64,000 nucleotides of DNA from Thelephora terrestris. Its lineage: Eukaryota; Basidiomycota; Agaricomycetes; Thelephorales; Thelephoraceae. This document shows positions 1 through 64,000 of the stretch, one piece after another (the stretch's first letter is position 1; every line of letters begins with the position of its first letter). The stretch is from contig WIUZ02000001.1 in assembly GCA_015956445.1 (NCBI GenBank), positions 930,001 through 994,000 of the forward strand. Direction: 5' to 3'. Both the position numbers and the translations under genes were made by a program. A model generated the notes under the pieces. The model was given only the letters and a program-made list of their open reading frames with translations, did no database searches and had not been told where the DNA came from.

Positions 1-953
1 ACGGGGGGATGGCGTATGGGAAAAGCCGCCATGGAGGCAAAACCATAATCCGAGACCGAGATGTTAGAGCCGGAGGGAACCGGAGGTTGTGGAGGGGGAG
101 GTGGCATTTGAGACTCGTCAGTTTGCTGAGCCTGTTGCTGGAATCTTCCTCGACCTCCTCTTTGTCCTCGACGGTTTCGTCCTCGGCCTTGGCCTTGGGG
201 CTGGCTCCCGTCGTGCTGCTGCTGCTGCTGCTGGAAATTTGGGTTCCCAGGGGCGCGCTGTACGTTGGACAACTTTTGTGCTTGTTGTCCGGAGCGACGG
301 GAGCTGGACTTCTGCTCCCAGGCCAGTTTGACCATTTTCCTCAGCTCATCGATCTGGACTTTACCGATATTGTCGGCCTGGCAGAGGATCTGGGCAAGGT
401 AATCGTAGGCAGGGGGCATCCGGGAGAGTATCATCATGGCCTTGATGAAATCTGGGACTGCCGCATTGGCTTCAGCGAGTCGACCAAAGTGGGCCATGAT
501 TTTATCTATCGCCGGGATGGGGTCCGCATTTCCGGGGATCTGTACGTCCAGAGCGCTTTTGAACTCCGAATAGATCCCCATTACGCCGGGTTTCCCATAT
601 TCCGCATCGATCGCCTGATACAAGGCCCAAGCGTCCTCTTCGGACTTGTGTTTTGCCTGGATGTCAGGGCTTAGCCTCAGGAATATATTTCCGAGGGCTT
701 TGGAATTGTTTTCCTCCCACGCTTCGAGCGCGTCTTCGTCAATGTCTTCACCGCCCTCCTGTGCCGGAATTTCTTCAGCATCATCGGTGGCAGGGACAGC
801 TGCTATATATGGTCGTACCGTTTTGGTGGGCTTTCCCTTCTTCATCAGTCTCCACTGTCCTTGTGCCATTAAGAAACTTCTGACGGCAGGGGCCCATCGC
901 TGATAGTTGGGGCCTTCGAGGACGGGGACGAGAGAGGTAAGCTGAGACGACAT
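1..953 (-). mobile_element. Ty1/copia-type LTR retrotransposon, Gag region (partial at window edge)
   Basis: The minus strand is open from an ATG at 953 to the window edge. The start has the copia Gag layout, an N-terminal stretch with LEGPNYQRW and SFLMAQGQW like the Gag-precursor (UBN2-type) family. A helical Gag core follows, then a Gln run (CAG repeat, about 212-232) and an RG-rich, probably nucleic-acid-binding segment before the edge. Together with the LTR and primer-binding site upstream (1637-1899) this is the 5' end of a copia element pointing left. Protease, integrase, reverse transcriptase and the second LTR would lie beyond the window, so age from LTR divergence cannot be judged. 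The visible part looks whole. Confidence 0.85.
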
Positions 954-1636
954 TTGGTTTTGGGGGGTGGAAGTGCCTACGCCCAAAATAAGAGTCATCA
1001 GTTAATGAACGCTTCTATGCCAAATGCAATGAAAGAGGGAAGAATTTAGCCTTTCCCTTTTAAGGATTACTTTAGTGAGAGGTTTATTGCATATTGCCTC
1101 AGTCCACACCGTCGGCAGATGTTAATCGACTACCCTCCCCTTATGGGGTCTACGAATGTGTGTTGTGCTCAGCTTAGCCAATCACCGTTTCATCCCCTTT
1201 TTGGGGTTTTGACTTTTTGTTCTAAGTCCCCTTCCTGCGCAGTAGATAGGCGAAGGTTTATTGGCATGTCTAAAAGAAGTACTGCTTAGGGACGCGACGT
1301 ATGACTCGTCGTGGTCCGCCTTCTTGGGCGCGCTTTGTCATCTCCTCTAGTACGTATCTAATACGCATTCTGAGGTTATCCCCTTTTCCCAAGTCCAGCG
1401 CTCTAAGCTCCTCTGGAGGTGGCGTTTGGTCGATGAGGGTAGGTTCGTTTTCCATATTCTTTTGATGAGGGGTAAGCCTACAAATCAAAAAGAATGTGGT
1501 GAATAGCGCTTTCTAAGCAGGTAGACAGTCAAGCCTGGATAGCGCAGTGGCAGCCACAGAGGGCACACTAAGGTAAGATTAGAGCCTGTTCACAGCGCAG
1601 CCACAGAGGCGCAGCTTGGAACACAGGGCGTAGCCC
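954..1636 (-). mobile_element. leader between LTR and Gag of the copia element
   Basis: About 680 nt separate the primer-binding site from the Gag start, long for a copia leader. It holds a separate 72-codon minus-strand frame (1488-1270) that resembles nothing I know. It also has two imperfect copies of a short word containing GCAGCCACAGAGG near 1550 and 1595. The leader belongs to the element by position only; what the small frame does, if anything, is unknown. Confidence 0.6.
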
Positions 1637-1648
1637 GGGCTCATAACC
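1637..1648 (-). promoter_or_regulatory. primer-binding site of the copia element
   Basis: Directly inside the LTR edge the minus strand reads GGTTATGAGCCCGGGC, continuing to about 1633. This complements GGGCTCATAACC, the anticodon stem-loop sequence of an initiator-methionine-type tRNA. Priming from a cleaved half-tRNA is known for Ty5- and copia-like elements, so the site fits that mode. Confidence 0.75.
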
Positions 1649-1899
1649 TGTTGAGCAGGTAGAGTATATTCTATACTACTACATGGCGTACTCTAGTTCT
1701 TACCTGAGAGGGGAAGATATAGTAGTGCAAGTGGGAGAGAGAGAGAGAGAAGCGATTGATTGATCTATGGACACATGAGGGGTATATATACTATCTACTC
1801 TATTAACGTCACATCTATACAGTGTGACTGATGCATGGTCCGTGCGGCGGCTTAAGGCACGCGCGCGTCATACCGATCGATCGGGTCACTGATGTGACA
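1649..1899 (-). repeat. 5' long terminal repeat (about 251 bp) of the copia element
   Basis: On the minus strand this block begins TGTCACATCAGTGAC (at 1899) and ends CTCAACA (at 1649), the usual TG...CA ends. It is followed at once by the primer-binding site, which fixes the inner edge. It contains a GA-dinucleotide run (about 1736-1750) and a TATA-like stretch near 1785. The outer edge lies only some 90 bp from the open frame of the DGS-repeat gene at 1966-2724. The partner LTR and the target-site duplication are outside the window. Confidence 0.75.
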
Positions 1900-1965
1900 C
1901 CGTCCCTTCGGGTCGCTTATTCAGCGCTCTCCGGCATCAGCTCTCGCACGAAGCGGTAGAGCCGG

Positions 1966-2724
1966 TTGACCCGTTTGCCGGGCACAGACCTTCGGTTCAA
2001 CACGTATAAGTGCCGGGATGGATCCGTGATTGACCATCAATCCCCCTACGTTGTTGGCTACCAGGCGGGAGACCGCCGACCGCACGCGACCTACCGTGAC
2101 ACATATAAGCAACCAAAGAACGAGTACGAGGGCGATGCAAATCATGATGGCGGTGTGCTTGTGAATCCAGTAGACACGCCGCCATCCCCAGACCCGTCTC
2201 AAAAACCATGCAGGATAGTGAGGGGTACCAACAAACGCGGCAACAAGTTTCTCGGGGAGCACTACCCTGACGGGACGAATCCTTACCAGTACGACAACCA
2301 GGACGGGACCCATTATGAGAAACATCGCGACGGCAGCGCTGACCTTCTCCACCGCAACCGTGGATTCGCGAAACATTATGCAGCCCCCGTCATGGATGAA
2401 CCTGTCGGGTTTAGGCAACTTGATATTGAAGAGGCTAGGGATTTGTCGCAAGGGTATCCCAAAGCGTCCCGGAAGGTGTGTACAACCAGGCGAAAAGATG
2501 TTAGACATTCGGAACTCATCGACTCCACCAAGAACATGATTGATGAAGGTCACAAGCATCATGATCACAGGTCCCAACCAGCGACCAACCGATGGACCTC
2601 CCCTCCTTCTTCCTCTTCCTCTTCCCCTTCCCCTTCCCCTCCTCCAGCATCACGAAACTCAAAGACGCGACGATCCACAAAGACCTGGAAGCAGGACTCT
2701 GTCAAGGCACGTCGCGCGTTCTGA
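1966..2724 (+). pseudogene. DGS-repeat protein, copy A (no start codon, no introns)
   Basis: An open frame of about 250 codons with repeated Y-x-DGS/DGT motifs: CRDGSVIDHQ, HYPDGTNPYQY, NQDGTHYEKH and HRDGSADLLH. A Ser/Pro-rich stretch and a basic tail (SKTRRSTKTWK) follow. The middle aligns with the spliced protein of copy B at 4010-4730 (RGTNKRGNKF against SGTNSQGNEY, then PDGTNPYQY against SDGTRSYQY). Copy B has introns at two of these aligned positions; here the sequence runs straight through. A stop lies just upstream (1957), and the first in-frame ATG is at 2392, after the motifs. The copia LTR ends only 66 bp before the frame opens. I read it as a relic that has lost its 5' end, or an exon whose start was displaced by the insertion. 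No known family recognised. The hydrophobic antisense frame is rejected. Confidence 0.45.
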
Positions 2725-4009
2725 TTAGGACATTGTTCAAGACCTCTTGGGAACGTGGGCTGAAGGAGATACAGCCTTAGCTTGGGGATGGCGAAATAAT
2801 AATGCAACATTTGCAGTCACTTAATTTTTCTACTATACAATTCATTCTAATTGGCAGCGTCTCGTTAGTTGTCACTTTTCGTTGTGTCTATCTTTAGTAC
2901 AGTACTTTGCTATGAGTGTATGGTATGAATATATGGTATGAATATGTGCGCAAGCCAAACAACCGAGTGAAAACTTCAAGTGCACATGTGAGGGGTGGGG
3001 TCAACTAATTTAAAGCTTGCCAGTGATAAAATGAATGCGGTCTTTAGAAGGTTCCGAACCTGCTGCATGGTATACAGACTAGGTAGTATGGTGAGAAACC
3101 TTAGCGTCCACCTGAGTCGCGTTAGGAATGCGTCTAGTGACCGTCGCCACATGCGAGAGGCCATAAACTATGTTACGAACGGATTAACGTGTTGACAGTG
3201 TTGGCCGTTGTCATTGAACATGTCATTGGCGCGGCTAAGCGGGCGCTAAGTATTCTCACGTCAAGCCGTCAGTAACTTTTGTCGGACAATGCGAGCAAAA
3301 CGTTGAGTCTGTGGCTCCTTTAGCTGCCGTAGGGGGAAATCGTTGCACCAGGCTCACGCGTCCGACCCAGAGCGGGGTGAGAGAATTGCGCAATGAGGCC
3401 AGCGAGACACGTGTAGGGAATCACGGGCCCCGTATTTCACGAGCACTAAGGCTGTTTTTGAGTAGTTAAAAAAGGTACTGTGCCAACTGCGGTCGTCAGT
3501 GAGAATGCGTAGTCCACCCGAGGGAACGATCCATTCAATGACGCACCATGGGGAACTCGGTTTGTTTCCGGTCTTATCACAGCCCACCTGAAACCCCCAA
3601 TGGTCTTGGTGACTACTGGAGGCACCGAAATGTTCGACGTTTCGCCTATGGAATCGTAACGTCTAGTCGTTGAGATATTCCGTGGTGGTCTGGACAGTGC
3701 CATAGATCACTGTCCGGTACAATTTCTCGGCGCTCTAGCCTCTAGCCCGGAGCGTGCAGCACACGTGCCCAACCTTGGAGACGCACGGATCGGGCTGTAC
3801 ACCAACACCGTCACTGCTCGAACATCCAAGGCGTCGAGAGAACGCGCAGTCACCGGCTTTCGAGATCAGTCGAGGGTCTCGCTGGCCACGCTAACCCCAG
3901 CCTAATCAAAACGCTTCTCCGCGTCGATCAACCAGGAACATTCTACGCCAGTGATCGCTTTCGATAACCCAGATTTCCAGCCCACCGGTCCTCCCAACTT
4001 GGCGAGAGG
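2725..4009. other. intergenic, no supported gene
   Basis: About 1.3 kb between the two DGS-repeat copies. The first 250 bp are AT-rich. No open frame on either strand shows a recognisable domain or a convincing splice pattern. A perfect 13-bp tandem duplication (TATGGTATGAATA twice) sits at 2919-2944. Confidence 0.5.
2919..2944. repeat. 13-bp perfect tandem duplication
   Basis: TATGGTATGAATA occurs twice head to tail in AT-rich intergenic sequence. It looks like a replication-slippage duplication; no function is implied. Confidence 0.85.
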
Positions 4010-4730
4010 ATGTCGAGTTTGGGGTATCATCACTCTAGGGGTTCCCCATACATCGCACGGACCAACAGCGGCACGAACAGCCAAGTAAGTTTTTTTTCCT
4101 CCCCCGAGATCCGGGTTTTCGGCTCCACTCTGGTCCTCCGCCCCTCTAATTTCACACTTTAGGGGAACGAGTATACCGCCAAACGCTACTCAGACGGGAC
4201 TAGATCATACCAGTACCGGAACCGGCAAGTTCTACTTTCTTCCTATGTTTCGTTCCGAGGCGGTTTCGCTGAGGGGAGGCGCCAGGGATGGTGGCGTTTA
4301 CGACAAGTATCCTGATGGTAGCGCAGAGTACCATGCCCCGAACGGCGCCGTGAGGCACTATTACCCACAGTACTACAGCGACGAGGATAGGAGCGACGGG
4401 GGGTACTATTCCTCAGAAAGTCCGGACGAAACGGACTCCGAGTACGACGATTATTACAGAGAAAGGGGTGGCGGGCCCAGTCGTGTGTACCACGTCCCAG
4501 ACGATCGAGGCGCAGTCCGACCCCCAGATTCCGAGTCTCCTTCAGAAGATGTACCCGACAGTGAGAGTGAGACGGAGACGGACGACTGTTCGGACCGGTA
4601 TGTTCCAGAAAGTTATGAGTCAGGGTCGACCTGCGACCGAGACGATCATGATTCGTATGGGGATTCCTACGATGGTTGGGATGATTATGACGATGGAGAC
4701 TATGACGGTGTGTTCAGTCACCTGTTCTGA
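4010..4730 (+). CDS. DGS-repeat acidic protein, copy B (3 exons, about 193 aa)
   Basis: The model is 4010-4084, 4163-4224 and 4286-4730. Intron 1 (4085-4162) is GTAAGT...TTTAG. Intron 2 (4225-4285) is GCAAGT...CCAG, a GC-AG intron. Splicing gives a continuous frame of 194 codons from ATG 4010 (MSSLGYHHSRG). The first half carries Y-x-DGS/T motifs (RYSDGTRSYQY, NRDGGVYDKY, PDGSAEYH, PNGAVRHYYP). The second half is very acidic, rich in Asp, Glu, Ser and Tyr (YSDEDRSDGGYY, DGWDDYDDGDYDG). No signal peptide or membrane segment is seen. I do not recognise the family; the aromatic-DGS spacing suggests a short beta-hairpin repeat. Alignment with copy A across both splice junctions is the main support. 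Confidence 0.65.
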
Positions 4731-6543
4731 TACTCCGTATGCTCATTCCTCGCTCGTTTCAGACGGGGACTCTTCCGATTATTATTACTAGACCAGGGCT
4801 GTCGGGGATCTCAAATATCAATCTTGTATCACTTGCTGTTTCAAGGAGTTGCCCTCAATTTCATCTTTCTTTGCATTGTTCTGTCTCTGAGCATGAATGC
4901 ATGAGTGACATGGTTTCAGCTTATGTGCTTTCCCGTAGTTCGGAAAGCGTATCTTCGAGGCCCAACCCAATGTAAGTAATCTAAGTACCTCGAGGGGTTA
5001 CGCATGCCGCTAAGTGCTGAGACTCGAGCGAGAGGCGTTTGCTTTTGCAAAGTCATGTATCGCGGCCGGAAGGTGGTCCGAGCCCGGAGCTTTTGACTAG
5101 GACCGACGCAATCCACCAAGAATGCACGGGCCTCTGGATAGGTGCCCAGCACTGCAAGGGCAGGTGAAAATACGGGTGACTGTGCCTCAGATCGGGAGTG
5201 TCAAAAGCATTCTCACCGTCAGCGGCGTGATCACAACTGTCTATCATGTGCAGGATTGTTGTAAGTGGCAAGACCCGGCCAATGATCTGTGTCAGGTACT
5301 AAGGCCCCACGAGCACACCGGGTGGCTGCGTCGATAAAGATCCGACCCAGACTAAGCGAGGGCGGAACAGATGTGCTCCGGACCAGAGGGTGGGGTGGAA
5401 TGCCAAAAACGACAACTTGATGGCGGCATGGCTGAGCAGGGGCGCAACACTCGATCAATGAAATGGAGAAAAAAGATGCAGGAACTGATAGATGTGTCCT
5501 GTGACACCGCACACGACCGACTGCTGAACACTCATCTGTGTTGGTGGCGCATCGGGGGAGGCCCACCGTGGGCATCGGCTGGCCGCGCGGGTGGAGTTGT
5601 GAGACCCCCCAGAAGCCCATCAGGCTTAAGATAATCAAGGGTCTACACCTCTGCGAAGTTGGGACACCAGGGGATGAGTCAGATATATTGGTGCTTTACT
5701 TTGACCAGCCGGCCAAAGGCCCGATCAGAAAAGCGGATGGAATAAAGCGATGGACGATTAGGATCCCCTGGATCCATACTTGGTTTTCACGTGAAGAAAG
5801 AGGCGCAGGGTGATTAGGTGTCAATCAGAGTTGGTGGATTGATAGGTACGAGAACGAAGATGGGGGTTTGGCCTCGCGTAGCCGGTTGGTTTGGAAATAT
5901 TTGAAAACCTGTGCTCAGATGGGAGCTAAGGAAGGCAGATTACTTAAGCTTTGCGCAGAAATCGAAGCTTGGACGCACTGGACGCCAGACGGCTCAAAGC
6001 ATAGCGATGGGTCCGCCAAAACGAAGATCCTAGAGGTTAGTTGTGCATCAGGCGGACGCGCGGGCCAAGCCCGATGTTTGAAAACAAGAGATGGATTTGC
6101 GGCAATACGTGAGGCTCGGGAGTGGAAAAATGTTCTCGGGCGGTCATCTACGCTCGGGCGGCATCGCGCGATGCGGTAGTCACTGCACCTTTTTGTGCGT
6201 ACGACTGCGGCCCACGACAGAAGATCGTGGCAGGAGGATGCATGTGGTCTCCGAGGCGTGCTCGAGTTAACAACCAAATGAGCGGAAGAACACGGATGAG
6301 CGTGGGTAGCAGGGTCCGCGATAGGATTTGGCCTTAGCGGAATGAAATGAACAGTGCCGATGATGTAAAACTCCTAAGAACTCCGCTATGTGGTGGGTTG
6401 GCCAAATAGAACGAGTAGAGGTTGTTACCCTCGAAAGCTATGCGGACTTCAGCTACAGAGGAAAACGGGCGATGAGGTCCTTGAGCGAAGGAGGCGGGCT
6501 CCGGCTTCCGGCAATTGCCATCTGACCTCACCACCGCAATACC
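4731..6543. other. intergenic, no supported gene
   Basis: About 1.8 kb. Frames up to 140 codons exist on both strands but none has a known domain, a splice pattern or a family resemblance. One plus frame at 5868-6179 contains HWTPDGSKHSDGSAK, which recalls the DGS motif of the upstream gene pair and may be a third, decayed copy. Confidence 0.5.
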
Positions 6544-7550
<1,007 letters not shown>

Positions 7551-8032
7551 ACCATCGCTCGTTCCGGCTTGTTTCAGCCCCCGCAGCCGCCCTATCCCAT
7601 TGCTATCTGTCAGCATCGTCAAACGCTGGATGTGGCTCTGTCCGGACCACCTTGGCCGCGATCGTCTCCGTATCGCCTCTGCTTCGCGAATCCTCCGACC
7701 GTTCCGTTGTTTCCGCCTTGGCTTGTAATAGTTGTCCTCGTGGCCGATTATGATTGTGGGGCATGAGGATGATGATTGATGAACATTACTATGAATGGAT
7801 CTATGTGTACAACTAATTGGTGATAGATAAATATACCACTTCTACGCTATGATTTTTGGGCGGCTGTGTATAGGGGATATGATACAATGAAGCGCACGAA
7901 AGGGGCGAACAGGTGGTAGCAATGTGGCATGTAGGGTTGGGGGGGTGCGTGGGAATAGATATGCTCTGATGCCGCGTGGGCGTTGAATGGGAGATGGCTG
8001 TGTCACGAGGCGAATCCCGGAGGGAGCCGCTG

Positions 8033-8626
8033 CTATGATGGTGACTGGTTCAGGGACCTCGCGTATTCATCCAGTTGACTGATGAAGCCACGATTTGGCT
8101 GCGCGTTCATGCGTTTGGAGCGAATGTAGTTCACGGCCTGGTCTGTCGTCCAGCCGTACCTGGCTATGAGGTAGGCCGAGATGACGCTTGCGCTCCTGCT
8201 GACGCCCTTCACGCAATGGACGAGCACTTTGGCGTTCTTGTCCCGTAACGCGTCGGTGAGGAAGTCCGTCGTGTTCGGCAAGAAAGCTGCGAGTTCTGCG
8301 AACGGCGTGTCAAGCAGGGGTATTTGAAGCTTGTGTATGGGGAGGGCGGCGGGTATGTGGACGGTGCCACTCATTGCGGAGAGGACGTGGGTGATGCCCA
8401 ACGAGGAGAGTGTGGTGTGACATTCTGCGACGTTGATGTCCGAGATATAGAGGTTGGGGAGGATCTCCGTCAGTTCTGACTGGGTGGAGACCTCTGAGGC
8501 GGTTGTTGAGGAGGATGAACAGGAGGAAGGGTAGGCGATTGGAGAGGATTGGGATGGTGGTTTGAGGTTTAGGGGTGTGAGCCGCAGCTTTGGGGGCTGT
8601 TTGGGACAAAGGGAGACGGTAGACAT
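8033..8626 (-). CDS. dual-specificity protein phosphatase, single exon, 197 aa
   Basis: One intronless frame. The first 50 residues are low complexity (Ser/Pro). A DSP-type phosphatase domain follows, beginning TEILPNLYISDI (about residue 53) and running to about 190. The signature HCVKGVSRSAS (about residue 140) has the catalytic Cys, the phosphate-binding Arg and the trailing Ser of the HCxxGxxRS loop. The upstream Asp of LLDTPF is placed as general acid. AYLIARYGWTTDQAVNYIRSKR is the usual helix after the loop. It should remove phosphate from Ser/Thr and Tyr, perhaps of MAP kinases, but substrates cannot be read. It resembles small atypical DSPs with no extra targeting domain. Confidence 0.9.
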   Translation of the reverse strand: MSTVSLCPKQPPKLRLTPLNLKPPSQSSPIAYPSSCSSSSTTASEVSTQSELTEILPNLYISDINVAECHTTLSSLGITHVLSAMSGTVHIPAALPIHKLQIPLLDTPFAELAAFLPNTTDFLTDALRDKNAKVLVHCVKGVSRSASVISAYLIARYGWTTDQAVNYIRSKRMNAQPNRGFISQLDEYARSLNQSPS

Positions 8627-9370
8627 TGTCCGGGAATAGAGGGAGGAGGAGGGACGGGAGGGATGAGTTACAAGTAAGGCTTATATCCACCGAACAAATT
8701 AGTGTGGCAAGTACTTGTAATCCGGGATTTCCAATTCTCTTTGCAATTCGCCGAACACGTACTTGTGGTTGTGCACCTCTGATGATTGCTGCTGATTGCC
8801 TCGGCCCCCCTCTTGACCGAAATGATGACGCTAAAACAAATCCGGCCCTTCCACTGCACACGCATCGCCTTCCCCCCCTCGATCAAGAACCCGTGTGCCC
8901 ATGCCTTGCCTCTGTCCAGACCACGCGCGTTCAAATGAGCATGAAGGCGTTTCATATTATCGGTGCACGTGATGTACATTCCAATCAAATACAGTGATGC
9001 TCAGTGTACGAGTGTAGAAAGGTGATGGACGGAGAGAGGATGACGCGAATGACGACAGTAGAGTAAAAAAAGAAAGTAAAACAGACTTAAAACGGGTTGC
9101 CTCCTTGTTGCCGATTTTGGGGTTGTGTTGTCTACACGGAGTGGGCTTGGCCTTCGGGCGTCTTGGTGTGCGTAATCGATGATTTGATCTGCGAGCGGAG
9201 GTTGTTCTGTGAAGGGTTAGACCGAGAGCGAGACGAATTTCGAACAATGGCCGGCGAGAGCGAAGAATGTAGTGCAGGAAACAGATAGCGGCGGAGAATG
9301 ATCTAGATGAGGTCGCTGTATTCACATCTTCCATCAGCAAACCGCTCTCGACCCAAAACGCAAAGATTGC
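8627..9370. other. intergenic between phosphatase and eIF4A genes
   Basis: About 740 bp holding the phosphatase 5' region and the eIF4A 3' untranslated region. No open frame here has domain support. Confidence 0.5.
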
Positions 9371-10846
9371 TTACGCGACGTTCAATGGCATCTCGTCGAT
9401 TTGCGTGTTGTAAAATTCTACGTTGGGGGTTGTCAGCGCGATGAGTTACTCTCCAATTTCAAGGGCGCATCAACAGCCACACTCACGTTCGATATCTCTC
9501 AGCATCCTGATGTCATCAGTCGTCACAAAATTAATGGCAACCCCCTTCCGTCCGAAACGTCCGCCACGGCCGATACGGTGGATATAGTTCTCCCTGTTCG
9601 TGGGCAAGTCGTAGTTGATGACCAGAGACACTTGCTGTACGTCAATACCACGCGCGAGCAGGTCCGTGGTGATCAAAACGCGCGAAGAACCAGAGCGGAA
9701 CTCTTTCATCAAAACCTCTCGCTGCTTCTGATCCATATCTCCGTGCTGTCAAAAAGCGATCAGCTCTCTCATCTTTCACGGCCACCGCGGGGAACACACC
9801 ATAGCTGACACCGTAAATTCTCTCGAATGCATCTTCTCTGTCAACCAATCCACCTTCCGGCGAGTGTTACAGAAAATGACGGCTTGTGTGATCGTGACCG
9901 TCTCGTAGAGATCGCACAGAGTATCCAACTTCCATTCCTCTTTCTCGACGGCGATGTAGAACTGTTTGATACCTTCCAGGGTCAATTCATCCCTCTTGAC
10001 TAGAATCCTGACTGGATCCCGCATGAACTTTTTGGTCACCTCGAGCACATCAGCGGGCATGGTGGCAGAGAGAAGGACGACTTGGGTATCCTGAGGGAGG
10101 AGCTGGAAGACCTCGTAGATCTGGTCCTTGAAACCACGGGACAACATCTCATCGGCTTCGTCGAGACAGAAGATCTTGATGTTATCGGTCCTGAGGGCTC
10201 TGCGGTTGATCATATCGAAGACACGACCGGGAGTACCGACGACTACGTGCACGCCCTCCTGTAGCTTAGCCATGTCCTCACGGACATTGGTACCACCGAC
10301 ACATCCGTGGCATTCGACGTTCATGTAGTCGCCGAGGGCGATGACGACCTTTTGAATCTGCTGGGCGAGCTCACGGGTCGGGGCGAGGATGAGAGCTTGG
10401 GTACCCCTGATCGAGAGGTCGAGTTTTTGAAGGATAGAAATGGAGAAGGTCGCAGTCTTGCCAGTACCGGACTGGGCTTGAGCGATGACGTCGTGGCCCT
10501 TGATGACAGGGACGATCGCACGCTGCTGGATGGCAGAGGGACGCTCGAAACTATGGGGGAGAAAACGTCAGAGATAATCAATAGCCATAACACAAAGCGT
10601 ACCCGTAAGCGTAGATACCGCGAAGCAGTTCTGGCTTTAGATCCATATTGTCGAAGCTATGTTAGAAGGATCCGTCAGCGATCCCAGAGGTCGAGCAAAA
10701 GATAGAAAACACGAACTTATCGACGATTTCATCCCAGTTGGATTCAATTTCGCTATCGGGGATATCTTGAAGAGATTCTCTGCGACATCGGGGTCAGTGT
10801 CCAGGTGCGCGAGGTAGAAAGCGACCGAGTCCTACTGTGCAGACAT
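9371..10846 (-). CDS. TIF1: eIF4A, DEAD-box translation initiation helicase (6 exons, 394 aa)
   Basis: Exons 10846-10836, 10779-10717, 10656-10603, 10550-9800, 9745-9487 and 9417-9371 join to 395 codons, the family's usual length. Motifs in order: Q motif region [18 protein letters not shown], motif [29 protein letters not shown], then [18 protein letters not shown] and [11 protein letters not shown]. The end reads [10 protein letters not shown]. It unwinds 5' leader structure as part of eIF4F during mRNA scanning. The first coding exon has only 11 nt (ATG plus two and two-thirds codons) and is followed by four short introns of 46-60 nt. The start codon lies 190 bp from that of the fibrillarin gene on the other strand, a likely shared promoter for two translation and ribosome genes. 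Confidence 0.97.
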
Positions 10847-11036
10847 GGTTGTATGTGTTCAAGGAGAAACAAAAAAAGAGTCGAGTTATTCCTTTTTTTT
10901 GTATGATACGTGGGTGAGGTGAGTACAAGTGAGTACAAATTACGAAAAATTTTCGGTGCCGCTTCCCTCGTACCGGAGCTTTCGGTCGTTGCCGACGCAC
11001 TCCCATCCCACCTGAAAAATTAAGCAGCAACAAAAG

Positions 11037-12343
11037 ATGGCCTTCGGTGCGTGAAAACCCTCCCAGAATTTTCACCTCCTAAACTCATTTCTGTACAGGC
11101 GAATCAGGCGGCCGTGGCGGTTTCGGAGGTCGCGGTGGACGGGGAGGTGGAAGAGGTGCGTTTCAATTTTCCCTCCAGTTTCGTGATCTCACGCGCTACT
11201 CGCTCTATCTGAAACAGGAGGGGGAGACCGTGGAGGACGTGGCGGTGGACGCGGTGGTGGCTTTGGTGGCGGCTTTGGTAGTCGAGGGGGGGCACGAGGT
11301 ACTTCCCTTCGTTCACAAATTTTTCGTTTTCTCTCATGCTCGCTCCTTGATAGGTGGTGGTGTTCAAAAACGCGGGGCCCCCCCTAGAGGCCGAGGCGCC
11401 CCAGGCAGGGGTCGCGGTGGAGGACGTGGGGGCTTCAAAGGAGGTGCAAAAACTATCCTTGAACCCCACAGACATCCTGGTATTTTTATCGCCAAGGCCA
11501 AGGAGAGTATGTTGGTCACAAAAAACCTTGCTCCCGGAGAGTCCGTCTACGGTGAAAAACGAATCACCATAGAGGGTGAAGAGGCCGACACCAAGGTCGA
11601 ATACCGAGTGTGGAATCCTTTCCGCAGCAAGCTTGCTGCTGGTGTCCTCAATGGTTTGGACAACATCTTTATCGCCCCTGGCAAGAAGGTGTTGTACCTT
11701 GGTGCTGCAAGTGGCACGAGTGTCAGCCACGTTGCTGACATTGTCGGACCGGTGTGTCTTTCATATCTAACCCCACACGCGTCCAACGCGTCCAACTGCT
11801 TCTAACCTGTCCTTGTTCGGATTACAGGAAGGTCTTGTCTACGCCGTTGAATTCTCGCCACGGTCGGGCCGTGATCTTATCAACATGGCCAAAAGGAGGA
11901 CCAACGTTATCCGTGAGTCTTGGTGTTTCATTGCACCCCGTGGTGTTGGTTTAATGATCATCTCGCAGCTATCGTGGAAGACGCACGACTGCCTCAGCGA
12001 TACCGCATGCTGCTTTCAACAGTCGATGTTATCTTTGCAGATGTGGCTCAGCCGGATCAAGCTCGCATTGTTGCCGTGAACGCCCATTACTTCCTCAAAA
12101 ACAATGGTCACGCTGTGATTTCTATCAAGGCCAATTGTATCGACTCGACCGTACCTCCTGCCCAGGTGTTTGCTCGAGAAGTTGAAACATTACGAAAAGA
12201 TAACTTCAAACCGATCGAACAGGTCACGCTGGAGCCGTACGAGCGAGACCATGCGATGGTGTCTGGTAAGTCCAGTCCAGGTGGATTGGTTACAGTTTGA
12301 TCCCTGACCTATTTCCTCAGCACAATACCTCCGCGCACCATGA
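11037..12343 (+). CDS. NOP1: fibrillarin, rRNA 2'-O-methyltransferase (7 exons, 316 aa)
   Basis: Exons 11037-11046, 11099-11155, 11218-11298, 11354-11751, 11828-11912, 11969-12265 and 12321-12343 join to 317 codons. The N-terminus is the glycine-arginine-rich domain ([15 protein letters not shown]...) spread over four small exons. The methyltransferase fold begins at [36 protein letters not shown] is the AdoMet-binding motif. Later blocks include [25 protein letters not shown]-like [12 protein letters not shown] and [13 protein letters not shown]. The protein acts with Nop56/Nop58 and box C/D snoRNAs in the nucleolus. The first exon is 10 nt long. The last exon encodes only the terminal AQYLRAP. 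Confidence 0.97.
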
Positions 12344-12613
12344 TTTTCGCTCCATTGTTACTGCTTAAGTGTATGGTAGATAGATTTAATCACTGTGTAT
12401 GCCTGTGTACAACCCATTCGTGTTGCGCCTATGTTGCCTCTAGCTCGAGCGATCTATTTCGGGGAGAGGTGACACGTCGCCGATTCCGTCGGTTTCTCAA
12501 ATCCCGCGACTGCTGCGCGCCTCGGCTGCACAAACAACAGAACATCGCCGCCACCTCTGCTGTTCGGACGTCAAATTTGAGGTTCTGGACGCGAGAACCG
12601 AAGGCTGCGCTAC

Positions 12614-15600
12614 ATGCGACCTTCTGAAGTCACCCTTAACTTTGGGACACCTCAGGATTCGCCACGCACTTCATCTGATTTCGAAGAGATTCACTATCCT
12701 CACTACCAGCCCTCGTCTCAAGGGCAGCCTGAAGAACTTCCGCTACACTACATGAGCGAGGAGACCACTCGCCGTCGCGTGCACCAGCACTCCGAGCTTC
12801 AATACTCACAGCAACAGCCCGCGGGGTACGCTGATTACCCTGTCAATCCCGCCGAGCACGATGATGGTGGCAAGGATGTCTATGCCAAAATGAGGCAGAG
12901 TCATGGCGGTCTCGGAGGAGGGCGCCCGAGGAGATTGCCTCCTCCGCCTCCCACGTCTGTGGTACGTCCCTCCGCTTCTGTGACCACCTTTTGTTCCGTT
13001 TGTCGTTACCGTGTGCCCTGACATCTTCTCTCATCACAAGCGCGAGTTCATCTCCCAGAATCTCGAACACATACCTCCGGTTTTCTACACCCTTCTCTCG
13101 TGCTGGACTCGCTTCCACGGTATAGGCAAAGCAGACGTCGTTGTCTGGGACGAAGCCCACTTTGGAAAATTCGGTTCACACTACCTCAAACGCGAGTTCT
13201 ACTTTGATGTGCACCCGCCGTTGGGGAAGATGCTTGTTGGGCTCGCGGGGTTGTTGTCCGGATACAACGGCGGCTTCGAGTTCAAGAGTGGGGAGAAGTA
13301 CCCTGAAACTGTACCATATGTTGCCATGCGGGTCATGATTGCTACGTTTGGTGTCGCAATGGTCCCACTTGCGTGGTACACCGCTGTCGAATTGGGGATG
13401 TCATGGAAGGCTTGTCATCTCGTAGCTCTTATGGTGTTGTTAGGTCAGTCCAATTTACTTCGGACGGTATGGTCAACTCACGTAATTCTACAAGATGTCG
13501 GGTGGTTGTGCATCTCCCGTTTCATTCTTTTGGATTCCATGCTATTATTCTTCACTTTCACCACTGTTTTCTTCCTCACAAAATTTCATAACCAACGATT
13601 TCAGTGAGTCGCTCCACCAATTGACGCGTTTCTTGGACTAACGCTGTCCTCAGCCCATTCACTTTCGATTGGTGGATGTGGTTGGCATTTACTGGTATTT
13701 CAATTGGCTGTGTAACAAGGTATTTCTTCCAGATTCTGGTGGACGATCAAGTCCAGGCATTGAACTCGTTGGCAGTGTTAAACTCGTTGGCCTGTTCGTG
13801 ACAGCTTTGGTTGGCGTGTACACGATAGAAGACCTGTGGCACAAGTTTGGCGACCTCAAGATGTCGCTGGTCAGCTCTTACGTATCCTGCCTCAGAACTT
13901 TGCTAACTCGGCTTACACAGCGGGATCAACTTTGGCATTGGGGCGCCCGCGTTGCTTGCCTCATTATCACCCCGATTATCGTCTACATGATAACTTTCAA
14001 GATCCACTTCCTCATCTTGAACCATTCCGGTCCCGGCGATTCGCAAATGAGCTCTCTGTTCCAAGCGAATCTCGTCGGAAACGACTTCGCTAGGAACCCT
14101 CTAGGTCAGCCCAGCCACTCCGCTACCCGATCGCTGCCGATATCTTATAACACACCGTTCGATTTCAGAGGTTGCGATTGGGTCTAAGCTCACGCTTAAG
14201 AACATGGGATGGGGAGGTGGTCTCCTTCATTCCCACGTGCAAACATTCCCCGTTGGATCGTTGCAACAGCAGGTCACTTGTTACCATTACAAGGACGAGA
14301 ACAATGACTGGATCATTCTCCCGCGCTGGGACGAACCGGCATATGATCCAAATGCCCCCCTGAAATTCCTCAAGGACGGAGACGTCATTCGCCTGCGACA
14401 TGGACCCACCTTGAGAAATCTGCACTCTCACCCAATTCCAGCTCCAGTCACTACACTCAATCATGAAGTGTCTTGCTACGGAAATGAAACGATAGGTGAC
14501 CTTCAAGACCATTGGAAGGTCGAAGTCGTGGATGATGTGAAGAGGGGAAGCAAAAGTAGCTTCGAAAAAATCCACTCTTTGACAACTAGGTTACGCTTCC
14601 GGCACGTGCATCTGGGGTGTTACCTTAGAGCTGCGAATGCGGTCTTGCCTCAGTGGGGATTCAAACAAATCGAGGTCAGCTGCGACAAGGAGAACGATCC
14701 CGAAGACATTCACACTCACTGGAACGTGGAAAGCCACTGGAATGATCGACGTGAGTCCAGGTGGATTGTGTTTCCATCTGATGCTAACCAGTGAACACAG
14801 TGCCGAGCGGCAACGCTAAATTCTACCGTTCGCCTTTCCTCCGAGATTTCTGGCACCTCAATGTTGCTATGTGGACGTCAAACAACGCTCTGGTTCCGGA
14901 CCCAGACAAGTTTGACGTATTGGCCTCCGCACCGTTCGATTGGCCATTCCAGCACCTTGGCCTTCGCATGTGTGGTTGGGCAGATAATCAAACCAAATAT
15001 TATCTCATCGGCACGCCGTTGATATGGGTTGGATCCACACTCAGCCTCTTCTTTGGGGTATTCCTTCTCGGGTTTTACTTGTTCAGGCAGCAAAGGAAAT
15101 ACGTCGACATGGAACCTCGTGCGGTGTTTCATCCCCCTATTTTCGTCATTGACAATACTGAGCGTTTGTATGCAGGTGAATGGGACCATTTTCTCTACGT
15201 CGGAAAGATTGCATTCTTTGGGTGGTTCTTCCACTTTGGTAAGCCACGTTCACTTCGTCTAGACCGGCGAGGCCTGATTTCATATCCACCCAGCCCCGTT
15301 CCTCATCATGGATCGTGTCACCTACATTCACCACTATGTTCGTACACCCTTTGATGTTCCCGATACGGCTGAAAGCTGATCTATCTCTGTCTTATCTATC
15401 GAATCTCCTCCTGCGCCCCTCATGCCTTAGCTTCCGACCCTATATTTCGCCGTGCTGATGCTCGCTCACATCCTCGATCACTGCTTCTTCTCTACTAAGC
15501 GGTTTTCGGAAAAAACGAAGAACATCATCTTTGGAATCAATGTGTTCCTTCAATTGGCCATGTTCTATTGGTTCAAGGAATTGGCTTGGGGGATCGAGGG

Positions 15601-15726
15601 ACCAATATCTGAATACAAGCATCGTGGCTGGCGTTCTGTGAGTACCCTGTACCTAACTGACGCCACCGAGAATTGATCGCTGATGAACGTGAACCCCCTA
15701 TACCTCAGAGCTGGAATCTATATTAA
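12614..15726 (+). CDS. PMT2: protein O-mannosyltransferase, PMT2 subfamily (multi-exon)
   Basis: ATG 12614 opens a polar cytosolic N-terminus (MRPSEVTLNFG...). The multi-spanning catalytic region starts after the first intron (from 12961). DVVVWDEAHFGKFGSHYLK carries the conserved Asp-Glu pair in the first lumenal loop. REFYFDVHPPLGKM is the PMT2-type variant; PMT1 and PMT4 differ here. The lumenal MIR repeats lie at about 14210-14790 (LLHSHVQTFPVGSLQQQVTCY). The final membrane block ends IMDRVTYIHHY...FYWFKELAWG and a short C-terminus, stop at 15724-15726. It transfers mannose from dolichol-phosphate-mannose to Ser/Thr of secretory proteins in the ER, normally as a heterodimer with a PMT1-type partner. 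At least ten short introns. It runs tail to tail with the deubiquitinase gene, 194 bp between stops. Confidence 0.93.
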
Positions 15727-15920
15727 TCATATGGACATTGAACCTATCTAATTCCCTTACCATTTCTCGATTCTCTTGCTACCTCGCTTAGACATTTTAG
15801 GGTGTAACCAAGTAGCGCCCTCGCAGAGAAAACCAAAAAGACGTGCTCGTAATTTGTCATATACGCTGGCTTGCCCCTTCCCTATCCACAGAGTTCCGTT
15901 ACCCTGAGGAGCAGTCGGAT

Positions 15921-18761
15921 TTATTTCGACCAAGCATGAGCTACCCGTTTGTAGAACAGCAGGTATGGGCATCTGTGATCTCTGTCCGCCTCGAACACAT
16001 TTTTGGGAAGAACGTCCGAAACCAGCTCGTCATCGATGCGTATCCAAGCCTCGCGGGGCTTCTGGGTCATGTCCCGGTTCGGATGGAGAACGTCGAGGGT
16101 GTAGTGTCCACCGGAGGCAGACAAGCCGTGGTGATACAAAACTGTCGTATGGTCAGCCAACCAGTACCATAATCTGATTCTCTATCACCCACCTCCGAAG
16201 AGTTTGTACTTCACTTTCTGTGCCTGCCTACGCCCCGGAGAAATCAAGTCTACAAGAACAGTCATGAGTCAATATGTGATAGAATCTCAAGGCCACTGGA
16301 ACACACTCGAATCGATCTCCAACTCGGGAGTGAACGAGATCGGTTTTCCAATCTTGACTACATCACCCACTTCCGTGTCGTACAGGAAGCGTTTTAGGTG
16401 AAGGACCAATATCGGTGGTAGAGACTCGATTAAAACCTGCTGGTGTGCGTCCACAGACACACCAGGCCTCGTTGGCGAGGTAACAGTGACTGGCTGAGGG
16501 TTTGAGATGCACTGGAGAGCCTCTCCAATCGTGTTGACTTGTTCGCGCTGCGGGGAACATTATCAGGCGATGAAGATGGCTGTTTCGATTCCACAGCGGC
16601 GAACCTGGATGTCGAGTTGTAGTGCTCTCCAGCTCTCCACGACCACGGAATCCTTGTGTTGCGGCACGCGAAGCGTAGAACGGAAAGTGCCTCCAAATAT
16701 GCGAGTGATGGGAGAGTCGGTGGCTTTAGCCTGTCGAGAAGATTAGGCCTACCGAAAGCAGAGAAATAATCGCATACCGTTCGTGTGACAACCATTCGGT
16801 TCCTACGCCCAACTTCCATCCAACCATCTTCCTTAGGTACCACTTCTTCGCGTTCCTCAGTGTGGTTGAGGTTCTGGGGATCAGACTTGGGAGAAACAGA
16901 GGCTAGAAGGGACAAAAATTCGTCCTCGAGCGTGTCGAGGTAGAAGCCCAAGAACTCCTCCGCGTCTTCTTGATGACCACCCTAACGCATAAGCTAAGCT
17001 AGACGTTCTTCCTGATTTGTTGTCCTCACTACTCACTCTCATGTTGTCAAACCGCTTCTTAGCCCTCATCGCATCGTACACACTGACGGGCGTGAAGGAG
17101 TCAAGAAATCCATCCTCCCCATCCTCCTCTCGTCGCCTTCTTTCTCTTTCGGAAAGAGGATTGAATTCCCTCAAGAATTCGATGGTCCCAGTAGTCAAGG
17201 AAATCCTGTTGTCGATCGATTTCCTGGAGTCCGAGGACGGTCCAGGCAGGTACTTGGCCAGTTCAGTAAAGAGCCGGTAAAAAGGAGGGCAGTAGACCAG
17301 GGCTTGGAGAACGGCATTCGCAAAGCACATGTTCCCGCTGTTAACCAATCCACGAGGACGAATCTTTGGTACCTGGCCGGGTCCTGAAGGACCAGCCGTC
17401 AGCAGTGTAGCAAGTTCTTGCTTCTTGGTCATAGCGATAGGAGTTGCCTGTGAATTGTCGATAGACCCACCAGGGACCGAATATCCGACGACTGTAGAAG
17501 TAGGAAGAGCATTTTTGCCTGTGGACGTGACATCATCCTTCTTTAACAAGGAGGCCCAAGACTTCTTCACAGGTGGAGTAGCGGGGGTCGGAGGTGCAGG
17601 AGGCGTGATCTCGACTTCAGTTTTATCTTTCGGAGACTCAGCCGCGGCAGGTATATCAACAAGTACAGCTGTAGAGGGCGTCGAAGGAGACTTCACGTCT
17701 GCGGGAGACGCGTTGGATATTGAAGTGCGAGAGGATATTGGAGAGGCGGGGGTGGTTATATCATGGACAGAAGGGGTCGCGGTGGTTGTTTCTGTGACCG
17801 GAGATGGGGAGTCTGCGATCTGTGTTTGGGCCGTGGGAGGTTCGTCAAATGCTTCCGTTGATTTGTCCCGGTCCGGATCTTCAGGTACGTTAACCGCCGC
17901 CTGAACTGGAGTAAGTGGGGGAGTGGGAAGCTTGAGCGCGTCATCGATAACTTGAGGCGGTGGGCGGGCCCGGGGGGAGATGATTATGGCAGGGGCTACC
18001 GAAGGATCGGTTGGTCTTCGTGACCATATAGCAAACTCGTTCTTGGATTTTTCGACAGATGAAGCCGCAGATCGTTTTGTCACCAGTGGGGAAGTGATGA
18101 TGGGTGAGGTCTGTTCGGATGATGGCTCAAAGGGTACGCTGGGGGGTTGGGAGATAGGTTCTGATACAGGTGCAGATTCAGAGGCAGGTTCAGACACGGG
18201 TTCAAGAGCGGGTTCCCGTGCAGGTTCTGGAGCCGGCACTGGGGTAACCCCAGGGACGGGTTCAGATACAGGCGGGACGTCATAAGTTGAGGGACCAGGT
18301 TGTGGAGTTGCGGTAACGTTCGGAGGGAAGTGGTTGAGCCCAGAGAGTTGTTTGGGCAGTGGAGAGAGTGGCTCTGTAGGCCATGAGAGGTGGTAGGCAT
18401 TAGGCGGGGGAATTGTATAGTGGGGATACGGAGCGTGTGTGGATTGTGATTTGTGGGGGTGAGGGTGAGCATAAGTGGGTGAGATTGGTGGTGGACTGGG
18501 AGTGGCTCCGTCCACATGCTGGAAATGCTGGTTGTAGATCGGAAGATGGGGGTGATATGGTTGGTGACCGCGATTAGAATACGATCCTCTGCCTACACCA
18601 TTAGAAGGCCCTGCTGACATTCGCGGGGGTGTGTGAGATGGGGGATGGCCATTCAGGCCGTAGTGTGGTGGTGGCTGGGCGTACTGCTGAGGGTAACCAT
18701 TTTGATACATGTAAGGAGCATAATACCCTGAATTATGGTAGGGAGGTTGCTGGTTGGCCAT
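15921..18761 (-). CDS. UBP3: ubiquitin carboxyl-terminal hydrolase, Ubp3/USP10 type
   Basis: ATG at 18761 (MANQQPPYH). A splice donor at 18824 and an acceptor just before the ATG indicate an intron in the 5' leader. About 450 residues of disordered Pro/Ser/Thr sequence precede the catalytic domain, with an EP-rich repeat run and FAIWSRRPTDPSVAP, which is typical of fungal Ubp3. The USP domain begins RPRGLVNSGNMCFANAVLQA (Cys box), then GGHQEDAEEFLGFYLDTL, SLPPILVLHLKRFLYD, and the His box YHHGLSASGGHYTLDVLH with AWIRIDDELV. It ends LLFYKRVAHAWSK. Ubp3 with its Bre5 partner removes ubiquitin from COPII/COPI and ribosomal targets. Five introns of about 50 nt interrupt the 3' half. It is divergent from the coiled-coil gene at 19103. 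Confidence 0.93.
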
Positions 18762-19102
18762 CGCTGCAAAGGAGCGGTATAAGACGGTGTTCTGAGCGGA
18801 TGGAAGAGCATATAGGGTGCTCACCAGAATCGCAGAGTAGACGAGCCGAATCCCAGTGTTTGCGTCAGCGACCGATGAATCGTGAGTAAAATTTGGCAGA
18901 GAGTTTTCGATACGCCTCCGTGGTCGAGTGCGGGGATGGGGCCGGCAAAATAGCCTTCGATGGTCGAGACACAGCGCGGATCAGACTCAATACCTCGAGA
19001 GTGAGTACGATGGTCGTCGGGGAAGAGGAGGGATTGACGCCAAGACTGGGCAGATGTAATCCGGCGCGTGTTCGGCGGGACGCAAGCCTGCCTCTCGAGG
19101 TC

Positions 19103-22100
19103 ATGAGCAACGAGCTCGCTATCGACGATGGCCATCCTCTCGCTCTCGAATTGCAGAGCCTGCGTGCGACCGTCGCAAAGTACCAGGTATTCTTTCCTTT
19201 GCTTACACCTTGACCGATTTCCCGACACCTTGATCCCTCCCTTTTGTAGCACGAGGCGACATCTGCGTCCGTGAAGCTCCAAAGACACTCACTCGACACA
19301 TCATATACCCTCGAGAGGTCCCAGGCTTTGGAAAGGGAGAATTCTCGTCTAGTGGAAGAGCTCAGCGTCCTTCGAGCCCACCCAATCACCAGCCCAGATC
19401 CTTCTGCACTCCAGACTCCCCAACTAAACAACGCTCTCCGCCATCTCTCTGACAAACTCTCCCAGACTGAGGAACTGCTATTGAAGCGTACCAGTGAAAC
19501 GTTACATGCGACACATAAACTTGCCAGGGTCAAGTATGACCGAGATGCTGCGTTTGAGATCGCTGCCCAGGCCAGGGCTCGCGAGGAAGACTGCAAGGTT
19601 AGAGAGAGGAGTCTCTTGCTGCAAGCTCGCAACGCCAAGGAAGAAAGCAGAATGGCAGATCTTGTCGTTCAGGTTAGCTCTGCCATCCCTTTGCCAAGCA
19701 GGACCATGTTCTCATTATCGGAGCGCAGGAATACGCCAGTCTGGTCCGAAATCTGACTGATAGGATCCCCTCGTCCCCGCAGAGCTCTAAGTCCGCAGAG
19801 ATCAAGCATTCGCGCCAAGTTTCCTTTTCAAAGGATCTTGCCCAAGGGAAGATCGGCCTTCAAAAACTAATCAGCGAATTCAACCAGGAGACCGAAAACT
19901 TACACGCTGAGATACACGACTTGCAGTCTGAGCTCGAGCTTGTCAAAGCCCAACAGGAATCTGAGCGCAAGCTTGCCGAACAAGACAGACGAGAACTGGC
20001 ACGCGTCCAGACCGAATTCGACAAGCTCAGCCTCGATGATTCCACAGCCGCAAAGATGGTCTCTCGTTACATGTGCGTTCTCCATCTCTCGTACCGCCAT
20101 GTGTCTCACACGTGCCTAGGAAATTCTCGCAGACATCCAACGACACGTTGCAGAATGCATTGGAAAGCCTCAAGGTCAGGCACGCAGCGACAACCGCGAC
20201 GTTAAACTCTCAGATCGACTACTTCCAACGATGCCTGTTCACCGAGAAAAGGACGGTCGAGAAACTTCGAATGGCTTTAGATGACCTCACAGAGGATATT
20301 TCCCGAGAGACTTATGGAAGGCGAAGGGAAACCTCTCTTAGGCTGGCTTGTATTGGGCGGGAAGAAAACCTCGCAGAGAATCTCCGTCGGTGGCACAGGA
20401 AGGCTCGCGAATACCACCAACGTGCATCATCACTCTCGGGCGTCGAGGAGGTGTTAGACGTCTTTGGGAGGGTAATATCTGAATCGGATGGTCTCCTTGA
20501 CGCCTTAGATGGGGACGTGTACTTGGAGGACCTTCCCGCTGGTGCTTTGGCCCGCATAATCGCGGCAAGGGATGCTGCCGGTTTTCTCTCGCAGGAGCTC
20601 CAGGTAGAAACTGATAGGAGAATGCAACTGGAAAAATACCTGGCTCACATACAGGAACAATACCCGTCGTTGCCAACTTCCACAGAGCAGCTAAGCGAAA
20701 TTGGGGGACCACCAGGTCACGTTGCAGACGATTCCTCCTCCGAAAATTTGAGCACCAGTGCTCCTCCAGAACACCCCGAGGCCGATACCGAACCCATCAT
20801 TCCTGGAGCTAAGATTCACAAACCCCTGCCGTGCTCCCCAACAAGTCCTATTCCTTTGAAACCCTCTCCAAATCTCGTGTTATACCACCCATCTCCGGTG
20901 GCTACTTCCCCCCTCGATAACGTTCCGTGGCTAGCTCCGGAGCTCAGTGGCTCGGACGAGGCGGTCGAAAAGGAAATGACTGCCGAGGCGACTTCTCCGA
21001 CCATCCCTCCGCCCCAAGTGGTCGTGGAATCGACAGACCCTTCTATACCATCGGTACACGTCTCTCCAGTCGATCCTGAACCGACTCCCTCGCTCAATGG
21101 GCACCACGTACCGACGATGGAGGAAGCCTCCACTTATGTGGATGATAGCAATGGTCCAGTAGCTCCTCCAACCCTGGCCCCTCAACGATCAGCCTCGGGG
21201 ATCTGTCCCTCAGTACCCACCGCTCGGACACCGACGCCCGCTATCAAATCGGGGGACCCAAAACTCCAGGAAATGTTGGAGAAGCTGTCCGGTGTCAAGT
21301 CGCGGTATGATGATCTGCAGAAAGCGTTTCGCGAATGTCATACGACCCTTCATGACCTCACGAAGTCACTGTCATCAGTCCCCCAGAGTGACACTATTGG
21401 CTTCGTCCGGATAACCGTCCAGCGGCTGGACGACTTCAACGAGGATACCCGGGTCGAGTTAGAAATCCGCAGCGCAGATGAAGAGAGGACCACACAGGCT
21501 TTTCAGACCCTGCTGTGTGTGAAGGGTGCTATCACCAGTGAGGCAGAGATGGGTGAGGTCGAGCAAAGAATTACAGCATTCGTTGAGGGGACAGACAAAT
21601 CAGTCTCTCGAGCGAAGCGACAGTTTTCGCAGAAGTTGGACGACCTGACACACGATATATCTTCTATTAAAGCCTTCATCCACGACCTAACACAAAACGC
21701 TCCAGAACCCCCGAAGTCCTCTGGTACGTGGTCCACATTCACCGCCAGTCTCCTCAGGCAACGACCGCCCTCGCGACCAGTCAGTCCTGCACCAACGTTT
21801 GGGTCCGTGATGACCACGCCTAGACTTCGCCATGCCCCCTCCCTCCCACAAATGCGTGAATCGCCCGCACTGGAATCGTTCGACCCGCTTGCCGGGCTCC
21901 ACCTCCGCATACCAATACCATCACCAATACCCGCACCATCGTCGCCTCCTGTTGGGAGGCCCCCATCCCGTCAACAACGTCCTACATCCGGGATGCACAT
22001 GCTCGGTTTTGGACCAAGAGGCGGTCTGTTAGGCTCTCCAAACGCGAGTCGGAGGACCTCATTAGCTCAAGTCCCGGTCTTGGAAAAGACGGCCGAGGCG

Positions 22101-22145
22101 ACGAATACGTATACGTTCACTGACGCATCTGATGACATCGAGTAA
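19103..22145 (+). CDS. large coiled-coil protein of unknown function (4 exons, 958 aa)
   Basis: Exons 19103-19186, 19250-19672, 19729-20072 and 20120-22145 join to 959 codons. The start MSNELAIDDGHPLALE follows a compact 5' region shared with the divergent deubiquitinase gene. Residues about 20-370 are charged heptad-like helix (SQALERENSRLVEELSVL, KLISEFNQETENLHAEIHDL, ESERKLAEQDRRELARVQ), consistent with a long coiled coil. A Pro/Ser-rich linker covers about 370-600. A second helical segment (KLQEMLEKLSGVKSRYDD...) and a disordered tail end in TNTYTFTDASDDIE. No enzyme motif, membrane segment or signal peptide. It could be a tether or scaffold (Atg11-like and spindle-pole proteins look similar at this level), but nothing specific is recognised. 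Confidence 0.8.
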
Positions 22146-22277
22146 CTTTAAGCATTCCCGGACTCTGGTATTTAGAGTAGTGTATTTAATATTTTCTGAC
22201 TGGGTGCTCGAAAATATGGGTTTCTATGGATTTACCCTGATGTCGATCAGTCTACCTTGACGTCAAACCAACCCACT

Positions 22278-24368
22278 ATGTCCACCGAAAAGATTGAGCC
22301 AGACTACGATGCAGTCCCCTTCCCTTCTGATTCCTCGCGTTCTCGACCGTCTCTTCATGATATGTATCAGAATTTCCAGCGTGGCCCCGCGACTGCGCCT
22401 TACCCTGTTTTTCATACGCCAGTCTACGACGATCCAACTGGTTCCGATCGAGGAGCGAGACGAGCCGCTTCGCCACACACACTTGTGACTCCTAGATCTG
22501 CCGTCTACTCGCGTTACCCGGGGCCGCAGCAGCACACGACAAGGCTGAACACAATCGACAGCGTGGGTTCCCTTGAAACGGGGCCTCCGGGGAGATATAT
22601 TCCGTGGAATGATGATCCTCGGGGTGGCCTAGGGGAAGTTCCAGAACAGGACCCTCTTCAACAGAAAGATCCCGTGAAAGCGGAGAAGGAACGACTGACG
22701 GCAGCAGAGATTGAGTACGAACGCTTGCAGGCTATGGATACCAAGGAACGCGAGAAGTACCTGAAGAAGAAGCGAATTGAATTCCATGTCACTTGTGAGT
22801 ACCTTCAAGCCTACGCCTCTCATTTGGTGTTTATTTGTGGGGTTTTCTTCAGCAATATACAACCGTCACAATTTTCTCTTGCGCCTAGCACGAGCTCTTC
22901 TCACGTTTGGCGCACCTTCCCATCGCATCGAATCTCAATTGCAGGATTGTGCGCAGATCCTGGACGTTAAGGCGGAGTTCGTGCACATCCCAAGTCTCAT
23001 CATCTGCTCTTTCTATGACCCGGAGTTCGAAGGACCAAACACACAACTCGTTCAAGTGAACGGCAGCCTTGATCTTGGAATTCTGCATCAGATCCATCTT
23101 ATCTACCGGGACGTCGTCCATGACGAGATTAGCGCAAAGGTTGGCACCACGCTCCTAAATGAATTGCTTGTCTCGAAACCGATATATGGATCGTGGGCTT
23201 TGATGTCTTTCTCGTTCCTCATGTCATTCATGATCTGTCCCCTGGCCTTTGGGGGCTCGCTCGTGGACACTTCTGTAGCTGGACTTGGTGCGATAATCGT
23301 GAGTTTTATGAAGTTCAGGGTTGCGACGAAGAGCGAAGTGTACGGTCATGTTTTCGAGTGAGCTTTTCCTTCCCTTTTAGGCACTTGCAGAGGTTGATTT
23401 TCCACTTGAGGATTTCTATGGCGATGTTGATGTCTTTTCTCGCCCGGGCGTTATCCTCCATTCCTGGGGACTACTTCTGCTATATCGCGATCTCGTCCGC
23501 GGCCATCGTCGGCATCCTCCCTGGCTACCTCGTTCGTATGTCTGCCCCATTTCCACCCATGCAGCCTTTCTAAATATCTGACGTAGTGACGAGCTCTCTG
23601 GAATTGGCATCTAAGAACATCGTCTGCGGGAGTATAAAAATGGTCTACTCGCTGATCTACACCACTTTTTTGGCGTTTGGTCTTCAAATTGGCTCTGATC
23701 TGTACCTCCGGATCGATAAAGCAGCACGCAATCGCCTCGCAGAACTCGCGAATCGCTTGACTACGAGCTTCTTCGTCGAGGCTACTTTCAACGCAACCGA
23801 CACATCGTCACGGAATGCTTTTCTGAACGGGACTTTCACAGTCACTCACCAGACACCTCAGGAGAATCTCTATATCTTTGATGGATGCTACAGGTTTCCT
23901 AATCGTTCCTGGTACTTCCAACCGTTTCCCTGGTGGACTCAGTTTATCTTCGTGCCTCTCTTCTCTCTGTTCTCGTCCCTGTCGAACAAGCAACCGATTT
24001 TGAGTGGGCAGCTCGTTGTCATGGTCGTCATCTCTTGCGCAGCATACGCAGCGAACAAGGCGGCCAACATGTACATCTTCCGGCGGTCAGATGTGGTCTC
24101 GATGATCGGAGCGTTCACGGTCGGGATACTGGGAAATGCGTATTCTCGAAAAATGGGCGGCACGGCATTCACTTCGATGGTGACGGGAGTTCTGTTTTTG
24201 GTGCCCTCTGGGCTGTCCCAAACGGGCGCACTATCGGGTGGGAACGGGATTGCGATTGGAGGAGCGATGATTGCGGTGTCGATTGGGATCACAGTGGGGC
24301 TATTCATCAGTCAGGCATTCGTTTACATGTTTGGGTCGAGGAAGGGAGCGGCGATGTTTTCATTCTGA
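22278..24368 (+). CDS. Prm10/ThrE-family multi-spanning membrane protein
   Basis: ATG 22278 (MSTEKIEPDYDAVPFP). The first 170 residues are cytosolic and charged, ending in KEREKYLKKKRIEFHVT. The ThrE/DUF1212 domain follows: NFLLRLARALLTFGAPSHRI, then QLVQVNGSLDLGILHQIHLI, and a series of hydrophobic helices (SWALMSFSFLMSFMICPLAF; YFCYIAISSAAIVGILPGYL). The C-terminal half has a lumenal loop with N-glycosylation sequons (NATD, NGTF) and glycine-rich helices ending KGAAMFSF. Yeast Prm10 is the closest named relative; its transport activity is unproven, while bacterial ThrE exports threonine. Introns are near 22795, 23362 and 23535. Identity is secure at the domain level, substrate unknown. Confidence 0.85.
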
Positions 24369-25101
24369 TGTTTCCTTACGTTTCGTGGCCATTGCAATGT
24401 GCAGTGGTGAGTCAATATTAGATGCACGTGATGAGGATGAGTGGTCGTGAGAATCAATTTGTTGCCCAACGCCCAGCTTGCGGTTGATGCCAACCCATCG
24501 TCTTTTGGGGTCGCCTCTGGTGCGAGAGGGTAGAAGAGATTAATTTGAGAAAGAACTGATCTCGTACGACCCACTAGGGCGATAAGGACGATAACGGAAG
24601 ATTCTCAATGCCTGAGTATCGTAATTCGAAATAAATATGAATATTTATTCGCGTGGCCGTCTCGTGGTTTACGTTTACTTTTTCTTTCTTCCTCTTCCTC
24701 TGCAGCGTAGGTAGAAAATAAACCTGCAACGAGCGAGACGAGAAACCCTTCCCACTCCAAACCGACCTGTTGTCACGATTCATTCTCACCCACATCGCAC
24801 TTCAAGGGACCTTGTCCCTCCCAATCCAGTCCTGGAATCTTTGACCTCCAATCAGAATCCCCAGCCACCACAGTCTACCTCCCTCTCTCTCTTCCCAACC
24901 TCCCCCTCTTCCGCAAGAATCCGTTCTCGCTCTCAGTACGAAGACCGTGAACCGGCGTCACCGACCGCAGCGGACCTCTCTCCAACCACCACCGATAGTG
25001 AACAAGAGGAACCTGCAAGGAAGAGATTGAGGCTCGGGAATAGCTCTGGCTCTTTCTCAATCTTGCCTTCAGACTCGCTGTCGACGAAACCGCTTAGTGC
25101 C
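24369..25101. other. intergenic plus 5' region of the Gid7-like gene
   Basis: The part before 24700 shows no coding support. From about 24714 the Gid7 reading frame is already open without an ATG, so an upstream coding exon or a long leader is possible. Confidence 0.4.
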
Positions 25102-27717
25102 ATGCGACTTCAATCTGATCAAGCATCTTCCTCCTCAACCTCCCTCGCAGCCCCCTCAAATTCGCTAGCCGGTTCTTCCACTCCCATACAGGGCTCGAAT
25201 TCATTCAATAGCAACGGTCATTCGAACGGAACTGGTCCGACCACCAACGGCTTTTCGAATGGACTCACGAACGGCACCGGACCCTCCAACTCCACCCCGG
25301 GCTCTCTCAAGAACGGAGTTATCAAGCACAACAAGAATGTGGCACATGTCTCGCTTCCCGGCAGGAAGCTTTTCTCGGATTCGAATGTGGATAGGGAGGA
25401 GTTCGTACGACTTGTTGTCCAGAGCCTCCGGGATGTAGGTTACATGTACGTACAATATCTCCCCCTCTTACACGCTAATGTGTGTGATTGCTAACCGATG
25501 ACATAGTGAATCTGCTGCAACCTTAGAAGCCGAATCTGGCTATACTATGGAATCGACGGAGGTTGCGGAATTCAGAAACTATGTGATGGAGGCGTCATGG
25601 GAGCAGGCTGAGGCCGCATTAATTCGGCTGGGCGTCACCGATGAAGATAATTTAATGGTGCGTTTCTACGTTGCTTAGTTATTCTGCTTTAAATCCATTC
25701 TTGTTCTTTCAACAGGAGTCGAGGTTCCTTATCAGCCAACAGAAGTATCTGGAGTTGTTGGAGAACAGAAACACGACCGCGGCTCTGATGGTCCTCAGGA
25801 ACGAACTCGCTCCACACCACGTAGACCCAGAGCATCTGTATACGCTCTCGAGGTTCGTGGTCCGGAATTATTTACTCCATTCTAGGCTGATTCTTGATTT
25901 CATGGGACAAAGCCTCATTATGTGTTCGACCCCTGAAGACCTGAGACATCGGGCAGGTTGGGATGGGTCGAGGGGGAACTCCCGAACACGGTTGTTGAGT
26001 AATCTGCAGAGTAGGTTTCGGGCTAAGGTTCCAGCTACTCGGTTTCAGACTAACATAACTCAGAGCATATTCCTTCGGCGGTGATGATCCCACAACGCCG
26101 CTTCCTCACCCTATTAGAACAGTCGCGGTTATGGCAACAACAACGGTGTCCGTACCACAATTCACCGCCAGACTCCATGTCCTTTTCCCTGTACCGAGAC
26201 CACCATTGTGATTCTTCATGTTTCCCTAACACCACAACCACAATTCTGGAGATACATACTGACGAGGTGTGGAACATTGAATGGAGTCACAGTGGCGAAT
26301 ACCTTGCCAGCGCAGGGAAAGACAAGAGTGCGATTATCTGGAGGGTTGGGGTAGGTCGATATCTTCATCCTCTCCGGTCGAGCACTGATCCCGGAACTCA
26401 CATAGCCCGAGAAAGAGCCAGCTCAGAGGGAATACACACAACACCTCGTTTTGCGAGATCACCAATATCCTGTGGGGTGTATATCGTGGTCTCTGGATGA
26501 CTCAATACTGTTCACCAGTTCGGAAAACCACATCAAGATGTGGAACACCCGTGTATGTCCGCCTCGATGTCCACCTCGATTAGTGCTCACGTTTACCGTC
26601 AAGTCCGGTCTATGTATGCGTACCATTGAAACGCATACCGAAACAGTGACGGCTATCAGATGGCTACCTGATAACTCCGGATTCATGTCTGCGGGTTTGG
26701 ATCGGAGGATTCTGATATGGGTCGGTATCTGCCTCACGTATGTCTCAGACACAAAACTTACGGACTTTTTCAGGATCCTGAAGGTAACCAGAGAGATTCC
26801 TGGGGGATGGCCCCCATTCGGGTTACCGACTTGGATGTCAGTCCAAACATGACGAAGGTTGTGGCGGTGGGAGTCATTCACCTCCCACCGATCCCACACC
26901 CCCCAACTAGTACGGGGAATTCCCCAGCCCCTGGAGCACGCGGGGATTCCGCGTCTCAATCGCCTCAATCTCAATCGCATACGCCGAGTTACATCGTGAA
27001 AGCAGAAAACAGGATGATCGTGTACGATCTGGCCACGAAGCACCAGATAGCGTGCGTATTCCAAGTTTATGTTATGATTGCAACATTTAATGCTCGATTG
27101 GTCGACAGATCGTTGAGGTTGGATGGAGAGACGACGAGTGTCAGGGTCTCCCGTGATTCAAGATACGCGCTGATAAGCCACGCACCCGATGTACGTTTTC
27201 ATCCGTTATTGCCCACGCGATCCACTGATCCAAAAAATTCTTTTAGGAAGTGCTTCTATGGGATCTGAGTCTATCACGGATAGCCTGCAAATACACAGGG
27301 CAGAAGCAGGGAAGACATGTTATCAGGAGTTGCTATGGAGGAGTGGACGGAAACTTTGTGGCGAGTGGCTCTGAGGGTACGTCCTATGATTCAAGTCCTC
27401 GATTAAAGCGTTGTTTGATGGTCCACCCAGACGGCAACGTGTACGTGTGGCATCGAGACTCGGGAGCGTTGCTCGAGGTCCTATCCGGTCATGGAGAAGG
27501 GAGCGTAAACGCTGTGGCCTGGAACCCGACGAACGAATGGATGTTCGCGTCCTGCTCAGATGACAAGACGATCCGTATATGGGAGGCTGTGACGCCAGGA
27601 ATGCTGGAAGCTGCTGCCGCTTCTACTCCTGCAGACAAGGACACGGTCATGAGCGACAGCGCCAGTGTGGCCGGAAGTTCGAAGAACGAAAAGGGAAAAG
27701 GAAAGGTTACATCGTGA
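25102..27717 (+). CDS. GID7: Gid7/WDR26-type LisH-CTLH WD40 protein of the GID/CTLH ubiquitin ligase
   Basis: The frame is open from about 24714, but the first ATG in it is 25102 ([11 protein letters not shown]); the start is therefore uncertain. After a Ser/Asn/Gly-rich segment comes [18 protein letters not shown], then [12 protein letters not shown] and the CTLH-like block [29 protein letters not shown] that marks Gid7/WDR26. WD40 repeats follow from about 26245 ([29 protein letters not shown]) to the end ([18 protein letters not shown]). Introns split nearly every repeat. Gid7 drives supramolecular assembly of the GID E3 ligase, which degrades gluconeogenic enzymes in yeast. The C-terminal tail is short, Ser/Lys-rich and ends KGKGKVTS. 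Confidence 0.85.
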
Positions 27718-28102
27718 TTACAACGTTCCTCCATCCTCGCATTCGCTTCATCAACCTCGTCATTGCGGTCCGCACACTCCCCCACTTCATACCACCATCT
27801 CACCACCTACCCCACAAAGCAATTGCCTTAGAAATGTTACAGTATGTGTATAATCTGCAGGATCTTAGGACCATCGCTTCGCAGTCGGCCTCTTTGTATA
27901 CTTATTATCGTCACCCCAATGGATATTACATGTCCGCGCTGTGAGGGCTCGAAAGGGATATTCAGAAGGTAATTATCAGCACGAGAGACTACAATAATGA
28001 TACAGGTACAGTGGGTCTACACGGCACGAAAAACAGCAGGAGAACTAGTGTAGCGTCAGCGATAAGAGTGACACCGCCACAACGTTGTGAACACAGGGAC
28101 AA
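27718..28102. other. convergent 3' intergenic spacer
   Basis: The 3' untranslated regions of the Gid7-like gene (plus) and the HMG-like gene (minus) meet here. Nothing else is seen. Confidence 0.5.
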
Positions 28103-28655
28103 CTAATCGGAATCGGAGCTGGGGGACTCCTCCTCGACCTTCTTAGAAGGCTTGGAAGCAGCCTTGGTGGCGGGTTTCTTTGCCTTCGATTCCTTCTTCT
28201 CACCGCCAGAATTTTTTGGGTTTTCTGGCGAGTCCTTCCACAAGACGCTGACCTGAAAGCATGACGTCAACACACGTACAATCTCCACTTGGGCGCACGT
28301 ATACGTACAGCTGACATGGCATCCTTGGCGCTCTTTCCTGGGTTGGCTTCCTTCCAGATAGGGAGTTGGGCCTTTACAAAGAGGTTGTAAGGACTTGGGG
28401 CCTTCTTTGACTTCGGTTCGACATCTGGAGGGGGGAATCAGTGAATGAGATGAGAGAAGCCAGGCTATATGCGCGCAGAATCAGACCTTTCTTTGTTCTT
28501 TTTTCGGTGGTAGCCTTACGGGCCGACCTTGTCTTGGTTTCTGTCGGATCAAGACACGTCAGCTCGAGTTCGGGCGGTGGCGGGGGCGGGACCGATATGA
28601 ACCACATGACTTTGAAGGGGGGAAAATATTACGAACCTGTCGTTGATTTGCCCAT
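28103..28655 (-). CDS. small HMG-box/YABBY-like chromatin protein (4 exons, 112 aa)
   Basis: Exons 28655-28637, 28540-28487, 28424-28309 and 28252-28103 join to 113 codons. The first exon has 19 nt (MGKSTT). A basic N-terminal region (KTRSARKATTEKRTKK) precedes KKAPSPYNLFVKAQLPIWKE, the start of an HMG/YABBY-like domain, with ANPGKSAKDAMSAVSVLWKD completing it. The C-terminus is Lys/Ala-rich and ends in an acidic serine run (EEESPSSDSD), a likely CK2 target. Proteins of this type are nuclear and bind DNA with little sequence preference. The length fits single-domain fungal HMG-like proteins, but I cannot name the orthologue. Confidence 0.8.
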
Positions 28656-29094
28656 TTCTTGTTGTTTTGGTTGGAGGGGGAGGCGTCGGTTTGGGGGATA
28701 GAGGGGTGGATTGGGTGGTAGTGTGCGGTTGAAGGGAAAGGGAGGGTGGCAGGCGGCGAGGCGGCAGCTTTTTATCATCAGGTGCATTTACATCACGTGT
28801 TTGGGGACCCGTGCACGATCACGTGAAGGTGTGTGCGTCGATCACGATCATTTTCCTCACGCCTCCGGCGGTATTTGCCGAGGTATATAAAGAAGAGGCT
28901 CGCGCCCCCCAGCTTCCCCCTCGTCCCTGTGACGGCCACCTCTGTAGCATTTGCCTTCTCCGTAGAACCCTCCTAGTCCCAGTCGCACCCCCTATCTTTT
29001 TGACCGATTGCACGTTCCCGTGTCGTCCACCAGACACAGTTTCGGGCTCAGCCAGCTGAACCCTGCGGGCTGTATACAGAACCGATCGTACTAG
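28656..29094 (+). promoter_or_regulatory. TATA-type promoter region with two CACGTG boxes
   Basis: TATATAAAG lies at 28884-28892 and is followed by a C/T-rich block, the usual layout of a strong fungal core promoter. Two CACGTG E-boxes (28794-28799 and 28820-28825) sit 60-90 bp upstream. The only frame it could serve on the plus strand is the short one at 29095. The HMG-like gene starts on the other side, so the region may also hold its promoter. Confidence 0.45.
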
Positions 29095-29265
29095 ATGTTC
29101 ACCGGACAAGCTGCGACGCCTTTCTTACGCGATTCATGTTTACCGGAATTGATAAACTGCGTTGATCTATCCCTCAGTCGTTTCCTGGGCCACTCAATGG
29201 GCGTAGATACCAAACCGTTTTCGAGAGGTGAGGTGATTCAGTTCGCTTCCACCGGAGATAAGTGA
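29095..29265 (+). CDS. 56-aa orphan open frame downstream of the TATA promoter
   Basis: ATG 29095 opens MFTGQAATPFLRDSC and reads through LPELINCVDLSLSRFLGHS to a stop at 29263-29265. Composition looks protein-like and the frame follows a good TATA box by about 200 bp. A possible donor (GTGAGG) occurs near its end, so it may be the first exon of a gene that no longer continues. No family recognised; the frame could be fortuitous. Confidence 0.25.
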   Translation: MFTGQAATPFLRDSCLPELINCVDLSLSRFLGHSMGVDTKPFSRGEVIQFASTGDK

Positions 29266-29299
29266 GCGAAAGCTTACACGGCAGATCGAATCCGACGTC

Positions 29300-30150
29300 G
29301 GGCGTGACATCAATTGTAGACATCACTCGATATCAGGGTTCCCGAGGGCTTGATATCTGTCGATGCCGAACTTACTATTATACGACATCGCCCGACACAT
29401 TAGACATCTGTAGATATCATAGGTTTATTCTGTCGAATGCCCTTGGGACCTGCCCCAGATTACCAGAAACATAAGCGGAGAGAAAAACAAGTATATTCGC
29501 AATTGAATATTGATCCTGGAGTATAACATTCAAAGTATGTGTCTAAAGATCACCCGAGGCAGGGGTCGAAAAAAAAACATCCGTCGTGCGTCGCGTCAAC
29601 GCCGGTTGTTAGGCCACCAAACGTCTCAAGGCCCGATATTGGGACAATCCAGGAGACCCCTTTGCAAGGTTATGTTAACATTGTGCATCGTATGAGGGAT
29701 AAAAAAAGCGGACTAAACTCACTGAAGCGATTTTCTCCGTTGGCGGTGAGTTCTGAGGTTGCACGAACTGGTGGGTTGATAGTGTAGACGCGGTGTTCAA
29801 CGATTCTCAACGGTATCGTTGGTGATGCTCCCGACTTGGGAGCATAACCAATGATATCGTTGGGAATGCTGCTCATCGTCGCAGAGGAGGGGAAAGAGGA
29901 AGCGAGGCAAAGACTGTCAAAAAAAACTCACGAGTCCCAACTTATTGGGCCGCCGATTGTGCCCGAAGTCGGAGCCTGCCATTTGCAGACTTAACATCAC
30001 TCGATATCCCCAGAACATGTCGGTAGATATCGACCATCTATTTGATTTTCTTTACATATCCTCGTAACATCTGTACACATCAAGAGACGTCTACGTTGGG
30101 TAGATATCCTCGGATGTAACCGGTGACATCAGCTGACATCGATCTCGGTT
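29300..30150. repeat. two clusters of GATATC / GACATC words
   Basis: GATATC occurs at 29329, 29352, 29413, 29853, 30003, 30026 and 30103, seven times in 780 bp where chance predicts about 0.2. Two copies sit in the shared 15-mer ACATCACTCGATATC (29320-29334 and 29994-30008), and three in variants of GGTAGATATC. GACATC, ACATC and GATGTC words fill the gaps. The two groups are about 600 bp apart. Confidence 0.6.
29817..29853. repeat. imperfect hairpin, 16-bp arms
   Basis: The perfect core is ATGCTCCC (29825-29832), loop GACTT, GGGAGCAT (29838-29845). The arms extend to 16 pairs with one mismatch and one G-T pair. TATCGTTGG occurs on both sides, just outside or at the edge of the arms. Confidence 0.75.
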
Positions 30151-31124
30151 GGCCGTGTAGTATGGAAGGATGTAAAATTGAACGTCCGGGTTCCTTGTGC
30201 TCATCTAGGCCACTTATCTCAACGCGCCCTTGATCCCTTTTGAGCACCGTAAGCAGTAAGTTTGGAGAGAACGCCCAATTTCTTCCTGAGAGACTGCCAA
30301 CTGCCCACAGACTAGAAGCGCGCTCGAGATGTGTCACATTGTCCAGGTTCTTCCTTTGAACGGTCATCTTGCTCAGGAACGGCTATCCACGCCGCTCTGC
30401 CAACCTCTTTAGGGATCGGTTGCATCCCACGGTTGGCAACCGGCCACCTGCGGCATCGTCCACATCATCCATTCTCAGAAGTACTTATCGGTGCTCATGA
30501 CCTGTGCTGACAGTGCCGCCACAGATACTGTGGCGTCCGATTCGTTCCAGGCGAAGAGGTATCGATGATTGCCGAGCCGGTCCCGTTGGTCTCACGGAAA
30601 TATTTTTGTTCGTCGCATTCATGGTACCGAACTGAGGATTCCCAGGTCGGGAGTGGGTGGGACGCCGAACCTTGGTAAACTCGTTTAGTGGGGGGCTCCA
30701 CCGGCGTCATGAGCATCACAAACGGGATCATCCTTGGGACGGGTCGCTGCGCTTACTCGCTCCTCCATCGCCCCAACTTTGGCAGCTCGTGAGAAAGAAG
30801 ATCCGACACTGGCGCTGCGGAAACTGTCCTGGGGCTTTCCGCGTCATCCTGAACATCAGCATGGCACCTGCTCGTCCGGCCGCGACACACTAGAATATCC
30901 CTCCAAGTTCCGTGAGAGGCACCTCCGGTAACCCTCGCAGTCACGAGTCCTCGATCCACAAACCCGCACCGAAGCATCAGTTCCTGTCGCGGTTTAGCGC
31001 GTTCTACGCAAGCCATGTGGCCGGTGGTTGACACGCGTTGGGGGGGTCACTCGCCCCCGGCACTTGACGAATGCGACGTGGGACCGAAGCCAGGGAACGA
31101 CAGGTGAGCGCCTAACTCAATTAC

Positions 31125-31138
31125 CCCGCATTTGCGGG
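31125..31138. repeat. short perfect hairpin CCCGC-ATTT-GCGGG
   Basis: Five G-C rich pairs close a four-base loop. It lies 13 bp upstream of the stronger UUCG-loop hairpin, in the same gene-poor island. Confidence 0.65.
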
Positions 31139-31151
31139 TTCCTCTTAGCCG

Positions 31152-31177
31152 ACCGGGAGGGTTTCGACCCTCCTGGT
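31152..31177. repeat. 11-bp hairpin with TTCG tetraloop
   Basis: The arms GGAGGGT and ACCCTCC pair perfectly around TTCG, and a G-T wobble plus three more pairs extend the stem to 11. As RNA this would be a very stable UUCG-loop stem on either strand. A tRNA T-arm was considered and rejected, because the loop is too short and no cloverleaf surrounds it. Confidence 0.75.
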
Positions 31178-32910
31178 TTGATCATCACGCAAATTCGAGG
31201 ATGAGCCCCAAAAAATCAATACCATTTCAATCCTCATTCCGCAGAATTTGAGGTTCGCCCACGAACGTTGTCTCTCCTACTACGATGTAATCCTTTTGTC
31301 TGTGGGGCGAAAGAGCGCGGTTGACAGCCCTTGGGCCCGGTTTGCCCCTAGTCTCCTACTCGGACTCTCACGTACTGTCAACAGCTGCTTACGGAAACCC
31401 CGCGCGACCGTGCGTTTGAGTTGTGGATAACCTTTTACAATATGAGAAACACACTGTCTTGGTGTTGCCGTAGTCTGATGACGAGATTGAATGTTTTGAT
31501 TTCACTCAAACTTACGAAACCCCGGTGGTGTCTGTGGCCATCCTTCGATCCCCTCTGCACGAGTCAAAGGATTTTTTTTTCTCACCGATGGTTCCGCCCA
31601 GGATCGTTATCATCATACCTCATAATCGTCATAGTTGACTGGAAACTCGACATCCAAGTAATCGAGTCCGAGTCTTACGTACGGATCAGCCTGCTACGCG
31701 TACAAAGTGGGCCCAAAGGCCCAAAGAGCGGAACCGTGGGCGAGCACAACGTTTCGAGGGAAAGAAAAAAAACACCCTCTCGGTTCAAACGTGGGGCGTG
31801 TAAGTTCACTCGCCGGACGCCGGTTACTTGTAAGCCCACGGGTAAAAAATAAGGGATTTGATTTTAACTGGAGAAAAATTATCCAACCCTAACCATAGCA
31901 CCGGACCGCATTGGAAAGTCGTGGCTTCCCGCAACTTTCGATCGGTGGTCGATTGGTTGCAGGTCCAGGGTCACTGACGAGAGGAGAATCGGTCGCATCG
32001 TAATACTTGGCCCCCACAATCCGCGGTCCAATAACAACCCAATTACAGTAGAGTCGGGGTTCCTTTAGGGACGAGAGAATAGGGATGACGCGAACGATCC
32101 GCAGGCCTACGTGATGGGGGACTGTGGCCGCATGGCGCGAGATTAGCTATTGTGCCGTCACTTCGCAATCGTCTGCGCTCATAATACCATTGGGCAAGCG
32201 AAAAAAACGCAATGGCTGTTCTTTATTTACAGCTTTGGCCCAAGGTCGCCACAGATGTCGAAGGTCGAATTATGGGGGTGACCCCTAAAACTCAAGACTT
32301 TAGCCGTGGAAATCGAAGTATTGCAGAAAAATACTACGTGAGTATTCGCATTTCTGATCGTAGCTGTACAAGTATAATCAGTAGTCAGAGAGTCCCAGAT
32401 TCAGTCAAAATGTACACGTTTCCGAGGTGCGGCAGTGAAATCAAGAAGAAAAAAAGGGAAGGCATGCGGATCACGAGGCGGAAGCACTTAACGAGTGGCT
32501 CATAACGTTCGAATCTCGAGTAAGGAAAGTTCCATTTTTCGAGGAAAGGGTGGAGGGGTAGGAATACGTCCAAGTTGGAGGTAAGTTGTGATTATCACAA
32601 ACGCGAGAATGCGAGAATGCAAGAACTAGTACAGTACACTTTTGAATGCAAAGCGCATCGGGCAAAGGGCAGGGAAGTATGAGAAATAGCAAGCGTTTTG
32701 ATATGTGTATATAGATAAGATGAAAGGAAGAGGCTGGGGAATAATGAAAGCTGATTCGTAAATGGTGTTCAATGATGATATTGTTCCTCCCCGCCCCAAG
32801 TGGGGAACAGGGAAAATGCCTGAGTGGTGGTGTGGTGATACAGTGTCAGAATCGATGAATTCGCGGTTCCCGTGTTCGCCGTTTTTTCGTGGAGGGAGCC
32901 AGGAGTGGGC

Positions 32911-34333
32911 CTAGTGAACGAGGCCTTGCAGCCCAACTCCTCGTCGTTCCCGGTCCCTCAGACCACTCCTCCCGTTACCAATGCCGGGGCCATTCAGATA
33001 GGGGGGAGGGGCATCCAGTTCATTGGTTCTGCGCCTGCCCCTTCGTTCACCGTCTACCCCGCGGTTTAGAGTTGAAGCGTCCCTCGGTTTCCAGTCGCGC
33101 TCCTCACTCTCATCGGACTCGTTAGAATATCTGCGAGACCTTGACCGCAACCCGGATTGGAGATCGATGCTAGTGGAGACCCAGTCGGAGACTTTTTCAT
33201 GACTTTCTTGGCCTCGATGTCGCCTCGGGGTAGGTAGACGCGGTGAGACGGGGAGGACGGCAATCGCAGGAGATCTCGAGGGAGAAACCACAGTGCGTAG
33301 CCTGGGGGGTGACCTGTTCCGAGAATCATTCCTCGCTCCAGGTGAGGTAGAAGAGCCAGGACCCCGGTGCCTTGATCGTCCTCGCTCAGCCCGGCCTCTG
33401 AACGACGCCTCGAAGGCTGACGAGCAGGAGTCCGGCTGATTCGCGTGGACGGTCGTCGGGGTTATTGCAGTCGTGCAAGGAGCGGTCTTCGTTTGGGAAG
33501 ACTTTGGAACGTTGCGTGATGTACTGACGCCAGTAGATAGCGGGAGGCGCTGGGGAGACTTCTTTCCCGGAGAAGAAGAGGTCAAAGCCAACAGAGAGAA
33601 ATAGGCAGGAAGACTGGCTCGATTCCTCTTTTTGGAGGTTGATGTATTTGTGCTGGAAGAGGTAGCTTTTTTGTTGCGCAGTGTGGCTTGTTTGTCGTTT
33701 ATGCCGTCCGACAGCTCGTCATCTGCGCCAGAGGAAGGGGGACTTGGAGGGAGGGCGAGGGATGGAGCGCTTTGGGGGGCGCCCATAGATGACCGGACCG
33801 GTGAAGAAGCGCCAGATTCGGAGGCCCGGGTGAGACGGGGTCTGGGGATAGTGGAATGCCAATTGGTACTGGATGGTCTCCGAGCGTAATTAAGACCGGA
33901 TGATGGAATATGCTTCTCATTTGGGTCGTACAAGGCGGCGTGGTCCGGATGATCGCTCTCGTCTTCCGTGTATTGACTAGAGGACCAATGGGTTAAAGTG
34001 GAGTAACGGGGGATAGCAGACGGGTGGTTATTTATGCTGCGATAACGGGAATAATTTTGAAGAGGACCACCGCTACCGCCAAGTGCGGCAGGCAGAAGCG
34101 CTGGTATGTCTCTATCTGGGGTGGGGGACATGGCGGAGCTGATGTGAGGGGAGGGGAAGGTGCTACTAGAGGTAGAGATAGACGGGGAGGTAGCGTCGAG
34201 ACTCTCGCAGCCGTAGCTACAATATGCACGCCTATCGGGATGTAAGAACGGGTCAGGGGTGGGGGAAAGATGAGGATTATATATACCCATCGGTCAGGGG
34301 CTTGCTGCACCGCAAACAGACGTCCTCGTACAT
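32911..34333 (-). CDS. zinc-binding, Ser/Arg-rich disordered protein (2 exons, 455 aa)
   Basis: Exon 1 is 34333-34287 and exon 2 is 34231-32911, separated by a 55-nt intron (GTATAT...GATAG). Splicing gives MYEDVCLRCSKPL joined to TDGRAYCSYGCESLD. Together these make a C-x2-C ... C-x3-C knuckle at residues 6-26, as in fungal proteins with a small N-terminal zinc ribbon. The rest is low complexity: Ser, Pro and Arg, with RGRAERGRSRHRG and RSRSRRYSNESDESEE stretches. A start at 34290 inside the intron would lose half the zinc site. Nuclear or membrane-peripheral roles are both possible; no function can be assigned. It is divergent from ATG9. Confidence 0.7.
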
Positions 34334-34677
34334 GGGAGCGACTCGGGGCGGAGGAGAATGTGAAGTGGGGGAGGACAAGAAAAGGACAAGGAAAGAGTGG
34401 TAAAGTGCGGATTAACGAGAAATATAAGTAGGGGACCATGTCACCACACCTGACTAGGTCAATTATTTTTTGACTTAATTTAAAATTTAATTTCTGTTCT
34501 TGTTTTGTTTTTTTGCTCGATGTCACCGGTCACCTTGAGTCACAACCAGATGTCACTGTCCCTGTCTTCGTAAGTGCCGCCGCCCCCTCCATTTGTGGCC
34601 GGACGCAGTGCTCGCGAGTACTGCAGCTGGGGTCCTCGGGTGAAGCACTTGACAGTCCACCTCTCTCTCCATCCACC
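34334..34677. promoter_or_regulatory. divergent intergenic region, zinc protein / ATG9
   Basis: 344 bp between two start codons on opposite strands, with an AT-rich core at about 34460-34515 (TTATTTTTTGAC, TTTAAAATTTAAT). It should hold both promoters; no further motif is convincing. Confidence 0.4.
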
Positions 34678-37600
34678 ATGTCCTCTCCGCCAAACTCTAG
34701 AAACAACTCCCGTTCCGTGTTCTCTCTCAACTCCTCAACATCCGGGTCTAGACCTTTTTTGAACATCTTAAATCCAATGGCGAGAAGTCGAGGTTACGTC
34801 CAGGCCAATCAGTCTGTGCTGGAAGAGGCCGAAGAGGAAGAAGTAGATAACACTTCCGTGTTCGCGCTGCAGAATTCTCCCCGCCAACGCGTCCAACGAG
34901 AGCTCACACCCCAGCCTACCTACCCCGCCTTGGCCACGAATGTTCTCCGGCCAAATATTCAGGAGGAGGACCGTAAGCACGTTCGTCCAGATAACTCCGA
35001 TTCTTCCGACGACGAAGTACCGCAAAGTCTCATGATCGAAGCCTCGTCTCCCAAGCCTAGGAGACAATCTTCCAAGTCCAAAGAAAAGGCGAGAGCCAAG
35101 GGAATATCCCGACCATTTACACGCCCTTCTTTATCTGCCGGGGGTGAATCCACCCGTCCGATCCTACCTACCACCACACAGGACGTGAAAGCGGCCTATG
35201 CATCCCCTCCTAAACAAGCGGAGATTGGCTTACCGGATCAATTTCCACACGTTTATTCTGGGACTCCACAACCGAAGCAAATGCGCGGTCTAGACGCATA
35301 CGAACGTGCCCTGTGGAATTGGGTCAACGTGTACAATCTCGATGCTTTTCTGCAAGAAGTTTACCACTATTACCAAGGCAAAGGGATCTATTGCATCGCA
35401 CTCTCACGCGGTCTAAATCTCATGTCAGTCCAATCAATCTTCCATTTACTACGCGTGCGTCTCACGCATTTTCCGTAGCACAGTAGGATTTGTCATTGGT
35501 TTTTCCACGTTCCTCCTGGGATGCGTCGAATATACGCGAATCCGATCAGAGCATATCACCCGACTGTCTGACGTAGTTGTTGACCACTGCGTCTCCAGGT
35601 AAGCGTGCCCAAATCGTCAATCTCAGCCATCCAATCGATACCTCGGCAGGTTCTCAGGATTTACCTTCCTATTCTTCCTCCTCTTTACCGCATTCTACGT
35701 ATGGCGGATCGTGACATTCGTATTCGAAGTCAGGCGACTGATGGAAATGTACCAGTTCTATACACATCTCCTGCGAATTCCGGATGTACGTGCTTCAACC
35801 CTTTTCGTCCGCCAAGGAAACTTAAACATGCTTTGTTGCCTAGGCTGATATTCAGACGATCGCCTGGCCAGAGGTTGTCCGCAGGATTGGTGCTATTCGG
35901 GAAGAGAACCCGCTCACGGCCTTATCATCCCATTCAACTTCCGATAGCACGACCGCTACCGCAAAGCTCGACGCTCATGATGTTGCTAATCGCATCATGC
36001 GACAAGAAAACTACCTCATCGCCCTCTTCAACAAAGAACTACTCGACCTACGCGTTCCCCTCCCTTCAATCTTCCAGCGTTTCGTTCCGCCAGAAGAGGG
36101 AAAGGGACGTATGCTTACCAAGGCATTGGAGTGGAATCTACGCTTCTGCCTGATGGAGTACTTGTTTGACAAGGGTGGGCGTGTGAGAAAGGTCTTCCTG
36201 AAATCAAAGAATAGGCCGGCGCTCGTTGAAGGGTGAGTTAGGCGATTTCCCTCAGCACCTGAAACGGTTATCTTCTTTGCTTTAGACGACTAACGCGTTA
36301 CCGATTTTGGCAGGTTGAGACGAAGATTCGTGTTCATGGGCATTTTGAACGCAATATTTGCGCCATTCATTGTGTTATATCTCCTCATGTATTCGTTCTT
36401 CCGCTATTTCGACGTCCGTGCTTCCGTTTCCACCTCCATCACAGTCTAACACCAGCGCTCACCATGTATTCCCTTGTGCTCGCCTTTTATAGGAATACCA
36501 CAAGAATCCCTCTTCTATCGGCGGTCGCAAGTACACCCCATTTGCAGAATGGAAGTTCCGGGAGTTCAATGAGTTGCCCCACCATTTCACTCGTCGACTC
36601 GACGAATCATACCCCACCGCTTCCATGTACATCGGCCAATTTCCGAACGAGAAGATGACGATCATAATGCGCTTTGTTGCGTTCATCGCCGGATCCTTTG
36701 CCGCAGTCCTGCTATTGGCAACGGTACTCGACCCTGACCTATTTGTCGGGTTCGAGGTGACGCCCCACCGCACTGTGCTCTTTTACGTCGGCGTGTTCGG
36801 ATCGATCCTCGCCGTCGCGAGGGGGATGATTCCCGAAGAGAACAGGGTATTCGATCCGGAGTTGTTAATTATGGATGTCATCCAGGACACTCATTATATG
36901 CCGGACCATTGGAAAGACCAGCTTCATTCCAAGACGGTATGTCGGTCGTACACTACCTGGGGCATTACGTTAACTGCCGCTCTCGTTATCAATTCTAGGT
37001 ACACCAGGAGTTTGGCCAACTGTTTGCGATGAAGATCATGATCTACGCCCAGGAATTACTTTCCGTTGCGCTAACCCCGTTCGTCCTATGGTTTTCCCTC
37101 CCAGATTGCGCACCGGCGATCGTGGATTTCTTCAGAGAGTTCACTATCCATGTCGACACGTTGGGATACGTCTGTAGTTTTGCAGTCTTTGATTTCAAGA
37201 GACATGGGAATGTGAAGGTCGGTCCACCCTCTTCCATCAGCATCGGATTTTTCCCTTGGTTACCCCTTCCCATCTTGTCAATCACCACCCCAAGATTTAT
37301 AATCTTTGGGGTACCTGCTGATGGACTGAATGCTAATCGATGTGTTGATGCAACTGAATACCATCCGTGTCAGAAAGACGTTTGCGCTTACTTCTTTCTT
37401 TCATCTTTTAGTTTGGTGCGCCAACAGAAGTAAACGATGAACACCTAATGTCGAAAGAGGGCAAGATGGAGAAGAGTTTCCTCAATTTCAAGGTCAGCCG
37501 GTTTCCCATAGCTTCATCCCCCTTCTCGTTCACTTTTATTTACTGACAAAACCGATGCCTTCTTTTGATCCATTCTACACCAAACTCTGGTGGATTCCCT

Positions 37601-38523
37601 GCGACTCTCACATGACCTCGCCTGCAATGTCCTGAAAACAACTCTAAATTCCCTGATTGGATCACCACTCATTCTTCTGGCCTGGGTTGTGCATGATCCG
37701 GCATTCACGTCTTTCTCGTGTCCTCCCCCCCACTCACCCCGCGCGCCTCCCACTATCACCATCGACATGTTTCCTTCACACTAAAATTTCCATCACTCAA
37801 ACACCTCGCTCTTTGTTCCGCCCAAAATTTTTTTGGCTCCGTTCGTCGGGCCATTACGGTATTTACGCTCGTTCGGAATTTTTTTAGGCGGCACACCCAG
37901 AATGGATCCCGCGAGACCCGACAGGATCTTTGTACCTCAGTCGGATGGCCACAATTCACGGACAGCATAGGCCACTCTCGCCGACTTTACCTTTCAATCG
38001 TCGCAGGATGCCAGGGATGGCATCTGTATACCAGCACCACCCGACTCAGCTTTGGGGACCACATCACCATCCAAACTCGAACGCCGGTGTTGGCACCGGG
38101 GTGAACGGAGGTGTTGACCCGATGGAGAGGTCGCGGGAATACGACCGGGCGTTGAAGGCGAGCCAGACGGTTAGGTCCAGGTTCAATCCTCCTGCCAGAA
38201 GCGCGGAAGACGTTCAGCAAAGCTTGATGGTTGGAATAGACATGGCCACGACTGCCATCTTGGGGGATTCGGAAGGCACGATGGCGCTTCAATCGAAGGG
38301 TAAGGGCAAGGCTACCGTGGACAGAGGAGACGATGAAGAGGGTGTGGGAGATGGTGTTAGTGGGCTCGGTGAATCGTACGTTGATGGCACGGCGAGACGA
38401 CCCAAGTTGCTGGGGCAGTCACAGACCCAGCAACAGGAAGAAGACGAAGAGCTCTTGGCAGACGGAGGCGTCCTGGGACTCCTCGCCCAGATTTACGGGC
38501 GGAAAGACCGAACTGGACTGTGA
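34678..38523 (+). CDS. ATG9: autophagy protein Atg9, lipid scramblase
   Basis: ATG 34678 ([13 protein letters not shown]). A cytosolic N-terminus of about 230 residues precedes the Atg9 core: [33 protein letters not shown], then [89 protein letters not shown] and [38 protein letters not shown] closes the domain. A Ser/Gln-rich tail continues to 38523. Atg9 vesicles seed the phagophore, and the trimer moves lipid between leaflets. Many introns of about 50 nt occur, plus one of about 395 nt (37493-37887) before the tail exon beginning [11 protein letters not shown]. Confidence 0.95.
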
Positions 38524-39707
38524 ATTCACCCTCATAGACTCGGACCATGGGAATCAACGTCGGGCTTTCTTTCCCCCTTGGTCCCTCGCAATAGCATTCC
38601 TCACCGATGCAACGGACTTCTGATATGCAATACATGTACCTTCACTGTTCGCGGCAGGGCCTTTTAAGATCGCGGTCATCAGGGCTCCCACGTTAATGCC
38701 TTTTCCTGTATGTACCCATGATGTACGACCTTACCCCACACTGGGATAATAATACCTTTTCTTCCCGTTCGAGTCTTACCCTTGTTACGTATACAACGTT
38801 GAGAGAAAAGGGTACATATGATGCCCCTTCCGTTCTATGGGAGCAGTATCCTGTGCTTTGATCAAGGGAGCAAGTCAGGACACGTAAAAAGGCCGATTGT
38901 GGGGCGCACATCGTTAGCCGTAAAATTGACTGTACGGCACTCACAAAGGTGTAAGGCACTACCTGTAGCGCCGCCAGAGAGCGCCAGAGTCCAAGAACGG
39001 CTCGGCCTGTACAACGCGTTATTGGTCCTTTTTTTTTCTGTTTCCCATGTTCAACGTCAAAGCGAAAGTGGCATAGATTCTTTGGCTTATGCCCAGAAGC
39101 CGAGAAACGGACACACATACGGGCGCCTGACAATTTCCGTAGACCGGAACTGATCTAGACTTGTGGTTAAGCGCATCTGACGAAATGACCGTGAGACGAC
39201 GGGAGCTACCCCAGACCACGTTCGTGTGTCTGCATGTGGACTTGTGTACGTCCACTGTCATGTAATGTTTGGTGATAACGTGATGGGGAAGATTGTTGAC
39301 TGTCGAACATTGAGACAGTGAACGTGTTGGCGGTTACTTGAGGTGCTAATAAACCGGCAAGCAACGATCTGGACCCTCCGTCGGAGGCGGAGGCCAATGG
39401 GGAAAAGCCTGGAAAAGCTCATCCGCGATCATGATCCCGAAGTGTGTCTGGATTGAAAGTCTCGCTCTGAGGGCACCGGTTGCGTGAAAAGGCTTTACAT
39501 TAAATTACTCATACAAGCTCTAACAAAGAGAAGAAACACGAGGTACGTTAGTATATGCGAAAAAAGAGATGCCGCGAAGCGTGTAAGATGGCGGACGAAC
39601 TAGCAAATCAAAGCTTGCAAAAACTCAACAAATAACGAGCAACGACACCCTCCAGCTGATTGCTCTTTCCGGAGGGGGGGATGGGATGGAGGCGGGATGG
39701 AACGAGG
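38524..39707. other. convergent 3' intergenic region
   Basis: About 1.2 kb between the ends of ATG9 and the heat-shock factor gene. Frames up to about 145 codons on both strands have no domain or splice support. Both 3' untranslated regions must lie here. Confidence 0.5.
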
Positions 39708-41793
39708 CTATGCGATATCTGATTTCCTTTTCCTCCTCGTACTCTTGGTGGGAGCCTCAGGAGAGAGTTGCCGAACGGAATTGGAGTCCGAGGCGACCTC
39801 GTCCAAAAACGCGGTCAGCTTCTCGGTTTCCCTGTCTTCTTTAGCCTCCTCCCCGCTAAGTTGTGGGGCAGTTACAGCGACCGGCGGCTCAATCTGGCCA
39901 CCTCCAAGGTCGCAGAAACCACCGTCGTTAGAGAATTGATTCAGCAGATCTTGGAAGTCGAAGTCTGCTGGGTCGATGTGCACGTTATCTAGGTTGGTAA
40001 CCTCGCTTCCTGGAGTGTCAGCGATCGCGTCGAGATTCTGAGGATTGTCAAAGTCGAACCCAAAGTGGTCCATGAACGATTTTATGTTTGTATCCATAAG
40101 ATTGACGCTATCTGCGACTGCATTAGCGCTCTCCCAGGTTTTGTGGAAACGACTGTCTTGCTCATTCAACGCAGGCAAAAAGTCATCCCGCGGCGGGGTG
40201 ATGAGAGACGAGGGATGAGCCGCCGTTGTGGCGCCGGTCGAGGATGAAGGGGCAGGAAGCAGAATGGGACGGTTAGGGGTCGGGTCTTGATCAAAGTTGA
40301 AGTGCAATTGAGCGGGTGAGTATGTGGTTAGCTGGTTATGAGGGTGGCTTATCGTGACCGGCTGAGTGGAGGTAGGAGGAGGTTGGATCGGGAAATTACT
40401 GTTCTGTAACGCCTGTACCAGCTTCTGCATCGATTGGGGCGAACTCATCATCTGGTTGATGAGATTTTGAACCATATCGCTCTGAAGCGAATCTGGGGCG
40501 TTGACAGCGTTGACATTGAACGGAAGAGGAGGGTTATACTGAGGAAGAGGAGGCGGATTCATCGAGTATGGGCCGTTTTGCACGGGGATGGAGGTCTGGT
40601 TCGGAGTGGGAGTGGGCGGGCAGAGAGCCGGAGTAGGGGTAGTGGGTTCCATGTGATCATCGATCGGCGTAAACAGCTCCGAGGCCGAAGGTGACGGCGA
40701 AGTGATGTGTGCAAATGTACCTGGTGAGAGGAAGGGTGTCAGTAAGGATTAGTGTCAATGAATACACGTGCCTCACCGTGTGTGTCCATATTCATGTCCC
40801 CGTCATCGTCCAATTCATCCGAGACGGATGCATTCCTAGCGTGCGTCTTGCCGCTACGGCTGCCGTCCGCAATCATCAATCGCTGACGTTTCCGTGGTAC
40901 GTGGACGTCTATCTGAGGATCCCCATCGTCCGATTTATGAACCGGCGAGGCAGCAGCATTGCCAAATACACCTGCCAGAAACTTGAGGATTCGGTTAATC
41001 GTGTCCTGATGTTTCTTATGCCTCTCCCTCGAAGCCATAGCCTCCTTCCAAAGATGTTCGTTCCCTTTCTTGAGTTCGTTGAGCTCAGATGAAATGGCTT
41101 GTTGGTGGCGTTTAATCGCGGAGATACCGTTAAGCAACGAGTTCACGTCCAACACCTGACCAGAGGGTAAATTCTGAAGAATCTGCTGTTGGTTCGACTG
41201 CGGGAATACTGGAAGGGGAGAAGGGAGTCGATGGTCTTCAGGAACGACGGCGTCCGGCTGCTTTTTCCGCTGGATAAGACATAACATGTCAGGATTATCT
41301 CTCCGAAAGTTCGGGTGTTCGAATTGGTGGGTCTCTATTTCGGAGTCACCCTTCAAGACGCCTTGTTGGAGATGTTGAACCTTGTGGAAACCGTACATGT
41401 TCAGTTGGCGGACGAATGAGGTCCATTTGTTGTGTTTAAACCATTTGGCGATGACCTCTCGTGCGAAGCGTTCGTGATCCAAGACTAGGAAGGTAGGGGC
41501 GTCGCTGATGAGTTTCGACGTGCCGGAGACGGATACTAGGGTATGAGGGTTGTACACACCAGTGAACGAATCCCCCTCTGCGGTCCAACTAATCACATTG
41601 GAGTTTTCCTCATCGTTGAGTATCCTGCGGATAATGTCAAGTCCGGTGTGCAAAACCGAGGTGAAATAACGGAGGCCACACACTGGTACAGCTTTTGTAG
41701 GAAGGCGGGCACGACCTTCCTGGCCTCTTTGCTCAGTCTTGGTGGCGAGCCACCGGTCGGCCTCGAGAGCGCGACCTGATTATCACTCGCCAT
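39708..41793 (-). CDS. HSF1: heat-shock transcription factor (4 exons, 631 aa)
   Basis: Exons 41793-41684, 41624-41560, 41484-40777 and 40720-39708 join to 632 codons. The DNA-binding domain runs from KVVPAFLQKLYQILNDEEN through ISWTAEGDSFTVLDHERFAR to FVRQLNMYGFHKVQHLQQG (residues about 25-130), with EHPNFRRDNPDMLCLI after it. A hydrophobic-heptad region (NSLLNGISAIKRHQQAISSE) is the trimerisation domain. A basic motif PRKRQRL may be a nuclear signal. The C-terminal half is Pro/Gln/Asn-rich with acidic patches, ending TRRKRKSDIA. It binds nGAAn arrays in heat-shock promoters. The intron 41485-41559 happens to be open in frame, so unspliced reading would insert about 25 residues into the DNA-binding wing. 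Only 152 bp separate its start from COX16. Confidence 0.93.
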
Positions 41794-41945
41794 TCCTGCG
41801 CGGTTGTTGGTAAAAGGGGCTTGAGGTGGCCGTGCGGATGGATGAAGGGAGGTGATCGCAGGAAACAAGGACAGGATGATAAAGTTGTCGGATGCAATTC
41901 GTCCCACAGGGGGGTGACTTCATATTCGGCGTGTCACTGCTCCTC

Positions 41946-42414
41946 ATGGGCGTGTTCGACTCGAGACCGCTCAACTCGACGCCTCTCAACAACAGATTGC
42001 GGAAGAGCCCTCTGCTCTTTGGCGTCCCATTCGTGATGATCATGGTCGTCGCCTCGTACGCACTAGTCCCGTTCGCTCAGACGAAGTACGAGCTGCAAGA
42101 CCGCAGGGTTTTGAATGTCCGTCCGCAAGTGATTTGACCACAGAAACGTCAAAACAAAACGTGTTTTATTTTTCAGGTCACAAAAGAACAGGAGCTCGGT
42201 CTAGAGAACCGAAAGAGAAAGTTCGATATTCGTGAGGAATACTTCGCAAGTGTCTCTCCATATTCCTCCGTCCCGATCCCTCCGATTTACCTTCCGTCTA
42301 CAGAAACTCAGCGCGAAGGCGGCCGAAGATTGGGAACCAAAACGTATCGAGCGTCCAGCCGGAACACCTGAATGGGGTGTGCCGCCGCATGAACCTTCAC
42401 GAAAGAAGTCGTGA
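41946..42414 (+). CDS. COX16: Cox16, cytochrome c oxidase assembly factor (3 exons, 116 aa)
   Basis: Exons 41946-42116, 42177-42245 and 42304-42414 join to 117 codons. MGVFDSRPLNSTPLNNRLRK matches the short matrix side of Cox16. LFGVPFVMIMVVASYALVPF is the single membrane helix, followed by KYELQDRRV, KFDIREEYF and DWEPKRIERPAGTPEWG, all typical. It sits in the inner mitochondrial membrane and helps Cox1/Cox2 assembly. The second intron (42246-42303) starts GCAAGT, a GC-AG intron. ATG 41946 is chosen over upstream frames because it gives the family's usual start. Confidence 0.93.
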
Positions 42415-42535
42415 TCCTCCCTGGCTTTGCGATCCAGGCATCAGGAATACAATGATGCAGTAAGTAACGACCATAGCTACCACAACCTACAAACGCAATA
42501 AATCAAATCAAAGGCGTTTAAAGGCAACGCAGTGG

Positions 42536-45500
42536 TCATGAGGAAGTTGACGAAGTGAAATTCAAGGCACCCCTTCCAAACGCTGATGCGATGGCCTGGA
42601 ATCCATCCTCCTTGACCTCCGAAAGGAACAAGTTGTGCTCGTTCGCCAAGCGTGCGTTGTTCGCCCTGATCTCCCGGATGACCCCGTGACTCTGGACGCA
42701 ATTCGGACATTCCGCTTCGCCCTCGGCCAGACAACTAGAGGGCTCAATAGTCAGACGAAAGGATTGAAACACAGTAGCTGTAACTCACCGTTGGTGATAG
42801 CTGTGGTTGCACATGAAATGGACACTTGGAAGGTCCAATTGACCAGCGCATGCCGAACACTGAGTTGCGTGGAACACCTTGGGCTGATCAGGATCTGATA
42901 GTTCCTCGACCATCGCAAGTTTCCCTTTTGTCTCGAGCCGGTAGGAAGTCGTTAGTTGTGAGTCCTGGGAGAAGGGAAGTAAGCAAAAGCAGGACGACAT
43001 TAAACAGTACTTCACCATATCAATATCTCCCTTGCCCTCAGCGATCTTCCTTACCAGCCAACCCTTGACCAGCCCCACACTCGCAATTCCGTTCCTGCTC
43101 AACAGCTGGAGTATGGAGAGGGATGGCATGATCTTCTTTTCATCTACGTAGTCAATCACCCTTTCCACATCTTTCGAATGTCTGTTCAGCTGCGCTTCGG
43201 ACGAAGTCAAAAACCGGAGAACGAGGGGGTAGAGTTGTCTGTGCTTTGGGCCATACAGATCCAAATAACCAACGAGTTGCCTCGCAGCCCCGTCCGCCCC
43301 GTCCTCGTCTCCAGAGGAGTCACAAGCTCGTTCCTTGTCCATCAAGAACCGCAGGACGTCCTCGTGCATCTCAAGTCTCTCCCACAAGAGAAGCAACCCT
43401 GGGGTGTACTGATAGGTAGAACACACGATGAGGGCATGTGTGACATCGTATGGGATCTTGTCGCTCTGCAGGATCCTAAGGGCCTTCGCTCTCACACTCT
43501 TCTCTTCTTCTTCTGACTTTGTCGGTATGGAGAGGTAGAGTTCCAACAACGTGTTGCAAACGGAGGTCTGGTCTGCTCGTTCAGCAGCCTCGTCAACCGG
43601 AACGTCCGCATCTCCCTTCTCGCTGCTTGCGGCTGCACCGGGATCGGCAGACTGACCCCACCGTCGCAAAGCAACAGTCTCCAAGAAGGTGACGAATTGT
43701 TCCATGTGATCCACGAAGTGAGCGAAATACACCTTGGGTGAGGGGCGTTTGACAGGTTCCCGGGGTTTGGGGGTTTGCATCGTCACAGTCGTATCGCCAG
43801 GTAATGCAGATGCAGCCATCGGTGGAGTCGATTCCGCGGGTTCCTCGACGGCCGTTGCTTCCCTCCTTCCCCTTGCCGTGACTGTCGTGCCCGTCCCAGT
43901 TGTTGCGGTCTCGTTCGTCGCGGGTCTGCGGTTCAATGCGAGGTAAGAGAGATATGAAGGTCCGAATCCTTGTTGGCGTCCGGCGGATGGGAGGCCTGGA
44001 TCCTCCACAACCTCATCGGCGTCGTCAACCGTGAGGAGACTGTTACTGGTGCAAATGTCGATGAGAAGCTCGGTGGTCTCCTGGGGGAGATTCGCAAGCA
44101 TCGCCCGCCCATATCTCGCAAGGTTTGTCTCTGCCTTGAGACACAGAACCGTCAACGCCTTGTAGCGGAAGTTGAAAAGAAAAACAGACCGTCTCAGGGC
44201 CCAACCTTCTCAAGTAAGCCAACGCCAGCTTGTAGTTCCCTGCATCCTCGATTTGGATCCTCAAGTAATCCTCGTGTCGTTCGTATCTCTTGGCAAGGTA
44301 TGATGCGTGGTCAAAGTAACCAGCCTGCCTGCACACCCTGATTGCCGTGTCCAGATCGAACGGCAGCTCCGGCAGCTTCCCCGAGTGGTCTCCTTCCCCC
44401 CCAGCGATGGCCAAGTCGGAACGTTTGGATTCGGTTTTAATAAAGCTGTCGAGACGGGCGACATCCTTGAGCTTGGTGTAGGTATTGAGGAGGAGGGTCG
44501 TGTGGTCGGAGTTTGCCAATCCCATGGCGTGGAGTTCTTGCAGATAAGTGACGAGGTTATGGATTCTTTGAGCGTCGAGGAACTAGAGGTGCGGTTATTA
44601 GCCAAGTGAAAATTACTGTCTGTGCCAATCCACCTTTCGAATTATATAGCTCGGTTGGACGTTCCCAATGGTCTTGACGAACTGCTTCATCGCACCGTCG
44701 TAGTCTCCCTTTGAGTACAGGTGATCGCCGTATTGTCGATGGATATCAGCAACGCTCGCCTCATCCAAATTCTGCGTCTTGCCGAGGTTGATTGCGATGA
44801 GGTACAGTGATTTCCTGTACAACATATCGAGCTTCGCGGCCGTGGGCTTCTCTTGAAGTCGCGAGAGCTACGGCAAATCGATAAATGTCACAAGGGGGGG
44901 AAACAATCATGACCTTACTTTGCCATCGTTGGAGAGAACATAGATATCTCCCCACTGCGAAACCACCTGGCGCACGCCTTCCACAAATGTGCCCGAGAAT
45001 GCAACCAGCTTGTTTTCGGGATCGAAGACGGTTACTTTGGCGATATCTGTGTTTGGCTGCGTTTGCCCCCTTGCCACAAAATTTCTCACAGTCGCAGAAG
45101 CTGAGGTTGCTGTAGGCGCGAACGGGGGGGAAATTATGACCAAATAATTGGTGTGCGTGTAAATCGACGACTTCGTCCCTGGATGCAAGTATTCAGCGGC
45201 TAAACATAGGTACTCTGTCTTCGTGTCTGACCTTCGTAAGCGTAACATGCTCCCCGTCCGTCGGTTCCTACGACGTAAACCGCTTCATCTCTCGCAACGA
45301 TCATTTCCTTTGACCGCCAGTCTAGCGTTGCGCATCCCAACCCTGCGCCAACCTGGTCAACGACCGCTGGCGTACCACCGCTGCCTCTACCGGATGCTTG
45401 ATACGAAAGGACATTGTTGGTGGTGACAATAAACAAGTGGACGTTCGGATTCTCCTCAGTAGGCTCCTTGAATCCCAGTCCGGTTACAGGTTCTGTGGGA

Positions 45501-46244
45501 CTTTCCCTCACCACCTTCGCTTTGGGTAGAGACGTGAGAGAGGTTGAACCTGAGAAGATAGATTGATCCAGTTGGCGATATAATAAGACGGTGCCGTTAG
45601 CGAGGCCAATTGCGAGATGTGTCAGGGAATTTGATAACGCAACAGTCGACACGGGGTGCGGACCCGCAGGGTGTGGTAACTTCGTAGATCGTAAGAGAAT
45701 AGGGGAGTCCGACTTTTTGTCGATAGTCTCAAGGTCCCATATCTTCAAGAGAGGATGTCGCACAGAATCTTCTTCCTATAACTTGACTAAATCAGTACCC
45801 AAGGCGGAAAGCAATATAATCCAGACGCACCCCAAGAGTCACCAGAATTCCCTTCTTCTCCACAATATGTGTGACACGTCCAGAAACGTGGACCACCCAT
45901 GTCCGGATCGGCTCGAAAGATTTATCGAGGATGTATATTCTGCCGTTGACATCCGCGACAAGGATACCCACAGATGAGGAAGAGACAGTTGCGATTTCGA
46001 ATGGGTTCTAGCAAACGAAATCACTATGGAGGTGTGCCCAGCAGGCACTTGTGGGTGCCGAACGGATAGAGGCGTACCTTGAATATCGCAGGAGGACTAG
46101 CGAGGTCGTTGACATCTTTTACGGGCACCAAGTCAAAGAACGCGAATTGTTTCCACTAATACACGCTGTCAGCACGGGTAGCTAGGTCCATGATAACAAG
46201 CCGGGAGCAATTACCGCAGGGGCTGCGGGTGCCGTGGTGACCAT
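42536..46244 (-). CDS. VPS11: Vps11, HOPS/CORVET core subunit with RING-H2 end
   Basis: ATG at 46244 (MVTTAPAAPAWKQFAFFD). The N-terminal third is a beta-propeller spread over many short exons (LIVTTNNVLSY-like FIVTTNNVLSYQASGRG). The alpha-solenoid follows (LAKRYERHEDYLRIQIEDAG; NYKLALAYLRRLGPETV). Near the C-terminus is the zinc finger CSACAGQLDLPSVHFMCNHS, then YHQRCL and, after an intron, CPNC. This is the RING-H2 that bridges HOPS and CORVET. A coiled-coil-like tail ends ALNFTSSTSS. The complexes tether endosomes and vacuoles through Rab5/Rab7-type GTPases. More than ten introns; the protein reaches about 1000 residues. Confidence 0.93.
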
Positions 46245-46465
46245 AGTTTAACAAGGGTCCGATGTGGGCTACCTGACGATATGTCAGTGAAAACCCTCCT
46301 GAGGTTCGGCGGGGGGTTCAGCACGCGCAATTCCGCGAATTAGTGAATGAAGGGGGCGAGTGTGCGATTGCCGAGCGGGAGGACGCGACGGGGGTGGATT
46401 GAGTCCGATGATCTTACGCACGCCCTGGACGTGATTACTCCTGAATTACTCCTTTAACCACATCC

Positions 46466-46840
46466 ATGACCATGAGCGACGAGCACCCTGTCCCTTCGGG
46501 GTCCTCCCAGAAACAACCAGAAACCACTGTCTCCCTTCCTGCTCTAGACATTCCCTCCTCTGATCTCGACCTTGACTTCATCATCGCTCCGTCAGAACCA
46601 ATCCCTGAGCAGTGGGCCGAGCTCGATTCTCAGTTTCAAATGCACGAGGATAACTAAAACGATTCATCCACCCACAGGTCTACAAAGGTGCAGAAGAGGG
46701 CCTCGAACGTCATGAAGCTCTCTCTCGAGCATAAGAAGCTAGAGGAGGAGTTGAGGATCATGAACGAACGTCTCAAGGCCGCAGAGCAGGCTATGACTTC
46801 GAAGAGAGGGTCAACACTCCGTTCACCTTCCTCCCTCTGA
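46466..46840 (+). CDS. small coiled-coil protein (2 exons, 109 aa)
   Basis: Exon 1 is 46466-46632 and exon 2 is 46678-46840; the 45-nt intron starts GTTTCA, contains a TAACTAA branch-like word and ends CACAG. The protein starts MTMSDEHPVPSGSS. It has an acidic middle (DIPSSDLDLDFIIAPSEP) and a coiled-coil second half (KLSLEHKKLEEELRIMNERL) ending SKRGSTLRSPSSL. No family recognised. It is divergent from VPS11 with 221 bp between starts. The unspliced reading stops within the intron, so the splice call decides the protein. Confidence 0.6.
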
Positions 46841-47194
46841 GCTGAGCTGACAGATGTTACAGTGCGCCATCGATTTCGAATAGAGCATGATGCATTGCAT
46901 GAACTACCGATACCACTGTAAATTACTCTTCGCCCCTGTCATTTTTTCCTGGATGGCCTTTTCTCATCTTTGTCTATTGTTTATCCTTGCCTTCGTGCCC
47001 GTACTATAGTTTTAGTGCCTGGAGGAAACAAGTCCTAGTCAATGTTTCATTCACATCCCTGCCGTTGCCCTCGTCCTTGATCGCATCAGCTTACAGCCCC
47101 CAGCGTCAACATCAGGCCACAAGGCCAGGATCGCTCACAAAGGTCGTTAGGCTGTTCAGTGTTCCACCTCTCGCTCTCTTTTCCACAATCCACT
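46841..47194. other. intergenic, upstream of elongin A
   Basis: Contains the 3' end of the small coiled-coil gene and the promoter of elongin A. No motif stands out. Confidence 0.4.
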
Positions 47195-48689
47195 ATGTTC
47201 ATTGACAACAAAGGGGCGAATGGCAGTGGGCTACGTTCACTAACTTGGTATTGCCAACGTGGTGAGCAAACACCTCCACATTTCCCCTGAAACATGTTCC
47301 GACTCTGGGCCAAACTACAGTCGCCATAAACCACCTGGATTGTAAATTTTTCCCTGCTCGACGCTGCCTCAAGTTCACTTAGATATCTCCGATAGCAATC
47401 TACAGCGTCGAAGGGCTGCCATTCTCCCTGATCAAATGTATTCTTGAAGCCTGTTCAGCCGACACTCTCCTCCGATTGGAACAAACAAGTCCCGTACGTT
47501 CCTTTCATGTCTTACGACGGCTGCAATTCTGACGAAAACCCAGACTATCCAATCCGAAACAAACGGTAAGCAAACAACCTCGACCAGCCGGGTGGCCACG
47601 GCTCATCTTCCCGCTCCTCGATCTTACTCAGGGGTCTGGAGGAGATTATGCGAAAACACTTACAAACAATTCTGGTCAGACTATGAGTTGGGCAGAATCG
47701 AAGAGCCCAAGTCGTGGAAGGTCGCATTCTTCGTGCGTATTCCACGCACTTACCTGGTTTCTTTAGCTGATCTTTACCCGTCGGCCCATACTAGGAACTT
47801 CGGACTCTGGAGGCCGAGAAATTTGAACAGTTAGGTGCTAAATTGCGAAATCAGAGGGTCGAACACGAAGAGCGCAGAAAAGAGAGAGAGGTCAGGTATG
47901 CTAGCCTGCTACCCCCATCCAAACGACAACGCACATCAACCTGTGAGTCTTGGCCAAACCCTCTGCAAGGCCCAAACCTTATTTGCTCGCTTGTCGAAAC
48001 TAGGGAGTCAATCGCCTACACCTAAGACGCTGTTTGAGAAGGCTCGCTCTAAAACAGCTCAGATACAGAAAGGTGTATACGCTGCTACAAAGATATTGCC
48101 ACCAATGCCGCAGTATAAAAATTACTCGGCGATCTTGCCTCCACGGACGGCCTCCGCTAAGCCTCTTCCACCAGCCCCGCGCCCCTCTACATCCATTCCG
48201 GCTACCGCCACACTATTAAAGACCTCGACCCTAGGCTTGCATTCTCAGGCGCTATCTACAACATCCACACCTGTACACGCGAGTTCGTCGAGCAGATCGA
48301 ATCCACTGGGCGCATCGACGACAACGCCCACCCCTTCCACACCATCAACATCACCCGCTTCTTCATCTGCCATTCCCTCTCCCATCCCCAAGTCTGGCAT
48401 TATTACCGTTACAAGGATTATGGCCCCCAAGCCCGCCCCTCTGGAGACTGTGCCTAAGAGACAGAGATACATGGACCCAGTGCTGCCGCAGCTCGCAAGG
48501 AAGTTTGCCAAACGGGAAGCGGTCATGCGCGAGCGTGGCATTGGCAAATCTTCTTCAACTTCCACTACGACAGAACCGGTTGCTTCTGGGGGTCCAAAAC
48601 CGCCGCCACCGAAGAAACCTGACACGGTGTTGTTTATGCCGAAACACAGGGTGTCATCACAATTACCCTCCCGGTCTGCGGCAAGGTGA
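47195..48689 (+). CDS. ELA1: elongin A, RNA polymerase II elongation factor / E3 adaptor (7 exons, 380 aa)
   Basis: Exons 47195-47261, 47321-47341, 47396-47493, 47544-47565, 47632-47732, 47795-47942 and 48004-48689 join to 381 codons. The second exon is 21 nt and the fourth is 22 nt. The product starts MFIDNKGANGSG and runs into SLTWYCQRVAINHLDSIYSV, EGLPFSLIKCILEACSADTL and LLRLEQTSP, the elongin A BC-box/F-box-like start. VWRRLCENTYKQFWSDYELG and KAARL-type AAKLRNQRVEHEERRKE (GAKLRNQRVEHEERRKERE) follow, then SPTPKTLFEKARSKTAQIQK. The tail is Ser/Thr/Pro-rich. In yeast Ela1 with Elc1 and Cul3 ubiquitinates stalled Rpb1. Every intron is 46-66 nt with clean borders. Confidence 0.88.
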
Positions 48690-49365
48690 AATCGCTCATT
48701 GGCCAAGCTAGTACTGTGGGATTGCTGTCTTGTTCTTTGTACTGTTGTCTTCCTGACGCTCTGAACGGGCATAATTATGACATTATTGTATCTTGGCCTC
48801 GCTTCTGGGGCTCTTGTCGTCTTTGTTTGCTCGGCTTTCGTTTGCGCCTCAACACACGCGTAAGTAATCGGTGGGTTGGCTGCGTTTGTACATCATGTTC
48901 ACTCATACAAATTCATCTGATTTTCATCGAACTCTCCTGGGGTGGGGGGATCACTTACGGTGGATGCGGCCACCAGTGCAAGTGCGGGGCTATACTTACT
49001 GTGGCCGTGGCGCAGGGTGCTGCGTGCTGGGGCAATCTCGTCTTTGCAACTTCCCCCAAGCTATTCACGCGCACATCCTCCAAATTCCTACTTTCCTCGC
49101 CTCTCGACACCATCAAACACCATCTCCGTTCTCAAACGATGATCATCGCAACAGGACAATGTGCCAGAGAAGGCAAACAACTTGACATACGATGCACCTT
49201 GATGGATTCGCCTGTTCTCGAAACCGGTGATTACCGTATGATTACTGTATTTTACAAACAGTTGTATCATTCATATGTCGAGGAACTGCGCTGGTGCTGT
49301 GATTGGGTGTTAAGCCGCTCTAATAATCCTGTGGGCTATGTTCATACTGGTCGATTACCACGGTG
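48690..49365. other. convergent 3' intergenic region
   Basis: 3' ends of elongin A (plus) and the thiamine-binding-fold gene (minus). A long plus-strand frame crosses it, but it is antisense to the next gene's exons and has no domain, so it is not called. Confidence 0.45.
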
Positions 49366-50036
49366 TCAAAGAATCTCACAACAGGTTGCTTGTGGTTCAG
49401 CTGGTGCTTCGGGTGCATCGTCCCTTGCCAAGATCTCCAGCACACGTGCGACCTTATGGTCGTTACCTTCTCCTGAGATTATCTGCTTGTCGACCCTTGT
49501 GCCGATGCGCACATCGGTTGCGATTCGCGGGGCCCCTTTCGCGTGCACAGCGGCGTGGCAATCGTGAATGGCCTTTGTGACTTCATGCCATGGTCCCTCT
49601 GAATGATAGGTGAATGGTCGGAAGGAGACAAATCAGGAATGGGACGGCCTCACCTAGATTGGTTCCGTAGCCACTTGATGGTTCGTCAATCCCTAAGAAG
49701 GCGAACAAGGCACATCAAGCCTACTTACTGCAACTGAACTAGAAGGTCAGCGAAACACAAAAAAGGAGAGTGCGGGGTTGTTACAAACCTTGTACTTCAA
49801 CCCGGTTCTTTCAAGCACACGCTGGCATTCTGCGATGTATTCTGCGACCTGTTCCGACACTCATTAAGACCTATGTGACGTGTCGTCCCCCCAACGGCGT
49901 ACAGATGGGTCAGGGCCAGTTCCAATTGGAACGAGACAAAAGTCTTGAACCTATATGAGCAATAGTTTAAGAACGGTTTATTTATCTGTAGATTACCTGC
50001 GACGGCGTACAGTTCTTTGGAGGATGAGGATGACAT
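49366..50036 (-). CDS. thiamine-binding-fold protein (UPF0045/Ecm15-like), 6 exons, 132 aa
   Basis: Exons 50036-49997, 49943-49903, 49848-49789, 49733-49729, 49673-49654 and 49598-49366 join to 133 codons. The introns are 53, 54, 55, 55 and 55 nt. The fold is complete: ELYAVADFCLVPIGTG, SVAEYIAECQRVLERTG, LKYKLHGYGTNLEGPW, EVTKAIHDCHAAVHAKG, APRIATDVRIGTRVDK and KVARVLEILA. This is the MTH1187/YkoF-like ferredoxin-type family; yeast Ecm15 is the named relative and some bacterial members bind thiamine. The fourth exon is only five nucleotides (TTGCA), which gives the L-H step between LKYK and GYGTN. The start codon is 31 nt from that of the EH-domain gene. Confidence 0.85.
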
Positions 50037-50067
50037 GATTGACTTTGCTTAGCTTACATAATTGATC

Positions 50068-52123
50068 ATGTCTCCCTCGACGTCCATCCAGTCCAGGATA
50101 TCCGCTTTCGAGTCTCTCAAAGACCAACGGCCACACAAAACAAACCCGAAAATCATTAATGACTTTGGAGAGCTCGCAGACGACGCTGACGCTCCGAGCG
50201 ACGCCCCCAACATCCTCGAGGAACCGATCTCACCCATCGCCCATGCATTTTCGACCATCGCACCATCCTCAACTCCGAGTCCTATGAATAGGGTGCATTC
50301 ACTCAGCGGAAGCGATTTACATTCGCCTTCGCGGTCGCCCCCTAGTCTTGGACGGAAGTCGAGTTTGCTGGACTTGAATGATTGGGTCGTAGATGTGGAG
50401 GGCCCGAACGTCAGTTCGACGGGAACTGGACCGATTGGTGCTGCCCCCCATCGGTGGCTGGCCCCTCCTGCCCCAGGCTCCTCCCTCAGTACGCGTCCCC
50501 TACCTCCTCCGAGGAAAGGCATGCCCGAACGACCCACAAGTACACGTTCGCCTCCGAGTACGACCACCCCCTTGATCCAGCTGGACGAAGTGACCCCTCA
50601 AAAATCCAAATCTGGCCCGCCAATCCCACCGAAAAAGGTCCCCGCTAGCAAACTCACGAACAGTCCAAACGTCAGGCCTGCTCATCTGGCCTCATCTATT
50701 TCCATCTCTCCGAAGCCTCCGACATTGTCACTTCCGAGGAGAACTGATTCGTTGACCGTAGAACCCCAGCATATCTATCCCCCATCACTCAAATTAGACA
50801 TCGTACCGAATGGAAGAGGGAGGCACGCACCTGCGTCCTCCGTCTCATCGTTCCATTCGGTCTCTCTCTCGGATGGCGGGGATACAGGGACACCGAGCTC
50901 TCTCACCCATTTTGTGTTTACCTATCCCATGGACCGGAACGTGACTGGCAACACAAGCGGGAGCGGCAACAACGGCAGCGTCCACGGAGGAGGCGACGAT
51001 AGCTGTAGTCTGGACGAATCGTTTGAGAATGTCTCAACCATATCAGATTCCCACAGTTATGATTTCGCATATGGGAGCCTCCCTCCGACCAAACCCCAAA
51101 TCCCCCCTCGGCTTCCCGAACGCCGGAATAAGCCACAGACCGGTGCTTCCGCAATCGCAACGTCTAAGACACAGGCCACAATCTCGTCCCCACCACAAAG
51201 TCCCGTCCCTCCACTTGCTAGGATGCCAAGTACATCATCGACGACGTCGAACCGTCGGATGCCACCCCCGCCGCCACCTAACAGAAACTCTTCATCCATC
51301 CCCCGAACCACCGCCTCATCCAGAGCATCTCCCCCATCGACTTCCGCGTCCGACAGGTCATCGATATTGAGCACAGCAACAACAGGAACATCTTACACCA
51401 GCGGCAGTTCGCATACACCAACCATTAACAGCACCATTTTCGGCAACTCGGGTTCATCTATCAACAAATTTTCTCGGCAACCTCCAATACCTGCGTCTGC
51501 GAGGCACAGATATGAGAAAGTTTTCTACATAAACGTCGAGGCGCGAAAGAGAGCAAGGCTTGAAACGTCGCAGAAACAGATCCCTGGATTACTTGGAGTG
51601 CCTGGGATGGGTAGCTCGTCCCCGACGTCCGTCAAGAAGGCTCGGAAGGCAGCCGGGTGGAGAGGCCTATCGGTTGACCTCATCACCAACCCTGCCGAGA
51701 ACCTACCCTCTCACTCGCCTTCTCACCCGGGGTCCAGAAGAGGTAGTATGGAGAGTGCGGACAGTGGAGGGGTAACGGAGCGGGGAAAGGACGACCGTCT
51801 GGAGGGGGTTGTTGTCAAACGGATATGGATGTGCTCAAACTTGGATCGGGAGAAGTTGAGAATGATTTGGTAGGATTTACTTTCCTCGGTTTCGCTCAAT
51901 CGCTCCCGGTTTCTGAGATCCCCTGCTCCTTACTGTGTGTAGGAATGACTGCGAAGGCTCCGATACTGGCTCGCTCGAAGTTGACGCCTTCGTGAAGGCG
52001 ATGTGGCGAATCGACGAGGAACTCCGGAAGGCGAGGCTCAACCCGTCCTCCTTCAGTCCAAACTCGGGGAATGGATCCATTTCGAGGAGGCAGCCGAGGA
52101 GGATTGGCTCGATCTTGAGGTGA
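50068..52123 (+). CDS. Irs4/Tax4-like EH-domain protein (2 exons, 660 aa)
   Basis: Exons 50068-51869 and 51943-52123 join to 661 codons. MSPSTSIQSRISAFESLK is the start. About 470 residues of Pro/Ser-rich disorder contain SH3-ligand-like PPIPPKKVP and PQIPPRLPERR. RYEKVFYINVEARKRARLE opens the C-terminal region, and after a Gly/Ser linker VVVKRIWMCSNLDREKLRMI leads through the intron into WNDCEGSDTGSLEVDAFVKA and MWRIDEELRKA. That is one EH domain with a single EF-hand-like loop (DCEGSDTGSLEVDAF). Yeast Irs4 and Tax4 have this layout and activate the Inp51 PI(4,5)P2 phosphatase and autophagy. Orthology is likely but rests on architecture. Confidence 0.8.
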
Positions 52124-52485
52124 TCGCTCACACCCCTTCACGTGGAAGATATCTGCATATCGCTTTAGCACCTTGCCGGACACTGGCCGTTGTTTTCCCT
52201 CTTGGACGCTCCTTTTTCATCTCGCTTTCTGGATTCCCTTATGGTAAATTATTGTCCGTTTGCTCTTAATTACCCCGCTTTTCCGAATTATACCTGCACT
52301 TCGGATTCACATCAGGACCACCCTTGCATTTCTACCTCATAGGCTCGTTCAATCTACGATGATCCATTTCTCTCCTCCACACGAACATACACAACACCGC
52401 CAAAACTTTCTACCACCCCAGCCGGCATCTCAAGGATTTTTAAGGCGTGGGATAGGTCTATGTCTATCACAAAGCCTTGACAAAA
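52124..52485. other. convergent 3' intergenic region
   Basis: 3' untranslated regions of the EH-domain gene and HEL2. Nothing else is seen. Confidence 0.45.
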
Positions 52486-54998
52486 TTACGTGGGTAAGCC
52501 CCCCAATTTGAGCAGCGTCTGTTTTTGTTTCCCCTTCCCCTTCCTTCCTTTGGTAGTCGTGGGTTCGGGCTCAGGATCGGGAGGCGGCGAGGATGGTTGT
52601 GTAGAAGGTCCTTGTCCCCAAGCAGGTTCTGCGGGCAGCGTATCTCCCAAGATGTTCTTGAGCGACTTGTTTCCCGAGATAAACTTCCTCGGTGGCTTAT
52701 TTGACGCAACATTTGGTAACTCTGGGAACGCAGAATTAGATAACGGTGGCGGGGCCGGTGCTCTTTTCGGTTGAGGTCTGGCCGCAGGCTCGGGTTGTCG
52801 AACTTGTGGACGGAAACCGCTATTCGAGCCCTGTCCACTGTTTGTCCACGGCGTTGCTGACTTCTGCTGAGGGCGTGAAGGTCCCGGAGGTTTTGGTGGT
52901 AGTCGAGAGGTGGATGCGAGAGCAGGGAAGTGGTTAGCGCCTTGTGAGTTTGGACGTGACCAAGATGTGCTCGAGGCAGCAGCTGCAACGCGATCCAGGA
53001 CCTGTCTTCGTGGACGTGAAGTCCGGGATGCTTGTTGTTTGGCGTTCAAGATTCTTCCGCCCGCAATACCTGCATATTCTGTCCCAATGGAGGTCGGAAC
53101 GAGTTCTGGGAATTGGCCGCGTTGCTGATAGGAAACCTCAACCACTGCATCCCGGAAAACATGATCAACGACGACGAACGCACCTCAATCTTGAAACCGT
53201 TCCACGCGTTGAGCAAGTCTTTCTTCTTATCTTCTACATCCAGGACGTCCACCACCATGTTGACGAGGGTTGCGCACGTGTCCAAATTATGATCCAACAC
53301 ATTCCAGATCGACGATATCAAGTCTCGAGCAGTCGATTCTGAGCCGCGATAGGATCTCAACGACAGTTCGACGGCACCCACCGCTCGTGGTGGATTTGCC
53401 GCGATTGAAGCAACCTTTGAGTATAGGGTGTGGTACCTCCTGTGGCCTCGTGAGTATAACCTGAATGATGTCGTGGCGTTTACTTACTCAGCAGTGGCGA
53501 GGTCGGTACCCTGAGGGGGAGCGGGTAGATCGACGGGTGGGTCATGCGTAGAACCACTGGGTATTGGGGTATCTGTTGTCAAGCCTGTACCGAGCTCCCG
53601 CCGGCGCACGTTGGGCGGTGGTCGTTGAGGTAGGGGGTCTCTGCCCCTTCCACGATTCCCGCTCATGCCTCTTCGACGATGATCCTCGTATTCGAAACCC
53701 GTATCGAGCCTCCGCAAGTCGCGTCTGTCCCTCTGTGTCATTTCTGCACCATGCGTCTCGACCATGTGGCCCCTCAGGTCCATTTCGGTGGCGAATACGA
53801 CGAACTTTTGCTCAACGCAAGTGGGTTGTTTGCATGGGAAGTGATCCTTCAAAAAGTGTGTTTCCTGAAACGGGGGTTAGACAACGGGCTGGGCGACGAC
53901 TAGTTCCCGGCTTCACCAATGTGTCATAATTCTTGAAGCTGGCCAACGATCAGTCACCGTCATGCATCCAAAGAGGCGTACCCACAATTTATGCGTAACT
54001 CCGTTTCGTTTGCAGACGAAACATTCTTCATGACTTTCCCGCATGTGTGCGTAAATTGCGTCGTTGTCATAAAAACATTCGCGACAAAATTCGCACATCG
54101 GATGGGCTTCTATGTCGACGTCTTTCGGTTTTTGCGATGTCCCGAGGGGTCGAATAGATGGCAAGTGGTACGGCATTAAGTTTGGAGGGTGTGTTGTGTG
54201 TTCGTGGGCGAACACTTTCTTCATCCGAATGCAAAGATCACTAATTGTGCGTAGTTTTGGCAACAGTCGGACATTAGCAGAGGGGGATGCTCGTACCACA
54301 TGAGGTTTCCGTGTGCTCCCCGGACATGCAACTTGAGGTCACCCCAGCCACGTGCGATGTAATCACAGCTCCCATCTGGACAGTTGAAACGTAGCAAGAT
54401 AAGAGTGTCCTCCATCATTTCTTGGGTCTCAAAAAATATGGATAACTTGGCGTCTTTATATGGAATGGCATTCGGTGTGAACGACTTGAACGTCGCGGTG
54501 GGAGATGTCGTAAATATTAAGGAAAGTTGGGGTTCCTATGGGGGAAAAAGAGTGATTTATCAATTCGAGTTCCTCCCTGCATCTGGGGACGAAGAAAAGA
54601 TGTACCTTGCAAAAAGTACAGTCTTGCCTCTTGTACAGTGCTCGAAGTCGGAGTGCGCAGACATGGCAGGTCCGATGGTTACATTCCGGGACCGAGTAGT
54701 AGCTCACAGCCTCCGCGCAGATGAGACAAATTCCGGAATCGTCATCCCGAGGTGCAGCATCTGTGTTTTCTATCACGGCGGCTGGTTCCGTCAGGGTAAG
54801 AGTGGCCGTAGTCGGTGTGGCAGGTGTCTCAGCAGCGTCTGTGTTTTCAGCAGGTGCGGGATCATTCTGCGGCTTAGGCCGTTGAGTCGGTCCGCTCCCT
54901 CTGCCACGTCCTCTGGAGCCTCGGCTCCGCCCTCCGCCGCCTCGGCGTTGTGTTGGGAGTGAAGAATCTCCATTTACGGTGGTAACGGATGCAGACAT
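52486..54998 (-). CDS. HEL2: Hel2/ZNF598, E3 ligase of ribosome collision control
   Basis: ATG 54998 (MSASVTTVNGDSS). An RG-rich N-terminus (RRGGGGRSRGSRGRGRG) leads to the RING finger: CLICAEAVSYYSVPECNH, RTCHVCALRLRALYKRQDCT and FCK, the ZNF598 type. C2H2-like fingers follow in separate exons: FNCPDGSCDYIARGWGDLK with HVRGAHG, then MCEFCRECFYDNDAIYAHMR with ESHEECFVCKRNG, then HFPCKQPTCVEQKFVVFATE with LRGHMVETHG. The C-terminus is disordered and ends QTLLKLGGLPT. Hel2 senses collided ribosomes and ubiquitinates uS10 and uS3 to trigger quality control. Introns of about 50 nt separate the fingers. The gene lies tail to head with the DNA methyltransferase upstream. Confidence 0.9.
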
Positions 54999-55389
54999 CG
55001 TACAAGGCTGGGGATAGAGGTCAAGAATGAGCTGGGAGAGGTTGGCGCTTGGTGAGACAAACCCGACGGCACGATCGCGCGGTTCCGAGCCTCTCTGATC
55101 AGAATGAATCACCGTCTTGCGACGGTGACTACGCCGAGACGGAGGTGGTGATGTGCGATGTAAGACGCCGTATTTCCAACAGGGAAATCCCTCAAAGTTC
55201 TGGGGGCTGATTTTTTTTTGATATAAACTCACATCTGTGCCAGAGCTCCATCACTTGACCCTGTCGCGCCGGTTCAGCCTTGTTGCCCTCTTTAATGAAG
55301 TTATTGTGTTCTTCAAATCCCTTGGGATGGGAACTGGGTGATGTGGTTTACAACAGCAAGCTACACTAGTCGCACAAACAACATGCAAA
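54999..55389. other. intergenic between HEL2 start and methyltransferase end
   Basis: 391 bp holding the HEL2 promoter and the methyltransferase 3' untranslated region. CpG content drops sharply at about 55270, on the methyltransferase side. Confidence 0.45.
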
Positions 55390-58300
55390 TTACAGCTCTG
55401 GACTATCCACTCGCATCTGTTCCTCATCCTCACCTTTCCACATTTGAACAGCTGCCTTTCCAATTGCCCTTCCGAGTGCTGCCGCAAGAGGGACTGGTAC
55501 AGCATTTCCAATTTGTCTGAATTGCTGTTTTAAGGTAGAAGGCATCAGACCGTGTCACACAAGGAGAAGAGTTGCATTGCTACCTCAGTTGTGGCAGATG
55601 ATGGATGGTCAGATTCATTCCCAAACATGTAACTGTCTGGGAATCCCTGCAACCTTGCATACTCCCTCACAGTCAGCACCCGGTTTTGCTAGCACAGGGA
55701 GTAAGTAGCATGGCTGTGGCATGGAAAATTACCCACATTTGGGTGAATCGATTTCACAATAGATGATGGGTTTGGCCCATCTGTGAGTAGAGTTGAAATG
55801 TAACCATCACCATCAAGTCTACCAAAAGTCTCTGCAAAGAGGAATTTCAACAGATTTCTGGGTGAGAAAGTTGTAACATACGAGTGTGGCGCTTGTATGG
55901 TTTCCCATCCTTAAATTCTGGGATGAATTTTAGGACCTCTGGCAAGTCACTATGGTTGGCGCCTGGACTGAGGGGGATGTTGATAACCCTAGCAGCATCC
56001 AGGTGATTAAATTACATGATATCAATGGTTGCCACACATACCTCTCAGCAGTTACTCTATTATACCTCTTTGTGTAGTGTTGGGATACTCTTAACCTTCC
56101 ATCCCTCATATGATATTGGTAGGTGTTGTTGGGGGGAGAGGCATAGTGTACAGGTTTGGGGAAACCAATCCAATCAGCAGGCATTTGTTCATCCCTATGG
56201 GAGGTTAGAGGTCAGAATAAGTTTACATTGGAGGACACACCAGTTAAAGACAGGCTATAGTGGAATAAGATCAGTGGTGTTACAATAAATACAGTGAAAG
56301 TACCAACCAAATCATCCAGGTAGTCATTTACAGTAACTGGAGGCAATGGCGCACATAAACAGTTGTGTAGCAGAGGATGGTTGCTTCCAGACCGTTGGAT
56401 AGGCTGGAGTTCTTCTCCATTTGCAAGTTTCTTCCTAGTAGCTCGCCTGTTGAATGTATGGGTAGGAAGGGGAAAATCTGGAAGTGGAATGTCTCCTCTG
56501 GATGCAAGAATGATGATTCTCTCCCGGTTTTGAGGTACCCCATAGCGGCCAGCTTGTAATAAAGCAATTTGGTGTTGATACCTGCACCACCTTATCAGTA
56601 GAAGTTCAGAAATTTGGTAAGATCATACCCAAGGGATGCCAAGGATGCAGTAATAAGCTTAAGCATGCCTTGAGAGACACCACCAACAAATCTCTTGTTG
56701 ACAAGTTCAGCAGCTAAAGGATGATTTATCATCCTTTCAACATTCTCCAGCATGAAGTATTTTGGCCGGTAATACTCCACATAGCTGAGCATATTGCAGA
56801 TAAGGGTGACTCTAGAAAATTTGTGACAGGAAAGTTCAGCTATGATTGGGGTAGACTTGCCTTGGGTCATCTTGTTTCTATGTAGATGTTAGCATGCAAA
56901 GAGATCAATTGATGTAGGATTACCTTTTTAAATGCCTTTCCACTAAATGCCTGACAAGGTGGCCCTGTATCAACTAATTAGAGCTAATTTTTTTTTCAAA
57001 AAATACAAATCACACCTCCAAAGATGATTTCTACATCTCCAGGTTGTGGCAATTGGTGTGATTTGCCATCTAGGGCCTCAAGTGTGGAGTGGCTGATTGC
57101 ATTTGACAGAAAGAGGTTGCAATCTTGGTTGAAAACTTGAGTATCTTGATGGTTCAGCCTACACAATCCTCAGTTTTAGTGTGAAGCCCTTTTTTTTAAC
57201 TGACCAATATGTGATTGCAGCTGGTTCATCCCACTCAATAGCCCACAGAGTCTTGACATGCCCAGATTGAGCAATCCCAGTTCCAAAGCCACCTGCACCT
57301 AGGCCTTTTAAGTACTTTTCTATCTGATATCCACAAAAATGACATACCTGCAAAAAGCTCCAGTCCCCTAAGAGGCTCATGAATTTGAAGAAACCTCTGT
57401 TCTGTGACTAGAAGATCACAGTGCAGTTGAAAACCCAAACTGTGTTTGAGGTTGACACCATGAACAACATAGTGGTCTGGAAGAGAACACCAGGTATCAT
57501 GTTCATCCTCTGACATGGAGTTATAGCTTTTGGCCCAGCAAATCCCCTCTAGCTTCTGGGTTGATATTGTTGAGACCTTAGGAGATGGAATCAGGATGAC
57601 CTATTGTAACTCATTAGGTGAAGTCCAGTGGATCCCATAAATAGTATGCATACCTCGCTGAATGGTCTCTGAGACTGATTATGTCTCATATATTCCAAGA
57701 TTATGACCTCTTCTGAATTGGGAATAGAGAGTATTTGCCCAATCTCATAGAGGTGGGAATCACCCTCTGGGATGAGGTAAACAAAGTCCATAGGGTAGAA
57801 GACAAGCCCCAGATATTTCAGACAAGGAGAAGAGGGAGAGGAGAGCAAGGTGGGGGCTTGGGCCAAAGTTTCCAGCTGAGATATACCACAGTTGTAACAA
57901 GGCATTGGAGAGCTAGAGGCTTTGAGTGCATCCTCTACAATGGATTCTGTAGGGTTGATAAACCTGCAGTGGTCTTTATCCCAGATAAAGCTTGAAAATG
58001 ATTAATCAGTGTAAGGCAAGAACTGGAAGTTTTGTCAATACCTGGTGAAGAATTCATTTGGTTGGTGGATATTGAAGGTAGGGAGGGGGGAGGAATAATG
58101 GAAGGGCTGGATATTGCATTTGCTGACAATAGCACCAATGGGAATATCAGTACACTCCAAAATGAGATAGAGCGAGTTGGGGTGGGCAGCTTCCTCCTGG
58201 ATAGTATGGGATCCAGGCACAAGCCACTGGCCATGGAACATTCTTTCTCCAGTTTGAGAATCTTGGAAGAAATACCATATCTGTGCAAACCTGAGCAGAG

Positions 58301-59745
58301 TGATGAGTGATTAGTAGTAAAACAAAAAATAATATACCAATATTGATTTGCCAGTGGATTTATACTCCTATTTGCAGAAGTAACCCCAGCTCTGACATAC
58401 TCTTCTTCAGGCTCAACCAGTACAATGTCCTTGATCTGCAGACATCTGAGAATATTTCAAAGCCCCAAAACAATGCAATCACCTGGTAAAGCGCGCAATC
58501 CACTCTTACTGAACCATGGCACCCTGGAGCTACCTCACCTGAAACCCATTGGATTTCTGGGGACACTCCATGGACTTCCACTGCCTCCCTTCCCACAGAA
58601 GAACACATTTCAAGAAGTGAATGTCCTTCTACCCTGAAGTTCTGATAATACTTGAAGACCCTCCCACAAACTTGGTCAACCCTGGGGGTAATGACTGTCA
58701 CAGGGGGTTGACCAAGCACTGGAGTCTCCTCAAGCAATTCTTCATCAGGCTCCAGGTCAGGGAAAAATTCTTGGATCAAGGGAGTGTTGATTATCCCTTG
58801 ATAGGGGAAATCCATCAGGAATTGCACAATGAATGGCACCTACAAACAATTGATAGCTTGCCCATGTTGATTAGGGGCTTTAGCTCACCTTATCACCATT
58901 TTTTAGACTCTCCTCAAAGCTCTGGGCTACATCAGGAGGGTACTCTTCCAGAATCTTCTCCTTGAAGGCAGAAGCAGTAACCTGATGGTCCTGAAGGCAA
59001 GAACTGAGGAGTGCATATGTGAGCTCATGAGTGAGCTCAAACTCCCTGAAGAGTTCTGCATAGGCAGAAGAGGGTCTGCCAATAATATACCAAGCATGCT
59101 TGGTTTCCAACCAAATCCTCCTAAATATTAAAACCATCAGCTTATGACCACCCCTATAAAGTGTCAGAGACTGTGCCTGTCCAAAACTTTCTTCTCCTCA
59201 TCAAAATCAAAGAGGCTCATAGAGCGAATATTAGAGAGCCTGAGATATTGGCAATCCTCCAAGTCAGGATCCAGCGCCTCTCCAGCGTCATCGACGACGC
59301 TCTCTGGGGCAGGAAGAACATAGCCAACGGCGCGGTAGGAAGCGAGGTGTAGTGAGTCCCTTGGCGCCAAAAGCGAATGAGGCGTGACCAGATGGCCGGT
59401 TTCGACGTCAAACACGGAGAAGCCCGTGAGTATCCTGACAGGGACAGTTCCTGTCTGCAATGAGCCGTTTCCAGGGTCTTCGCCAATGATTTCCACGTTT
59501 TCGGACTCTAGGAGTTCGTTGTCATCGGGGACATACTCAACTGATAGATAACGTGAATATAACGATGATATTGTTTGCAGCGTCAAGTCACTAACCGGGG
59601 GGCAGCTCGGCCATTCCTTTGCGTGGGTGGTGAAATCTGAGACGCGGGCGGCAGAGTAGAATGAACGACGATCGAGTACAGCAAGCGTGGGAAATGTTGA
59701 CTTGAACACCAACAAGGATAACCGCCCGTCGTGAAGCCCGCGCGG
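55390..59745 (-). CDS. DNMT1/DIM-2-type cytosine-5 DNA methyltransferase (many exons)
   Basis: The frame opens at 59745 without an ATG; the true start is unresolved, and LVFKSTFPTLAVLDRRSFYS is the first clear segment. The N-terminal part (ILTGFSVFDVETGHLVTPHS) resembles a replication-foci-type domain, followed by EFELTHELTYALLSSCLQD. BAH-like segments are near 58300-58000 and 57800. Catalytic motifs in order: I LRGLELFAG + GGFGTG; IV GGPPCQAFSG (Cys nucleophile, split by an intron after GG); VI FMLENVERM; VIII QAGRYGVPQNRERIIILASR; X QFRQIGNAVPVPLAAALG. The end is QMRVDSPEL, stop 55390-55392. One exon has 17 nt (56861-56877) and the next intron (56813-56860) is GC-AG. The gene body is almost free of CpG, unlike its first exon and all neighbours. 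It should methylate cytosine in nuclear DNA, probably as a maintenance enzyme. Confidence 0.85.
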
Positions 59746-59903
59746 TCAAATGGGCATCTCCATGGGTCTCTGCCTGTGGCTGAGCATAGAACGCTATTGC
59801 GTTCTCATCTAATTCCAATCACGACGGTTTTAACCGCACACAGCACACTACTACGTAAAAATCCAAGAGTGATAGATGACATGCTAAACCCCGGCGAGTC
59901 ACC

Positions 59904-62900
59904 TCAGTGCCCATTTACCCCATTGAGTTCAGTGGCGGAAGCCGACTCCGTGGGTTGCGCCGGCAGCGGTGGTAACGGAGGCGATGGGACAGGGGTTGTT
60001 GGTCGACTCGTGGCGCGATTCCCGTCTGTTGGAGAGTGCACTGGTTGAGGTGACAACATTGGACGAGGCGATGCCGGGCGAGGAGGGTCAGGAGAGTTCG
60101 GCTGTGAGGTTGGAGCTGGTGAAGGAGAGAGATTCCCCATGGGCGGCTGAGGAGGGGGAGTCGTATCCTCTTGGCTACTACTGTTCGATCTTGACAGCAT
60201 ACCCTTGATACGCTGGTTTGCTGGAAGCCTCCTGGCATTCTCTGGAACCTTTTCTGAGACTACAGTGACCAGCATCACGGTTGACGCGCCAGGAATATTC
60301 TTGAGTACAGAAAGCTTCTCATGAAGGAACTTTGCATCCGCTAGAAGCCTGTCCTTCGCCCCTTGTGTCGGAAGCTTGATTGCCGTGTATTCCTCTTGAA
60401 GGTTGTGGTTTATCGCGGCAAGAACTTCAGACATAACGTACTGCGAAGGGTCGCCTGTCAACTTCACGGAAAATCAGGTACCAGGGTGACACTGACCTCG
60501 ACGACAGGAACCGCCAAATACCGGGACAGCAGCTTGTGTAGCGTGACGGTTTCCTTAACAAGAACTTCCATATAATCGTTGGTCCCAGGGTTTGCGGGAG
60601 GAGTATTCCAGTCTACTGATTGTAAAGAGTTGATGTGCACTGCCAGCCGGTCACCCATAATGGCGATTAGTTTTGCGTGGATCTCGTTCTGGTGTTCTTG
60701 ATAGTCCTAAATGAATGACCCATTGAGGAGCGTAGACGTGGAGGTTAAAGCGTATGTATATACCCGTTTAAGCCGGTCGAACTCCGTGAGCATGACTGCC
60801 TGTTGGGGACTTAGGTGCCTCCTGAACGTCTCCCGAACGTATGGCACAAGCGCAATGATAATGGACAACGATTGCGAGGCAAGCGCTAGGGTGCATGTTA
60901 GCAGACACCCTCTCGAGTAGGAGAACCAAAGATACCAAGATGTTTGGCCGTGATTACTCTCAGACCTGCAGAACGCATAGCGCCAGCACCGAGAACTACC
61001 TGACAGGTCCTCGAGTTGAACGCTTTCAGGAACTCGATAATCCTGCTCATGGTGTCCGTAGTCAACATGGGCAGATTCATGATGATCTTGAGGTAATCAA
61101 GTAGAAGGACGAGGGTTTCGAGGGTGGCAGATACAGCGAAGTAGCTGGTTCCTTCAACGCGGAGGTGCTTGCTAACTCGTGTGGGATTAGGCGACGATGA
61201 ACCAGTGGCCACAGTAGGCGAGTTGGGAGCAGAAAGAGGTGGGAGATCCGCTCCAACAACGAGTTCTGGAGGATCCCGGACTGCGGCTTCGACGATCGTC
61301 TTGACCAAGTGTTGTATTGTTTGTGGCACCTCCGCCGGATTCCACTGCTCATCTTCCACAAGCCTCGCCGAACGTGATATTCGATCTTGGTGGAACGCTT
61401 GAAGGAAGGATTTCCCCTACCTTGCGTCAAGACGGGGAAAAAGAAATGACCTCGGTGGGTGTTCGCGCACCTGACTAACAACGACACCGCGGAGACCGAT
61501 AATCATCCGACGGCAGATGACCTCGCACTTGAGTACGAATGTCCACGAATGATTGAACAGGTCAAGGAACTCTGGTAAGGATAGCAAAGTGTGTTGCTCG
61601 GAGCGCGCGCTGATGGCAGTCGATGCCCGGACATTAGCGAGTTCCGTCATCGACGAGAGGATATCAGCCAGCTCTTCTCGTATGGGCTCCACGTCCACAG
61701 GAGCCTCCGATAATCTATTCGACGAGTTAGTCAGCAGTAGGAATCTGGGAGACCATACGAACGGACTGTACGGCTTCCAAAACTTCCATAAATAATGCAT
61801 TCTGCCGTTGGGACCCCTCTATACAACTCAGAAGGGCCGCGAACATCGAACGCAATAATTCCATGAACTCCCCGTGGGGTCTTGAGCGTACCGTTTGAAT
61901 TTCTTCGTTTCTGACCCCTAGTCTGAGCAAATCGCAGCTGGGGAGGAGACTACACTCACTCAGGATCAGGAACCGCGTCAGGGGTTTCTTCCACCGGTTC
62001 TTGGGAGCCCACAAACTATCGACATGAATTTTAAGACCAATGACAGAAGAGTTGAGGCTTGACTTACGGGCTTGGCACAATTTCTTACCTCCGTCAGGGC
62101 CACATCTCTCCACGATAACGTTGCTTCCCTAAGAGACCTCGTCCGAATAAGACCTTGCATGAGTGGTCGCAGTCGATCCATCAACGATTGATCTAACGCC
62201 TCCCGAGAGGGCAACTCTGGTATACGTTCGACGAGATCGAGCCGAAGGACTTCAACCATTTCAGCAGTCAAAGAAGAGGCGATTTCGAGGGACAGGACCT
62301 GCAAGTGTTCTGGTAAAGAGGAGAATGCCCGTAGTGACGAGAGTGGGATCCTTGCGTCCGATGGGAGTACAGTTTTGGGCAAAGAAGTCAGAGGAAGGGT
62401 TGTATCATTCTCTGTACGCGGCGACTCTTGCACGGGAGAGAGGACTTGCTCCAGTCTTGTCTGCCGAGTGGTGGCCGGCTTGGCTTGTGAAGGGGCGGGG
62501 TGGGATGTCGGATTTTCATCCCAAAGAGCGTGGATTCCTTCGAGTACAGTCAAAGCTTCTCCCCATTGTCCTGCGTTGACCAGGCCTTTAGCTACTCCAG
62601 TCATTTCTACCACACCTGATACCATCCGCACACCAGACTTGACCTTTTCGAGGTTCCGAAGCTTTTGTTCAGCATGAACGATCTCAAGTCCGCGTTTCGC
62701 ATGTTTGTCGTCAACCTCCTTTAACATTGACCTCAATTCTGCGATTCGTTGGGTGCACTGCTCGGATTCTGTCTGTAGGTCCTGCAGGTTCGATAGAGCG
62801 GCGAAGAACGACGAAGACCGGAGCGAGACTTCAAGAATGAGGTGTTGTTCGATGATATCGGCGTGGTGGGAAAGTCTCTCTATCAGAGGGAGGGAGTAAG

Positions 62901-63572
62901 CAAGGGTGGTAGAGTCTAGAGCATATTGATCCTCTTCTTGGCCCGTTACCTCACGAAACATGCGGGGGCTCCCCAGAGTGAACCGTGGGTCAAAGAAGAC
63001 AGCTGGAACCGATTCAAGAGGAGGAAGCTCCTTCCCAACCAATTGAAAAGCACCCATTTGGTCGTCTGAGGAACCATCCAATTGATCGTTGACACTCAGC
63101 CTGCTCTGAAGGAGCTGGTTCCAGTCAGAAGCCACGTTTTGGGCGTATTGATCGAGGGTCTTGCGGTTCGGTCGGGGTAGAACGACTGGAGTGACGGAGG
63201 GCACTGGCGCATGAGCCTTCGGAGGAGCGGATCGTTTGTGTGGGTTATTCACGACGGTAGATATTGCTACAGGCTGGGTGAATACCATTGTATGATGATA
63301 GGTGACAGCCACGCACCGTGAAAGCCGTGTTTACTGCTGCTCCATTCCTGCGGAACAGCCGAAAGCGCAAGCGAAGCGGAAGAAAAGCTAAAAGGGAGGC
63401 TCGCTGGGCCAAAGTAATCCCCATTCCCTTCTGTTGTTTCTGATACGATGCTGGCGGGGCCTCTCCGCTGTGGGTTGTCCCATGTGAGTTTGCGGGCGCG
63501 TTTGTTGGGTGAATCTGGGACTGCGGTGACCGGTGAAGTTGGGAGAGAGGAGGCAGAGTCGTTATCAGACAT
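59904..63572 (-). CDS. VPS54: Vps54, GARP tethering complex subunit
   Basis: ATG 63572 (MSDNDSASSLPTSP). An intron ending near 63265 joins SSSKHGFHA to ISTVVNNPHKRSAPP. Vps54-N follows: ESVPAVFFDPRFTLGSPRMF, then IIEQHLILEVSLRSSSFFAA and LSNLQDLQTESEQCTQRIAE, a coiled-coil region. Later exons cover the helical-bundle middle and the C-terminal domain (SHKFLKAFNSRTCQVVLGAG-like FLKAFNSRTCQVVLGAGAMR; QYVMSEVLAAINHNLQEEYT). A Pro/Ser-rich tail ends ATELNGVNGH. GARP tethers endosome-derived vesicles at the trans-Golgi. Only 123 bp separate its start from the metaxin-like gene on the other strand. Confidence 0.92.
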
Positions 63573-63695
63573 GGGAGGAATCTTCAGGTCTCAAGCTTCA
63601 GAAGCTTAAAGTCTCAAGGAGACATGCGCGTTATGTCGACCGTCCGTATATGGTTCGAGTGATCGAGTGACCACGACAACTCGTTCTTTCTCTTC

Positions 63696-64000
63696 ATGAC
63701 GAGCGTGATCCCAATCCCACCTCCGCTCAAAGCTTTCTTCGCTCATTTCCCTCTCTACGTTTACCCACCAATTCAGACTAGGGAGCGTCAGGAATACTCG
63801 AAATTCCCTACGCTCTGGATTCATCCACCTTTTGATCCGTCTGCTAATTTGCTCAGCTCCGACATCGAGTGTCTCAAATGGCAAGCGTATATTGCTCTAC
63901 GCGGTCTATCGAATATCTTAGTGAGATGGGACTTCCATCCGGATGCCGGTATTGACGGTCACCTACCGAATCTCTGCACGTACTCTGAGTCTGCGGGAGA
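63696..64000 (+). CDS. metaxin/Sam37-like mitochondrial outer-membrane protein (partial)
   Basis: ATG 63696 opens an uninterrupted frame to the window end. The product reads MTSVIPIPPPLKAFFAHFPL, then YVYPPIQ, PTLWIHPPFDPSANLLSSDI, ECLKWQAYIALRGLSNILVR and DFHPDAGIDGHLPNLCT. LWxHPPF...S.D.ECLKWQAY and the A-G-x-G/DG-LP-L motif fit the glutathione-S-transferase-like N-domain of metaxin and Sam37/Tom37. Such proteins join the SAM complex, which inserts beta-barrels in the mitochondrial outer membrane. The rest lies outside the window. The antisense frame at 63606-63884 is a shadow. Confidence 0.6.
   Translation, partial: MTSVIPIPPPLKAFFAHFPLYVYPPIQTRERQEYSKFPTLWIHPPFDPSANLLSSDIECLKWQAYIALRGLSNILVRWDFHPDAGIDGHLPNLCTYSESAG

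Follow-up and report, generated by a model that had tools for sequence, protein, structure and literature searches.

A DNMT1-family methyltransferase gene of Thelephora terrestris with almost no CpG in its body, set in CpG-normal surroundings

The window analyzed here is a 64,000-nt stretch of Thelephora terrestris DNA (contig WIUZ02000001.1). Its minus strand carries, at 55390..59614, a predicted C5 cytosine methyltransferase gene of the DNMT1 family, identified from a hand-built splice model, Pfam matches, and relatives of solved structure. The splice model, a prediction from sequence alone in which the frame was kept throughout, runs from ATG to stop over 20 exons and 19 introns and encodes 1089 residues without a premature stop. 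Pfam places a DNA_methylase domain at residues 630-1068 (PF00145, 1.3e-56) and adds one BAH match (PF01426, 5.4e-13; 49.3 bits against a cut-off of 30.8) and a partial DNMT1-RFD match (PF12047, 6.8e-5; 23.4 bits against a cut-off of 22; profile positions 66-122 of 144). There are 48 solved relatives, and the best-scoring 26 are all named DNMT1. Five stretches of the protein, LELFAGAGGFGTG, GGPPCQAFSG, FMLENV, QNRER, and GNAVPVPLA, align with DNMT1 structures; we take them to be methylase motifs I, IV, VI, VIII, and X, all of which the earlier note on this DNA had found readable, and the frame through them is intact. Motif I (LELFAGAGGFGTG) is split by intron 8 (exons 8-9, 57205..57600, minus strand), and motif IV (GGPPCQAFSG) lies nearly whole in exon 11 (56924..56964, minus strand), its first residues coming from exon 10. 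The predicted protein shows the features of the DNMT1/Masc2 class, with the RFD, BAH, and C5-methylase domains of its basidiomycete members, although its RFD is barely over the cut-off and a second BAH domain is unmatched by Pfam. We infer that it is an intact, putatively working DNMT1-family enzyme.

Upstream lies a predicted VPS54 gene (59904..63572, minus strand, from Pfam and a gene model; Vps54 2.1e-24 at 60898-61359, 86.8 bits against a cut-off of 27). On the other side is a HEL2/ZNF598-like gene, whose RING finger is over the cut-off and whose ZNF598 match is sub-threshold (23.9 against 27). Both neighbors, described as CpG-rich in the earlier note, are CpG-normal by count, and the observed-to-expected ratio (O/E) of CpG over the whole window is 0.93 by direct count. 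The surroundings, apparently a fungal chromosome, remain CpG-normal up to the gene on both sides: 19 CpG (O/E 0.98) lie immediately upstream of the HEL2-like gene (55000..55270, minus strand) and 22 (O/E 1.15, counted over 59615-59900) in the gap that separates the methyltransferase ATG from the point where VPS54 presumably ends (59615..59903, minus strand). The start of the methyltransferase gene itself, comprising exon 1, intron 1, and most of exon 2 (59225..59614, minus strand), holds 29 CpG in 390 nt (O/E 1.05). The 5′ end and the neighboring promoter are spared, as judged by CpG content only, and the body of the gene has almost no CpG.

Maximum-likelihood change points, with the best BIC at three segments, delimit the depleted block at 55275..59218, where CpG makes up 20 of 672 CpG/TpG/CpA sites as opposed to 34-36% in either flank. 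Among 518 overlapping blocks of equal size (3944 nt) elsewhere in the window, the lowest count is 218. Every one of 51 200-bp windows within 56500-59220 has at most 2 CpG (mean 0.43), whereas each of the 1185 overlapping windows clear of about 54900-59300 has at least 4 (mean 13.1). Gaps between CpGs reach 889, 731, and 517 nt within the gene, compared with 131 nt at most elsewhere; the first of these, between CpGs at 56767 and 57656, spans the longest CpG-free stretch (56768..57655). Direct counting bore out the figures of the earlier note closely: no CpG in 56770-57655, four in 56770-59224 (O/E 0.03), 16 in 55281-56769 (O/E 0.22) for a stated fifteen or so, and, just after 59221, 18 as estimated (59221-59441, O/E 1.03). 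The boundary at 56769 that the note drew between two levels of depletion proved superfluous, with BIC in a near tie (2783.5 for one block, 2784.3 for two). The two-level idea was dropped because the density of CpGs with a synonymous escape does not differ significantly (5 per 1024 against 4 per 1911 coding nt, p = 0.29).

The edges of the block fall at 55270/55275 and 59218/59225 (analysis of 50000-63994). The upper edge, where an abrupt change within the gene near 59224 had been reported and is confirmed, lies inside exon 2, about 390 nt past the ATG, at a place without an intron; none of the 116 CpG/TpG/CpA sites in 58496-59218 is CpG, and CpG is normal again from 59225. It is more abrupt than a graded domain would lead one to expect. 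The lower edge is at the end of the gene, ahead of the HEL2 promoter.

A chimeric gene would have such an abrupt boundary within an exon, if a paralogue or pseudogene that had been methylated and had lost its CpGs by decay had supplied the 3′ nine tenths through gene conversion or recombination and the 5′ part were the original active locus; methylation would then have taken place at the donor. Two or three DNMT1 copies are common in Agaricomycotina according to excerpts of PMC13297926, and excerpts of PMC5974365 describe a duplicated Masc2a in Pleurotus. A long-silent donor would be expected to carry stops or frameshifts, however, and the reading frame has none; the lower edge falls at the gene's end; and codon choice outside CpG is alike across the upper edge, with C at 9 of 16 two-fold C/T sites in the small 5′ sample and at 127 of 222 in the body. 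We consider a chimeric origin unlikely.

Controls for introns and coding regions were taken from our own unvalidated gene finder. It divided the target gene into two predictions, joined the first exons of that gene to VPS54, and dropped genes scoring below 15. The intron control consists of all predicted introns that end below position 55000 or start above 59700, and the coding control of the 16 predicted genes that end before 55000 together with the VPS54 exons from 59900 up; HEL2 stands outside the latter because the gene finder made no prediction for it. The separation of introns from exons, proposed in the earlier note as a check, gave a clear result: introns 2-19 (55525..59176, minus strand) are as depleted as the exons and well under the control introns, with a single CpG in 900 intron nt (TpG O/E 1.35, CpA O/E 1.30) and 17 of the 18 free of CpG. 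Their CpG O/E is 0.03 compared with 0.91 in 84 predicted control introns, and the minimum over 20,000 draws of 18 control introns was 37 CpG.

Because the introns are depleted too, codon choice alone is ruled out; back-translation with neighbor codon usage gives 167 ± 10 CpG (minimum 125 in 5000 runs), and 17 are observed. Horizontal acquisition from a CpG-poor lineage, also raised in the earlier note, fits as poorly. A foreign source or codon choice would agree with the lower GC of the block (0.435 in 56770-59224 against 0.522 in the surroundings) and with introns that are AT-rich even outside CpG/TpG/CpA positions (GC 0.29 compared with 0.38 in controls). With sites before G excluded, four-fold third-position GC is 0.44 in the 3′ part (45 sites), 0.65 in the core, and 0.62 in the control. 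Against both readings, CpG is at a normal level at the 5′ end of this same frame, and against a foreign source, the choice between two-fold synonymous codons is close to that of the neighboring genes once CpG contexts are set aside; we give an origin of either kind almost no credence.

Synonymous sites define the context of the loss. Two-fold C/T sites before G carry C in 2 of 77 cases, compared with 448 of 752 in control genes (p = 4e-25), and in other contexts in 127 of 222 cases, compared with 978 of 1630 (p = 0.42). Codons of the form NCG account for 5 of 81 NCA and NCG codons (control, 658 of 1277) and NAG for 77 of 160 NAA and NAG codons (control, 658 of 1262; p = 0.36); at synonymous sites before A, C occurs in 46 of 77 cases (control, 359 of 533). 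The loss at synonymous sites is restricted to the CpG context and affects both strands. TpG and CpA are equally frequent in 56770-59224 (81.1 and 79.8 per kb) and, as the earlier note had it, plentiful (O/E 1.35 and 1.27, compared with 1.03 and 1.06 elsewhere). Their combined gain of about 30 per kb is roughly half the CpG loss of 64 per kb, and the observed 161 per kb compares with about 194 predicted by simulating 96% deamination of neighboring DNA.

Direct selection against CpG, for example to shield a methyltransferase gene from silencing by its own pathway, would strike introns and exons equally and leave the protein intact, as observed. Such selection would be needed at about 64 sites per kb, with 1 CpG left in 18 introns; the synonymous sites would have to end as exactly the deamination products; and CpG is normal in the 5′ end and promoter, the very places at which methylation would count most. 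We judge it very unlikely.

RIP, or a RIP-like process that mutates duplicates before meiosis, has a close precedent in dim2 of Zymoseptoria tritici, likewise a methyltransferase gene struck by the kind of mutational pathway in which it takes part; there, as described in excerpts of PMC8016269, many copies carry C:G to T:A changes and function is lost, whereas here the changes are confined to CpG and the frame is intact. A second precedent is Rhizoctonia solani AG8, where inter-nuclear hypermutation turns CpG to TpG in the coding genes of a basidiomycete (excerpts of PMC4014442), genome-wide and polymorphic as opposed to local and almost complete. The same case qualifies the statement in the earlier note that basidiomycete CpG decay belongs to silenced repeats, with which excerpts of PMC13297926 and PMC4352252 otherwise agree. 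The gene lacks a clear CpA to TpA signature (TpA O/E 0.66 in 56770-59224, 0.72 in 55281-56769, 0.65 elsewhere) and has no nonsense mutation in 1089 codons, the window holds no second copy, and RID/Masc1 is given as absent from basidiomycetes in excerpts of PMC5073141 and as seldom present in those of PMC7862722. RIP therefore seems highly improbable as the source of the pattern.

The CpGs that remain bear on the history of the protein. Thirteen coding CpGs are left in the 3′ coding part (55390..56769, minus strand), and 8 of them lie in Arg codons without a synonymous escape, compared with a no-escape share of 396 of 1912 in the control (one-sided p = 0.002). Over the whole body the share is 8 of 17 (two-sided p = 0.014), and none of the 4 coding CpGs left in 56770-59224 is of this kind. 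That the leftover 3′ CpGs lie mainly in no-escape Arg codons suggests that selection maintained protein function, a signal that depends on the 3′ part because the core has no such CpGs and because no-escape CpGs also fell body-wide, from 13.9 to 2.7 per kb. A search for erosion of Arg by deamination, made against human DNMT1 over the aligned parts, gave no sign of it. The human protein has 32 Arg in these parts, and the query has Arg at 13 of those positions and Trp or Gln at only 2; of the 26 Arg of the query, 5 fall at positions occupied by Gln or His in human DNMT1. The low Arg share of the gene body (4.4%, compared with 6.6% in neighbor proteins) is for this reason not counted as evidence.

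Orthologue searches using a 264-residue segment of the enzyme returned at least 524 related stretches in genome contigs, the best 80 bacterial or archaeal by title, and 409 in viral contigs, the best 80 of which were kept; none was used, the best identity among the matches listed being 35% and 34%, respectively. Rfam, tRNA, and tandem-repeat scans yielded nothing in the depleted block, and a repeat scan of 54500-60000 yielded only short families of 16-17 nt. Decay of the block as a dead repeat was also considered and fits poorly.

The most probable account, in our judgment a likely one, is that the body of this DNMT1-family gene was CpG-methylated long term in the germ line of the lineage, within a domain bounded by spared ends. 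The earlier note's reading of the scar as methylation followed by deamination in a still readable gene is strengthened by the introns, the CpG-only synonymous loss on both strands, and the intact frame; methylation as the cause, and its place in the germ line, we infer. CpGs of the gene body would have been methylated on both strands over a long time, and deamination of 5-methylcytosine would have replaced nearly all of them by TpG or CpA. Methylation would have covered the stretch from about 390 nt inside the gene to its 3′ end and stopped short of the neighboring gene's promoter, leaving both promoters CpG-normal, and selection would have kept the enzyme functional throughout. As a putative trigger we would place first homology among duplicated DNMT1 genes, in a MIP-like process (no second homologous copy lies within the 64-kb window), and second the action of the gene's own product, or of DNMT5, in methylating the transcribed body. 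A more speculative version, for which we would claim only an outside chance, is homeostatic feedback in which the gene body, not the promoter, would be methylated in each generation by the gene's own product; the CpG substrate would now be nearly exhausted and the gene nearing immunity to the feedback, with selection preserving mainly CpGs in indispensable codons.

Excerpts of PMC7862722 and PMC4352252 describe basidiomycete methylation as mostly CpG, and CpG-only mutation signatures in the transposons of studied basidiomycete genomes that have only a Masc2-like DNMT1. Against long-term methylation of this gene body, fungi have largely lost gene-body methylation according to excerpts of the review PMC13297926. 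Expressed gene bodies in Pleurotus, with a mean mCG under 3%, count on the same side. So do the shortfall of TpG and CpA relative to the lost CpG and the general AT-richness of the introns, neither of which methylation fully explains, together with the low four-fold GC of the 3′ part and the sharpness of the upper edge.

Methylation-driven CpG decay is well known for transposons and for animal gene bodies, and methylated genes of animals have CpG-depleted bodies with the 5′ end spared. The present gene resembles insect and other invertebrate gene-body methylation in that it seems to be functional and has lost CpG from exons and introns alike, the 5′ end being spared, and differs in being a single gene, at O/E 0.03, in an otherwise CpG-normal 64 kb. 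With the MIP-like decay of transposons in Basidiomycota that have a Masc2-like DNMT1 it shares the CpG-only transition signature (excerpts of PMC4352252), although the affected sequence here is an intact gene of the host and the window contains no further copy of it. Among the best-ranked matches listed from the open-licence literature, we found no description of a CpG-stripped intact fungal methyltransferase gene. If an intact methyltransferase gene bears a nearly complete scar that ends where the gene ends, it would preserve, like a fossil, the traces of methylation targeting the methylation machinery, and it raises a question that can be tested in existing fungal genomes: whether the DNMT1 genes of mushrooms regulate their own pathway or are attacked by it.

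The gene at 55390-59614 on the minus strand encodes a complete DNMT1-family C5 cytosine methyltransferase. A hand-built splice model running from an ATG at 59614 to a stop at 55390 has 20 exons and 19 introns of 46 to 59 nt, is in frame throughout, and yields a protein of 1,089 residues with no premature stop in this reading frame. Intron ends are GT-AG in 17 of 19 cases and GC-AG in introns 2 and 12 (59121-59176, donor GCACAG; 56812-56860, donor GCAAGT); a GCACAG donor looks weaker than GCAAGT. Exons of only 14 nt (56241-56254) and 17 nt (56861-56877) are required for an in-frame methylase domain. The protein matches Pfam DNA_methylase (1.3e-56), BAH (5.4e-13), and, just over its cut-off, DNMT1-RFD; among 48 solved relatives, the 26 with the highest scores carry the name DNMT1, and the catalytic motifs are intact in the alignment with solved relatives. 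This DNMT1/Masc2 architecture is reported for basidiomycetes (PMC7862722; PMC5073141, Dnmt1 subfamily section) and, with the abundance of short introns, suggests a basidiomycete host.

Direct counting reproduced the CpG numbers of the earlier note: 0 in 56770-57655, 4 in the core of the gene (56770-59224), 16 in 55281-56769, and 18 in the 220 nt after 59221. CpG observed/expected (O/E) is 0.93 for the entire window and 0.14, 0.02, and 0.06 in the kilobase bins of 56001-59000. Scanned at 200 bp, all 1185 overlapping windows clear of ∼54900-59300 hold at least 4 CpGs, and each of 51 windows inside 56500-59220 holds at most 2. Change-point analysis of the CpG share among CpG, TpG, and CpA sites (50000-63994) returned a single block, 55275-59218, with CpG at 20 of 672 sites (flanks: 376/1058 before, 313/929 after); among 518 overlapping blocks of the same length elsewhere in the window, the lowest count is 218 CpGs, compared with 20 here. 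The loss is confirmed, far beyond chance. Its upper edge falls inside the gene, as had been noted, within exon 2; the lower edge lies ∼115 nt past the stop codon, directly before CpG-normal sequence upstream of the neighboring gene.

Introns were examined apart from exons. Introns 2 through 19 (55525-59176) contain 1 CpG in 900 nt (O/E 0.03), far below the 84 predicted introns of neighboring genes (O/E 0.91). Sampling 18 of these control introns at random 20,000 times yielded 37 CpGs or more every time; intron 1, which lies beyond the block, carries 3 CpGs in its 55 nt. Back-translation of the 977 residues encoded within the block using neighbor codon usage predicts 167 ± 10 CpGs, compared with 17 observed. 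Intron depletion and back-translation together rule out codon choice alone, an alternative offered in the earlier note. Introns 2 through 19 are also AT-richer than controls outside CpG, TpG, and CpA (GC 0.29 vs. 0.38).

At synonymous sites the loss is specific to CpG and affects both strands. Two-fold C/T third positions carry C in 2/77 cases before G (control coding regions 448/752, p = 4e-25) and in 127/222 before other bases (978/1630, p = 0.42). The same event on the opposite strand leaves NCG rather than NCA in 5/81 codons (658/1277), and NAG rather than NAA is found in 77/160 (658/1262, p = 0.36); non-CpG contexts split by single neighbor base lie, as raw fractions, within 0.10 of controls. 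TpG and CpA are equally frequent in 56770-59224, and TpA O/E is 0.66 there, 0.72 in 55281-56769, and 0.65 elsewhere. Together, these data argue against the CpA-to-TpA form of RIP and make a compositionally foreign source, the fragment acquisition suggested previously, unlikely, as non-CpG synonymous choice resembles that of controls. Under simple decay, the remaining synonymous-CpG fractions imply at least 2-3 expected hits per site, and hence long exposure.

Of the 17 coding CpGs remaining inside the block, 8 lack a synonymous deamination product (control 396/1912; p = 0.014), and all 8 are in Arg codons of the 3' part (55390-56769), where they constitute 8 of 13 (one-sided p = 0.002). All 4 in 56770-59224 have such a product, as do 24 of 26 in the CpG-normal 5' part (59225-59614). 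Across the part of the gene inside the block, CpGs without a synonymous product are down from 13.9 to 2.7 per kb and those with one from 53.1 to 3.1. The 3' part is therefore less depleted mainly because of protein constraint, not because it forms a second domain, and the protein seems to be maintained under selection; comparison with human DNMT1 found no erosion of Arg. Arg codons in 56769-59218 are all AGA/AGG with no CGN, and deamination alone cannot convert CGN to AGR.

Some results fit less well. Raw TpG+CpA is raised by ∼30 per kb, short of the 64 CpGs lost per kb, and in silico deamination of 96% of neighbor CpGs predicts ∼194 TpG+CpA per kb compared with 161 observed. The 45 four-fold third positions not before G in the 3' part have a GC of 0.44, compared with 0.62 in controls and 0.65 in the core. 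The shortfall and AT-richness suggest either that the gene was somewhat AT-richer at the outset or that parts of it were also changed by a process other than CpG loss.

The earlier proposal of a methylation-then-deamination scar in an intact gene is well supported by the introns, the CpG-only synonymous effect, and the intact frame, although the TpG+CpA gain falls below the CpG loss. The likeliest origin is germline CpG methylation of the gene body, which would have affected both strands, left out the first 390 nt of the gene and the promoter of the next, and been followed by deamination. Given the sharpness of the upper edge, the block may instead derive from a decayed paralogue by gene conversion. 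The 64-kb window contains no second copy of the gene. At default score, its only tandem repeats are at 2599-2644 (periods 12/6) and 2911-2945 (period 13). As a trigger for germline methylation, duplicated homologous DNMT1 genes may attract methylation, and two or three DNMT1 copies are often present in Agaricomycotina (PMC13297926). Alternatively, the trigger might be the gene's own product, perhaps as the feedback control proposed in the earlier note, or DNMT5 acting on the transcribed body; methylation of transcribed gene bodies occurs in animals.

Basidiomycete methylation is mainly CpG (PMC7862722; PMC13297926), and CpG-only transition signatures in transposons accompany Masc2-like genes in three basidiomycetes of one study (PMC4352252). 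A 2026 review describes gene-body methylation as largely lost in fungi, with exceptions (PMC13297926); mean mCG is under 3% in expressed gene bodies of Pleurotus (PMC6627472), and exons and introns are generally poor in oxidized 5mC forms in Laccaria and Coprinopsis (PMC8889193). CpG-biased mutation in genes of Rhizoctonia solani AG8 is genome-wide (PMC4014442), whereas the block here covers one gene in the window. There is a precedent for a methyltransferase gene being hit by the genome-defence system to which it belongs: dim2 of Zymoseptoria tritici, whose copies were destroyed in most isolates (PMC8016269), whereas the frame here is intact. Among the best matches listed from the open-licence literature, none describes an intact fungal methyltransferase gene stripped of CpG. 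The locus is a striking single case: a scar of a known kind in an unexpected and meaningful place.
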